Shown: positions 1 through 47,490 of the stretch, in pieces | Numbering within the stretch: position 1 is the stretch's first letter | Layout of the letters: each line of letters starts with the position of its first letter | Notes under the pieces: generated by a model | What the model saw: only the letters and a program-made list of their open reading frames with translations | Told to the model about the DNA's origin: nothing | The model's database searches: none | Made by a program: the position numbers and the translations under genes | Assembly: GCF_023231945.1 (NCBI RefSeq) | Contig: NZ_JAJLJH010000018.1 | Coordinates: 1-47,490 of the forward strand | Source of the DNA: Scleromatobacter humisilvae | Lineage (GTDB): Bacteria > Pseudomonadota > Gammaproteobacteria > Burkholderiales > Burkholderiaceae_C | Length of the DNA stretch: 47,490 nt | Reading direction: 5' to 3'

Positions 1-108
1 GCGGACTACAACAAGGCCGCGGCGCAGGACACCGCCAACAACTACAACTTCCCGGCCAACAAGACGAGTGCCGTGTCGTACGGCGCGCAGCTGGAAATCT
101 GGTTCTGA
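1..108 (+). CDS. Carbohydrate porin (maltoporin/LamB-like), C-terminal fragment
   Basis: Only the last 35 codons are present; the gene starts left of the window. The tail ends in SYGAQLEIWF, an alternating hydrophobic strand closing on an aromatic residue, which is the outer-membrane insertion signature of a beta-barrel. The wording around GAQLEIW resembles the end of LamB-type maltoporins. It lies directly upstream of a sugar ABC transporter on the same strand, so it is probably the outer-membrane entry channel of that uptake system. With 35 residues visible, another trimeric sugar porin (OprB type) cannot be excluded. Confidence 0.7.
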   Translation, partial: ADYNKAAAQDTANNYNFPANKTSAVSYGAQLEIWF

Positions 109-123
109 TCCTTGTGTGATTCC

Positions 124-148
124 CGCCGCGACCGACCGGGTCGCGGCG
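124..148 (+). terminator. Intergenic hairpin after the porin gene
   Basis: A perfect 10-bp stem (124-133 with 139-148) closes a 5-nt loop 15 nt after the porin stop codon. It is followed by catctt rather than a clean T run. It may be a weak terminator or an mRNA-stabilising 3' end that sets porin level relative to the downstream transporter. Confidence 0.45.
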
Positions 149-186
149 CATCTTGCAACCACGAATATCTGTACGGAGACAAACAC

Positions 187-1437
187 ATGTCCAAGCAATT
201 CAGCCTGTCCGTCGTCGCGCTCGCCGCGATCCTCGGCATGAGCGCCGCCCAGGCGGACGAACTCGAAGTCCTGCACTGGTGGACGTCCGGCGGCGAGGCC
301 AAGGCCGCTGCCGAACTGAAGAAGCAGATGGAAGCCGAAGGCCACACGTGGAAGGACTTCGCGGTCGCCGGCGGCGGCGGCGATTCCGCCATGACGGTGC
401 TGAAGTCGCGCGTGATCTCGGGCAATGCCCCGGCGGCCGCGCAGATCAAGGGCCCGGCGCTGCAGGAGTGGGCCGCCGAAGGCGTGCTGGCCAACATCGA
501 CGACGTGGCCAAGGCCGAGAAGTGGGACGCCGTCCTGCCGCCGGTGGTGGCCAACGTCATGAAGTACAAGGGCCACTACATCGCCGCGCCGGTCAACGTG
601 CACCGCGTGAACTGGCTGTGGGCCAACCCGGAAGCCTTCAAGAAGGCCGGCGCCAAGGTTCCGACGACCTGGGACGAGTTCTTCGTCGCCGGTGACAAGC
701 TGAAGGCCGCGGGCATCATCCCGCTGGCCCACGGCGGCCAGAACTGGCAGGACTTCACCGTGTTCGAAGACGTCGTGATGGGCGTCGGCGGCCCCGAGTT
801 CTATCGCAGCGCGCTGGTCAAGCTCGACCCCGCCGCGATCAACAGCCCGACGATGATCAAGGTGCTCGACACCTTCAAGAAGATCCACGGCTACACCGAC
901 AAGAACGCGCCCGGCCGCGACTGGAACCTGGCGACCGCGATGGTCATCAAGGGCGAGGCCGGCATGCAGCTGATGGGCGACTGGGCCAAGGGCGAGTTCC
1001 TGAACGCGGGCAAGGTCCCGGGCAAGGACTTCGTCTGCTCGCCGGCGCCGGGCACGGCCAAGGACTACACCTTCAACATCGACTCGTTCGCCATGTTCCA
1101 GCTGAAGAACAAGGACAACGAGAAGGCGCAGAAGGACCTGGCCAAGGCCATCATGTCGCCGTCGTTCCAGGAGCTGTTCAACCTGAACAAGGGCTCGATC
1201 CCGGTTCGCCTCGACGTCAAGCTCGACAAGTTCGACGACTGCGCCAAGGAATCGAACCGCGACTTCGTCGCCTCGTCCAAGGCCAACACGCTGCTGCCGT
1301 CGATCGCACACGGCATGGCCGTCCCGCCGGCCGCCGAAGGCGCCATCAAGGACGCCGTCAGCAAGTTCTGGAACGACGACAAGGAAACGTCCAAGGACGC
1401 CCAGGCCGAAATCCTGAAGGCGTCCAAGACGAAGTAA
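187..1437 (+). CDS. Sugar ABC transporter substrate-binding protein (GtsA-like)
   Basis: This is a periplasmic binding protein of 416 aa that captures a sugar and delivers it to the inner-membrane permease. Residues 1-23 form a signal peptide with an AQA cleavage site before DELEV. The N-terminal HWWTSGGEAKA and AVAGGGGDSAMTVLKSR segments match what I recall of the glucose/mannose-binding protein GtsA of Pseudomonas, and the length agrees. I chose the ATG at 187 because GGAGA lies about 9 nt upstream and it is followed at once by the signal peptide. Two permeases and an ATPase follow, separated by a hairpin. The exact substrate (glucose, mannose or an oligosaccharide) is inferred from family resemblance only. 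Confidence 0.9.
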   Translation: MSKQFSLSVVALAAILGMSAAQADELEVLHWWTSGGEAKAAAELKKQMEAEGHTWKDFAVAGGGGDSAMTVLKSRVISGNAPAAAQIKGPALQEWAAEGVLANIDDVAKAEKWDAVLPPVVANVMKYKGHYIAAPVNVHRVNWLWANPEAFKKAGAKVPTTWDEFFVAGDKLKAAGIIPLAHGGQNWQDFTVFEDVVMGVGGPEFYRSALVKLDPAAINSPTMIKVLDTFKKIHGYTDKNAPGRDWNLATAMVIKGEAGMQLMGDWAKGEFLNAGKVPGKDFVCSPAPGTAKDYTFNIDSFAMFQLKNKDNEKAQKDLAKAIMSPSFQELFNLNKGSIPVRLDVKLDKFDDCAKESNRDFVASSKANTLLPSIAHGMAVPPAAEGAIKDAVSKFWNDDKETSKDAQAEILKASKTK

Positions 1438-1479
1438 TCGTCGTCCGACGAGCACTTTTTTCTTCTCCAATGGGCATTC

Positions 1480-1513
1480 GCCACGCGCGTTTTCCGCGCG
1501 CGTGGCGCTTTTT
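1480..1513 (+). terminator. Terminator/attenuator between binding protein and permease genes
   Basis: A perfect 10-bp GC-rich stem (1480-1489 with 1497-1506) has a 7-nt loop and is followed by gcTTTTT. It has the form of an intrinsic terminator inside an otherwise co-directional transporter operon. Partial read-through would give more binding protein than membrane components, as in many sugar ABC operons. Confidence 0.75.
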
Positions 1514-1636
1514 GCTCTTAAGCTCCTCGGGTCGCGGCCCCTGGCGAGCTTGATGCCCCCTCGGGCCCGGCCCTTGCCTGCGACGGCGTCGTCGCACAAG
1601 CCCGCCCCGACCGCGTTACGAAAGCCTCGCCGCTTC

Positions 1637-2515
1637 ATGTCCCGACCCAAAGTCCCCAGCGCCTCCTGGCTGCCGAAGCTGGTCGTCGCGCCCAGCTTCC
1701 TGCTGTCGTTCTTCTTCATCTACGGCCTGATCGCGTGGAACGGCTACCTGTCGCTGTCCGCGTCGCACATGCTGCCGAACTACGAGTTCGTCGGCTTCTC
1801 CAACTACGCCGACCTGTTCGACAACGACCGCTTCCACGTCGCGCTGAAGAACATGGGCATCTTCGGCGTGCTGTTCATCGGCGGCTCGATGGTGCTGGGC
1901 CTGCTGCTGGCCATCCTGCTGGATCAGAAGATCCGCGGCGAAGGCGTACTGCGCACCATCTACCTGTACCCGATGGCGATCTCGTTCATCGTCACCGGCA
2001 CCGCCTGGAAGTGGATCCTGAACCCCGGCCTGGGCATCGAGCACCTGGTGCAGAGCTGGGGCTTCAAGAACTTCCAGTTCGACTGGCTCGTCGATGACCA
2101 GCACGCGATCTACTGCATCGTCATCGCGGGCATCTGGCAGGCCTCGGGCTTCGTGATGGCGCTGTTCCTCGCCGGCCTGCGCGGCATCGACGACTCCATC
2201 ATCAAGGCGGCGCAGATCGACGGCGCGAGCCTGCCGCGCATCTACTGGCGCATCGTCGTGCCGTCGCTGCGGCCCGTGTTCTTCAGCACGCTGATGGTGG
2301 TGAGCCATCTCGCGATCAAGAGCTTCGACCTCGTGATCGCGCTGACCGCGGGCGGCCCCGGCTACTCCACCGACCTGCCGGCCACCTTCATGTACGCGAT
2401 GTCGTTCTCGCGCGGCCAGGTCGCGCTCGGCGCGGCCAGCGCCGAGATCATGCTCGCCACGGTGGCCGCCATCGTCGTGCCCTACCTGTACTCCGAACTG
2501 AGGACCAAGAAGTGA
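1637..2515 (+). CDS. Sugar ABC transporter permease 1 (MalF/GtsB-type)
   Basis: This 292-aa inner-membrane permease has about six hydrophobic segments, beginning with LVVAPSFLLSFFFIYGLIAW. The EAA-loop region that docks with the ATPase is visible as KAAQIDGASLPRIYW near residue 190. The frame is open back to 1502, but residues encoded before MSRPKVPSASW are low-complexity and overlap the preceding hairpin, so the ATG at 1637 is preferred. Its length suits GtsB/UgpA-like permeases. It overlaps the next permease by 4 nt, so the two are translationally coupled and should form a heterodimeric channel. Confidence 0.92.
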   Translation: MSRPKVPSASWLPKLVVAPSFLLSFFFIYGLIAWNGYLSLSASHMLPNYEFVGFSNYADLFDNDRFHVALKNMGIFGVLFIGGSMVLGLLLAILLDQKIRGEGVLRTIYLYPMAISFIVTGTAWKWILNPGLGIEHLVQSWGFKNFQFDWLVDDQHAIYCIVIAGIWQASGFVMALFLAGLRGIDDSIIKAAQIDGASLPRIYWRIVVPSLRPVFFSTLMVVSHLAIKSFDLVIALTAGGPGYSTDLPATFMYAMSFSRGQVALGAASAEIMLATVAAIVVPYLYSELRTKK

Positions 2516-3378
2516 ACCGGCCGCCGAGCTCTCTGACCTGGCATCGCATCGTCCTGTGGACGGCGCTGGTGCTGTTCGCGGTCTGGTTCCTGACACCGCT
2601 GTACGTGATGATCGTCACGTCGCTGAAGGACATGGACCAGATCCGCGGCGGCAACCTGATGGAGCCGCCGACCCACCTGAACTTCGCCTCCTGGGGCAAG
2701 GCCTGGAACCAGGCCTGCACCGGCACCGACTGCGGCGGCCTGAAGCCGTTCTTCATGAACAGCGTGTCGATGGTGGTGCCCGCGGTGGCGATCTCCACGA
2801 CGCTGGGCATCGTCAACGGCTACGTGCTGTCGAAATGGCGCTTCCGCGGCAGCGAGGTGATGTTCGCGATGCTGCTGTTCGGCGTGTTCATGCCGATGCA
2901 GGTGGTGCTGCTGCCGATGAGCCAGATCCTCGGCTACTTCGGCATCGCCAGCTCCATCATCGGCCTGATCGTGATGCACGTGCTGGCGGGCATCCCGTCG
3001 ACGACGCTGTTCTTCCGCAACTACTACGTGGGCCTACCCGACGAGCTGATCAAGGCGGCGATGCTGGACGGCGCGGGCTTCTGGCGCATCCTGTGGCGCG
3101 TGGTACTGCCGCTGTCGACGCCGATCCTCGTGGTGACGCTGATCTGGCAGTTCACCAACATCTGGAACGACTTCCTGTACGGGGTGGTCTTCTCGGGCGC
3201 GGATTCCAAGCCGATCACCGTCGGCCTGAACAATCTGGCCAACACGACCAGTTCGGTCAAGGAATACAACGTGGACATGGCCGCGGCGTTGATCGCCGCG
3301 CTGCCGACGCTGTTCGTCTACGTGGTTGCTGGCAAGTATTTCGTGCGCGGCCTGACGGCCGGCGCGGTGAAGGGATGA
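2512..3378 (+). CDS. Sugar ABC transporter permease 2 (MalG/GtsC-type)
   Basis: This 288-aa partner permease starts with GTG inside the stop of permease 1 (GTGA overlap). It has a hydrophobic N-terminal helix (LVLFAVWFLTPLYVMIV), further membrane spans and the EAA motif KAAMLDGAGFWRILWRVVLP. The family is MalG/UgpE/GtsC in the binding-protein-dependent transport inner-membrane superfamily. The ATPase gene begins 5 nt after its stop. Confidence 0.92.
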   Translation: MNRPPSSLTWHRIVLWTALVLFAVWFLTPLYVMIVTSLKDMDQIRGGNLMEPPTHLNFASWGKAWNQACTGTDCGGLKPFFMNSVSMVVPAVAISTTLGIVNGYVLSKWRFRGSEVMFAMLLFGVFMPMQVVLLPMSQILGYFGIASSIIGLIVMHVLAGIPSTTLFFRNYYVGLPDELIKAAMLDGAGFWRILWRVVLPLSTPILVVTLIWQFTNIWNDFLYGVVFSGADSKPITVGLNNLANTTSSVKEYNVDMAAALIAALPTLFVYVVAGKYFVRGLTAGAVKG

Positions 3379-3382
3379 TGAG

Positions 3383-4447
<1,065 letters not shown>

Positions 4448-4470
4448 TCGTCGGCAGCGGCAATCATCGA

Positions 4471-4499
4471 AGGGGCGCGACGCGGGTCACGCCCCTTTC
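4471..4499 (+). terminator. Terminator after the sugar transporter operon
   Basis: An inverted repeat with AGGGGCG (4471-4477) and CGCCCCT (4490-4496) arms, an imperfect inner stem and a following tttct lies between the stop of the ATPase gene and the convergent osmC-family gene. It probably ends the plus-strand transcript. Confidence 0.65.
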
Positions 4500-4970
4500 T
4501 CATTCCAGCACGGGCTCGCAGCGGACCTCGCAGCGCACCGAGTTCGCGAGGAAGCATTCCTCGTGCGCCTGGTGGTGCAGCGCGGCCAGCGTCGCGGCGT
4601 CGGGCACGCGCGCGCCCGTCACGCGCACGCGCGGGCGCAGCGTGACGAGGTCGACCACCAGCTTGCCGGCGGCGTTGCGGCCCATGCGGCCGTCGGCGGC
4701 GTCCTCGTAGCTGTCGATGCAAAAGCCGGCGCGCGACGCGATGTCGAGGAACCACAGCATGTGGCAGCTCGAGAGCGAGGCGACGAAGGCCTCCTCGGGA
4801 TCGACGGCGCGGGCGTCCGACATCGGCATCGGCACCACGTGCGGCGACGACGACGCGGGCACGACGGCGCCGCCATCGAAGCTCCAGGTGTGCGCGCGGC
4901 TGTAGCGCTTGCCGAGGAAGTCCGAATCGCCGACGCTCCAGCGGATCAGGGCGGTGTGCAGAGGCGCCAT
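4500..4970 (-). CDS. OsmC family protein (thiol peroxidase type)
   Basis: This 156-aa protein belongs to the OsmC/Ohr fold, cytoplasmic enzymes that reduce organic hydroperoxides with a cysteine pair. Both expected cysteines are present: Cys69 in SLSSCHML and Cys139 in EECFLANS. The segment DPEEAFVASLSSCHML is typical of the central helix of OsmC proteins. It is the last gene of a minus-strand trio, starting 12 nt after the amidotransferase-like gene. Peroxidase function is inferred from the cysteine pair; the physiological substrate is unknown. Confidence 0.9.
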   Translation of the reverse strand: MAPLHTALIRWSVGDSDFLGKRYSRAHTWSFDGGAVVPASSSPHVVPMPMSDARAVDPEEAFVASLSSCHMLWFLDIASRAGFCIDSYEDAADGRMGRNAAGKLVVDLVTLRPRVRVTGARVPDAATLAALHHQAHEECFLANSVRCEVRCEPVLE

Positions 4971-4982
4971 GATCGTTTTCCT

Positions 4983-5681
4983 TCAGGCGCGTCGGGCCGC
5001 GGTGACGAGCGCCTCGGCGAGCGGGACACGCTGACCCTCCAGCGCCGCGCGTTCGGGCTGCCACAGCGTGGCGACGAAGAAGGGATGGCCGTCGAGCTCG
5101 ATCGCGCGCAGGTCGCCGTTCTCGTCTTCGGCCGTGCCACGCAACGGGCCGGCGGTGAGTGCCGCGCGGAACTCGGGGTTGAGGCCGTAGCGGCAGCGGT
5201 AGATCGTCGGCGCCGTCGCGGCCGCGTAGGCCCGCGCGATGAGGCTGCCGGGCGCGAGCGCCACGCTGCCGCGCGCCTCGACGAGCGAGCATTCGAGCGC
5301 CGCGATCACCGGCCGGCCGACGCCAGGGTCGCTCTCGGCGTGCATCGCGTCGGGCCAGTCCAGCACGTGGCGCGCGTATTCGAGGATCGCGTGCTGGAAG
5401 CCGCCGCAGGTGCCCAGCAACGGCCGCCCCGACGTGCGCGCGTAGCCGATCGCGCGCAGCGCGCCGTCCAGGCTGCGGTACGGGCTGCCCGGGGCGACCC
5501 AGAAGGCGTCGAAGCCCGCCAGGCGCGCGACGTCGTCGATGCGGTCGCTGGCGAGCCAGTCGAAGACGAGGTCGACGTCGAGCGCCGAGGCGGCGTTGGC
5601 CAGCGCCAGCGGGATCGCGAGATGCGCGGCGATGGCATCGTCGCGGTCGCCGACGATGCCGATGTTCACGAGTGTCGTCAT
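4983..5681 (-). CDS. CTP synthase C-terminal-related protein, glutamine-amidotransferase fold
   Basis: This 232-aa stand-alone protein resembles the class I glutamine amidotransferase half of PyrG, with no synthetase half. The nucleophile elbow is seen as LGTCGGFQH with Cys92 (codon TGC). The substrate-loop-like YRCRYGLNPEFR lies at 161-172. In PyrG the catalytic His-Glu sit in an FHPE motif; here the aligned segment is FFVATLWQPER, so the His is replaced by Gln208 while Glu210 stays. Glutaminase activity is therefore doubtful, though family members may work differently. It is the middle gene of the LysE-OsmC trio, with 10- and 12-nt spacings. Confidence 0.82.
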   Translation of the reverse strand: MTTLVNIGIVGDRDDAIAAHLAIPLALANAASALDVDLVFDWLASDRIDDVARLAGFDAFWVAPGSPYRSLDGALRAIGYARTSGRPLLGTCGGFQHAILEYARHVLDWPDAMHAESDPGVGRPVIAALECSLVEARGSVALAPGSLIARAYAAATAPTIYRCRYGLNPEFRAALTAGPLRGTAEDENGDLRAIELDGHPFFVATLWQPERAALEGQRVPLAEALVTAARRA

Positions 5682-5691
5682 CGCCGCTCCT

Positions 5692-6324
5692 TCAACGCGA
5701 CGCCAGCGCGAGCTTCGCGCCGAGCGCGACGAACACCGCGCCCATCGTGCGGTTCAACCAGCGGCCGACCGCGGCGTCCACGTTCAGCCGCCGGCTTGCG
5801 AACGCGGTGAACAGCGCCAGCGCGTGGCACCACAGCATGCCGTTGATGTCGAAGATCGCGCCGAGCACGATGAACGCGAGCGGCTTCGACGGCGCGTCCG
5901 GCGCGATGAACTGCGGCACGAACGCAAGGAAGAACAGCGCCACCTTCGGGTTGAGCACGTTGGTGAGGAAGCCCTGGCGGAAGATGTCGCGATAGCGCAG
6001 CACGCGCGGCGCGACGTCGACCGCCTGCGCGGCCTCGCCCCTGGCGCGCAGCATGCCGATGCCGATCCACACGAGGTAGGCGGCGCCGATCACCTTGACG
6101 ACCGCGAACGCCGTGGCCGACGTCGCCAGCAGCGCCGACAGCCCGAGCGCCGCCGCGAAGACGTGCACGAACACGCCGCTGCCCACGCCCCAGCACGCGA
6201 CGAAGCCGGCGCGCCAGCCCTGCGTCGCGCTGCGGGCCATGATGAACAGCGAGTCGGGCCCGGGCGTGATGTTGAGCAGCAGCCCGGAGACGATGAACAG
6301 CCACAGGTGTTGGGTTCCGGCCAT
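5692..6324 (-). CDS. LysE/RhtB family amino-acid exporter
   Basis: This 210-aa inner-membrane translocator has about six hydrophobic helices. The N-terminal helix is followed by the family motif NITPGPDSLFIMARSATQG, where the GPD turn is diagnostic of LysE/RhtB exporters that pump out amino acids or homoserine lactones. The ATG at 6324 is chosen over an upstream in-frame ATG because GGAGGG lies just before it and homologues begin at this helix. It is divergent from a LysR regulator 106 bp away, which may control it. It leads the trio with the amidotransferase-like and osmC genes. Confidence 0.92.
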   Translation of the reverse strand: MAGTQHLWLFIVSGLLLNITPGPDSLFIMARSATQGWRAGFVACWGVGSGVFVHVFAAALGLSALLATSATAFAVVKVIGAAYLVWIGIGMLRARGEAAQAVDVAPRVLRYRDIFRQGFLTNVLNPKVALFFLAFVPQFIAPDAPSKPLAFIVLGAIFDINGMLWCHALALFTAFASRRLNVDAAVGRWLNRTMGAVFVALGAKLALASR

Positions 6325-6413
6325 GCGGCCCTCCGCGTCGAAAGAGAACCGCATCATCGCGCCGTCGCCGGATGCAGTAAACGCCACCCGGAGAACTTCT
6401 TTGTTGCGTCCAG

Positions 6414-6427
6414 CGGATTAATATCCG
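6414..6427. promoter_or_regulatory. Inverted repeat and -10-like box in the lysE/lysR divergent region
   Basis: CGGAT and ATCCG arms flank TAAT (6414-6427), forming a perfect 5-bp inverted repeat ending 3 nt before the lysR ATG. The TAATAT inside it (6419-6424) is 6 nt from the ATG and could be the -10 of a leaderless transcript. The repeat could bind the LysR protein for autoregulation. Both roles are inference. Confidence 0.45.
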
Positions 6428-6430
6428 GCG

Positions 6431-7318
6431 ATGGACAAGCTCCGCGCCATGAAGACCTTCGTGCAGATCGCCGACGACGGCAGCCTGACCGCCGCGGCCG
6501 GCGCGCTGGGCATGTCGCTGCCGGCGGTCGTGCGCAGCCTCGCCGCGCTGGAAGCGGAGCTCGGGGCGCGCCTGTTTCAGCGCACCACGCGCCGGCTCGC
6601 GTTGACGCACGAGGGCCTGCAATACCTGGCGCGCAGCCGCGACATCCTCGCCGCCGTCGCCGAGGCCGACGCGAGCCTTGCAGACGAGACGCAGGCCCCG
6701 CGCGGCCGGCTCACGGTCACCGCGCCGGTGCTGCTCGGGCAGCGCGTCGTGGCCGACTTCGTCACGCGCTTCGTCGGCGCCAACCCGCGCATCCGCTGCA
6801 GCGTCCAGCTGCTCGATCGCTACGTCGACCTGGTGGACGAAGGGGTCGACGTGGGCATCCGCATCGGCGCGCTGGAGGATTCGTCGCTGGTCGCGCTGCG
6901 GCTCGGCGAGGTGCGGCAGGTGGTCGTCGCGAGCCCGCAGTTCCTGCGCCGCACGGGCACGCCGAAGCATCCGGCCGAGCTGCGCACGCGTCCGTGCGTT
7001 CGGCTCGCCGGCCCGGCGCGCCCGGGCTGGCCGTTCCACGACAGCGGACGCAGGTTGCATGTCGCGGTGGACGGCCCGCTCGACTTCAACCACGCCGGCG
7101 CGGCGCTGCTCGCCTGCGAACAGGGCGCCGGCTTCGGCCAGTTCTTCTCCTACCAGGTGCAGGACGCGCTGCGCGACAAGCGGCTGCGCATCGTGCTGGC
7201 CGACTTCGAATCGCCGCCGCAGCCCGTCAGCATCGTCTACCCGCACGCGCGGCTGCTGCCGGCGCGCACGCGGGCATTCATCGAGGCCGCGAAACGCGAA
7301 CTGGCGCCGCTCTTCTAA
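6431..7318 (+). CDS. LysR family transcriptional regulator
   Basis: This 295-aa DNA-binding regulator has an N-terminal winged helix-turn-helix (residues 1-60, with GSLTAAAGALGMSLPAVVRS and LEAELGARLFQR) and a periplasmic-binding-protein-like effector domain from about 90. It belongs to the CrgA/DsdC-like short subgroup common in proteobacteria. It is divergent from the LysE-type exporter operon, its probable target. No Shine-Dalgarno is visible before the ATG. Its stop overlaps the convergent chitinase stop by 4 nt. Confidence 0.93.
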   Translation: MDKLRAMKTFVQIADDGSLTAAAGALGMSLPAVVRSLAALEAELGARLFQRTTRRLALTHEGLQYLARSRDILAAVAEADASLADETQAPRGRLTVTAPVLLGQRVVADFVTRFVGANPRIRCSVQLLDRYVDLVDEGVDVGIRIGALEDSSLVALRLGEVRQVVVASPQFLRRTGTPKHPAELRTRPCVRLAGPARPGWPFHDSGRRLHVAVDGPLDFNHAGAALLACEQGAGFGQFFSYQVQDALRDKRLRIVLADFESPPQPVSIVYPHARLLPARTRAFIEAAKRELAPLF

Positions 7319-8616
7319 CGGAGCAGCGGCAAGTTGCCGACGCCGAAGTTCATCGCGTTGAGGATGTCGCCGTTGTCCTGCGACAGCTCCCACGCGAACA
7401 CGCCGGCCAGCCCGGCCTCGCGCGCGAAGCGGCCCTTGGCGATGACGGCGCGCGGGTCGTCGTAGCCCATGAACAGCGCGTTGCGGGCGTTGTAGAGGTT
7501 CCAGGCCTGCGTCGTCGGGTCATACACCACCTGGTATCCGTGCAGTCCGTTGCCCGCGCGGTCGATGTAGCGTGACGCGAGCTCGCGCCAGTCGCTCGCA
7601 CCTTCCGGCGCCGGGTACGTTCCGGTGTGCGGCTCGCCGCTGAAGCCGTGCCCCGGCGCGGGCTTGCCCACGCCCGTGAAGCCGCGGCCGTACATCGCGA
7701 CGCCCGCCACGAGCTTGCCCGCGGGCACGCCGGCGCCGGTCATCGTCCTCACCGCGGCGTCGAGGCCGTCCTCCGCGCCGTCGGCGCTGGCGCGCGGCGA
7801 GGTGTGGTTGCCGGTCGCCTTCGTCCAGCTGCCGTAGTTGTCGTAGGTCATCATGAAGATGTAGTCCATCGACTTCGCGGCGTCGCGGTAGTTCACCTTG
7901 TCGACGATCACGTGCTGGGTGTTGATCGCGGCGGTCAGGATGTACTTGTGGCCGTTCTGCGCGGTGAGGGTGTCGAGCGCGCCGCGCAGCGCCGCCATCA
8001 GGTCGGCGTACCCCTGGCCGTCGGCCGGCGAGCCGAGCTGCACGCCGTTGGCGGCGCCGTTGTTGGTGGGATGCTCCCAGTCGATGTCGATGCCGTCGAA
8101 CGCCGGATGCGTGCGCAGGAAGTCCGCCGCCGACGTCGCGAACGCGGCACGCGGCGCGGCGTCGTCTGCGATGAGGAACAGCGGATCGGAACCGCCCCAG
8201 CCGCCCACCGACGCCACCACCTTCACGTGCGGCGCGCGCGCCTTCAGGCGCGCGAACGCCGCATTGAAACTGTCGTCGATCGCCGACGTGGCGAGCTGAT
8301 AGTCGCCCTTGCCCTCGCACTTCGGCGCATCCTCGGGCAACTGCCCCGGCCCGCAGACGTGCAGGAAGGCGTAGATGACGTGCGTGACGCTGTCGCCGTG
8401 CAGCGCGTCGACGAGCGCCGTCGGCTGCCAGTTGGGCGTGTAGACACCGACGATCTTGCCGCCGCTGCGTTCCCATTCGAGCGGCTTGCCGCCGAACAGC
8501 GGGTACGGCGCCGTGGTCGACCCCGCTGCGCCTGCCGGCCACGCCAGCATCGGTGCCAGGGCGATCGCGATGGCGAGCAGGCGGCGGCCGAATCCGGGAG
8601 CGATGGCAGGCGTCAT
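7315..8616 (-). CDS. Secreted GH18 chitinase
   Basis: This 433-aa glycoside hydrolase family 18 enzyme cleaves beta-1,4-GlcNAc links in chitin. Residues 1 to about 32 form a signal peptide (RRLLAIAIALAPMLAWPAGA). The strand motif SVGGWGG (136-142) and the catalytic DGIDIDWE (174-181, acid Glu181) are intact, as are MTYDNYGSW and the late FAWELSQDN. No chitin-binding module is seen, so it is a single-domain secreted enzyme. The ATG at 8616 is set by the signal peptide; the frame remains open far upstream only because of GC bias. An AT-rich region with operator-like repeats precedes it. Confidence 0.93.
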   Translation of the reverse strand: MTPAIAPGFGRRLLAIAIALAPMLAWPAGAAGSTTAPYPLFGGKPLEWERSGGKIVGVYTPNWQPTALVDALHGDSVTHVIYAFLHVCGPGQLPEDAPKCEGKGDYQLATSAIDDSFNAAFARLKARAPHVKVVASVGGWGGSDPLFLIADDAAPRAAFATSAADFLRTHPAFDGIDIDWEHPTNNGAANGVQLGSPADGQGYADLMAALRGALDTLTAQNGHKYILTAAINTQHVIVDKVNYRDAAKSMDYIFMMTYDNYGSWTKATGNHTSPRASADGAEDGLDAAVRTMTGAGVPAGKLVAGVAMYGRGFTGVGKPAPGHGFSGEPHTGTYPAPEGASDWRELASRYIDRAGNGLHGYQVVYDPTTQAWNLYNARNALFMGYDDPRAVIAKGRFAREAGLAGVFAWELSQDNGDILNAMNFGVGNLPLLR

Positions 8617-8651
8617 GGGAGAGCGATGTCGTTCGGGCGCAGCTCGACCCA

Positions 8652-8689
8652 CTCGAACCACTTTAGTACCACTATATATCCAATTCGAG
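8652..8689. promoter_or_regulatory. AT-rich operator/promoter region between chitinase and TPR genes
   Basis: Two nested inverted repeats stand out in an AT-rich island: CTCGAA (8652-8657) with TTCGAG (8684-8689), and inside it TTTAGT-ACC-ACTATA (8662-8676; 5 of 6 arm pairs match). On the minus strand a TATATA box lies here, suitable as the chitinase -10. A GntR- or LacI-type regulator responding to chitin breakdown products is a possible ligand, but the regulator is not identified. Confidence 0.45.
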
Positions 8690-8736
8690 CGGATCGGGAA
8701 GGTCGCATCGCGAGACCCGTGCACTACATTGCCACC

Positions 8737-10833
8737 ATGACCGATCCCCAGAACGATCTGCAGCGCGCGTTCCAGCTGCATCAGGGCGGGCAACTGGCTG
8801 CCGCCATCGCCCTGTATCGACAGGTGCTGCCCGGGCAACCGTCGAATGCGCACCTGTCGTATCTGCTGGGCACCGCGCTGCTGCAGACGGGCGAGGCGGC
8901 CGAAGGCTCGGACTTTCTTCGACGCTCGCTGGAACTCGATCCCGGCAACGTCGGTGCGATCAACAATCTCGGCATCGCGTTCAAGGAGCAGTGCCGGCTG
9001 GACGAGGCCCTCGCCTGCTTCGACAAGGCCATCGCGATGCAGCCCGACGGCGTCGATGCCCACAACAACCGCGGCGTCGTCCTGAAGGACCTGCGGCGGC
9101 TCGGCGAAGCCGTCGCGAGCTACGACAAGGTGATCGCGCTGCGTCCGGGCCATGCCGAGGCGCACAACAACCGCGGCAACGCGTTGCACGAACTCCGGCG
9201 ATTCGACGAGGCGCTCGCCAGCTGCGACCGCGCCATCGCGCTGAAGCCGGACTATGCGGACGCGCACACGAACCGGGCGCGCGCCCTCGAAGCGCTTGGC
9301 CGCGCACAAGAGGCCATCGCGAGCCTGGACCAGGCGATCCTTGCGCAGCCGAAGCGCGCCGACCGGCATGCGGAGCGCGCCCTCGCGCTGCGGCGCCTCG
9401 GCCGGCTGGACGAGGCGATCGCGAGCTTCGACCGCGCGCTCGCGCTCGATGCCAACGATGTCGAGACCTGCGTCAACAAGGGCGCCACGCTGGGCGAACT
9501 GAACCGCTTCGACGAGGCGCTGGCGAGCCTCGACCGGGCGCTCACGCTCCAGCCCCGGCATCCGGCGGCGCACAGCAACCGCGGCCTGGTCTTGAAGGAC
9601 ATGGGGCGGCTGGACGAGGCATTGGCCAGCTTCGACCAGGCCATCGGCCTCTTCCCCGACTACGTCGATGCCCACAACAACAAGGGCACCGCCTTGTTCG
9701 ACGCCGGCCGGCTGGACGAGGCCCAGGCGTGCTTCGACAAGAGCATCGAGCTCAATCCCGGCGTCGCGCTGTCGCATTCGAACCGGGCCGCCGTGCTGCT
9801 GCGTCGCAATCGGCTCGATGACGCGCTGGCCACCTACGACCAGGCCATCGCGCTCGATCCGGCCCAGACGCGGACGGCGTTCTACAAGGCCGGCACGCTG
9901 ATCCTGCGCGGCGACTACCTCGAGGGCTGGGAGCTCTACGAGCGGCGCGTGGAACAGGCCCACCTGAAATCCCACTTCCCGACGTTTCCCCGATCGTCCT
10001 GGCGCGGGCAGCACAGCATCGCGGGCCAGCGCATCTTCATCCACTCCGAGCAGGGATTCGGCGACGTCGTCCAGTTCTGCCGCTACCTGCCGCTGGTCAG
10101 CCTGCTGGGCGCCGAAATCGTCTTCGAGGTTCCCGGACCGCTGGTCTCGCTGCTCTCGACGCTGCGCTGCGACATGACCCTGGTCGCGCAAGGCGCGCCG
10201 CGGCCGGACTTCGATGCCTATTGCCCGGTGATGAGCCTGCCCTTCGTGTTCAAGACGACGACGGAGACCGTTCCCGCGCGGACGCCCTACCTGTCCTGCG
10301 ACCCGGCCCGAGTGGCCCTCTGGCAGCAACGGCTCGGTCCCCGGTCGCGCTTGCGGGTCGGCCTCGCGTGGTCCGGCTCGTCGACCCACAAGAACGACCG
10401 CAATCGAAGCATGCGGCTGGACACGCTGGGGCCGCTGATGGACCTGCCAATCGACTGGCATTCGCTGCAAAAGGAATATCGGCCACGCGACGTGGCGTCG
10501 CTGGCCCGGCTGCCGCAGCTCCGGCAGCATCAGGACGAGATCGAAGACTTCGCCGACACGGCCGCGCTCGCGCACTGCATGGACGTCGTCATCTCGGTCG
10601 ACACCAGCGTCGCGCACGTCGCCGGCGCGCTCGGCAAGCCCGTCTGGATCCTGCTGGCGCATGCGCCCGACTATCGCTGGCTGCTGGGTCGAGCCGATTC
10701 GCCCTGGTATCCGACGGCCCGCCTGTTCCGCCAACCCGGGGCGGACGACTGGGCCGCGGTGGTCGAGCAGGTTCGCGGACGATTGCTCGAGATGATGGAT
10801 CCGGCTGCATCGTCAATCCGCGCAGGCCGGTGA
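8737..10833 (+). CDS. TPR protein with C-terminal GT9-like glycosyltransferase domain
   Basis: This protein has 698 aa. Residues 5 to about 405 hold some eleven tetratricopeptide repeats with the 34-residue pattern GRLDEALASFDRAIALxPxxxDAHNNRG. A region from about 430 to 690 resembles the heptosyltransferase (GT9) fold, with IFIHSEQGFGDVVQFCRYLP near its start and ISVDTSVAHVAGALGKPVW near its end, the usual nucleotide-sugar-site signature. Proteins of this layout are widespread in proteobacteria; some modify proteins or surface glycans, but no acceptor is known here. The ATG at 8737 is taken because the repeat array begins there. A TACATT box lies 6 nt upstream and no Shine-Dalgarno is visible. 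Confidence 0.88.
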   Translation: MTDPQNDLQRAFQLHQGGQLAAAIALYRQVLPGQPSNAHLSYLLGTALLQTGEAAEGSDFLRRSLELDPGNVGAINNLGIAFKEQCRLDEALACFDKAIAMQPDGVDAHNNRGVVLKDLRRLGEAVASYDKVIALRPGHAEAHNNRGNALHELRRFDEALASCDRAIALKPDYADAHTNRARALEALGRAQEAIASLDQAILAQPKRADRHAERALALRRLGRLDEAIASFDRALALDANDVETCVNKGATLGELNRFDEALASLDRALTLQPRHPAAHSNRGLVLKDMGRLDEALASFDQAIGLFPDYVDAHNNKGTALFDAGRLDEAQACFDKSIELNPGVALSHSNRAAVLLRRNRLDDALATYDQAIALDPAQTRTAFYKAGTLILRGDYLEGWELYERRVEQAHLKSHFPTFPRSSWRGQHSIAGQRIFIHSEQGFGDVVQFCRYLPLVSLLGAEIVFEVPGPLVSLLSTLRCDMTLVAQGAPRPDFDAYCPVMSLPFVFKTTTETVPARTPYLSCDPARVALWQQRLGPRSRLRVGLAWSGSSTHKNDRNRSMRLDTLGPLMDLPIDWHSLQKEYRPRDVASLARLPQLRQHQDEIEDFADTAALAHCMDVVISVDTSVAHVAGALGKPVWILLAHAPDYRWLLGRADSPWYPTARLFRQPGADDWAAVVEQVRGRLLEMMDPAASSIRAGR

Positions 10834-10920
10834 ACGCCGCAACGTCGGCGTGAGTCGAATCGCCTCTCGCGGGAACATCGATTGCTCGACCGTCGCCCTG
10901 CCACCTGCCTCGGACATCGC

Positions 10921-11958
10921 TTGGACCCGCATCCGAAAGACCTCGTCGTCGCGCGCCCCGAAGGCCTCTATTGCCCGCCGGGCGACTTCTTCATCGACCC
11001 GTGGCAGCCGGTCGCGCAGGCGCTGATCACGCACGCGCACGGCGACCACCTGCGCATGGGCCATGGCCGCTACCTGACGGCCGAGGCGGGCCGGCACGTG
11101 GTGACGCACCGCGTCGGACCGGTCGACCTGCAGACGCTCGCGTACGGCGAGGCGATCACGCATCGCGGCGTGAAGATCTCGTTCCATCCCGCGGGGCACG
11201 TGCTCGGCTCGGCGCAGATCCGCCTGGAGCACGAGGGCCGGGTCTGGGTCGTCTCGGGCGACTACAAGACCGGCCCGGACGCGACCTGCGCGCCCTTCGA
11301 GCCGGTGCGCTGCGACGTCTTCATCACCGAGTCGACGTTCGGCCTGCCGGTGTTCCGCTGGGCGCCGCAGCAGGACGTGTTCGACTCGATCAACGCCTGG
11401 TGGCGCGACAACGCCGAGGCCGGCCGCGCGTCCGTCGTATACGCGTATTCGTTCGGCAAGGCGCAGCGCGTGCTGACGGGGCTCGATCCGTCCATCGGAA
11501 CGATCGTCGTGCACGGCGCCGTCGCGGCGATGGACGAGGCCTACCGGCAGTCGGGCGTGGCGCTGCCGCCGACCAGGAGCGTGCTGGAGGCGACGCCTGC
11601 CGAACTGCGGCGCTGCCTCGTCGTGGCGCCGCCGTCGGCGCAGGCCAGCGCCTGGCTGAAGCGCTTCGGCGACTACAGCGACGCCTTCGCCTCCGGCTGG
11701 ATGCTGCTGCGCGGCGCGCGCCGGCGGCGCAACGTCGACCGCGGCTTCATCCTGTCCGACCACGCCGACTGGCCAGGCCTGCTGGAGGCGATCGCGGCGA
11801 GCGGCGCGCCGCGCGTGATCGTCACGCACGGCTACGTCGAGCCGCTGGTGCGCTTTCTCGCCGAACAAGGCCTGGAGTCCGGTGCGTTCAAGACGCAATA
11901 CGGCGACGACGAGGACGTCAAGGAGGCCGAGGAACCCGTGCCGGCCGAGGCGCCATGA
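10921..11958 (+). CDS. Ligase-associated DNA exonuclease (metallo-beta-lactamase fold)
   Basis: This 345-aa nuclease has the metallo-beta-lactamase/beta-CASP fold and, in many bacteria, is encoded next to an ATP-dependent ligase and Lhr helicase. The metal site HAHGDH is at 38-43, with [12 protein letters not shown] and SGDYKTG supplying further ligands. No ATG is available near the start. TTG at 10921 gives the usual short leader before [14 protein letters not shown]; another in-frame TTG at 10882, preceded by GGGAA, would add 13 residues. It is the first gene of a four-gene repair operon, its stop overlapping the ligase ATG. I see no LexA-type box upstream. The repair role is inferred from the family. 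Confidence 0.88.
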
Positions 11959-13622
11959 AGGAGTTCGCGGCCCTGTTCTCGGCGCTCGATTCGACGACGT
12001 CGACGAAGAAGAAGACCGACGCGCTGCTGTTGTACTTCCAGCGCGCGCAGCCGGCGGATGCCGCATGGGCGCTCTACTTCCTCGCCGGCGGCAAGCCGCG
12101 CCAGACCGTGCCCACCGGCCTGCTGCGCAGCGCCGCGCGCGAGGCGGCCGGCATTCCGGAATGGCTGTTCGACGAGAGCTACGACGTCGTCGGCGACCTG
12201 GCCGAGACCATTGCCCACGTGCTGCCGCCGGCGCCGCGGACGATCGAGCTGCCGCTGCACGTGTGGATCGAGGAGCGGCTGCTCGCGCTGCGCGGCCAGG
12301 CGCCCGAGGCGATCTCCGCGGCGCTCAAGAACTACTGGAACGAGCTCGATACCCCGGGCCGTTTCCTGCTGACCAAGCTGATCGGCGGCAGCTTCCGCGT
12401 CGGCGTCGCCAGGAGCCTCGTGCTGCGCGCGCTGGCGGAGGCCACGGGCATCGACGCGAAGCTGCTCGCGCAACGGCTCATGGGCTACACCGACAAGAGC
12501 CACGCGCCCGATGCCGCGCGCTATGCGTTGCTGGTCGATCCGTCGCAGGCGTCGTCGCCGGCCGAGTCGGGCCAGCCGTATCCGTTCTTCCTCGCGCATC
12601 CGTTCCAGGCCGCGATCGAGACACTGGGCGACCTGGCCGACTGGCAGGTCGAATGGAAGTGGGACGGCATCCGCGCGCAGTTCATCCGCCGCGGCGCGGC
12701 TTCGTGGCTGTGGTCGCGCGGCGAGGACCTGCTCAACGGCCGCTTCCCCGAGATCGACGCGATGCATGCGCAGCTGCCCGACCACACGGTGCTGGACGGC
12801 GAGATCGTCGTCTGGCGCGACGGCCGCGTGCAGCCCTTCGCCGACCTGCAGAAGCGCATCGGCCGCAAGACCGTGACGAAGAAGATCCTCGCGGACCTGC
12901 CGGTCGCGTTCCTGGCCTACGACCTGCTCGAGGCCGACGGCGTCGACATCCGCGACTGGCCGCAGTGGCAGCGCCGCGAGCGACTCGAGCAGATCGTCGC
13001 CGGTGCCTCGCTCGGCGCGAACGATCCGCTGCAGATCTCGCCGCTCGTCGACGCGCCGGACTGGCCGACGCTCGCGGCGCTGCGCGGCGAATCGCGCGCC
13101 CGCGGCGTCGAGGGCTTCATGCTCAAGCAACGCGAGGGCCGCTACGGCGCGGGCCGCACCAAGGACGTGGGCACGTGGTGGAAATGGAAGATCGATCCGT
13201 ACAGCGTCGACGCGGTGCTGATCTACGCGCAGAGCGGCCACGGGCGGCGCGCCAATCTCTACACGGATCTCACGTTCGGTGTCTGGGACGGCGTGGCCGG
13301 CGACGAGGCCAATCCGCGGCGGCTCGTGCCGTTCGCGAAGGCGTATTCGGGCCTGACCGACGACGAGATGCGCCAGGTCGACCAGCGCATCCGCCAGACG
13401 ACCACCGAGAAGTTCGGCCCGGTGCGCAGCGTGACGCCGACGCTGGTCGTCGAGCTCGGCTTCGAGGGCATCCAGGCCTCGCCGCGCCACAAGTCCGGGA
13501 TCGCGGTGCGCTTTCCGCGCATGCTGCGGCTGCGTTGGGACAAGCCCGTCGACGAGGCCGACACGCTGCGGACGCTGCGCGACTTCATCGCCGAGTCCGC
13601 CGCGCTGAAGAATCCGGCATGA
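11955..13622 (+). CDS. ATP-dependent DNA ligase (repair-associated)
   Basis: This 555-aa ligase seals nicks using ATP, unlike the essential NAD-dependent LigA. Residues 1 to about 200 are an alpha-helical N-terminal DNA-binding domain. The adenylation domain contains motif I EWKWDGIR with Lys235 as nucleotide acceptor, then LDGEIVVW, the later [20 protein letters not shown] and motif V WWKWKIDP. An OB-fold follows to the C-terminus. It overlaps the upstream exonuclease and the downstream helicase by 4 nt each, so the products are probably made together as a DNA-end repair set. Confidence 0.94.
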
Positions 13623-16261
13623 CCCGCCCGGTGTCGCGCGCCGCCGTCGAACGCTGGCTCGCGACGCGCGGGTGGAAGCCATTCGCGTTCCAGCGCGAGG
13701 TCTGGCACGCGATGGCCGAGGGCCGCAGCGGGCTGCTGCATGCGAACACCGGCACCGGCAAGACGCTCGCGGCGTGGCTGGGAGCGCTGCAGGCCTTGAG
13801 AGTCGAGGCGCCGCCGGCGCGAGTGCGCGCGAAGCCGGTCGCGCCGCCGCTGTCGGTGCTGTGGATCACGCCGATGCGCGCGCTCGCCGCCGACACCACG
13901 CGCGCGCTGCGCGATCCGATGACGGACCTCGCGCCGACGTGGACGATCGGTCTGCGCAGCGGCGATACCACCTCGGCCGAACGCAGCGCACAGGACCGGC
14001 GCCTGCCGACCGTGCTCGTCACGACGCCCGAGAGCCTGACGCTGCAGCTCGCGCGCGCCGATGCGCTGGACACGCTCGCGCACGTGCAGCTGGTCGTCGT
14101 CGACGAGTGGCACGAGCTGCTGGGCAACAAGCGCGGCGTGCAGGTGCAGCTCGCGTTGGCGCGGCTGCGGCAGCGGCGTCCGGATCTGATCTGCTGGGCC
14201 TTGTCGGCGACGCTGGGCAACCTCGAAGAAGCGCTGGCCACGCTCGTGGGCGTGCGCGCGCCCGCGCGTGACGCGAGCGCGCCCGAGCCCGCGCTGGTGC
14301 GCGGCGAGGTCGCCAAGACCATCGTCATCGACACGCTGCTGCCCGAGCGCGCCGAGCGTTTCTCGTGGGGCGGCCACATGGGCCTGCGCATGCTGCCGCA
14401 GGTCGTGCAGGCGATCGAGGAAGGCGGCACGACGCTGGTGTTCACCAACACGCGATCGCAGGCCGAGCGCTGGTACCAGGCGCTGCTGGAGGCGCGCCCC
14501 GACTGGGCCGGCGTGATCGCGCTGCATCACGGCTCGCTCGCGAAGGAGGTGCGCGACTGGGTCGAGCAAGGCCTGAAGGCGGGCACGCTGCGCGCGGTGG
14601 TCTGCACGTCCAGCCTGGATCTGGGCGTCGACTTCCTGCCGGTCGACCGCGTGCTGCAGATCGGCTCGGCCAAGGGCATCGCGCGGCTTCTGCAGCGCGC
14701 CGGCCGTTCGGGCCATGCGCCGGGACGGCCGTCGCGCGTCACGCTGGTGCCGACGCACAGCCTCGAGCTGGTGGAGGCCGCGGCGGCGCGCCACGCGGCG
14801 CAGGCCGGCCAGGTGGAACGGCGCCACTCGCCGCACGAGCCGCTGGACGTGCTGGTGCAGCACCTCGTGACCATCGCGCTCGGCGGCGGCTTCGTGCCGG
14901 ACGCGCTGTACGAGGAGGTGCGCACCACGACCGCGTACCGCGACCTCGACGCGTCGAACTGGCAGTGGTGCCTGGACTTCGTGCGCCAGGGCGGACCGAC
15001 GCTGGCGTCCTACCCGGACTTCCAGCGCGTCGCGCCCGACGAGCTGGGCGTCTGGCGCGTGCCCGACGCGCGGCTCGCGCGCCGGCATCGCGTCAACATC
15101 GGCACCATCGTCAGCGACGCCAGCATCAACGTGCAGTACCAGACCGGCGGCCCGCTGGGCAGCGTGGAGGAGAGCTTCGTCGCGCGCATGAAGCCGGGCG
15201 ACTGCTTCCTGTTCGGCGGCCGGATGCTGGAGCTGATCCGCATCCACCAGATGACCGCCTACGTGAAGAAGGCGCCGCCCGGGCGCGGCGCCGTGCCGCG
15301 CTGGAACGGCGGGCGCATGCCCTTGTCCAACACGCTGGCCGACGCGGTGCTGCGCGAGCTCGACGCGGCCGACCACGACGTCTTCGACAGCCCCGAGATG
15401 CAGTGCGTGCGCCCGTTGCTGGACATCCAGCGCCGCTGGTCCGCGCTGCCCACGCCCACCGCGCTGGTCGCCGAGACCTGGAAGGATCGCGAGGGCTGGC
15501 ACCTGTTCCTCTATCCGTTCGCGGGCCGCCAGGTCCACCTTGGCCTCGCGAGCCTGCTGGCCTGGCGCGCGGCGCAGCCGGAGCAGGCGACGTTCTCGAT
15601 CGCGATCAACGACTACGGCCTCGAGCTGCTCAGCGCGCGCGAGATCGCGTGGGCCGAGCGCCTGCCCGCGTTGCTGGTCGTGCCCGACGAGCCGAATGCG
15701 CTGCTGTCGGAAGTGCTGGCGAGCCTCAACGCGACCGAACTCTCGCGGCGGCGCTTCCGCGAGATCGCGCGCATCGCCGGGCTGATCTTCCAGTCGCATC
15801 CGGGCGAGCGCCAGTCCAACCGGCAGCTGCAGGCGTCGGCCGGGCTCTACTTCGACGTGTTCCAGAAATACGACCCCGGCAACCGCTTGCTCGCGCAGGC
15901 CGAGAGCGAGTTGCTGAGCCAGGAGCTGGACGTCGCGCAACTCGCCGCCGCGCTGCGGCGCATGAGCGGGCAGCGGCTGGTCGCGATCACGCTTGCGCGG
16001 CCGTCGCCGCTCGCGTTCCCGCTGATGGTCGAGCGCTTCCGCGAGAAGCTGAGCAACGAGTCGCTGTCCGATCGCATCGCGCGCATGGTCGCCGACCTCG
16101 AGGGCCGCGCCGGTGGCGACGCGGTCGGCACGGCGCACGAGGACGCCAAGACGGTGTTCGCGCGGCCCGCGATGGCGGAGACGGCGACCGAGGCGATCCA
16201 GCTCGATCGCGTCGATCCGCCAAGGCGCGCGCCGCGATCGCGCCGCAGGCCGCGTGCATGA
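13619..16261 (+). CDS. Ligase-associated Lhr-type DEXH helicase
   Basis: This 880-aa superfamily 2 helicase has the Lhr-core layout. Walker A is seen as NTGTGKT (43-49), Walker B as DEWH (162-165), motif III as LSATLGN, and the second RecA domain contains [10 protein letters not shown] and [13 protein letters not shown]. After about residue 400 come the winged-helix and Lhr-specific beta domains with [17 protein letters not shown]. Lhr proteins translocate on single-stranded DNA and unwind hybrids. Its start overlaps the ligase stop and its stop overlaps the pdeM start (ATGA each), so it is the third gene of the operon. Confidence 0.93.
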
Positions 16262-16932
16262 ACGGCGCACAACTGCTCCGGCTCGACGGCGACGAACTCT
16301 GGCTGCTGCCGGAGCGGGCCGCGTGGCATGCGGACTCGCGCACGCTGTTCATCGCGGACCTGCACCTCGGCAAGTCCGCGACGTTCCGTGCCCGCGGGCT
16401 GCCGGTGCCTTCGGGCACGACGCTGGAGAACCTGCAGCGGCTGGCGACGCTGGTGCGGGAGCACGCCGCGCAACGCGTCGTCTTCCTCGGCGACCTGCTG
16501 CATTCGAAGCACGCGCAACGCGCCGCCGCCATCGCGCCGCTGCATGCCTGGCGCGCGGCGCACGCGGGGCTGCGCTGCGTGCTCGTGCGCGGCAACCACG
16601 AATCGCATGCCGGCGATCCGCCGCCGTCGCTCGGCTTCGAGATCGTCGACGAGCCCTGGCCCGTGGATGGAACTGCTGCCCTCGTCGGCTGCCATCACCC
16701 GCAGCGCGTCGACGTTGGCACCGTGCTCGCGGGCCACTGGCATCCCGCGATCACGTTGTTCGGACCGGCCCGCGATCGCCAGCGCCTCGCGTGCTTCTGC
16801 CTGATCGACGGCCTGCTCGTGCTGCCCGCCTTCGGCGCATTCACGGGCAGCAGTCCGCACGCGCCGCCGGCCGGATCGACCTGCTATCCCGTCGGCGGCG
16901 ATCGCGTCTGGCCGGGCCTTCGCGTCGACTAG
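16258..16932 (+). CDS. pdeM: Ligase-associated DNA damage response endonuclease PdeM
   Basis: This 224-aa calcineurin-like metallophosphoesterase carries the full dinuclear metal set: ADLHLGK (33-39), FLGDLLHSK around Asp79, RGNHES with Asn113-His114, and GHWHP near residue 161. PdeM-type enzymes are encoded with an ATP-dependent ligase, an exonuclease and Lhr, as here. It is the last gene of the operon. A convergent UvrA-like gene ends only 3 nt downstream, with no obvious terminator between them. Confidence 0.93.
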
Positions 16933-16935
16933 CGA

Positions 16936-19587
16936 CTACGTGCCGCGGCCCAAGGTCGCGCGCAGGTAGCCGGCCGTGCGGCTCGTGCGATCGCGCGCCA
17001 CCTGCTCCGGCGTGCCGCAGGCGACGATGCGGCCGCCCTCCTCGCCGGCGCCCGGCCCCATGTCGATCACCCAGTCGCTGGCCGCGACGAGGCGCATCTC
17101 GTGCTCGACGACCACCACGGTGTTGCCCGCGTCGACCAGGCCCTGCAACTGCGCCATCAGGCGGTCGACGTCCGACGGATGCAGGCCGGTGCTGGGCTCG
17201 TCGAGCACGTAGAGCGTGTCGCCGCGCTGCGGCCGCTGCAGCTCGGTGGCCAGCTTGATGCGCTGCGCCTCGCCGCCCGACAACTCCGTGGCCGGCTGGC
17301 CCAGGCGCAGGTAGCCCAGGCCGATGTCACGCAAGATGCCGAGCGGCTTGCGCACCGCGGGCTCGTCGGCGAAGAAGGCCCAGGCGTCGTCGACCGTCAT
17401 CGCGAGCACGTCGGCAATGTGCCTGCCGTGCCACGCGATCTTGAGCGTGTCCTCGTTGTAGCGCGCGCCGTGGCAGGTCGGGCACGGCGCGTAGACGCTG
17501 GGCATGAACAGCAGCTCGACGCTGACGAAGCCCTCGCCCTCGCAGGTCTCGCAGCGGCCCTTGGCGACGTTGAACGAGAAGCGGCCCGCGTCGTAGCGTC
17601 GCTTGCGCGCGGCGGGCGTCGCGGCGTAGAGCTTGCGCACCGCGTCGAACAGGCCCGTGTAGGTCGCGAGGTTGGAGCGCGGCGTGCGGCCGATCGGTTT
17701 CTGGTCGACGCGCACCAGCCGGCGGATCGCCTCGGCGCCCGCATGCAGGCGCCCGCGCGTCGGCAGCACGACTTCGGGTGCAGTCTCGTCGGCGTCGTCT
17801 TCCGGATGATCCGGCTCGTGGCCCAGGTGCGCGCACACGAGTTCGACCAGCGCCTGGCTGACGAGGCTGGACTTGCCCGAGCCCGAGACGCCGGTCACCG
17901 CCGTGAACAGGCCCAGCGGAAAGCGCGCGTCCAGGTCGTGCAGGTTGTTGCGCGTGAGTCCGCGCAGTTCGAGCCAGCGCGAAGGCTCGCGCGGGGGCCG
18001 CGCGCGCGGCGCGGGCTCGGCGAAGAGGTATTGCGCCGTGCGCGAGGCCTGCACATCGCGCAGTCCTTCCGGCGGCCCGCTGTACAAGACCTCGCCGCCC
18101 TTCTCGCCGGCGTCGGGGCCGACGTCGACCAGCCAGTCCGCGCGCCGCATCACCTCGAGATCGTGCTCGACGATGAACAGCGAGTTGCCCTGCGCCTTCA
18201 GCTGCGCGAGCGCGTCGAGCAGGGCCTCGCCGTCGGCCGGATGCAGGCCGGCGGTGGGCTCGTCCAGCACGTAGACGACGCCGAACAGGTTGGAGCGGAT
18301 CTGCGTGGCCAGGCGCAGGCGCTGCAGCTCGCCGGGCGACAGCGTCGGCGTGCTGCGCTCCATCGCCAGGTAGCCCAGGCCGAGGTCCTGCAGCGTCGCG
18401 ATGCGCGCGCACAGGTCCTGCGCGATGCGTTGGGCGGCGATGCGCTTCTCCTCCGACAGGTTGGGTGTTCGGCGCACGTCCGGCGCCCCCGCGTGCGAGG
18501 AGCCGCCGGCGGCGATACGCCGTGCCGTATCCGCCCTGGCCTCCGCGCGCGTGGGCGCGGGCGCGTCCCGCGCGACGCCGCCGAAGCGACCCGCGGCCGC
18601 CGGCGCCAGCAGCGCTGCGACGCGGTCCAGCGACATCTGGCCCAGCGTGCCGATGTCGACGCCCGCGAAGGTCACCGACAGCGCCTCGCGCTTGAGCCGC
18701 TTGCCGTCGCACATCGGGCACAGGCCGCCGATCATGTAGCGCGACACGCGCTTCTTCATCAGCGCGCTCTGCGTCGTCGCGAACGTGTGCAGCACGTACT
18801 TGCGCGCGCCCATGAACGTGCCCTGGTAGCTCGGCTCCATCTTCGATTTCAGCGCCGCCTTCGTCTCCGCGGGCGTGAAGCCGGCGTAGACGGGCACGGT
18901 CGGCTGCTCCTCGGTGAACAGGATCCAGTCCCTGTCCTTCTTCGGCAGGTCGCGCCACGGACGGTCGACGTCGACGCCCAGCGTGACGAGGATGTCGCGC
19001 AGGTTCTGCCCGTGCCAGGCCGGCGGCCAGGACGCGATCGCGCGTTCGCGGATCGACAACGACGGATCGGGCACCATCGTCTGCTCGGTGACCTCGAAGA
19101 CGCGGCCCAGGCCGTGGCAGTTCGGGCAGGCGCCCTGGGCGGTGTTGGGCGAGAAGTCCTCCGCGTACAGCATCGGCTGCTTCGCCGGATACGTGCCGGC
19201 GCGCGAGTACAGCATGCGCACGAGGCTGGACAACTGCGACACGCTGCCCACCGACGAGCGCGCGCCCGGCGTGCCGCGCGCCTGCTGCAACGCGACGGCC
19301 GGCGGCAGGCCGGTGATCTCGTCGACGTCGGGCACGCCCACCTGGTCGATCAGCCGCCGAGCGTACGGCGCCACCGATTCGAAGTAGCGCCGCTGCGCTT
19401 CCGCGTAGATCGTGCCGAACGCCAGCGAGGACTTGCCCGAGCCCGAGACGCCGGTGAACACGACCAGCGCGTCGCGCGGGATGTCGACGTCGACGTCCTT
19501 TAGGTTGTGCTCGCGCGCGCCGCGCACGCGCACGAAGCCGTCGCGCGCGGCGACGGTCGTGGCCTCGGGGCGATCGCGCGGCGCCAT
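16936..19587 (-). CDS. UvrA paralog lacking the UvrB-binding domain (class II UvrA)
   Basis: This 883-aa tandem ABC ATPase belongs to the UvrA family. Both Walker A motifs (GVSGSGKSS near 46-54 and again near 580), both signatures ([24 protein letters not shown]) and both Walker B segments ([26 protein letters not shown]) are present. In canonical UvrA about 200 residues separate RRYFES from the ACPxC zinc half-site; here it is about 80, so the UvrB-binding domain and half of the first zinc module are missing. The C-terminal zinc module CETC...CPTC is intact. An Ala/Arg-rich insertion lies near 335-375. ATG 19587 overlaps the upstream SDR stop by one base (TGATG). Confidence 0.92.
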
Positions 19588-20462
19588 CAAGGCCCCGTCT
19601 CCCCGCCGGTGCTGCCCCAGACGTTGCCGGTGGTGAAGCTCGCCTCGTGCGAGGCCAGCAGCACGTATTGCGCGGCGATCTCCGCCGGCTGGCCGGGGCG
19701 GCCCAGCGGCGTGTCCTTGCCGAAGGTCGCGAGCTTGTCAGGCGGCTGGCCGCCGCTGGGCTGCAGCGGCGTCCAGTACGGCCCGGGCGCGACCGCGTTG
19801 ACGCGGATGCCCTGGGCGCCGAGCTGCTTGGCGAGCGAGCGCGTCATCGACAGGATGGCCGCCTTGGTCGCCGCGTAGTCGAGCAGGCATTCCGACGGGT
19901 CGAAGGCCTGCACCGACGACGTGTTGATGATGGCCGCGCCGCGCTTCAGGTGCGGCAGCGCCGCCTTGGTCACGTGGAACAGCGCGTAGACGTTGGTCCT
20001 GAAGACGTCGTCGAAGTGCTCGTCGGGAATGTCGGCGATCGACGGGAACGACGCCTGGCGCGCCGCGTTGTTGACGAGGAGGTCGAGTCCGCCGAGGCCC
20101 TTCGCCGCGTCGTCGACGAGCCGGCGGCAGAACGCCGCGTCGCGCAGGTCGCCCGGCAGCGCGACGGCCTGGCGCCCGGCCTTCTCGATCAGCGCGACGA
20201 CGGCCCGGGCGTCCTCCTCCTCCTGCGGCAGGTAGTTGATCGCGACGTCGGCGCCCTCGCGCGCGAACGCGATCGCCACCGCGCGGCCGATGCCCGAATC
20301 GCCGCCGGTGATCAGCGCCTTGCGGCCCGCGAGCCGGCCCGCGCCGACGTAGCTCGTCTCGCCGTGGTCGGGCGGCGGCTGCATGCGGCAGGCGAGGCCG
20401 GGCCAGGGTTGCTGCTGCTTCGCGAAGGGCGGCTTGGGGTAGGTCGGTTCCTGTTGCGGCAT
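19587..20462 (-). CDS. SDR family oxidoreductase (YghA/general-stress type)
   Basis: This 291-aa short-chain dehydrogenase/reductase uses NAD(P). The first about 45 residues form the Pro/Gln-rich extension ([13 protein letters not shown]) seen in YghA/Gsp39-like members. The cofactor loop [10 protein letters not shown], the NNAA motif and the active-site Y-A-A-T-K (in LDYAATKAA) are intact. The ATG at 20462 has GAGGA upstream. It is divergent from a pyruvate-oxidase-like gene and its stop overlaps the start of the UvrA paralog, so those two minus-strand genes may be co-transcribed. The substrate is unknown; the family is often linked to general stress. Confidence 0.92.
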
Positions 20463-20492
20463 GGCGTCCTCGCGCGGCGGTGCGGACGCTCC

Positions 20493-20542
20493 AACGGCAA
20501 GGCGCGTACCGGCACGACACTGTCGGCGCGTCGATTGCCGTT
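20493..20542. promoter_or_regulatory. Spaced inverted repeat in SDR/ThDP-enzyme divergent region
   Basis: AACGGCAA (20493-20500) and TTGCCGTT (20535-20542) are perfect 8-bp inverted arms 34 bp apart. Each arm carries a TTGCCG that points outward and could act as a -35 element for its own divergent gene. No matching strong -10 is obvious on either side, so a regulator-binding role is equally possible. Confidence 0.35.
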
Positions 20543-20579
20543 TCGCCAACCTGTCCAATCCAACCGCGTGGAGCGCCGC

Positions 20580-22367
20580 ATGGCCAAGACCGTCAGCGAC
20601 CAACTGATCGCCCGTCTCGTCGAATGGGGCGTGCAGCGCGTCTACGGCTACCCCGGCGACGGCATCAACGGCGTGATGGGCGCGCTGCGGCGCGCGCAGG
20701 ACCAGGTGGCGTTCGTGCAGACGCAGCACGAGGAGCTCGCCGCGTTCATGGCGGCCGCGCACCCGAAGTTCACCGGCGAGGTCGGCGTGTGCATCGCGAC
20801 GTCCGGCCCCGGCGCGATCCACCTGCTCAATGGCCTCTACGACGCGAAGGCCGACCACCAGCCAGTGCTGGCGATCGTCGGCCAGCAGGCGCGCAGCGCG
20901 CTGGGCGGCGACTTCCAGCAGGAGGTCGACCTGGTCAGCCTGTTCAAGGACGTGGCGCACGAGTACGTGCAGATGGCCACGGTGCCCGAGCAGATCCTGC
21001 ACCTGGTCGACCGCGCGATGCGCATCGCGCGCGACCGCCGCGCCGTCACCTGCCTGATCCTGCCGAACGACTTGCAGGAGCTCGCGGCCGTCGAGCCGCC
21101 GCGCGAGCACGCGATGATGCACACGGGCATCGGCTACACCAGCCCCGAGCACGCGCCGCGCGACCTCGACCTGGTCGCCGCCGCCGCGGTGCTCAACGAA
21201 GGCAGGAAGATCGCGATCCTCGCCGGCGCGGGCGCGCTGCACGCCACCGATGAACTGATCGCGATCGCCGATCGCCTCGGCGCCGGCATCGCCAAGGCGC
21301 TGCTGGGCAAGATGGCCGTGCCCGACGACCTGCCCAACGTGACAGGCTCGATCGGCCTCCTGGGCACCGCGCCGAGCTGGAAGATGATGGAGGACTGCGA
21401 CACGCTGCTGATGGTCGGCTCGTCCTTCCCGTACTCCGAGTTCCTGCCCAAGCCGGGCCAGGCGCGCGGCGTGCAGGTCGACATCGAGCCGCGCCAGCTC
21501 GGGCTGCGCTATCCGATGGAGATCAACCTCGTCGGCGACGCGAAGCTGACGCTGCAGGCGCTGCTGCCGCTGCTCAAGACCAACCCCGACCGGTCATGGC
21601 GCGACACGATCGAGTCGAACGTGCGCGACTGGTGGCGCGTGCTCGAGTCGCGCGCGATGACCGACGCGAAGCCGATCAACCCGCAGCGCGTGTTCTGGGA
21701 GCTGTCGCCGCGGCTGCCCGACGACGCGATCCTGACGGCCGACTCCGGCACCGTGGCCTCCTGGTATGCGCGCGACATCAAGGCGCGGCGCGGCATGATG
21801 GGCACGCTGTCGGGCGGCCTCGCGACCATGGGGCCCGCGGTTCCGTACGCGTTGACGGCCAAGATGGCGTATCCCGACCGACCGGTGATCGCGCTGGTGG
21901 GCGACGGCGCGATGCAGATGCTGGGCATCAACGGCCTGATCACGATCGCGCGCGAATGGCGCAAGTGGAAGGATCCGCGGCTGGTCGTGATGGTGCTCAA
22001 CAACGGCGACCTCAACATGGTGACGTGGGAACAGCGCAGCACCGAGGGCGATCCGAAGTTCGAGGGCTCGCAGGACGTGCCGTCGTTCCCGTATGCGCAA
22101 TACGGCCGCATGCTGGGGCTCGGCGGCGTACGCGTCGAGCAGCCCGCCGACATCGCCGGCGCGTGGGACGAGGCGCTGGCGTCGGACCGGCCGATGGTGC
22201 TGGAGATGGTCACCGACCCGACCGTGCCGCCCGCGCCGCCGCACATCACGGCCAAGCAGGTGCGCCACTACGCGGCGGCGCTGCTGCAGGGCGACGCGCA
22301 GGCGCTGCAGGTGGTCAGGTCCAGCGCGCGCGAGTGGTGGGATGGGCTGGTCAGGACGAAGACGTGA
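20580..22367 (+). CDS. Thiamine-diphosphate-dependent enzyme, pyruvate oxidase-like
   Basis: This 595-aa protein has the three-domain POX/acetolactate-synthase fold. The N-terminal [10 protein letters not shown] and the catalytic Glu in TQHEELAAF activate ThDP; the ThDP/Mg site is GDGAMQM ending in VLNNGDLN. The middle domain (about 190-340) is the FAD/regulatory Rossmann domain. It most resembles PoxB-type pyruvate oxidases, which decarboxylate pyruvate to acetate at the membrane, and is close to E. coli PoxB (572 aa) in length; a different 2-oxoacid substrate is possible. GGAG lies upstream of the ATG. It is divergent from the SDR gene. Confidence 0.88.
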
Positions 22368-22373
22368 TCCCGC

Positions 22374-25130
22374 CTACTGGATGCTCGAGCTCGAGCCGTT
22401 CGTCCAGTGGATCTTGCCGTGCAGTGCCGCGGTGCCACCCTCGCAACGCTGCTCGAAGCGCAGGTCCAGCGAGGCGATCGCACCGGCGCTGTAGGTGATG
22501 GCGTCGACCGCGAACCAGCCGATCGACGTGTTGCAGGCGCGGCCCTCGCCCGTCCAGCTGAGCCCGCCGGTGACCGGGTTGTTGAACGGAAAGCGTTCCA
22601 CGTTCGGGTAGTAGCCCGGCTGCAGCTGCGTGATGCTGTTCATGCCGACGAAGTTGCCCGACCAGTCGCCGACGTTGCCGACGCCGACGTTGACCTGCGC
22701 CCCGCTGCCGAAGACCGAGAAGGCCCAGCTCGGCGGCGTATACAGCGTGGTCTGGCCCTCGCCGATGTAGTCCGTCGCATCGCTCTGCAGGTACACGTAG
22801 TTGCCCGACGCCGGGGTGCTGCCGTCCGGCGGCGTCCACAGGCCGCCGGGCACCGGGTTCTGCGGCCCGGGCGGGCGGGTGGTGTCGCCGGCGACCCAGT
22901 GGATCTGGCCGTGCAGTGCCGCGCCGCCGCCCTCGCAGTGCTGTTCGAAGCGCAGGTCGACCGACGCCAGCGTGCCGCCCGAAAAGCTGATGCTGTCGAT
23001 CGCGAACCAGCCGGTGAGCGTATTGCAGCCGCGCCCGTCGCCGGAGAAGGACAGTCCGCCGGTGACCGGGTTGTTGAACGGATAGCGCTCCAGGTTCGGG
23101 TAGTAGCCGGGCTGCAGCTGCGCGATGCTGTTCATGCCCAGGAAATCGCCCGTCCAGTTGTCGTTGCCCGTGACGGAGAAGCCCAGGTGGGTGCCGGACA
23201 GCGTCGGCGCGAGCACCGCGTTGGCCTGCGTGTAGGCATAGGTGGCGCCGGCCCCGATGTAGTCGCCCGCGTCGCTCTGCAGGTACACGTAGTTGCCGGT
23301 TGCCGGCGTCGCGCCCGCGGGCGCGCGCCACAGCGAAGCGGGCGGCGGATTCTGCGGCCCCGCGGGCGCGGTGGTGTCGCCCGCGACCCAGTGGATCTGG
23401 CCATGCAGCGCCGCGGTTCCGCCTTCGCAGTGCTGCTCGAAACGCAGGTCGACGGCCGTCACGGCGCCGGCCGTCACGGTGATGTCGTCGATCGCGAACC
23501 AGCCCGCCAGCGTGTTGCAGCCGCGGCCGTCGCCGTCCCAGGACAGTCCGCCGGTGACCGGGTTGTTGAACGGGTAGCGCTGGAGGCCGGCGTAGTAACC
23601 GGGCTGCAGTTGCGAGATGCTGTTCATGCCCTGGAAGTCGCCCGTCCAGTTGTCGTTGCCCGTGACGCCGACGCTCAGGTGCGTGCCGTTCAGCGTCATC
23701 GTCAGCACCGCGTTGGCCTGCGTGTACGTGCCGGTGGCGCCGGCGCCGATGTAGTCGCCGGCATCGCTTTGCAGGTAGACGTAGTTGCCTGTCGCGGGCG
23801 TCGCGCCGGCGGGGGCGCGCCACAGCGACGCCGGCGCCGGATCGACCGGGCCCGCCGCCTTCGAGCTGTCGCTGGCCAGCCAATGGATCTGTCCGCGCAG
23901 CGCCGGCGCGCCGCCCTCGCAATGCTGCTCGAAGCGCAGGTCGATCGCCGTGAGCGTCGAGCCCGAGTAGGTGGCCTTGTCGATGGTGATGCTGCCGGTG
24001 TCGACGTTGCAGCCGCGGCCGTCGCCCGACCAGTCGATGCCGCCGATCGCGGCGTTGCGGAACGCGAAGCGCGTCAGGTTCGCGTAGGTGCCGGGCTGCA
24101 GCACCGCGAGCGCGCTCGGCTCGGCGAAGTCGCCGGTCCAGTTGTCGTTGCCGTTGACGCCCACGTGCAGGGTGCCGCCGGACGCCGTCACCGTGAGCTG
24201 CGCGTTGGCGCTGCTGTACGTGTTGGACTGGCCGGCGCCGATGTAGTCGCCGCTGTCGCTTTGCAGGGTGACGAACGAGGCGCTGCCCGTGCTGTTCAGC
24301 GCGGTCGTGGCCGTCGCCGTGGCCACGTTGTTGCTCGCGAGCGGATCGCCGTTGGGCGTGGCGTAGAGCGTGTTGGCGATCGCGCCGAGGGCGTTGGCGT
24401 TGATGGTCGTGGACACGTTGAACTGCAGCGTGCCGCCCACCGGTAGCGTCGGCACCGTCATGACGGCGCCCGGCGTCGACGGGCACGTCGCGCCGCCCTG
24501 GGCCGCGCAGGTGACGGCACCGAGGGTCTGGTGGGGGTCGGCCGTGTTCTGCAGCTGGACGTTGCTGGCGGCGTCGGGGCCGGCGTTGGTCACGGTCATC
24601 GTGTACGTCGCCGAGCCGCCGCTGGTCAGCGTGGTCGTGGGCCCCTGTCCGGTCACCTGGACGTCGGCGGAGAACGCCTGCACGCTCATGGTCACCTGGT
24701 CGGCGGACGACAGGGGCATGCCATCCGCGGTGACCGACGCCGAGGCGGTGAGCGTCCCGCGCGTGCCGGCGCCGATCGTCGCGGTCACGACGTAATGCAG
24801 GCTGCCGGAGCCCGGCAGGCTCGCGACGCTCATGCTGGCGGGGTTCGCCGGGCAGGTGGCGCCGTTCGACGCCGAACAGGTGACGTTGGTCTGCGTGAGT
24901 CCGCTGCCGAGCGTGAGCGCGGCGATCACGTTCGACACCGCCGTGGCGGTCTCGTTGTGCACCACCACGTCGAACTGCACCGAGCTGCCGGTGGCCACCG
25001 GCGTGGTCGGCGCCGTGGCGGTGATCGACACCTTGCCCGAGGGGTCGGACGAACTCCCGCCGCCCCCGCCGCCGCCGCAGGCCACCATCGCCGACAGCAT
25101 CAGCACTGCCAGCACGTTCGTGAACTTCAT
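22374..25130 (-). CDS. Large lipoprotein: two DUF11-like domains and four copies of an unnamed 164-residue repeat
   Basis: This protein has 918 aa. Residues 1-18 form a lipoprotein signal (LSAMVAC, lipidated Cys18), followed by a Gly/Ser tether. Residues 31-150 and 152-278 look like two DUF11/CARDB-like Ig-type domains, each with a paired-Cys segment (VTC...ATCP). Then come four domains (about 285-418, 449-583, 613-747, 777-911) at an exact 164-residue spacing, joined by Pro/Ala-rich linkers. Each has LQSD..DYIG, a GN..NWTGDF-like motif, LQPG.Y, GRGCN (GRACN in the last) and LRFEQ.CEGG...L.G.IHW. Two Cys per copy suggest a disulfide. I cannot match this repeat to a named family. It is probably a surface or periplasmic binding or adhesive protein. 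Confidence 0.85.
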   Translation of the reverse strand: MKFTNVLAVLMLSAMVACGGGGGGGSSSDPSGKVSITATAPTTPVATGSSVQFDVVVHNETATAVSNVIAALTLGSGLTQTNVTCSASNGATCPANPASMSVASLPGSGSLHYVVTATIGAGTRGTLTASASVTADGMPLSSADQVTMSVQAFSADVQVTGQGPTTTLTSGGSATYTMTVTNAGPDAASNVQLQNTADPHQTLGAVTCAAQGGATCPSTPGAVMTVPTLPVGGTLQFNVSTTINANALGAIANTLYATPNGDPLASNNVATATATTALNSTGSASFVTLQSDSGDYIGAGQSNTYSSANAQLTVTASGGTLHVGVNGNDNWTGDFAEPSALAVLQPGTYANLTRFAFRNAAIGGIDWSGDGRGCNVDTGSITIDKATYSGSTLTAIDLRFEQHCEGGAPALRGQIHWLASDSSKAAGPVDPAPASLWRAPAGATPATGNYVYLQSDAGDYIGAGATGTYTQANAVLTMTLNGTHLSVGVTGNDNWTGDFQGMNSISQLQPGYYAGLQRYPFNNPVTGGLSWDGDGRGCNTLAGWFAIDDITVTAGAVTAVDLRFEQHCEGGTAALHGQIHWVAGDTTAPAGPQNPPPASLWRAPAGATPATGNYVYLQSDAGDYIGAGATYAYTQANAVLAPTLSGTHLGFSVTGNDNWTGDFLGMNSIAQLQPGYYPNLERYPFNNPVTGGLSFSGDGRGCNTLTGWFAIDSISFSGGTLASVDLRFEQHCEGGGAALHGQIHWVAGDTTRPPGPQNPVPGGLWTPPDGSTPASGNYVYLQSDATDYIGEGQTTLYTPPSWAFSVFGSGAQVNVGVGNVGDWSGNFVGMNSITQLQPGYYPNVERFPFNNPVTGGLSWTGEGRACNTSIGWFAVDAITYSAGAIASLDLRFEQRCEGGTAALHGKIHWTNGSSSSIQ
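22398..24278 (-). repeat. Four tandem 492-bp coding repeats
   Basis: Copies run from 24278 to 23877, 23786 to 23382, 23294 to 22890 and 22802 to 22398 on the minus strand. LQSD anchors at residues 289, 453, 617 and 781 give a period of exactly 164 codons. At the DNA level the segment ccgccggtgaccgggttgtt recurs at 22564, 23056 and 23548, 492 bp apart. Copies 2 and 3 are the most alike; copy 1 is the most diverged, and copy 4 also differs in its first half. Confidence 0.9.
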
Positions 25131-25207
25131 GTCCTCGCTCCCTTGTTGCCGCACGTGCCCGGGCCGCCTCACGGAGACGGGCGGCCCTGTAGCCTGCGGC
25201 GAGGGGC

Positions 25208-25238
25208 ATTATCACGTCGTTCGTGTCGGCTCCGACAC
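25208..25238 (-). promoter_or_regulatory. Promoter with overlapping 16-bp palindrome for the repeat lipoprotein
   Basis: GTGTCGG-CT-CCGACAC (25223-25238) is a perfect inverted repeat with a 2-nt centre. Reading on the minus strand, GATAAT (25213-25208) lies 9 nt further downstream and makes a good -10, so the palindrome covers the -35 position. This is a classic repressor-operator arrangement. The regulator is unknown. Confidence 0.5.
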
Positions 25239-25259
25239 AGGCTTGCCCGGACCGGCGTG

Positions 25260-25306
25260 CCCCGGAGAAACCGGGGTTGCCACGCCGCCGTTCCGCTCGA
25301 TAGAGT
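25260..25306 (+). promoter_or_regulatory. Promoter of the YdeI-like gene
   Basis: TTGCCA (25277-25282) and TAGAGT (25301-25306) are separated by 18 bp, close to a sigma-70 promoter, with the -10 only 6 nt before the ATG at 25313. A small inverted repeat CCCCGG-agaaa-CCGGGG (25260-25276) abuts the -35 and might bind a regulator. Confidence 0.5.
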
Positions 25307-25312
25307 GCGCGC

Positions 25313-25960
25313 ATGGCATCCAAGTCACTCCCCGCGAATCCGCCCGGGCGCGACCCGCGCGTCGACGACTACATCGCCAAGGCCGCGCCGTTCGCGCAAG
25401 CGCCGCTGGCGCACATCCGCGAGGCGATGCACGCCGCCTTGCCGGACGTGACGGAGGCGATCAAGTGGAGCCACCCGTTCTTCCTGCTCGAGGGCCGGCC
25501 GTTCGCCAACATGGCGGCGTTCAAGGCGCATTGCTCGCTCGGCTTCTGGCGCGGAGGCCGCCCGATCGCGGAGGAGGCGGCCGGCGAGCGGGGCAAGGCG
25601 ATGGGCCAGTTCGGGCGCATCGAGTCGCTGGCCGACCTGCCCAAGGCGGCGGCGTTGCGCAAGCTGATCGTCGAGGCGCGCGCCGCGTGGGCCGCCGCCA
25701 TCGAGGACAAGGCGAGCGCGCCGCCCGCGCCCAGGGCCAGGCGCGAGGCGCCGGCGCTGCCGGACGATCTCGCCGCGGCCCTGGGCCCGAAGTCGGCCGC
25801 ACGCAGGACCTTCGACGCCTTCACGCCCAGCCAGCAGCACGAGTATGTGGACTGGATCGTCGAGGCCAAGCGCGAGGCGACGCGGGCGTCGCGCGTCGCG
25901 CAGGCGGCCGAATGGATCGCCGAGGGCAAGACGCGGAACTGGAAGTACCAGAACTGCTGA
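25313..25960 (+). CDS. YdeI/OmpD-associated family protein (DUF1801 plus OmdA-type domain)
   Basis: This 215-aa cytoplasmic protein has an N-terminal DUF1801/YdhG-like domain (about 15-125, with ALPDVTEAIKWSHPFFLL) and a C-terminal YdeI/OmdA-like helical domain (about 148-215, with AARRTFDAFTPSQQHEYVDW and a closing KTRNWKYQNC). YdeI-type proteins have been linked to resistance to certain peptides, but their biochemical role is unclear. It is monocistronic with its own promoter and no visible Shine-Dalgarno. Confidence 0.88.
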   Translation: MASKSLPANPPGRDPRVDDYIAKAAPFAQAPLAHIREAMHAALPDVTEAIKWSHPFFLLEGRPFANMAAFKAHCSLGFWRGGRPIAEEAAGERGKAMGQFGRIESLADLPKAAALRKLIVEARAAWAAAIEDKASAPPAPRARREAPALPDDLAAALGPKSAARRTFDAFTPSQQHEYVDWIVEAKREATRASRVAQAAEWIAEGKTRNWKYQNC

Positions 25961-26035
25961 AGAATATTTTCGCGCCGGTGCATCCGATCGGCGGTCGCCG
26001 CGCATCCAAGGGATATCGCTCAACGGAAGAACGCC

Positions 26036-26434
26036 ATGGATCCCTGGAACCGCCTGCTCAGCCCCGAATTGCTGATTCCCGTCTGCGGCATGTTGATGCC
26101 GCTGGCCATCGTCGTGATCGCGCTGAACTTCGCCTACAAGTATCAGGAGCGCAAGCACCGGACGATCGTCGACCTGCTCGAGAAAGGCCTGCCGGTGCCG
26201 CGCGAGCTGCTGCGCTCGTCTCGGCGCACCGGCTCGGCGCTGATGCGCGCGCTGACGCTGGTGGGCGTGGGCGTCGGCACGAGCGCGTTCCTCGGCGCGA
26301 TGTTCCAGTTCGACCACGGCCTGTGGGCCGCGGGGCTGATCCCGCTGGCGATCGGCGTCGCCCAGCTGATCGCGCTGAAGATCGAACCGCAACCGCCCGA
26401 GCCGCCCGAGCTGTCGTCCATCGACCTCCAATGA
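26036..26434 (+). CDS. Small membrane protein (DUF6249-like) upstream of a sigma factor
   Basis: This 132-aa protein has three hydrophobic stretches: residues 12-34 (LIPVCGMLMPLAIVVIALNF), about 68-88 and about 94-113. The pattern helix-YKYQERKHRTIVDLLEKGLPVP-two helices is that of DUF6249-type membrane proteins. GGAAG lies 9 nt before the ATG. The sigma-factor gene follows within 25 nt, so it probably belongs to the sigma operon and may help sense or restrain the sigma factor. The function is unknown; the DUF assignment is from memory of the family pattern. Confidence 0.8.
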   Translation: MDPWNRLLSPELLIPVCGMLMPLAIVVIALNFAYKYQERKHRTIVDLLEKGLPVPRELLRSSRRTGSALMRALTLVGVGVGTSAFLGAMFQFDHGLWAAGLIPLAIGVAQLIALKIEPQPPEPPELSSIDLQ

Positions 26435-26458
26435 CGCATTGACGTGGCGCCACGCCCC

Positions 26459-27034
26459 ATGGTGTTCGACGAGTCCACGCACGTCGAGGCGGAGATCGCC
26501 GGCTGGCTCGCACTCGCGCGCCGGGGCGACCGCCACGCGTTCGCGCGTCTCGTGCGCGCGCACCAGTCGCGCGTGCGCCTGCAGCTGCGCCGGCTGACGC
26601 ACGGCGACGCCGCGCTGGCCGACGATCTCGCTCAGGAGACCTTCGTCCAGGCCTGGCTGCACATCAACGAGTTCCGCGGCGACGCCCGCCTGGCCACCTG
26701 GCTGCACCGCATCGCGCTGACGCGCTTCCTGCAGCACGCGCGCCGGCCGCAGCCGCCCGTCGAATGGAACGACGCCGAGGCGAGCGGCGCGCACGAACCG
26801 CGCCACGATCCGCGCACGGTCGAAGGCCTGGGGCGCGACGTCGAGTGCGCGCTGCAATCGCTCAGCGAGATCCAGCGGCTGGCCGTCGTGCACTGCTTTC
26901 ATCTCGACCTGTCGCACGCCGAGGCCGCGCAGGTGCTCGGCCTGCCGCTGGGCACGCTGAAGTCCCACCTCGATCGCGCCAAGGCCCGGCTGCGCGAGTT
27001 GCTGGCCGCCTGGAATCCGGAGTCCGCCACATGA
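26459..27034 (+). CDS. ECF-type RNA polymerase sigma factor
   Basis: This sigma-70 family group 4 factor has 191 aa from the ATG at 26459 (196 aa from an in-frame GTG at 26444). Region 2 is seen as DDLAQETFVQAWLHINEF and FRGDARLATWLHRIA, and region 4 as LGLPLGTLKSHLDRAKARLRE. It directs RNA polymerase to a set of stress or envelope promoters not identified here. The stop overlaps the next start (ATGA), and that gene encodes a probable anti-sigma or companion membrane protein. No good Shine-Dalgarno decides between the two starts. Confidence 0.93.
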   Translation: MVFDESTHVEAEIAGWLALARRGDRHAFARLVRAHQSRVRLQLRRLTHGDAALADDLAQETFVQAWLHINEFRGDARLATWLHRIALTRFLQHARRPQPPVEWNDAEASGAHEPRHDPRTVEGLGRDVECALQSLSEIQRLAVVHCFHLDLSHAEAAQVLGLPLGTLKSHLDRAKARLRELLAAWNPESAT

Positions 27035-27432
27035 ACGAATCCGAACGCCCCGACGCTGCGCTGGACGCCCTGCTGCGCGCCAGTGCGCCCGAGTCCCTGC
27101 CCGACGACGGCTTCGTGGCCCGCACCATGGCCGCGGTCGACCAGGCCGCGCGCGCGCTGCCCGCGCAGCGCCGCGCGGCACCCGTCGCGCCCATCGCCGT
27201 CGCGCGTGCGCTGGCCACCGAACACCGCCGCCACGAGGCGCAGGCGCGGCTGTGGCGCTGGGCGGTGGCCGGCGTGATCGCGGGCTTCGTGCTGCTGGTG
27301 ATCGCGGTGCTGCTGTCGCCGGGCGACGGCGTCACGATCTCGGCGCCGCCGCCGCAGCAGTGGTATCCGCTGTCCCTGCTGCTGGCGATCGGCGCGGTGT
27401 GGGTCGCCTTGCGCGAGCTGCGATCGAGCTAG
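27031..27432 (+). CDS. Probable anti-sigma/companion membrane protein
   Basis: This 133-aa protein has an N-terminal soluble half (about 1-78, helical, Ala/Arg-rich, with LPDDGFVARTMAAVD) and two membrane segments (about 83-102 and 114-130). Its translational coupling to the ECF sigma gene and its topology, a cytoplasmic N-terminal domain followed by membrane helices, resemble anti-sigma factors. I see no ZAS zinc motif (HxxxCxxC), so the anti-sigma role rests on context alone. Its stop overlaps the convergent esterase gene by 4 nt. Confidence 0.75.
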   Translation: MNESERPDAALDALLRASAPESLPDDGFVARTMAAVDQAARALPAQRRAAPVAPIAVARALATEHRRHEAQARLWRWAVAGVIAGFVLLVIAVLLSPGDGVTISAPPPQQWYPLSLLLAIGAVWVALRELRSS

Positions 27433-28388
27433 CGCGCGGCGGTCGTCGCCGGCCGGGGGGCAACGGCGCGCATGAAGGCGGTGGTGTCGTCCAGCACCGG
27501 CGCGAACGCGGTCAACGGCCACGCGAGCGAGCCCACCAGCAGCGCGTGGTTCACGTGCTCGTAGCTGCGGAAGGTGACGGCGGTGCCGCGCGCCTGCATC
27601 CGGTCCGTCAGCGCGATGCTGTTCTGCTCGGGATGGACCAGCGTGTCATGCACGGCCGCGCCGATGAAGGCCGGCAGCGGCCGGGCGAGGTCGCCGACGT
27701 GCTGGATGGGCTGGGTGTCGGGTGACGTCGCGGGCCAGTCGAACACCCCCTTCACGTCCGGATCGCCGATCGGCAGGAAGTTGTACGGGCCGGCCAGGCC
27801 GACCCAGCCGGCGAGTTCGTCGGGCGAGTGGCCCGCGGCGCGCAGCCAGCGCGGATCGAGCGCGAGCATCGCGACGTTGTAGGCGCCGGCGCTGTGGCCG
27901 TAGAGGAAGACGCGACGGGGGTCGGCGCCGAGCTCGCGAGCGTGCTCCAGCCCGTAGCCGACCGCCTTCGCGCAGTCCTTGAGGAAGTCGGGGTACTTCA
28001 CTTCGGGATAGAGCCGGTAGTCGACCACCATCACCGTGAAGCCGCGCGCGGCGAGCGCCTCGCCGGCGAAACGGTAGTCGCGCCGGGTGCCCGAGTTCCA
28101 CGAGCCGCCGTAGATGAAGATCACCAGCGGCGAGCCGGTGGCCTTGTCGGCGTCATCGATCGAGCTGCCGGGCACGTAGACGTCGAAGCGCTGGCGCGGC
28201 AGCGGGCCGTAGGCAACGTCGGACTCGCCCTGGTGGCCGCGCAGCGTCGCCACCGCGTTGAGCACGCCCGCCCCGGCGCCGGCCGTCGCGGAGACGATCC
28301 AGCCCAGCAGGGCGGCGCCGGTGGCCCAGCGCCGCAGGCGGCGCGCGCGGCGCGGTTCGGGGGCGATGGGGCGGAAGGTCTCGGTCAT
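27429..28388 (-). CDS. Alpha/beta hydrolase, esterase type with N-terminal membrane anchor
   Basis: This 319-aa protein has a transmembrane segment at residues about 24-46 (ATGAALLGWIVSATAGAGAG). The catalytic domain has an oxyanion loop IFIYGGSWNSG (a variant of HGGG), VDYRLYPEVKYPDFLKDC and the nucleophile elbow GHSAGAYN. VHDTLVHPEQN and YEHVNHALL supply the acid and base. This pattern fits carboxylesterases of the BD-FAE/hormone-sensitive-lipase-like group. The ATG at 28388 is preferred to an upstream in-frame start because the extra residues look non-conserved. The substrate is unknown; an ester of a small or plant-derived compound is likely. Confidence 0.88.
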   Translation of the reverse strand: MTETFRPIAPEPRRARRLRRWATGAALLGWIVSATAGAGAGVLNAVATLRGHQGESDVAYGPLPRQRFDVYVPGSSIDDADKATGSPLVIFIYGGSWNSGTRRDYRFAGEALAARGFTVMVVDYRLYPEVKYPDFLKDCAKAVGYGLEHARELGADPRRVFLYGHSAGAYNVAMLALDPRWLRAAGHSPDELAGWVGLAGPYNFLPIGDPDVKGVFDWPATSPDTQPIQHVGDLARPLPAFIGAAVHDTLVHPEQNSIALTDRMQARGTAVTFRSYEHVNHALLVGSLAWPLTAFAPVLDDTTAFMRAVAPRPATTAAR

Positions 28389-28508
28389 GGCGGCGGCAGG
28401 GTCGCCGCGCGGATCACGGCTCGTGGAGAAGGTACGCGCCGCCACGTCGGTTGGATGCAGGCGGCGCGCGGCCCGGCCTCACGGCAGGCGACGCGCCCGA
28501 GCCGCCCC

Positions 28509-29072
28509 TCACTTGTTGGGAACCTCCATCGGCTTGACGTCGCCGCAATCGCTGGAGACGAACTTGCCGGCGATGTCCGTCTGGATGTGCATCGCGTTCT
28601 TCTGGCTCGTGGTGTCGGCGACGGTGGTGACGGCGAAGCCGGTGTCGCCCATGGTCGTGAGCGTGCCGTGGCCGGTCATGTTGCTGTGCTCGGACGCGCA
28701 GGTGAAGTCGAACTTCGTGACGTTGCCGGAGGTGCTCAGGTTGACGCGCGAGCAACGGCCGTCGCGATCGGGCGTGAAGCCGCGCGCGATCTGCTCCTTG
28801 GTGATGCACACGCGCACCGTGTTCGGCGCGCCGCCGGGCTGCATGCCCATGCCGCGGGAGGCCATCATCTTCTCGATGGCGGCGCGCTGGTCCGGCGGCA
28901 TGTTGGCGAGCTTTTCCTTCATCTGCTCCATCGCCGCGTTGGCCTGCGCGTTGTCCGTGTTCATCTTGATGTTCTCCTCCCACAGCCCGGGGCGGATCTT
29001 GGGCTGCGCCATGATGGCGCCGCACGACAGCGCGGCAAGGCTCGCGACGAGAAGACGGGAACGGGTTTTCAT
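28509..29072 (-). CDS. Secreted DUF3617 domain protein
   Basis: This 187-aa protein has a signal peptide at residues 1 to about 23 (LLVASLAALSCGAIMAQ), and the mature protein starts QPKIRPGLWEE, the hallmark of DUF3617 periplasmic proteins. A Met-rich helical insert (MEQMKEKLANMPPDQRAAIE) is followed by VRVCITKEQ, CSRVN, FDFTC and SSDCGDV, giving four cysteines that may form disulfides. The function is unknown. It starts with ATG at 29072 after AGGAGGG, a strong Shine-Dalgarno. Confidence 0.88.
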   Translation of the reverse strand: MKTRSRLLVASLAALSCGAIMAQPKIRPGLWEENIKMNTDNAQANAAMEQMKEKLANMPPDQRAAIEKMMASRGMGMQPGGAPNTVRVCITKEQIARGFTPDRDGRCSRVNLSTSGNVTKFDFTCASEHSNMTGHGTLTTMGDTGFAVTTVADTTSQKNAMHIQTDIAGKFVSSDCGDVKPMEVPNK

Positions 29073-29157
29073 GGTCGGCCCTCCTGGGCGGCGATGGACA
29101 GTGGCGCGGATTCTGCGCCCCGCCACGCCGCGTCACCACCCCTGAAACGGGGATGCC

Positions 29158-30192
29158 TCAATCGACGCGCCGCGACGAGCCGATCACCTTCGTGCCCGGC
29201 ACCGGGCTGCGCTGCGCGCTCGCCTGCACGCCGGGGTTGGTCATCTGCTCGTTGAGCCAGCGCTGCAGGTCGTTCCACATCGCGGCCAGTTCGGCGGGCG
29301 GCACGGCGCGCGCGTTCTTCAGCTCCAGTGTCATCACCGGCACGTTCTTCACCAGGCCGCCGTAGTTGCCGAGCGAGCCCGGATAGACACCCACCGGGTC
29401 GAGCTGCAGGCTGCCGAGACGGCGCGGCGCCGGCGGCGGGCCGTCGAAGTCGAGCAGGCCGTAGGGCGCGTGCACCGACACGATGAGGTCGGGACGGAAC
29501 TGGTCGATCTGCTGCAGCAGCCAGCGCGATTCGGGCTCGGACAGCGCCTGCGGGCCCGGGAAGCGGCGCGGATCCTTCTTCGTGTGCTTGATCCAGTAGG
29601 GCTGCGCGTCGCGCGCCCAGTCGGTGGTGGGGAAGTTGCGGTTGAGGTCGACGCCGTGCGCGTTGACGCGCGTCGACGGCGAATGCAGCAGGCCGTCGGG
29701 ATTGAGCAGCGGCACGAAGCGCCAGGCGACGTCGGCGATCGTCGGCTTGGCGGCCTTGGACGGATGCGGCATCGCCTGCGCCTTCACGCCCTGCGAGCGC
29801 GCGATCCAGTCGAAGGCCAGCGTGACCGAGGCCAGCTCGTCGCCATGGATGCCGCCCAGCAGCAGCACCTTGAACTTGGGCGCGCCGCCGGCCGGCAGCA
29901 CGTCGTTGGCCCACAGCGGCACGCCGCGCACCGAGCGGCCCGCGCCGGGCACGAGACCCGAGGCGCGGCAGCCGGACGCGTCGACGCCGGGGACGGCCGG
30001 CACGAGGCGCGCGCACCACTGCGCGAGGTCGGTGGTCGTGGCGGCCGGCGCCGAGGCCGCCGAGGCCGCGGGCGCGACCGCCGGCACCGGCTTCGCGGAC
30101 GCGACGGGCTTGTGGCGCACATTGGCCAGCGCGGGCAGCAGGCCCAGCGCCAGCAGGACGACGGCCGCGAGGCCGCGGAATGCATGGATCAC
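29158..30192 (-). CDS. M14 family zinc carboxypeptidase (murein peptide amidase-like)
   Basis: This 344-aa protein is exported: residues 4-23 form a signal peptide ending LPALA. The zinc ligands are His116 and Glu119 in GGIHGDE and His241 in VSVHAPYG; the substrate-binding VDLNRNFP and catalytic Glu290 in MTLEL are also in place. FPGPQALSEPES is typical of the MpaA-like M14 subgroup that trims peptidoglycan peptides. No ATG fits; GTG at 30192 is chosen because AAGGTG lies 9 nt upstream and it gives a compact signal peptide. An Ala/Pro linker (27-53) joins the signal to the enzyme. Confidence 0.88.
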   Translation of the reverse strand: MIHAFRGLAAVVLLALGLLPALANVRHKPVASAKPVPAVAPAASAASAPAATTTDLAQWCARLVPAVPGVDASGCRASGLVPGAGRSVRGVPLWANDVLPAGGAPKFKVLLLGGIHGDELASVTLAFDWIARSQGVKAQAMPHPSKAAKPTIADVAWRFVPLLNPDGLLHSPSTRVNAHGVDLNRNFPTTDWARDAQPYWIKHTKKDPRRFPGPQALSEPESRWLLQQIDQFRPDLIVSVHAPYGLLDFDGPPPAPRRLGSLQLDPVGVYPGSLGNYGGLVKNVPVMTLELKNARAVPPAELAAMWNDLQRWLNEQMTNPGVQASAQRSPVPGTKVIGSSRRVD

Positions 30193-30278
30193 GTTGTTGT
30201 TCACCTTTCGACCCGCCAGTGTAGGCAACGCCGACCGCAGGACGCGCCGCCGTCACGCGTTTCATCCACAATGAACCC

Positions 30279-31754
30279 ATGATCGAACCGCTGCTCGTCC
30301 CCCGCGAATCCTTCGACGATCCCGATGCCGCCGTCGAGCGCGTGCGCCAGATCTACCACGCCGGCGTCGACCACCTGCGCCAGCACCTGCACGACTTCGT
30401 CGCCGGACACACGCCCGCGTCGCACGTGCGCGCGTGCTACCCGAGCGTGCGCGTGCACACCGACACGGTGGCGCGCGCGGACTCCGTCTCGAGCTACGGC
30501 TTCGTCGCCGGCCCGGGCACCTTCGAGACCACGCTGACGCGCCCCGAGCTGTTCGCCGACTACTACCGCGAACAGTTCCGCCTGCTGATGCAACACCACG
30601 GCGTCAAGATCGAGGTGGGCGTCAGCCGCGAGCCGATGCCGCTGCACTTCAGCTTCGCCGAGCACGACCACGTCGAGGGCACGCTGACCTCGGAACAACG
30701 CCTGCAGCTGCGCGACCTGTTCGACCTGCCCAACCTCGCCGCGATGGACGACGGCATCGCCAACGGCACCCACGAGCCCGGGCCGGCGGATCCGCTGCCG
30801 CTGGCGCTATTCACCGCGCCGCGCGTCGACTACTCGCTGCACCGCCTGCGCCACTACACCGGCACCGCGCCCGACCACTTCCAGAACTTCGTGCTGTTCA
30901 CGAACTACCAGTTCTACATCGACGAGTTCATTGCGCTCGGGCACCGCGAGATGGCCCGGGACGATTCGGTCTACGACGCCTTCGTCGAGCCGGGCAACGT
31001 CGTGACGATGCGCGCGGGGGCGACGCACTCGGTCGGCCCGATCGGCAGCGCGCCGCCGCGCCTGCCGCAGATGCCCGCGTACCACCTGCGACGGCCCGAC
31101 AACAGCGGCATCACGATGGTCAACATCGGCGTTGGCCCGTCCAACGCGAAGAACATCAGCGACCACATCGCCGTGCTGCGCCCGCACGCGTGGATCATGC
31201 TGGGCCACTGCGCCGGGCTGCGCACCACGCAGCAGCTGGGCGACTATGTGCTCGCGCACGGCTACGTCCGCGAGGATCACGTGCTCGACGAGGAGCTGCC
31301 GCTGTGGGTGCCGATCCCGCCGCTGGCCGAGGTGCAGGTCGCCATCGAGCAGGCCGTGGCCGACATCACGCAGCTGTCCGGCATCGACCTGAAGCGCGTG
31401 ATGCGCACCGGCACCGTGGCGTCGACCGACAATCGCAACTGGGAGCTGCTGCCGCATCCGGGCCCGGAGCGCCGCTTCAGCCAGAGCCGCGCGATCGCGC
31501 TCGACATGGAGTCGGCCACGATCGCCGCCAACGGCTTCCGCTTCCGCGTGCCCTACGGCACCTTGCTGTGCGTTTCCGACAAGCCGCTGCACGGCGAGAT
31601 CAAGCTGCCCGGCATGGCCAACCACTTCTATCGCGAACGCGTGGAGCAGCACCTGCGCATCGGCATCCGCGCGCTGGAGCTGCTGCGCGGCTCGGGCGTG
31701 GACAAGCTGCACAGCCGCAAGCTTCGGGGCTTCGCGGAAGTCGCTTTCCAATAG
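30279..31754 (+). CDS. amn: AMP nucleosidase
   Basis: This 491-aa enzyme hydrolyses AMP to adenine and ribose 5-phosphate, controlling adenylate pools. It has the two-part layout of Amn: an N-terminal domain with CYPSVRVHTD, HFSFAEHDHVEGTL and NYQFYIDEFI, and a C-terminal nucleoside-phosphorylase fold with IMLGHCAGLR, the substrate Glu in IALDMESATIAANGFRF and CVSDKPLHGEIK. The length agrees with E. coli Amn (484 aa). CACAAT lies 6 nt before the ATG and no Shine-Dalgarno is visible. It is monocistronic. Confidence 0.96.
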   Translation: MIEPLLVPRESFDDPDAAVERVRQIYHAGVDHLRQHLHDFVAGHTPASHVRACYPSVRVHTDTVARADSVSSYGFVAGPGTFETTLTRPELFADYYREQFRLLMQHHGVKIEVGVSREPMPLHFSFAEHDHVEGTLTSEQRLQLRDLFDLPNLAAMDDGIANGTHEPGPADPLPLALFTAPRVDYSLHRLRHYTGTAPDHFQNFVLFTNYQFYIDEFIALGHREMARDDSVYDAFVEPGNVVTMRAGATHSVGPIGSAPPRLPQMPAYHLRRPDNSGITMVNIGVGPSNAKNISDHIAVLRPHAWIMLGHCAGLRTTQQLGDYVLAHGYVREDHVLDEELPLWVPIPPLAEVQVAIEQAVADITQLSGIDLKRVMRTGTVASTDNRNWELLPHPGPERRFSQSRAIALDMESATIAANGFRFRVPYGTLLCVSDKPLHGEIKLPGMANHFYRERVEQHLRIGIRALELLRGSGVDKLHSRKLRGFAEVAFQ

Positions 31755-31769
31755 GCAAATTTCATCCGC

Positions 31770-31798
31770 TTGCGCGCTGTCCGGTTGGGGCGTAGGCT
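31770..31798 (+). promoter_or_regulatory. Sigma-70-like promoter for the EF-G-like gene
   Basis: TTGCGC (31770-31775) and TAGGCT (31793-31798) are spaced by 17 bp in the gap between amn and the EF-G-like gene. The start codon at 31880 lies about 75 nt past the predicted start point and has its own GGAG. Confidence 0.45.
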
Positions 31799-31879
31799 GG
31801 GGGTTCCTGCCATCCGGCCGTGTCGCGGTTCGGGTCGCCGCGGTGCCGCTTGGCGTCTCGGCCCGTGGAGACACGCGCC

Positions 31880-33931
31880 ATGACGATCTTCGAATCCCCC
31901 GATATTGCGGCGATCCGCAACGTGGCACTGGTGGGCGCCTCGGCCACCGGGAAGACCACCCTCACCGAGGCCTTGCTGCTGCGCGCCGGCGCCATCAAGA
32001 CGGCCGGCTGCGTCGAACGCGGCTCGACCGTCAGCGACCACGACCCGCTCGAGAAGCGCGTCCAGCATTCGCTCAACACCGCCGTCGTCAACTGCGTGCA
32101 CGACGGCATCCGCATCCAGTGGCTCGACACGCCCGGGGCGCTCGAGTTCGTCGGGCAGTCGCTGCCCGCGCTCGAGGCCGTCGAGACCGCCGCCGTCGTC
32201 ATCAGCGCCACCTCGGGCGTCGACTCCACCGCCCAGCGCATGATGGCCCACGCGGCCGACCGCAAGCTCGACCGCATGATCATCGTCAACCGCATCGACG
32301 TGCCCGGCGCCGACTGCGCCGCCGTGCTGGCGCAGATCCGCGACGTGTTCGGCCGCGAGTGCCTGCCGCTGAACCTGCCCGCCGAGCGCGGCGCGCGCGT
32401 CGTCGACTGCTTCTTCAACCGCGAGGGCAGCACCGACTTCTCGTCGCCCGAGGCCGCGCACCAGGCGCTGGTCGAACAGGTCGTCGAGGTCGACGCCGAG
32501 TTCGTCGACCGCTACCTGAACCAGGGCGACGTCGAGGCCACCGAGCTGCACGGGCCGCTCGAGCAGGCGCTGCGCGAGGGCCACCTGATCCCGGTGTGCT
32601 TCGTCTCGGCCAAGACCGGCGCGGGCGTCGCGGAGCTGCTCGACGTCGTCGCCAAGCTGCTGCCCAACCCGACCGAGGGCAACGCCCCCGACTTCCTCGA
32701 TGGCGAGGGCGCCGACGCGAAGCTCGTTCACGCCACGCCCGATCCCGACAAGCACGTGCTGGCCCATGTGTTCAAGGTCACCGTCGACCCGTACGTCGGC
32801 AAGATGGGCGTGCTGCGCGTGCACCAGGGCACGATCACGCGCGACACGCCGCTGTTCGTCGGCGACGCGCGCAAGTGCTTCAAGGTCGGCCACCTGTTCC
32901 GGCTGCAGGGCGGCGAGCACGTGGAGATCTCGCGCGCGGTGCCGGGCGACATCTGCGCCATCGCCAAGGTCGACGCGCTGCACTTCGACGCCGTGCTGCA
33001 TGACGCCGCCGAGGACAGCCACATCCACCTGAAGCCGCTCGCGTTCCCGGTGCCGGTGCACGGCGTGGCGATCCAGCCCAAGCGCCATGGCGACGAGCAG
33101 CGGCTGTGGGACCTGGTGCAGCGCTCGGTCGACGAGGATCCGTGCCTGCGCATCGAGCAGGTCGCGGCCACGCACGAGACCGTGGTCTACGGCCTGGGCG
33201 AGTTGCACCTGCGCATGCTGCTCGATCGGCTGCGCGACGTGCACAAGTTCGAGGTCGAGACGCGGCCGCCGCGCACGGCCTATCGCGAGACCGTCACCGC
33301 CAAGGCCGAGGGCCACCATCGCCACAAGAAGCAGACCGGCGGCGCCGGCCAGTTCGGCGAGGTGTTCCTGCGCGTCGAGCCGCTGCCGCGCGGCGCGGGC
33401 TTCGAGTTCGTCGACATCGTCAAGGGCGGCGCGATCCCCGGCCAGTTCATGCAGGCCGTCGAGAAGGGCGTGCGCGAGGCGCTGGCCGCCGGCGTGATCG
33501 CCGGCTACGCGGTGGAGGACATCCGCGTCACCGTGCACGACGGCAAGAGCCACAGCGTCGACAGCAAGGACATCGCGTTCGCCACCGCGGCGCGCAAGGC
33601 GACGTGGGTGGCGATCATGGAGGCGCGGCCCATCGTGCTGGAGCCCATCGTCGACGTCGAGATCCTCGCGCCGGCCAGCGCGATGGGTGACATCACCGGT
33701 GACCTCGCGTCACGCCGCGGCCAGGTCAACGGCACCGAGGCGCAGCTGGGCGGCGCGATGATCGTGCGCGGCCAGGCGCCGGCGGCGGAGCTGATCGCCT
33801 ACGCGACGCGCCTGAACGCGATGACCAGCGGCGAGGGCCACTACACGATCGCGTTCTCGCACTACGAGCCGGCGCCCACGAGCGTGCAGAACGCGCTGCG
33901 CAAGGAGCACAAGCCGGTCGAGGTCGACTGA
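31880..33931 (+). CDS. Elongation factor G-like translational GTPase (FusA2-type paralog)
   Basis: This 683-aa protein has the five-domain EF-G layout. The P-loop is GASATGKT (19-26), G3 is DTPG (83-86) and G4 is NRID (137-140) rather than NKxD. Where EF-G has the switch I GIT motif, this protein has EKRVQHSLNT (58-67), so the Mg-coordinating Thr is not recognisable. Domain IV (GGAGQFGEVFLRVEP, KGGAIPGQFM) and domain V (EPIVDVEILAPASAMGDITG) are well kept. It is a paralog and not the main translocase. Related FusA2-type proteins are known, but their role is not settled. GGAG precedes the ATG. Confidence 0.9.
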   Translation: MTIFESPDIAAIRNVALVGASATGKTTLTEALLLRAGAIKTAGCVERGSTVSDHDPLEKRVQHSLNTAVVNCVHDGIRIQWLDTPGALEFVGQSLPALEAVETAAVVISATSGVDSTAQRMMAHAADRKLDRMIIVNRIDVPGADCAAVLAQIRDVFGRECLPLNLPAERGARVVDCFFNREGSTDFSSPEAAHQALVEQVVEVDAEFVDRYLNQGDVEATELHGPLEQALREGHLIPVCFVSAKTGAGVAELLDVVAKLLPNPTEGNAPDFLDGEGADAKLVHATPDPDKHVLAHVFKVTVDPYVGKMGVLRVHQGTITRDTPLFVGDARKCFKVGHLFRLQGGEHVEISRAVPGDICAIAKVDALHFDAVLHDAAEDSHIHLKPLAFPVPVHGVAIQPKRHGDEQRLWDLVQRSVDEDPCLRIEQVAATHETVVYGLGELHLRMLLDRLRDVHKFEVETRPPRTAYRETVTAKAEGHHRHKKQTGGAGQFGEVFLRVEPLPRGAGFEFVDIVKGGAIPGQFMQAVEKGVREALAAGVIAGYAVEDIRVTVHDGKSHSVDSKDIAFATAARKATWVAIMEARPIVLEPIVDVEILAPASAMGDITGDLASRRGQVNGTEAQLGGAMIVRGQAPAAELIAYATRLNAMTSGEGHYTIAFSHYEPAPTSVQNALRKEHKPVEVD

Positions 33932-33945
33932 CCGGCGCGGCCATG

Positions 33946-33979
33946 AAAAAGGGCGCGCCCCTCGCGGTGGCGCGCCCTT
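33946..33979 (-). terminator. Terminator of the minus-strand lipoprotein gene
   Basis: A perfect 11-bp stem (33949-33959 with 33969-33979) has a 9-nt loop. On the minus strand it is followed by five T (33950-33946), giving an intrinsic terminator for the gene ending at 33996. The plus side has no T run, so the EF-G-like gene gains at most weak termination here. Confidence 0.8.
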
Positions 33980-33995
33980 CTCGCAAGCGCGAGGA

Positions 33996-34538
33996 TCAGA
34001 AGTTCAGCTTGCCGATCTTTTCCAGGGCTGCGGCGATGTTGGCGCGCGCCGCGGCCTCGTTGGCAATGCGCAGGCGCTCGACGCCGGCGAACGCATCGCC
34101 CATGCCGGCGGTGCCTTCGGACTTGATGGACTCCTGCAGCATGACCGTGCCGTCGGCCTTCTTCAGCGACCAGGCGGCTTCCATCTTCACGGTGAAGCTC
34201 AGGCCGAAGGACGGCTGGTCCATGGCGATCACGTTGACGGCCAGCGCGTAGTCGCCGCCCGGCGCCTTGACGACGCTCGTGAAGGTCTTGTTCTTCTCGA
34301 TCGCTTGCACGATGGCCTGCTGGAAGGCCTCGTTGGAGATCTGCGACTTGCCCATGGCGCTGGTGTCCGAGCCGCCGGCGACGACGACGCTGGTCGTCGC
34401 GTGGTGCTGCGTGCCGGCGATGGCCGTCGTCGGCACCATGGCCTCGGGCTTGGAAGCCGTGGCGCAGCCGGCGATGACGGCGGCGGACGCGCACAGCGCG
34501 ATGATGGACAGGGAACGGGTCACGGATTGGAAGTTCAT
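33996..34538 (-). CDS. Small predicted lipoprotein
   Basis: This 180-aa protein has a lipoprotein signal with lipobox VIAGC (Cys25). The mature part has a polar spacer and an alpha/beta-looking domain (FQQAIVQAIEKNKTFTSVVK, YALAVNVIAMDQPSFG) ending in an Ala-rich helix (ANEAAARANIAAALEKIGKL). I do not recognise a named family with confidence; related short lipoproteins occur in Burkholderiales. It lies downstream of another small lipoprotein gene on the same strand. Confidence 0.8.
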   Translation of the reverse strand: MNFQSVTRSLSIIALCASAAVIAGCATASKPEAMVPTTAIAGTQHHATTSVVVAGGSDTSAMGKSQISNEAFQQAIVQAIEKNKTFTSVVKAPGGDYALAVNVIAMDQPSFGLSFTVKMEAAWSLKKADGTVMLQESIKSEGTAGMGDAFAGVERLRIANEAAARANIAAALEKIGKLNF

Positions 34539-34649
34539 GGTGTCTGGCCTTTTTGGGTCGAACGAAGGGCGACGCCCGCGAGCGCGAGCATCACCGGGAA
34601 TGGCGAGTGGAACGCGCCGCGCGAAACGCGCGACGCACGCACCGACGAA

Positions 34650-35090
34650 TCAATGCTTGGCGGCGACGATGTTGCCCGCGACCTCGTCGGCCATCTCGGC
34701 CGGCGACTTGCGCGTGAGCGACGTGTGCAGCGAATGGCCGGTGGCCATGGGGAAGTCGCTGGTCGGATTGCGCACGGTGACCGTGAGTTCGAGCATGTAC
34801 ATCGTCAGGTCCCACATCCACTTGTCGACGTAGGTGACGACGGCGTCGGCCGGGTACGGCGGCGTCCTGGCCGGGCCCGTGGTGACGGCGAAGCCGCGCT
34901 TCTCGAAGGCGGCCTTCAGGTCCTTGTCGACGTCGTGGTTGTCCTTCTCGGCGTGGACGACGTAGAGCGTCTTGACCTTGGTCAGGTCGGCGTCGGCCAT
35001 CAGGTTGGCCTCGGCGCGGTTGACGGCGCAGCCGGTCATGGCGGACAGGCCGGCGGCCAGGCACGTGGCGGCGATGAGTCGCTTGAGCAT
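34650..35090 (-). CDS. Small predicted lipoprotein
   Basis: This 146-aa protein has a lipobox MTGC (Cys21) after a short hydrophobic signal. The mature domain contains VKTLYVVHAEKDNHDVDKDL, KRGFAVTTG and a conserved-looking YVDKWMWDLTMYMLELTVTV, a layout of outer-membrane-facing lipoproteins of unknown function. It is followed 111 nt later by another lipoprotein gene in the same direction, so the pair may act together in the envelope. The family is not identified. Confidence 0.82.
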   Translation of the reverse strand: MLKRLIAATCLAAGLSAMTGCAVNRAEANLMADADLTKVKTLYVVHAEKDNHDVDKDLKAAFEKRGFAVTTGPARTPPYPADAVVTYVDKWMWDLTMYMLELTVTVRNPTSDFPMATGHSLHTSLTRKSPAEMADEVAGNIVAAKH

Positions 35091-35277
35091 GAAGATTCCT
35101 CCCGTGAATCTTGTAGTGGTGTCTCGAACGCACGCTCAAAACGCGCGTCGGTCGTCGCGCCCCTCTGCGCGACCGCGCGACTGTAGCATCGCGGCAAGAC
35201 GCAACTCATCCGCGTCGACCCTAGGCTGGCCGGCGCAACGCCGGATCGATCACACGCAGCCTGAGGCCGCGTGACGA

Positions 35278-36273
35278 TCAGTCGTCGTCGCCGCCGCCTT
35301 CCTCGTCATCGTCGTCGTCGCCCGGCTTGGCCCACTTGGCCAGCGTCTTCTCGAGCGGCGCCGCGGACTTCACGAAGGCGTCGCTGGAGACCGGCTTGGC
35401 GAGGCGCACGCCCGGCAGCGAGATCGTGCCGAGGTAGAGGTCGCCGATCAGCGGCTGCTGCTGCATCGAGCGGTCGATCAGCAGCAGCCCGCTGCTCACC
35501 GCGACCGCGCTGCCGATCGCGATGCCGACGGCGCGCCGGCGCGTGGGCAGCAGCAGGCCCATGTGGCGCCACATCATCATCGCGATCGCGCCGACGAAGA
35601 CGATGCGGCCCAGCTTCTCGATCCAGGGCATCGACAACGCGAACGCGACCTGCGCCGTCGCCGCCTCGGTGACGATGGCGATCAGCAGCCACTTCAGCGC
35701 GATGTACAGGTGCGCCCAGAACGCGAAGCGGCGCTGGAACAGCATCGAGCCGATGGCCCACAGCGCGCACCAGATGATCAGGCCCAGCGGTGCCGACAGG
35801 TAGTTCCAGGTGAGCGCCGTGCCCTGCGCGCCCGGCACCGTCGACAGCCACAGCGAGAAGCCCTGCCACACCGCGGCGAACAGGATCAGGCCCATCAGCG
35901 TCACGGCGTGGCGGCGCTCGTACTGCAGCAGGTCCAGCAGGCGCTGCTCGGGCGCCAGCACCTCGCCGGCGAGCCGCACGCGCAGCGTCGTGGCGCCCAG
36001 CGTCATCACGCTGGAGGCCGGCAGCAGCGGCGTCGATCCGGGCGCGATGGCCGCGCGACCCAGGCGCACGCCGTTGACGCTGGCGGCCGGCTCCACGTGC
36101 ACGCCGTCCTCGCGCAGCGCGAGCGTCGCGTGGTGTGCCGCCACGTGCGGGTCGTCGAGCACGAGGTCGCAGTCGATCGCGCGGCCGATGCGCACCGGCC
36201 ACTGCGAGACGCGCAGCACCTGGCGCGGCTGGCCGTCCCGGTCGAGCGTCTCGATCAGGGCGAGCGTTTCCAT
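35278..36273 (-). CDS. FHA-domain polytopic membrane protein with acidic tail
   Basis: This 331-aa protein has residues about 18-100 forming a forkhead-associated domain (VRIGRAIDCDLVLDDPHVAAHHA, given here only as a pattern around RIGRA and HVAAHHA), which binds phospho-threonine peptides. Five or six membrane helices follow (about 122-265), then a soluble part and an acidic tail of Asp/Glu/Gly (about 315-331) encoded by a triplet-rich stretch at 35278-35325. The gene overlaps the upstream protease gene by 19 nt, so they are coupled. FHA proteins usually pair with Ser/Thr kinases, but none is encoded nearby. A membrane signalling role is inferred. Confidence 0.82.
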   Translation of the reverse strand: METLALIETLDRDGQPRQVLRVSQWPVRIGRAIDCDLVLDDPHVAAHHATLALREDGVHVEPAASVNGVRLGRAAIAPGSTPLLPASSVMTLGATTLRVRLAGEVLAPEQRLLDLLQYERRHAVTLMGLILFAAVWQGFSLWLSTVPGAQGTALTWNYLSAPLGLIIWCALWAIGSMLFQRRFAFWAHLYIALKWLLIAIVTEAATAQVAFALSMPWIEKLGRIVFVGAIAMMMWRHMGLLLPTRRRAVGIAIGSAVAVSSGLLLIDRSMQQQPLIGDLYLGTISLPGVRLAKPVSSDAFVKSAAPLEKTLAKWAKPGDDDDDEEGGGDDD

Positions 36274-37676
36274 GCGAATCCTTGCAGGTAGTGGCTGGCG
36301 AGCAGCATGGCGTTCTGGAAGCTGACGCCGCGCGCGTCGAAGCGGCCCTGCACGCCTTCGGTCCTGGCGTCGACGGACTGCGACAGCACCGCGACGTCGT
36401 AAAGCCCCGGCAGGTGGCGATACGCGCGCAGGCACATCACGGTGCGCATCGGCAGGCCGGCGCTCTCGACGAAGTCCTCCTGGCACTTGGGCGCGCTGAG
36501 GTCGTGGGTGCGCCGGCCCATGCCCTCGTTGCGGAAGCTCTGGCCCGCCTCCTGCGCGAAGCGCAGCGCGCCGAGCTTGCTGCCGTCGTAGACCTCGTGG
36601 CGCACCGCGAGGTCGCCGGTGCGCAGCGATTCGTTGATGAAGATGGCCGTGTCCATCTGGCAGTCGGAGCGCTCGAACGACAAGCCCTTGGACTCCGACG
36701 GATTCGACGAGCCCCAGCAGCGCATGAAGTCCTCCTGCGGCACCGGCACGCTGTAGTGCGCGTGCTTGGTCTCGCGCCACGGCAGCGCGACGAAGCGCGA
36801 CGTGAGCTGCTGTTGATGCGCGAGCAGCTGGCGCGCCATCTCGGCCTCGACCGGGCCGGTGATCGGCTTGGCCTGCGCGCCGCGCGCGATCAGCGCCTGC
36901 GCGAACTCGGCCGGCACGAGGAAGCTGATCTGCTGGCCGTCGCGCCGCGTGGCCACGTTGACGCCGACGATGTGGCCCTTGTCGTCCAGCACCGGCCCGC
37001 CGCTCATGCCCGGGTTGAGCGAGCCTGAGAACAGGATCTGCGGCAGGAAGCTGCGCTCGACGAGGCCGTTGTAGGTGCCCTCGACGACGACGAAGCCGAC
37101 GTCCAGCGGATTGCCCAGCGAGAAGATTCGCTCGCCCTGCGCGAGCGGCGTCGCGGCGGGGCGGAACTCGAACAGCCCGCGCGCGGCGACGGCCGCCGGC
37201 GGCTTGGCCATGCGCACCAGCGCGAGGTCGTGCACGACGTCGAACGCGACCAGCTGCAGCGCGCCGGTGACGCCGTCGACCGTCTGGAAGTTGAGGCGGT
37301 AGCGCTGCGGCTCGAGGGCCACCTGGCTGACGACGTGGTAGTTGGTCAGGATCAGGCCGTCGGGGCCCACCAGCGAGCCCGAGCCGACGCTGGCCTGGCT
37401 GTCCTGGTCGCGCAGCAGCGTGCGCACCTGCAGCAGCCGCGGGCGGCCGATGTCGTAGATGCGGCGCGCCGAGGCCGACAGGTTGGCGTTGTCCTCGGCG
37501 GCGCGGTCGTCCTCGGCGGCCGATGCCGCCGACTGCGGCTTGGCGAGCGGCGAGGCCGGCGCGGAGGGGAGGTGGACGCCCGGCGGCGAGGCGCCGGCCC
37601 ACGCGTTCAGCGCGGCCGTCAGCAGCAGGGCGAGAAGGCGTCCGGAGCGGCGCCGCAACAGGCGAGTCAAGAGCAT
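36255..37676 (-). CDS. Trypsin-like serine protease (S1C-type) with unnamed C-terminal domain
   Basis: This 473-aa protein has a signal or anchor segment at residues about 13-29 and a protease domain with an intact triad: His114 in TNYHVV, Asp150 in HDLALV and Ser225 in NPGMSGGP. After about 265 there is no PDZ domain as in DegP. Instead there is a Cys-containing domain of about 200 residues (FMRCWGSS, ERSDCQ, PKCQED, VMCLRAY) that I cannot name. It is exported and probably periplasmic. The gene overlaps the FHA membrane-protein gene by 19 nt, suggesting one signalling or quality-control unit. Confidence 0.85.
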   Translation of the reverse strand: MLLTRLLRRRSGRLLALLLTAALNAWAGASPPGVHLPSAPASPLAKPQSAASAAEDDRAAEDNANLSASARRIYDIGRPRLLQVRTLLRDQDSQASVGSGSLVGPDGLILTNYHVVSQVALEPQRYRLNFQTVDGVTGALQLVAFDVVHDLALVRMAKPPAAVAARGLFEFRPAATPLAQGERIFSLGNPLDVGFVVVEGTYNGLVERSFLPQILFSGSLNPGMSGGPVLDDKGHIVGVNVATRRDGQQISFLVPAEFAQALIARGAQAKPITGPVEAEMARQLLAHQQQLTSRFVALPWRETKHAHYSVPVPQEDFMRCWGSSNPSESKGLSFERSDCQMDTAIFINESLRTGDLAVRHEVYDGSKLGALRFAQEAGQSFRNEGMGRRTHDLSAPKCQEDFVESAGLPMRTVMCLRAYRHLPGLYDVAVLSQSVDARTEGVQGRFDARGVSFQNAMLLASHYLQGFAWKRSP

Positions 37677-37768
37677 CGAGCCATGGTACCCCGAGCACTT
37701 GCACGCATTCTTGCCGGCGTGGTCGGGCAAGGGCTTGCGCCGCGAGGCCGCGTCCAGCGACACGAGCC

Positions 37769-37781
37769 TTTATCATTGCGC
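37769..37781 (+). promoter_or_regulatory. TTTATCATTGCGC element with -10 box before the HTH-like gene
   Basis: TATCAT (37771-37776) is 8 nt before the ATG at 37785, with no Shine-Dalgarno between. The same 13-mer recurs at 39579-39591 upstream of the small-protein cluster. It is probably a -10 region giving a nearly leaderless mRNA. Confidence 0.45.
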
Positions 37782-37784
37782 TCC

Positions 37785-38378
37785 ATGCACGCCCCCCGAG
37801 ACGTGGCCTCTATCCGCCTGGACAACGCGCTCGCGCTGTTCGACGAATTCGTCCGCAACACCATCAAGCACCCCGACGCCGCGACGCTGCGGGGCCTGGA
37901 ACGCCGTTTTGCCGAGCGGCTGCAGATCCAGCCGAGCTACTGGAGCCAGATCAAGAGCCGCTCGCGCCTGATCGGCGAGCGCCTCGCGCGCCAGTTCGAG
38001 CAGTGCTGCCAGAAGCCGGCGGGCTGGATGGACGCCGAGCATGTGGCCGGCAAGGCCAGCGCGGTCGCGGCGCCGCCGCCGGCATCCGACAGCCCGCTGC
38101 CGCAGGACGACGACGAGCGCTTCATCACGGGCCTGGTGCTCACGTACTACCGCCGGCATCCGCAGCGCGCCCGCACGCGGCTGCTCGACCTGCTGGGCGA
38201 GGTGCTGATGCCGGAGCCCGAGGCCGCGTCGGCACCGCAGCCGCCCGCGCCCGCGCCGCGCAAGCTGGCCCCCGGCGTGACGGCCCGCCCGCCCGCGCCG
38301 CCACCGCCGCCGGACGACCCGTTGGCCTTGTGGCATTCCGTGCAGACGGGCATCGCGCCGTTGAAGAAGAAGCGCTGA
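37785..38378 (+). CDS. Small HTH-like DNA-binding protein (predicted)
   Basis: This 197-aa protein has residues 7-85 forming a helical domain with RFAERLQIQPSYWSQIKSRS, whose spacing looks like an XRE/Cro-type helix-turn-helix, followed by LIGERLARQFEQCCQKPAGWMD as in small phage-type repressors. Residues 120-148 form another helix pair (FITGLVLTYYRRHPQRARTR) and the tail is Pro/Ala-rich. DNA binding is inferred from pattern only. It is monocistronic, with a -10-like box directly before the ATG. Confidence 0.75.
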   Translation: MHAPRDVASIRLDNALALFDEFVRNTIKHPDAATLRGLERRFAERLQIQPSYWSQIKSRSRLIGERLARQFEQCCQKPAGWMDAEHVAGKASAVAAPPPASDSPLPQDDDERFITGLVLTYYRRHPQRARTRLLDLLGEVLMPEPEAASAPQPPAPAPRKLAPGVTARPPAPPPPPDDPLALWHSVQTGIAPLKKKR

Positions 38379-38409
38379 CTTTCGGCCAGGGCGCGGTGGC
38401 GGCGTCGCC

Positions 38410-38425
38410 GTGAAAACGCTGTCAC
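38410..38425. promoter_or_regulatory. GalR/LacI-type operator upstream of the lacI-like gene
   Basis: GTGAAAACGCTGTCAC is a 16-bp site with outer GTGA/TCAC arms and the central CG of LacI/GalR operators; 12 of 16 positions are self-complementary. It lies 91 nt before the start of the LacI-family gene, so autoregulation is likely. Confidence 0.6.
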
Positions 38426-38515
38426 CATGGCGCTGGTCAAATCCGCCCGACCGCGCCGGAACCCGCCGGCGTGGTTCGTTGTCCAGAAGACGACCTTCCA
38501 GAGGAGGCCATCACC

Positions 38516-39550
38516 ATGCGCCGTGCCGAGACATCTCACGTGACCTTGCGGATGGTTGCCGACGCCGCGGGCGTATCGGTCTCGACGGCGTCGCGCGTCA
38601 TGAATGACGCCACCAACGTCAGCGACGACAAGCGGGCGGCAGTGAAGGCCGCGGCCGCGCGCCTGGGCTTCGTCCTCAACGGCATCGCCAAGGCGCTGGT
38701 CGACGGGCGGACGCGCACGGTCGGACTGATCGCGCAGCACTTCGAGAGCCCGTTCGACGCGCTGCTGCTGCGCGGCATCGAGGAGAACCTGTCGCGCGCC
38801 GGCTACGCGTTGGTAGTGTCCAGCGGCCACTGGAATCCGGGCGAGGAGGAGCACTGCGTGCAGGTCCTGCGCACTCGACAGGTCGACGGCATCATCGTGC
38901 TGGGCGGCAGCCTCGACGACCGCTTCCTGGTCGATCTCGCGGCCGAACTGCCCATCGTCCTGACCGGGCGCGACCTGAAGGCGCCGGGCCTGCATTCGCT
39001 GCGCTCGAACGACTATCGCGGCGCGCTGGCCGCGACGCGCTACCTGCTGCAACTCGGCCACCGCCGCATCGCGCACGTCGCCGGGGACAGCAGCCACCCC
39101 GACTCGCATGATCGCGAGCGCGGTTACCGCGCCGCGCTCGAGGAGGCGCGGGTCGCCTTCGACCCCGAGCTCGTCTGGCAGGGCAACTATCACGAGAGCA
39201 GCGGCACCGAGGCCGTCGAAAGCCTGCTGGAGCGCGGCGTCGAGTTCACCGCCATCTTCGCGGCCAACGACCAGATGGCCGGCGGCGCGACCCTGGCCGT
39301 TCAACGCCACGGCCTGCGCGTGCCCGAGGACATCTCCATCGTCGGTTTCGACGACCTGCTGGCGACGAGGCACGCGTCGCCGCCGAGGACGACGGTCAAC
39401 CTGTCGGTGATCGAGCTCGGGCGCCGCGCGGCGTCCGCGATGCTCGATCTGCTGTCGCATCGGCGGCCGAACGCGGTGGCCCCCGAGCCGGAGTTGATCG
39501 TCCGGAGTTCGACGATGCAGCCCCGCCACGCGTTGCGATCAATTGATTGA
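38516..39550 (+). CDS. LacI family transcriptional regulator
   Basis: This 344-aa protein has an N-terminal LacI helix-turn-helix (residues 9-32: TLRMVADAAGVSVSTASRVM), a hinge helix region near ALVDGRT and a periplasmic-binding-protein-like sugar-sensing core with VGLIAQHFESPFDALLLRGI, LGHRRIAHVAGD and FAANDQMAGG. GAGGAGG lies 9 nt before the ATG. No sugar enzyme is adjacent, so its regulon may include itself (operator at 38410), the downstream region with TTGCGCAA (39558), or distant genes such as sugar uptake. The effector is unknown. Confidence 0.93.
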   Translation: MRRAETSHVTLRMVADAAGVSVSTASRVMNDATNVSDDKRAAVKAAAARLGFVLNGIAKALVDGRTRTVGLIAQHFESPFDALLLRGIEENLSRAGYALVVSSGHWNPGEEEHCVQVLRTRQVDGIIVLGGSLDDRFLVDLAAELPIVLTGRDLKAPGLHSLRSNDYRGALAATRYLLQLGHRRIAHVAGDSSHPDSHDRERGYRAALEEARVAFDPELVWQGNYHESSGTEAVESLLERGVEFTAIFAANDQMAGGATLAVQRHGLRVPEDISIVGFDDLLATRHASPPRTTVNLSVIELGRRAASAMLDLLSHRRPNAVAPEPELIVRSSTMQPRHALRSID

Positions 39551-39591
39551 TAAAGTACTTGCGCAAGATCAAGATTTGTTTATCATTGCGC
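39538..39591 (+). promoter_or_regulatory. AT-rich promoter with two palindromes upstream of small-protein genes
   Basis: ATCAATTGAT (39538-39547) overlaps the end of the LacI-type gene, and CTTGCGCAAG (39558-39567) is a second perfect 10-bp palindrome with the central CG of LacI-type sites. TTGCGC (39559-39564) and TATCAT (39581-39586) are 16 bp apart and make a plausible promoter. TGATAAA (39548) and TTTATCA (39579) add a wider inverted repeat. Repression by the adjacent LacI protein is a reasonable guess. Confidence 0.5.
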
Positions 39592-39644
39592 CAAGCGTCG
39601 GACATCGGCGCGACACCCCGCCTCGCAACCCTTCACGAGCCTCC

Positions 39645-39770
39645 ATGCGCCAAGCCCTGAATCGAACCCGCACCGCCAACGCAGCCGTCCAGACGGCCGT
39701 GCGCAGCGCGCGTGCCGCTCGTTTCGTGGCCGTCCGCAATGCGGCCAAGCCGTTCCCGATTCCGCTCTGA
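39645..39770 (+). CDS. Possible 41-residue Ala/Arg-rich small protein or leader peptide
   Basis: The 41-aa product has seven Arg, one Lys and no Asp or Glu; it begins MRQALNRTRTANAAV and ends AAKPFPIPL. It lies 60 nt downstream of an AT-rich promoter-like region and is followed by a 14-bp perfect hairpin at 39791-39831. This arrangement suits either a very basic small protein or a leader peptide whose translation controls the hairpin. I see no strong Shine-Dalgarno. No family is recognised, and coding status is moderately uncertain. Confidence 0.5.
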   Translation: MRQALNRTRTANAAVQTAVRSARAARFVAVRNAAKPFPIPL

Positions 39771-39790
39771 GTCCGCGAGAAGCATCTCTT

Positions 39791-39831
39791 CGCGAAGGCC
39801 CGGGCGGTTGTCAGACCCCCGGGCCTTCGCG
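39791..39831 (+). terminator. 14-bp perfect hairpin between small ORFs
   Basis: CGCGAAGGCCCGGG (39791-39804) pairs perfectly with 39818-39831 around a 13-nt loop, followed by catttc. It is the strongest intergenic stem in the window. The weak T tract makes it either a leaky terminator/attenuator or a structured mRNA element controlling the next gene at 39863. Confidence 0.6.
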
Positions 39832-39862
39832 CATTTCGGCCCCAGTTTCGTCGGAGAAGACC

Positions 39863-40042
39863 ATGCCCAAGTTCAGCCTCCCCGCCTCCAAGCCACGCAA
39901 TCCGCTCGTCGCGCCGGCGCAATTTCGCCAGGCCGGCAAGCACGGCAGCGATCGCGACGCCACGCGCCACGACGCCAACCAGGCCTTGAAACGCGAGTTC
40001 GCCAACCTCGACCTGTCGCGCAACAAGCCGCCCAGCTTCTGA
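39863..40042 (+). CDS. Small basic protein of unknown function
   Basis: This 59-aa product begins MPKFSLPASKPRNPLVAPA and ends LSRNKPPSF. The SLPASKPRNPLV opening resembles short conserved hypothetical proteins I associate with Burkholderiales, which supports it being real. It is rich in Lys/Arg, with a middle helix (RHDANQALKREFANLD). GGAGAAG lies 6 nt before the ATG. It is followed by another small ORF 39 nt downstream. The function is unknown. Confidence 0.7.
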   Translation: MPKFSLPASKPRNPLVAPAQFRQAGKHGSDRDATRHDANQALKREFANLDLSRNKPPSF

Positions 40043-40081
40043 ATCCACCCCAGCGGTCCCAGTGCCGCCCCGGAGAACGAC

Positions 40082-40348
40082 ATGACCCCCGTCCTGACCG
40101 GCCATCGCCCCGCGCAACGGCCCTCCTTCAGCGATACCTGGCGCCGCTTCGTGGCGCATCTCCTGCGCGGCGCCAGCACCGCGCTCGCGCGCCAGGCGCG
40201 CGACGTCGCCCGCCCGCTGCACGCCCGCCAGCGCCGGCGCAGCCAGCACGACGCCAGCGTCGAGTTCCACGCCGAGGCCGGTGCGCCGGAGGGCGCGCTG
40301 TTCGTCGACGGCGAGCTCGTCGGCTACGTCCAGGTGCGCCGCCTGTGA
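40082..40348 (+). CDS. Small hypothetical protein
   Basis: This 88-aa product has a basic N-terminal half (ATALARQARD-like helix, LHARQRRRSQ) and a C-terminal half resembling a small beta unit (ALFVDGELVGYVQVRRL). GGAGAACGAC precedes the ATG. It follows two other small genes in the same direction and may share their transcript. I recognise no family. The coding call rests on the Shine-Dalgarno, its position and sensible composition. Confidence 0.6.
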   Translation: MTPVLTGHRPAQRPSFSDTWRRFVAHLLRGASTALARQARDVARPLHARQRRRSQHDASVEFHAEAGAPEGALFVDGELVGYVQVRRL

Positions 40349-40454
40349 TCCCCGGCCGGCGGAACTCAAGTCGGCGCGCGGGAGTCCGATAACACGAGCA
40401 AGTGGCCGTCCCTGCATCCCGCGGGGCGGCCTTGCTCGAGTCCCGGATCCCGCC

Positions 40455-41300
40455 ATGAGTGCCCTGCCCGCCGCCGCCACGTTCCGCACGCCCCGCGACG
40501 TGGACGGCTGGGTGCGCTACTTCCGGCAGTGCGAGATCCCCGTGCTCGCGAGCACCGCGGCGTCGATCGAGGAGATGCGGCTGATCGAGGACGACGTCGA
40601 CGCGCGCATCATCTCCGAGGTGATCGGCCGCGATCCGCTGATGACGCTCAAGCTGCTGGTCCACGCCTCGACGCAAGGATCGAATCGCCGCCTGACCGAT
40701 GCGGAGACGGTGGTCGAGGCGCTGGTGCTGATGGGCATCACGCCGTTCTTCCGCCAATTCGGACCGCAACCGACGGTCGAGGATCATCTCGCCGACCACC
40801 TCGAGGCGCTGGCCGGCCTGCAGCACGTGCTGCTGCGCGCCGACCGCGCCGCGCGCTTCGCCGCCAGCTTCGCGATCCACCGTGCCGACCACGACGCCGT
40901 CGTGCTGCACGAGGCCGCGCAGCTGCACGACTTCACCGAGATGCTGCTTTGGCTGCACGCGCCCGCGCTGGCGCTCGAGCTGCAGCGCCGCCAGCACGCC
41001 GATCCCACGCTGCGCTCCTGCGCGGCGCAGCGCGACGTGTTGAACGCGGAGCTCAACGACATCCAGCACGTGCTGATGCAGCTGTGGCGGCTGCCCGAGA
41101 TCCTCGTGCGCATCACCGACGACAGCCATGCCGAGAACTCGCAGGTGCGCAACGTGCTCTTGGCGATCCGCCTCGCGCGGCACACGATGGACGGCTGGGA
41201 CAACGCGGCGCTGCCCGACGACATCCGCGACATCGCGGGGCTGCTGCACCTGGGCCTCGAACCGACGCGCCAGTTGCTGTTGGACATCGACACGGACTAG
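40455..41300 (+). CDS. HDOD domain protein
   Basis: This 281-aa protein has an HDOD domain, the metal-poor relative of HD phosphohydrolases found in signalling proteins. Residues 24-120 hold the opening typical of the domain (IPVLASTAASIEEMRL, IGRDPLMTLKLLVHAS, ETVVEALVLMGITPFF), and later HEAAQLHDFTEMLLW stands where HD residues would be. Such proteins often act in cyclic-di-GMP or stress signalling, but the output is unknown. Its stop overlaps the convergent lipase stop (41297-41300). Confidence 0.85.
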   Translation: MSALPAAATFRTPRDVDGWVRYFRQCEIPVLASTAASIEEMRLIEDDVDARIISEVIGRDPLMTLKLLVHASTQGSNRRLTDAETVVEALVLMGITPFFRQFGPQPTVEDHLADHLEALAGLQHVLLRADRAARFAASFAIHRADHDAVVLHEAAQLHDFTEMLLWLHAPALALELQRRQHADPTLRSCAAQRDVLNAELNDIQHVLMQLWRLPEILVRITDDSHAENSQVRNVLLAIRLARHTMDGWDNAALPDDIRDIAGLLHLGLEPTRQLLLDIDTD

Positions 41301-42211
41301 TAGTCGATCCGCCGCCGGATCTCGTTCCAGACCTCCTCGCGCGCCGTCATCGCGATGTGCCCGACGCCGCGCAGCTGCTTGGCCTCGCTGCCCGGATAGA
41401 CCGCGGTGGGCGGCGGGTAGACGACCTGGTCGCACTCGCTCCACCAGCTGGTGATCAGGCCGGGCAACGTCGGCGGCTCCTTGCCGGCGAGCGTCGTCAT
41501 CCACGGGCTGTCCACGCCCATCTGGCGGCCGTTGACGGTGCGCGCCAGGCGCGCCAGCCAGGTGCCGCGGTGCGGCGTGCCGATGGTGATCAGGCGCGCG
41601 GCCTCGTCGGTGCCGTCGCTGCGCCTGTGCGTGGCGCGCGAGCGCAGCCAGGCGCGCGCGACCAGGCCGCCCATGCTGTGCGCGACGATCACCGGCGCCA
41701 GGCCGGTGGCGGCCTCGATGCGGCGCACGGCGCGCTCGACCTGCGGCACGTAGTCGTCCAGGCTCGCGAACAGCGGCTCGAGATTGACCGCGACGAACGC
41801 GCGATCGAGCTTGAGCAGGCGTCTCATCCACGGGTTCCACAGGCCGCGATTGCAGATGTAGCCGTGGATGAAGACGACGCCGCGCAGGCCGCGCGAAGTC
41901 TTGGGCAGGTGATCCTCGATGGCGTTCGAGCGCCAGGGCATGCGCCAGACGAAGATCGCCGTCGACTCGCGCCACTCGCCCAGCACCGAGCGCACCATGT
42001 CGATCCAGCGCGCCCGCGGGGCCGCGCTGCGGCGGGCGACGATACGGGCCATCAGCAGCTCGATGGCCAGCATCGTCGGGTGACCAAGCACCAGCGCGTA
42101 GAGCGCGATCCAGCACGCGGGCGTCCAGCCAGTCACGCGGGCCGCCACCAGCAGGCCGGCGAGCAGGGCGAACCAGGCGACGAACAGCAGTCGGGCGACG
42201 CGGGCGAGCAT
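41297..42211 (-). CDS. Alpha/beta hydrolase, lipase-like, membrane-anchored
   Basis: This 304-aa protein has two N-terminal hydrophobic segments (about 7-25 and 31-50) anchoring it. The catalytic domain shows an oxyanion HGY (116-118), the nucleophile elbow AHSMGG (Ser179), TIGTPHRGTWLA and a late GVGHIAM His, as in triacylglycerol lipases and related esterases. The ATG at 42211 is preferred; GATACT lies 6 nt upstream on the minus strand with no Shine-Dalgarno. It is divergent from the gene at 42309. The natural substrate is unknown. Confidence 0.87.
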   Translation of the reverse strand: MLARVARLLFVAWFALLAGLLVAARVTGWTPACWIALYALVLGHPTMLAIELLMARIVARRSAAPRARWIDMVRSVLGEWRESTAIFVWRMPWRSNAIEDHLPKTSRGLRGVVFIHGYICNRGLWNPWMRRLLKLDRAFVAVNLEPLFASLDDYVPQVERAVRRIEAATGLAPVIVAHSMGGLVARAWLRSRATHRRSDGTDEAARLITIGTPHRGTWLARLARTVNGRQMGVDSPWMTTLAGKEPPTLPGLITSWWSECDQVVYPPPTAVYPGSEAKQLRGVGHIAMTAREEVWNEIRRRIDY

Positions 42212-42308
42212 CCAGCGAGTATCACCCCGCGTCTTCAGCCCTGCCATGGCATGGCATGCAAACGCGCATCGCCGGGTCGCGGGATAGCCGGCTGATACGC
42301 TTGCACCG

Positions 42309-43040
42309 ATGAGCGACATCGCCTCTCGCATCCTGCAGTCCCTCGCCGCCGTCGACGTCGAGCGCCTCCGCCGCGCCGCGACGCCCGGCCTTGCAGCCGC
42401 TGTCGAGACCTTGAAGGCCTACCAGCAGCAGCGCTTCGCGCGCACGCACGCCAGCCTGCTCGCGCATCCGCGCTACGGACGCGCGGCGAATTTCTTCCTC
42501 AACGAGCTTTACGGCCCGCAGGACTTCACGCAGCGGGACGCGCAGTTCAGCCGCATCGTGCCGGCCCTGGTGCGGCTGTTCCCGGCCGACACCGTCGCCA
42601 CGGTCGAGTCGCTGGCGGCGGTGCATGCGCTGTCGGAGCGCCTCGACACGGCGATGGCCATCCACCTCGACGGACGGGCGCCGATGCGCGCGAGCTACGT
42701 CCGCGCCTGGCAGGCCACCGGCGAGCGCGCCTCCCGCGCGCGCCAGATCGACCTCGTGATGAGCGTGGGCGAGGCGCTCGATCGCCACACGCGCAGCTTC
42801 GTGCTGCGCGCCAGCCTGAAGGCGATGCGCGGGCCCGCGCGCGCGGCGGGCATGGGCGCGCTGCAAGCCTTCCTCGAGACCGGCTTCGATGCCTTCGGCG
42901 CAATGGGCGGCGCCAGGGAGTTCCTCGCGACGATCCAGGCGCGCGAGACGGCGCTGGCCGCGCGCCTGTTCGAGCCTGAGGCTGTCGCGGCCGCGACAGG
43001 TCTGCTGTCGGCGGACGACGTTCTGGTCCACTTACCCTAG
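42309..43040 (+). CDS. Conserved-looking protein of unknown function
   Basis: This 243-aa, mostly helical, soluble protein has a central segment RAANFFLNELYGPQDFTQRD followed by FSRIVPALVRLFP that looks like the core of a conserved bacterial family I cannot name with certainty. It ends with FLETGFDAFGAMGGAREFL. It has no membrane segments or signal. TACGCT lies 7 nt before the ATG and no Shine-Dalgarno is seen. The fadD-like gene begins 59 nt downstream in the same direction, but it has its own promoter-like box. Confidence 0.8.
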   Translation: MSDIASRILQSLAAVDVERLRRAATPGLAAAVETLKAYQQQRFARTHASLLAHPRYGRAANFFLNELYGPQDFTQRDAQFSRIVPALVRLFPADTVATVESLAAVHALSERLDTAMAIHLDGRAPMRASYVRAWQATGERASRARQIDLVMSVGEALDRHTRSFVLRASLKAMRGPARAAGMGALQAFLETGFDAFGAMGGAREFLATIQARETALAARLFEPEAVAAATGLLSADDVLVHLP

Positions 43041-43099
43041 CCGCCATAGCCGATTTCCCCGGGGTGGGGTGAAGGGCGGGTGGCTCACAATGGTCGACC

Positions 43100-44827
43100 A
43101 TGACCGATGCCCTCGCCACCTCCGCTCCCGCCGCCTCCACGCAACGTCCCTGGCTGACGCACTATCCGCCCGGCGTGGCCGGCACGGTGCCGGTGGACAC
43201 CTATTCGTCGCTCGTGCCGCTGCTCGAGGAATCGTGGACGACGCACGCGCAACGCGACGCCGCCGCCTGCATGGGCGTGCGCTTCAAATACGCCGAGGTC
43301 GACGAGCGCTCGAAGTCGCTCGGGGCCTGGCTGCAATCCAGGGGCGTGCAGCGCGGCGACCGCGTCGCGATCATGATGCCCAACGTGCCACAGTACCTGG
43401 TCGCGATCGGCGCGGTGCTGCGCGTGGGCGGCGTCGTCGTCAACGTCAACCCGCTGTATACGGCGCGCGAGCTGCAGCACCAGCTCGCCGACTCCGGCGC
43501 GACGATCATCATCGTGCTCGAGAACTTCGCGCACACGCTCGAGGCGGTCGTCGCGCAGACCGAGGTGCGCCACGTGGTGCTCGCGTCCATGGGCGACATG
43601 CTGGGCTTCGTGAAGGGCCAGCTCGTCAACTTCGTGCTGCGCCACGTCAAGAAGATGGTGCCCGAGTTCCGCCTGCCGCAGGACGGCGGCCGCAGCGTGA
43701 CGCGCTTCAACATGGCCATCGCGCAGGGCACGCGCAGCGTGCTCAAGCCGGTGGCGCTCACGGGCGACGACATCGCGTTCCTGCAGTACACGGGCGGCAC
43801 GACGGGGGTGTCCAAGGGCGCGACGCTGCTGCATCGCAACGTCGTCGCCAACATCCTGCAGAGCGAGGCCTGGTTCAAGCCGATGTTCGAGCAGCTGGGC
43901 GACAAGCCGCTGAGCATCGTCTGCGCGCTGCCGCTGTATCACATCTACGCGCTGACCATCTGCTACATGTTCGGCGCGCGCCTGGGCGCGATGAACATCC
44001 TCGTGCCCAATCCGCGCGACATCGCCGGCTTCGTCAAGACGCTCAAGGCCTACCGCGTCAACATGTTCCCGGCGGTCAACACGCTGTTCAACGCACTCGC
44101 CAACGACCCGGAGTTCGCCAAGCTCGACTTCTCCGACCTCGTCATCTCCAACGGCGGCGGCATGGCCGTGCAACAGGCGACGGCCGAGCGCTGGCTCAAG
44201 ATCACCGGTTGCCCGGTGGTCGAGGGCTATGGGCTGTCGGAGACTTCGCCGGTGGCCACGAGCAACCGCCTCGACAAGCGCGAGTTCACGGGCACGATCG
44301 GCATGCCGATCCCGTCGACCGACATCGCGATCCGCGACGACGACGGCGTCGACGTGCCCTTCGGCACCGCCGGCGAGATCTGCATCCGCGGCCCGCAGGT
44401 GATGGCGGGCTACTGGAAGCGGCCGGACGAGACGGCCAAGGTGATGACCGACGACGGCTTCTTCCGCTCCGGCGACATCGGCATCATGGACGAACAGGGG
44501 TATTTGCGCATCGTCGACCGCAAGAAGGACATGATCCTGGTGTCCGGTTTCAACGTGTATCCGAACGAGATCGAACAGGTCGTGAACCTGCATCCGGGCG
44601 TGCTGGAATGCGCGGCGATCGGCGTGCCGGACGAACGATCGGGCGAAGCCGTGAAGTTGTTCGTCATTCGCCGCGATCCGGCGCTTGCCGAAGAGGATAT
44701 CGCCGCCTATTGCCGCGAGAATTTCACGGCCTACAAGCGTCCGAAGACGATCGAATTCCGCGACGAACTGCCGAAGTCGAACGTCGGCAAGATCCTGCGA
44801 CGCGAGTTGCGCTCACCGGCTTCCTGA
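43100..44827 (+). CDS. fadD: Long-chain-fatty-acid--CoA ligase
   Basis: This 575-aa adenylate-forming enzyme activates fatty acids to acyl-CoA at the inner membrane for beta-oxidation. The AMP/P-loop motif YTGGTTGVSKG is at 230-240, GYGLSETSP is in the middle, and the C-terminal domain shows the FACS segment DRKKDMILVSGFNVYPNEIE and the catalytic Lys in KSNVGKILRREL. Length and motifs match FadD. CACAAT lies 8 nt before the ATG, again without a Shine-Dalgarno. An MBL hydrolase gene follows within 20-60 nt and may be co-transcribed. Confidence 0.94.
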   Translation: MTDALATSAPAASTQRPWLTHYPPGVAGTVPVDTYSSLVPLLEESWTTHAQRDAAACMGVRFKYAEVDERSKSLGAWLQSRGVQRGDRVAIMMPNVPQYLVAIGAVLRVGGVVVNVNPLYTARELQHQLADSGATIIIVLENFAHTLEAVVAQTEVRHVVLASMGDMLGFVKGQLVNFVLRHVKKMVPEFRLPQDGGRSVTRFNMAIAQGTRSVLKPVALTGDDIAFLQYTGGTTGVSKGATLLHRNVVANILQSEAWFKPMFEQLGDKPLSIVCALPLYHIYALTICYMFGARLGAMNILVPNPRDIAGFVKTLKAYRVNMFPAVNTLFNALANDPEFAKLDFSDLVISNGGGMAVQQATAERWLKITGCPVVEGYGLSETSPVATSNRLDKREFTGTIGMPIPSTDIAIRDDDGVDVPFGTAGEICIRGPQVMAGYWKRPDETAKVMTDDGFFRSGDIGIMDEQGYLRIVDRKKDMILVSGFNVYPNEIEQVVNLHPGVLECAAIGVPDERSGEAVKLFVIRRDPALAEEDIAAYCRENFTAYKRPKTIEFRDELPKSNVGKILRRELRSPAS

Positions 44828-44844
44828 AGGGTTTCGTCCGCACC

Positions 44845-45858
44845 GTGCCAGACATCGCGCCTCCAGCTTCCGCCTCTTCCGCGATGCCTGGGCGCGAGTC
44901 CGGTGGGTCGGGCGAGGTCGCGTCCGCCCTGCTGCGCACGCTGGGCCTGACGGTGCTGGAGCGCGGCTGGCTGTCGGCCAACCAGGCGGTCTTTCGCGCC
45001 GCCGGTGCCGTGCCGGCGAGCGTGGTCGACACCGGCTTCAGCGGGCATGTCGAGCAGACGCTCGCGCTGATCGATCGCGCGCTGGGCGGCGAGCGGCTCG
45101 GGCGCATCGTCAACACGCATCTCCATTCCGACCACTGCGGCGGCAATGCCGCCCTGCAAAGGCGCGGCGGTGTCGAGACCTGGATCCCGTCGCCCAGCAT
45201 GGCCGCGGTCGAGCGCTGGGACGAGGCCGCGTTGAGCTATCGCCTGACCGACCAGCCGTGCCCCCGCTTCGTCGCCGACCGCGCATTGGTGCCGGGCAAC
45301 AGCATCGCGCTCGGCGAGGCCAGTTGGCAGATCCACGCGGCGCCCGGCCACGACATGGACGCCATCCTGCTGTTCGAGCCGCAGACGCGCACGCTGATCG
45401 CCGGCGACGCGCTGTGGGAGGAGCGTCTCGCGATCATCTTCCCGGAGCTTGTCGGCGAGGACGGCTTCGGGCCGACACGCGCGACGCTGTCGCTGATCGA
45501 GCGCCTGGATCCCCGTGCGGTGCTGCCGGGGCACGGGCGGCCGTTCGCCGACGTCGCGCAGGCGCTGGCCGCGAGCCGCGAGCGGGTGTCGGCCTTCGAA
45601 CGCCATCCCGAGCGCCATGCGCAACACGCCGCGCGGGCGCTGCTGATGTTTCATCTGCTCGAGGTGCGCCAGGCACCGTTCGACGAGCTGGTGGCGTGGA
45701 TGCGGCAGACGCCGATCTACCGCACCGTCACCCGACGCGCCGGCCTGGATGAGTCGGGCGCCGCCGACTGGGCTGCCAGCCATGTGCGGCGACTGGTCGA
45801 CGACGGCGTGCTGCTGCAGCACGACGACCAGGTGGCCGTGCGGCCGCAGGCGCAATAG
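44845..45858 (+). CDS. MBL fold metallo-hydrolase
   Basis: This protein has 337 aa from GTG 44845 (324 aa from an alternative ATG at 44884). The metallo-beta-lactamase motif THLHSDHCGG (His92, His94, Asp96, His97) and later APGHD, GDALWEER and LPGHGRPF give a full metal set. The C-terminal about 75 residues look like the winged-helix extension common in glyoxalase II/LACTB2-type hydrolases. AAGGG precedes the GTG but at long spacing, so the start is uncertain. Position after fadD suggests thioester hydrolysis, which is inference. Confidence 0.88.
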   Translation: MPDIAPPASASSAMPGRESGGSGEVASALLRTLGLTVLERGWLSANQAVFRAAGAVPASVVDTGFSGHVEQTLALIDRALGGERLGRIVNTHLHSDHCGGNAALQRRGGVETWIPSPSMAAVERWDEAALSYRLTDQPCPRFVADRALVPGNSIALGEASWQIHAAPGHDMDAILLFEPQTRTLIAGDALWEERLAIIFPELVGEDGFGPTRATLSLIERLDPRAVLPGHGRPFADVAQALAASRERVSAFERHPERHAQHAARALLMFHLLEVRQAPFDELVAWMRQTPIYRTVTRRAGLDESGAADWAASHVRRLVDDGVLLQHDDQVAVRPQAQ

Positions 45859-45868
45859 CGTGCGCGTG

Positions 45869-47194
45869 ATGGCCAGCCCTGACGACACGACGGTCCCTGG
45901 CGAGGACTTCATCGACACGCTCGCGCCGGCGCCGCCGACGGCCCCGCGGGTCGACCTGCGCAGCCAGTCGGACGCCCCCGACCGGCTCGTGTTCTTCTTC
46001 AGCGGCTTCGATCCGAAAAGCGCGACCTTCTATCACCGGCTGTTCCGCACCGGCATCGCGCAGCGCAACGCCGCGCACGACGAGACCCTCGCGCTGGGCA
46101 AGCGGCATCGGATCGGCCGTTGGGCGTCGGTGTGGACGGCCCTGTGGCGCGGCGCGTCCTCCGCGCTCGGTGGCCGCCCGGTGGCGATGCGCACGCGCGT
46201 GCACTTCATGCGCTGGGACGACATCGTGCAGCGCCACTGGCGGCGCGCGCCGCTGACCTTGGCGCGCGACTACTGGAACATCTACGCCGGCGGCCTCGGG
46301 TCGGGCGTGCTTCGACGCATCTGGCGCACGGCACCGGCCGCGTTCTGGCTGGCGATGTTGCCGCTGATCGTGTGCGTTCTGTCGTTCGCGACAGGCCTGC
46401 TGGTCATCGGCGGCCTGCTGGCGCTCAGCGGGCTGATGTCCGCGTTGCCGACGGCGGCGCTGGGCCTGGTCGTGGGCGCGCTGCTGTGGCGCCTGATGGC
46501 ACGCCGTGTCGACTGCGAATGGTTGTTGCGCCTGTATGCCTTCATGCGACAGCAGGCGCTGGGCCAGGTGCCGGCACTCGATGCACGCCTGGACGAGATG
46601 GCCGCCCACATGACCGAGGCCGTCGAGGCACGGATGCGACAGCCGGGGGCGGCGCCGCTGCGGGAAGTCCTGTTGGTCGGCTACAGCTCGGGCAGCATCA
46701 TGTCCGCCGCCGTGCTCGCGCGCGCGTTGCCGAAACTGAGCGAGATCATCGGCAACCGGCGGGCGAACAAGGCCACGACGTTGGCCATGGTGACGCTCGG
46801 CCACTGCATTCCGATCGCCGCGGAATGGCCTGGCGCGCGTCGCGTCCGCAACGACCTCGAGGCGCTGGCCGAGAGTCCGTTGCTGACTTGGCACGACTAT
46901 TCGGCGGCTTCCGATCATGCAGCGTTCTGGAAGGCGGCGCCCTGGCCGCAACCGGCCCTGCTGAAGGGCTACCAGGCGTCCCCGCTGTTTCCCACGACGT
47001 CCAGCGCCTGGCAGCTCGCCGGGACGCGGCGCGACCGACGGGAGACGCACTTGCAGTACTTGCGGCCTCCGCGAGCTCGCGGCGACGCCGGCGCGTACGA
47101 CTTCTTCACCTTGGCCTGCGGGCCGCAGACGCTGGCCGAGCAGCACGCGCGGGTTGGATCGACGAGCGATCTGCGAGAGAAGACGCCGAGCTGA
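45869..47194 (+). CDS. Membrane protein with GxSxG hydrolase motif, function unknown
   Basis: This protein has 441 aa. Residues 38-65 contain RLVFFFSGFDPKSATFYHRL, like the first strand of an alpha/beta hydrolase. Two or three membrane helices lie between about 154 and 210. The elbow LLVGYSSGS (GxSxG, Ser273) follows, and ASDHAAFW may supply a late His. The layout, hydrolase strands interrupted by membrane helices, is unusual. GTG codons at 45860 and 45866 could serve as starts in place of the ATG at 45869. It starts 10 nt after the MBL gene, so it is probably in its operon. No substrate can be proposed. Confidence 0.78.
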   Translation: MASPDDTTVPGEDFIDTLAPAPPTAPRVDLRSQSDAPDRLVFFFSGFDPKSATFYHRLFRTGIAQRNAAHDETLALGKRHRIGRWASVWTALWRGASSALGGRPVAMRTRVHFMRWDDIVQRHWRRAPLTLARDYWNIYAGGLGSGVLRRIWRTAPAAFWLAMLPLIVCVLSFATGLLVIGGLLALSGLMSALPTAALGLVVGALLWRLMARRVDCEWLLRLYAFMRQQALGQVPALDARLDEMAAHMTEAVEARMRQPGAAPLREVLLVGYSSGSIMSAAVLARALPKLSEIIGNRRANKATTLAMVTLGHCIPIAAEWPGARRVRNDLEALAESPLLTWHDYSAASDHAAFWKAAPWPQPALLKGYQASPLFPTTSSAWQLAGTRRDRRETHLQYLRPPRARGDAGAYDFFTLACGPQTLAEQHARVGSTSDLREKTPS

Positions 47195-47295
47195 TTGGCT
47201 TGCCGTGCTCCGGCAGCCGCTGCGGGAATGCGGCAAGGCGTTGAAGTCTCGCCTGCGCGCGCCAGAGCCGCACTCGGTCGCCGCCCCAACGACAG

Positions 47296-47318
47296 ACGCC
47301 CGGCAAGCCGGGCGTTTT
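47296..47318 (+). terminator. Terminator of the fadD-MBL-membrane protein group
   Basis: ACGCCCGG (47296-47303) pairs with CCGGGCGT (47308-47315) around a CAAG loop, followed by TTT. It is a compact intrinsic terminator about 100 nt after the last plus-strand gene. The stretch 47195-47295 holds no other feature that I see. Confidence 0.8.
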
Positions 47319-47345
47319 CGCTAGTGCATGGAGTGACAACGCAAT

Positions 47346-47369
47346 GGGCCGCGACGAATATTGCGGCCC
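47346..47369 (-). other. Second hairpin downstream of the rRNA terminator
   Basis: GGGCCGC (47346-47352) pairs with GCGGCCC (47363-47369) around a 10-nt loop. It lies just past the T tract of the rRNA terminator on the minus strand, as a possible back-up terminator or insulating stem between converging transcripts. Confidence 0.4.
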
Positions 47370-47372
47370 CAA

Positions 47373-47408
47373 AAGCAAAACGCCCGAGCTAAGAATTTAG
47401 CTCGGGCG
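47373..47408 (-). terminator. rRNA operon terminator
   Basis: A perfect 12-bp stem (47381-47392 with 47397-47408) has a GAAT loop. On the minus strand it is followed by TTTTGCTT, typical of strong rRNA terminators. It lies 15 nt past the 5S end. Confidence 0.88.
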
Positions 47409-47423
47409 GTTGCAGGGATATTA

Positions 47424-47490
47424 GCCTGACAATGTCCTACTTTCACACGGGAACCCGCACTATCATCGGCGCAGAGGCGTTTCACTGTCC
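47424..47490 (-). rRNA. rrf: 5S ribosomal RNA, 3' part
   Basis: On the minus strand the sequence reads GCGCCGATGATAGTG, then CCGTGTGAAAGTAGG and ends CAGGC, the conserved 3' half of betaproteobacterial 5S rRNA. About 67 nt are present; the 5' part and the rest of the operon (23S, 16S) lie beyond the right edge and are transcribed toward this window. Confidence 0.95.

Follow-up and report, generated by a model that had tools for sequence, protein, structure and literature searches.

The closest described systems are the fibrillar-adhesin-like proteins, in which, going by the parts of the two papers drawn on here (PMC8286594, PMC9210967), a stalk domain is combined with further repeated domains and which are known by their named adhesive domains. 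DUF11 is termed a stalk domain in the relevant section of PMC9210967, and the corresponding part of PMC8286594 indicates that stalk and adhesive domains are possibly interchangeable and that in Proteobacteria adhesive domains favour the termini weakly. The repeat lipoprotein described here, encoded in a window of 47,490 nucleotides (the whole stretch of DNA that was analysed), resembles these proteins in joining a stalk domain to further repeats. In contrast to the adhesins as presented in those sections, its repeat has no entry in the libraries searched, and its presumed anchor is an N-terminal lipid; a known stalk domain is present and a known adhesive domain is absent. DUF11 repeat proteins (PF01345) are comparable in that two DUF11 domains also precede the units of the window protein, but DUF11 covers the stalk only. 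Lipocalin and calycin β-barrels are likewise all-beta and of similar size to the unit, which differs from them in being predicted as ten-stranded, in giving no sequence signal and in reaching TM scores of at most 0.41 among the listed matches. Two secreted hypothetical proteins from Streptomyces (WP_331747960.1 and WP_176145861.1) each contain two homologous units with both cysteines, and share GDWIG-like, G.GC/GRAC-like and F.Q.C-like motifs with the window units; their units, however, abut (spacings of 139 and 146) without a linker, and no lipobox is seen by eye.

The features of the window gene are collected in Table 1. The preliminary description placed the gene correctly and left its coding strand, which is the minus strand, unstated. 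The GC3 of the gene is 0.95, and a search of its own genome with the encoded protein returned no match besides itself. In the lipobox-like sequence, Gly rather than Asp stands at +2 and the Met at -3 is not canonical; owing to this Met, the protein was missed by a simple lipobox pattern. The two DUF11-like spacers that had been proposed ahead of the repeats are recognized by Pfam (PF01345) in two stretches at E 8.8e-19, the best of them covering residues 156-273, while NCBIfam TIGR01451 scored just short of its cut-off. Each DUF11 domain contains a Cys pair (85/93 and 208/216).

Table 1. Positions of the repeat-lipoprotein gene, its parts and the adjoining convergent gene in the window
Feature	Position	Strand	Basis or remark
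Whole gene, 918-aa repeat lipoprotein	22374..25130	-	ATG at 25130, stop at 22374-22376
Putative signal peptide to lipobox-like LSAMVAC (Cys18), then Gly-rich stretch	25077..25130	-	sequence
Two DUF11 domains (stalk-like)	24312..25028, outer limits approximate	-	Pfam PF01345
Unit copy 1 (first-position type)	23862..24281	-	nearest relative is copy 1 of L013
24-residue linker, copies 1 and 2 (GP..P.P..LW.AP.G.TPA type)	23790..23861	-	
Unit copy 2	23370..23789	-	structure predicted, pLDDT 97.5
24-residue linker, copies 2 and 3	23298..23369	-	predicted ordered
Unit copy 3	22878..23297	-	81% identical to copy 2
24-residue linker, copies 3 and 4	22806..22877	-	
Unit copy 4 (last-position type)	22386..22805	-	nearest relative is last copy of L014
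TPP-dependent enzyme gene	20565-22367	+	convergent; 6 bases from the repeat-lipoprotein stop codon

The C-terminal part of the protein is made up of four units of about 140 residues, with three residues remaining after copy 4. The LQSD anchors reported at residues 289, 453, 617 and 781 are indeed spaced by exactly 164, the DNA repeats lying 492, 492 and 492 bp apart, and comparison of residues 286-918 with themselves gives 67% identity at an offset of 164 and 58% at 328, against 13% or less at all other offsets in the range 100 to 399. Protein identity among the four copies is 45-81% over 134 residues, copies 2 and 3 being the closest. Among the motifs that had been described, GRGCN (GRACN in copy 4) is found in copies 1-3, while every copy has LRFEQ.CEGG and G.IHW; a NWTGDF-like motif had been ascribed to each copy, and NWTGDF itself stands in copies 1-3, with GDWSGNF in its place in copy 4. 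Each unit has exactly two cysteines (374/404, 538/568, 702/732 and 866/896).

Besides DUF11, the window protein gave only matches under the curated cut-offs of Pfam and NCBIfam, and no match to PDB sequences. Searching Pfam with the four copies, as had been proposed, yielded no clear match to a characterised domain: the units alone had no match at E ≤ 1, and so none to PF01345. The four-unit alignment matched PHROGs once and weakly (E 0.15) and PDB sequences four times at E 0.16-0.22, with no match in PADLOC. A larger alignment of 128 units was drawn from 133 units found, of which 127 were kept (at least 110 aa, below 80% mutual identity), with three kept units of L002 exchanged for the four window units. 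These reached eight Pfam families at E ≤ 0.1, each through one member and at E 0.022 or worse, with no lipocalin family and no convincing adhesive domain among them, the window protein likewise having none. In NCBIfam seven families were reached by one member each (E 0.0053 or worse); PHROGs returned 16 matches, the best of which has no assigned function and was reached by five members (E 0.0065); and the 128-unit profile had no match in PDB sequences. We take the weak Pfam, NCBIfam and PHROGs matches of the 128 units to be chance. The earlier view that no named family fits the unit thus holds across Pfam, NCBIfam, PHROGs, PADLOC and PDB sequences, none of which gave a convincing candidate. 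Literature searches, including three short peptide motifs used as text, returned no description of the domain, one motif matching virology papers only. As far as these searches reach, and within the libraries searched, the unit appears to be an undescribed domain family in an architecture of a known kind.

The unit family is real, well bounded, and widespread yet sparse. A scan of genome contigs recovered 42 public loci that contain the unit and whose labels span five phyla; among the labels are Massilia, Pseudoduganella, Variovorax, Undibacterium, Rhizobacter, Steroidobacteraceae and Woeseiaceae as well as Geobacter, Gemmatimonadetes, Nitrospirae and Chloroflexi; many of these loci are metagenome bins whose taxon labels are possibly wrong. 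Units were also found by tblastn in four plasmid records (three Streptomyces, one Photobacterium), and the contig scan and tblastn records together carry six phylum labels. Of 150 genomes sampled from the window's family, 5 carry the unit gene, the window genome among them, and of 4 genomes in its genus 1 does, namely the window genome itself. At least 3 of 299 genomes of the phylum carry it, again counting the window genome, as do at least 8 of 145 genomes in the family to which the Massilia genome G445 belongs; four of these had already appeared in the contig scan. With six phylum labels, one to six copies, a near-fixed period and a linker that is conserved and predicted to be ordered, the module merits an entry of its own as a family and an experimental structure.

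One tblastn record is labelled 'Bacteriophage sp.' (MT837699.1; L060, 1-6354, human faeces) and encodes a two-unit protein with Ig-like repeats. A phage origin was rejected because the record is UNVERIFIED and, on inspection by eye, the remaining ORFs resemble actinobacterial chromosomal genes. At a separate locus (L057, G439:C1:252971-253462) the unit region is interrupted by a TGA and runs over two open frames, apparently either as a pseudogene or through an error in sequencing.

Proteins of the family contain one to six units. Over a set of 53 rows, which includes fragments, two units occur in 22, three in 11, one in 7, four in 6, five in 6 and six in 1; four of the seven single-unit rows are short or split frames, and L095 and L096 are two further single-unit proteins. 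Such arrays of one to six units offer a natural series on repeat number versus avidity or reach of surface proteins. The 229-aa L096 comes from the same genome (G465) as L054, lacks the Cys pair and ends in a VPEP-type tail, which we take to be a PEP-CTERM sorting signal. Of 91 unit spacings, 84 fall within 157-169, with 44 of them at exactly 164, and because of this the 164-residue period is, judged by these counts, a trait of the family and not a relic of fresh duplication in the window. The seven outlying spacings belong to L004, L046 and L044 (151-152), to the Streptomyces pairs (139 and 146) and to L060 and L062 (223 and 235). The linker is similarly constrained, with Trp154 conserved at 98%, Gly165 at 96%, Pro150 at 94%, Pro145 at 89% and Pro162 at 88% over 83 pairs.

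The last unit lies within five residues of the frame end in 46 of the 53 rows, with 279 residues following it in L062 and 185 in L060. More than 200 residues precede the first unit in 18 of the 53 frames (L005 counted only via a frame open upstream of its likely start); in the remainder the units follow almost directly after the N-terminus and leave little room for a separate stalk, so that the anchor-stalk-array plan of the window protein is a minority form. A simple lipobox pattern is found in 29 of 55 listed rows, two L059 rows being duplicates of L057 and the L063 match probably spurious. Partner domains were scanned in 49 of the 53 rows, four fragment rows being left out, and comprise K319L-like PKD (8), PKD_4 (5), DUF4214 (7) and DUF11 (4), with Big, cadherin-like and fn3 models in one row each; some of these matches are under the Pfam cut-off. 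Among ten proteins examined, the partners are N-terminal of the units in L006, L015, L017, L035, L048 and L049, and C-terminal in L062. Since the terminal preference of adhesive domains in Proteobacteria is weak in the part of PMC8286594 considered, the position of the units alone says little.

Two cysteines (unit positions 91 and 121) are present in 123 of the 128 units and neither is present in the other five; one alone never occurs. The suggestion that the two cysteines could pair is strengthened by this joint presence or loss, which makes a C91-C121 disulfide very likely and points in turn to oxidation outside the cytoplasm. The Cys-less units are the third units of L040, L042, L045, L047 and L049, five of the six proteins with five units, which suggests a changed role for that position; in the sixth, L023, the third unit retains both cysteines. 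The architecture, the period, the conserved linker and the joint behaviour of the cysteines are read from the sequences themselves.

Prediction of the structure of one copy, also proposed in the preliminary description, gave a confident ten-strand β-domain. With the 128-unit alignment, AlphaFold2 modelled copy 2 at pLDDT 97.5 and pTM 0.91, with ten strands and no helix. Copies 2-3, modelled together with an 83-row alignment, reached pLDDT 96.9 and pTM 0.89, the linker blocks scoring 95-98; from pLDDT and pTM we read this model as a rigid pair with a docked linker. Both the fold and the rigidity of the array are thus predicted. Conserved aromatic and polar positions of the unit include W48 (97%), E118 (91%), W134 (89%), W84 (88%), R89 (85%), R116 (84%) and W97 (78%), with H133 also well conserved. 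When odd and even loops were compared (2.28 and 2.03 bits, with 2.36 over all positions), conservation showed no clear concentration in the loops of one end, and it may reflect folding instead of a binding site.

We tentatively favour, with a probability somewhat short of even, a surface protein held by a lipid anchor, whose rigid array of disulfide-stapled units would bind a ligand outside the cell, perhaps a glycan; that the window protein is lipid-anchored, lies at the surface and binds a ligand is what we infer. After export and attachment of the lipid anchor, the two DUF11 domains would serve as a spacer ahead of the C-terminal four-unit array. Each unit would form a ten-strand beta-domain closed by one C91-C121 disulfide, and the 24-residue Pro-rich linker with its near-invariant Trp would dock between units, giving a stiff rod whose repeat is constant. 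Several equivalent ligand sites would lie along this rod, with avidity set by unit number. A glycan or matrix would be a likelier ligand than a small molecule, and a glycan is the first guess on account of the conserved Trp, Tyr, Arg and Glu and of the PEP-CTERM-like tail of L096, PEP-CTERM signals being linked with exopolysaccharide producers. We count in favour of the surface array the DUF11 stalk, the partner domains, the lipobox in 29 of 55 rows, the Cys pairing, the period, the linker and the AlphaFold2 models, together with the conserved aromatic and polar residues, the terminal last units and the L096 tail. Counted against it are a stalk that is not general, the C-terminal partners of L062, the lack of a conserved neighbour that would hint at a substrate, a conservation that has no clear focus in the loops of one end, and the sparseness of the gene.

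The constant period, the conserved linker and the confident two-unit model would also suit the main rival, a distinctly unlikely one in our estimate, in which the unit array is itself the spacer or stalk, a rigid rod setting distance from the surface and having no ligand of its own. Most frames indeed have no room for another stalk domain ahead of the units, and the possible interchangeability of stalk and adhesive domains, as given in the section of PMC8286594 used, leaves space for such a role. However, the existence of single-unit proteins is at odds with a spacer, as is the good conservation of W97, R116, E118 and H133, though folding could account for the latter.

Searched against the PDB with Foldseek, one unit gave no match at E ≤ 0.001 among 977 (best E 0.24), and two units none among 623 (best E 0.008); a structure search against viral structures likewise gave none at E ≤ 0.001 among 556. 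Lipocalins are prominent among the best 50 of the 977 one-unit matches, where CirpA4, Can f 1, nitrophorin and odorant-binding proteins are listed, all non-significant and with TM of at most 0.41. The best two-unit matches are BFA1 and then DUF3598 (TM about 0.17-0.22), both presumably calycin-like two-barrel proteins. These listings are what would recommend each unit as a lipocalin/calycin-like barrel binding a small hydrophobic molecule, a reading that we consider quite improbable: lipocalin/calycin membership has neither a significant fold match nor a sequence-profile match behind it, the 128-unit profile having found no PDB sequence. A bolder form of the surface-array proposal, which we hold to be possible but rather unlikely, is that the unit has a fold absent from solved structures, that the Trp linker builds rigid surface rods from it, and that these constitute an undescribed lectin-like ligand-binding system in several phyla. 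Were the fold new, it would contribute an uncharted extracellular β-fold. That the units instead serve as an inhibitor or enzyme-accessory module, with proteins or components of the envelope as targets, and not as an adhesin, is highly improbable: compact disulfide-stapled secreted units, including the linkerless two-unit Streptomyces proteins, would be compatible with it, but enzyme domains are not prominent among the partners and the 128 units gave no convincing Pfam, NCBIfam or PHROGs match.

The history of the copies was followed in a tree of 141 units over 140 columns, built by a quick search in which 67 of 138 inner branches are unresolved. For 108 of the 141 units the nearest tree neighbour is of the same position class (first, middle, last or single), against a mean of 50.5 and a maximum of 77 in 1000 within-protein label shuffles, and for 20 of the 141 it lies within the unit's own protein. 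Copies 2 and 3 of the window are each other's nearest relatives, the sole such pair of the four. The tandem duplication earlier invoked for all copies appears as a recent event only for copies 2 and 3, and the array is not the product of simple duplication in this lineage. Old and distinct types appear to occupy the first and last positions, with middle copies turning over, and the unit positions seem mostly old. NG86 dN/dS for the window copies is 0.35 for the pair 2-3 and 0.52 to 1.07 for the five other pairs, values given no weight at a GC3 of 0.95.

The neighbours of the gene in the window are ordinary, comprising a UvrA-like ATPase, an SDR, a TPP enzyme, a divergent YdeI/DUF1801 gene, DUF6249 and a sigma factor; a promoter scan found one site, directed at the divergent gene. 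Clustering of the neighbours at 52 loci by greedy gene calls yielded no cluster that joined more than two loci. With ORFs of at least 90 aa, clusters of 42, 22, 19 and 6 loci were rejected as neighbours, being other frames of the unit gene as judged by the place of the best member, and the next clusters among the 25 listed reach at most four loci. An empty site could not be read by synteny because the flanking genes have their best matches on different contigs in the close relative G150 and the left flanking gene has only distant matches in other genomes (20 genomes per gene). The TPP enzyme gene has its best match among 20 related genomes, besides its own, in G150, at 64% identity. The UvrA-like protein (16936-19590, minus strand), with 884 aa and a UvrA DNA-binding domain, is compact compared with the usual UvrA and perhaps represents a second UvrA type.
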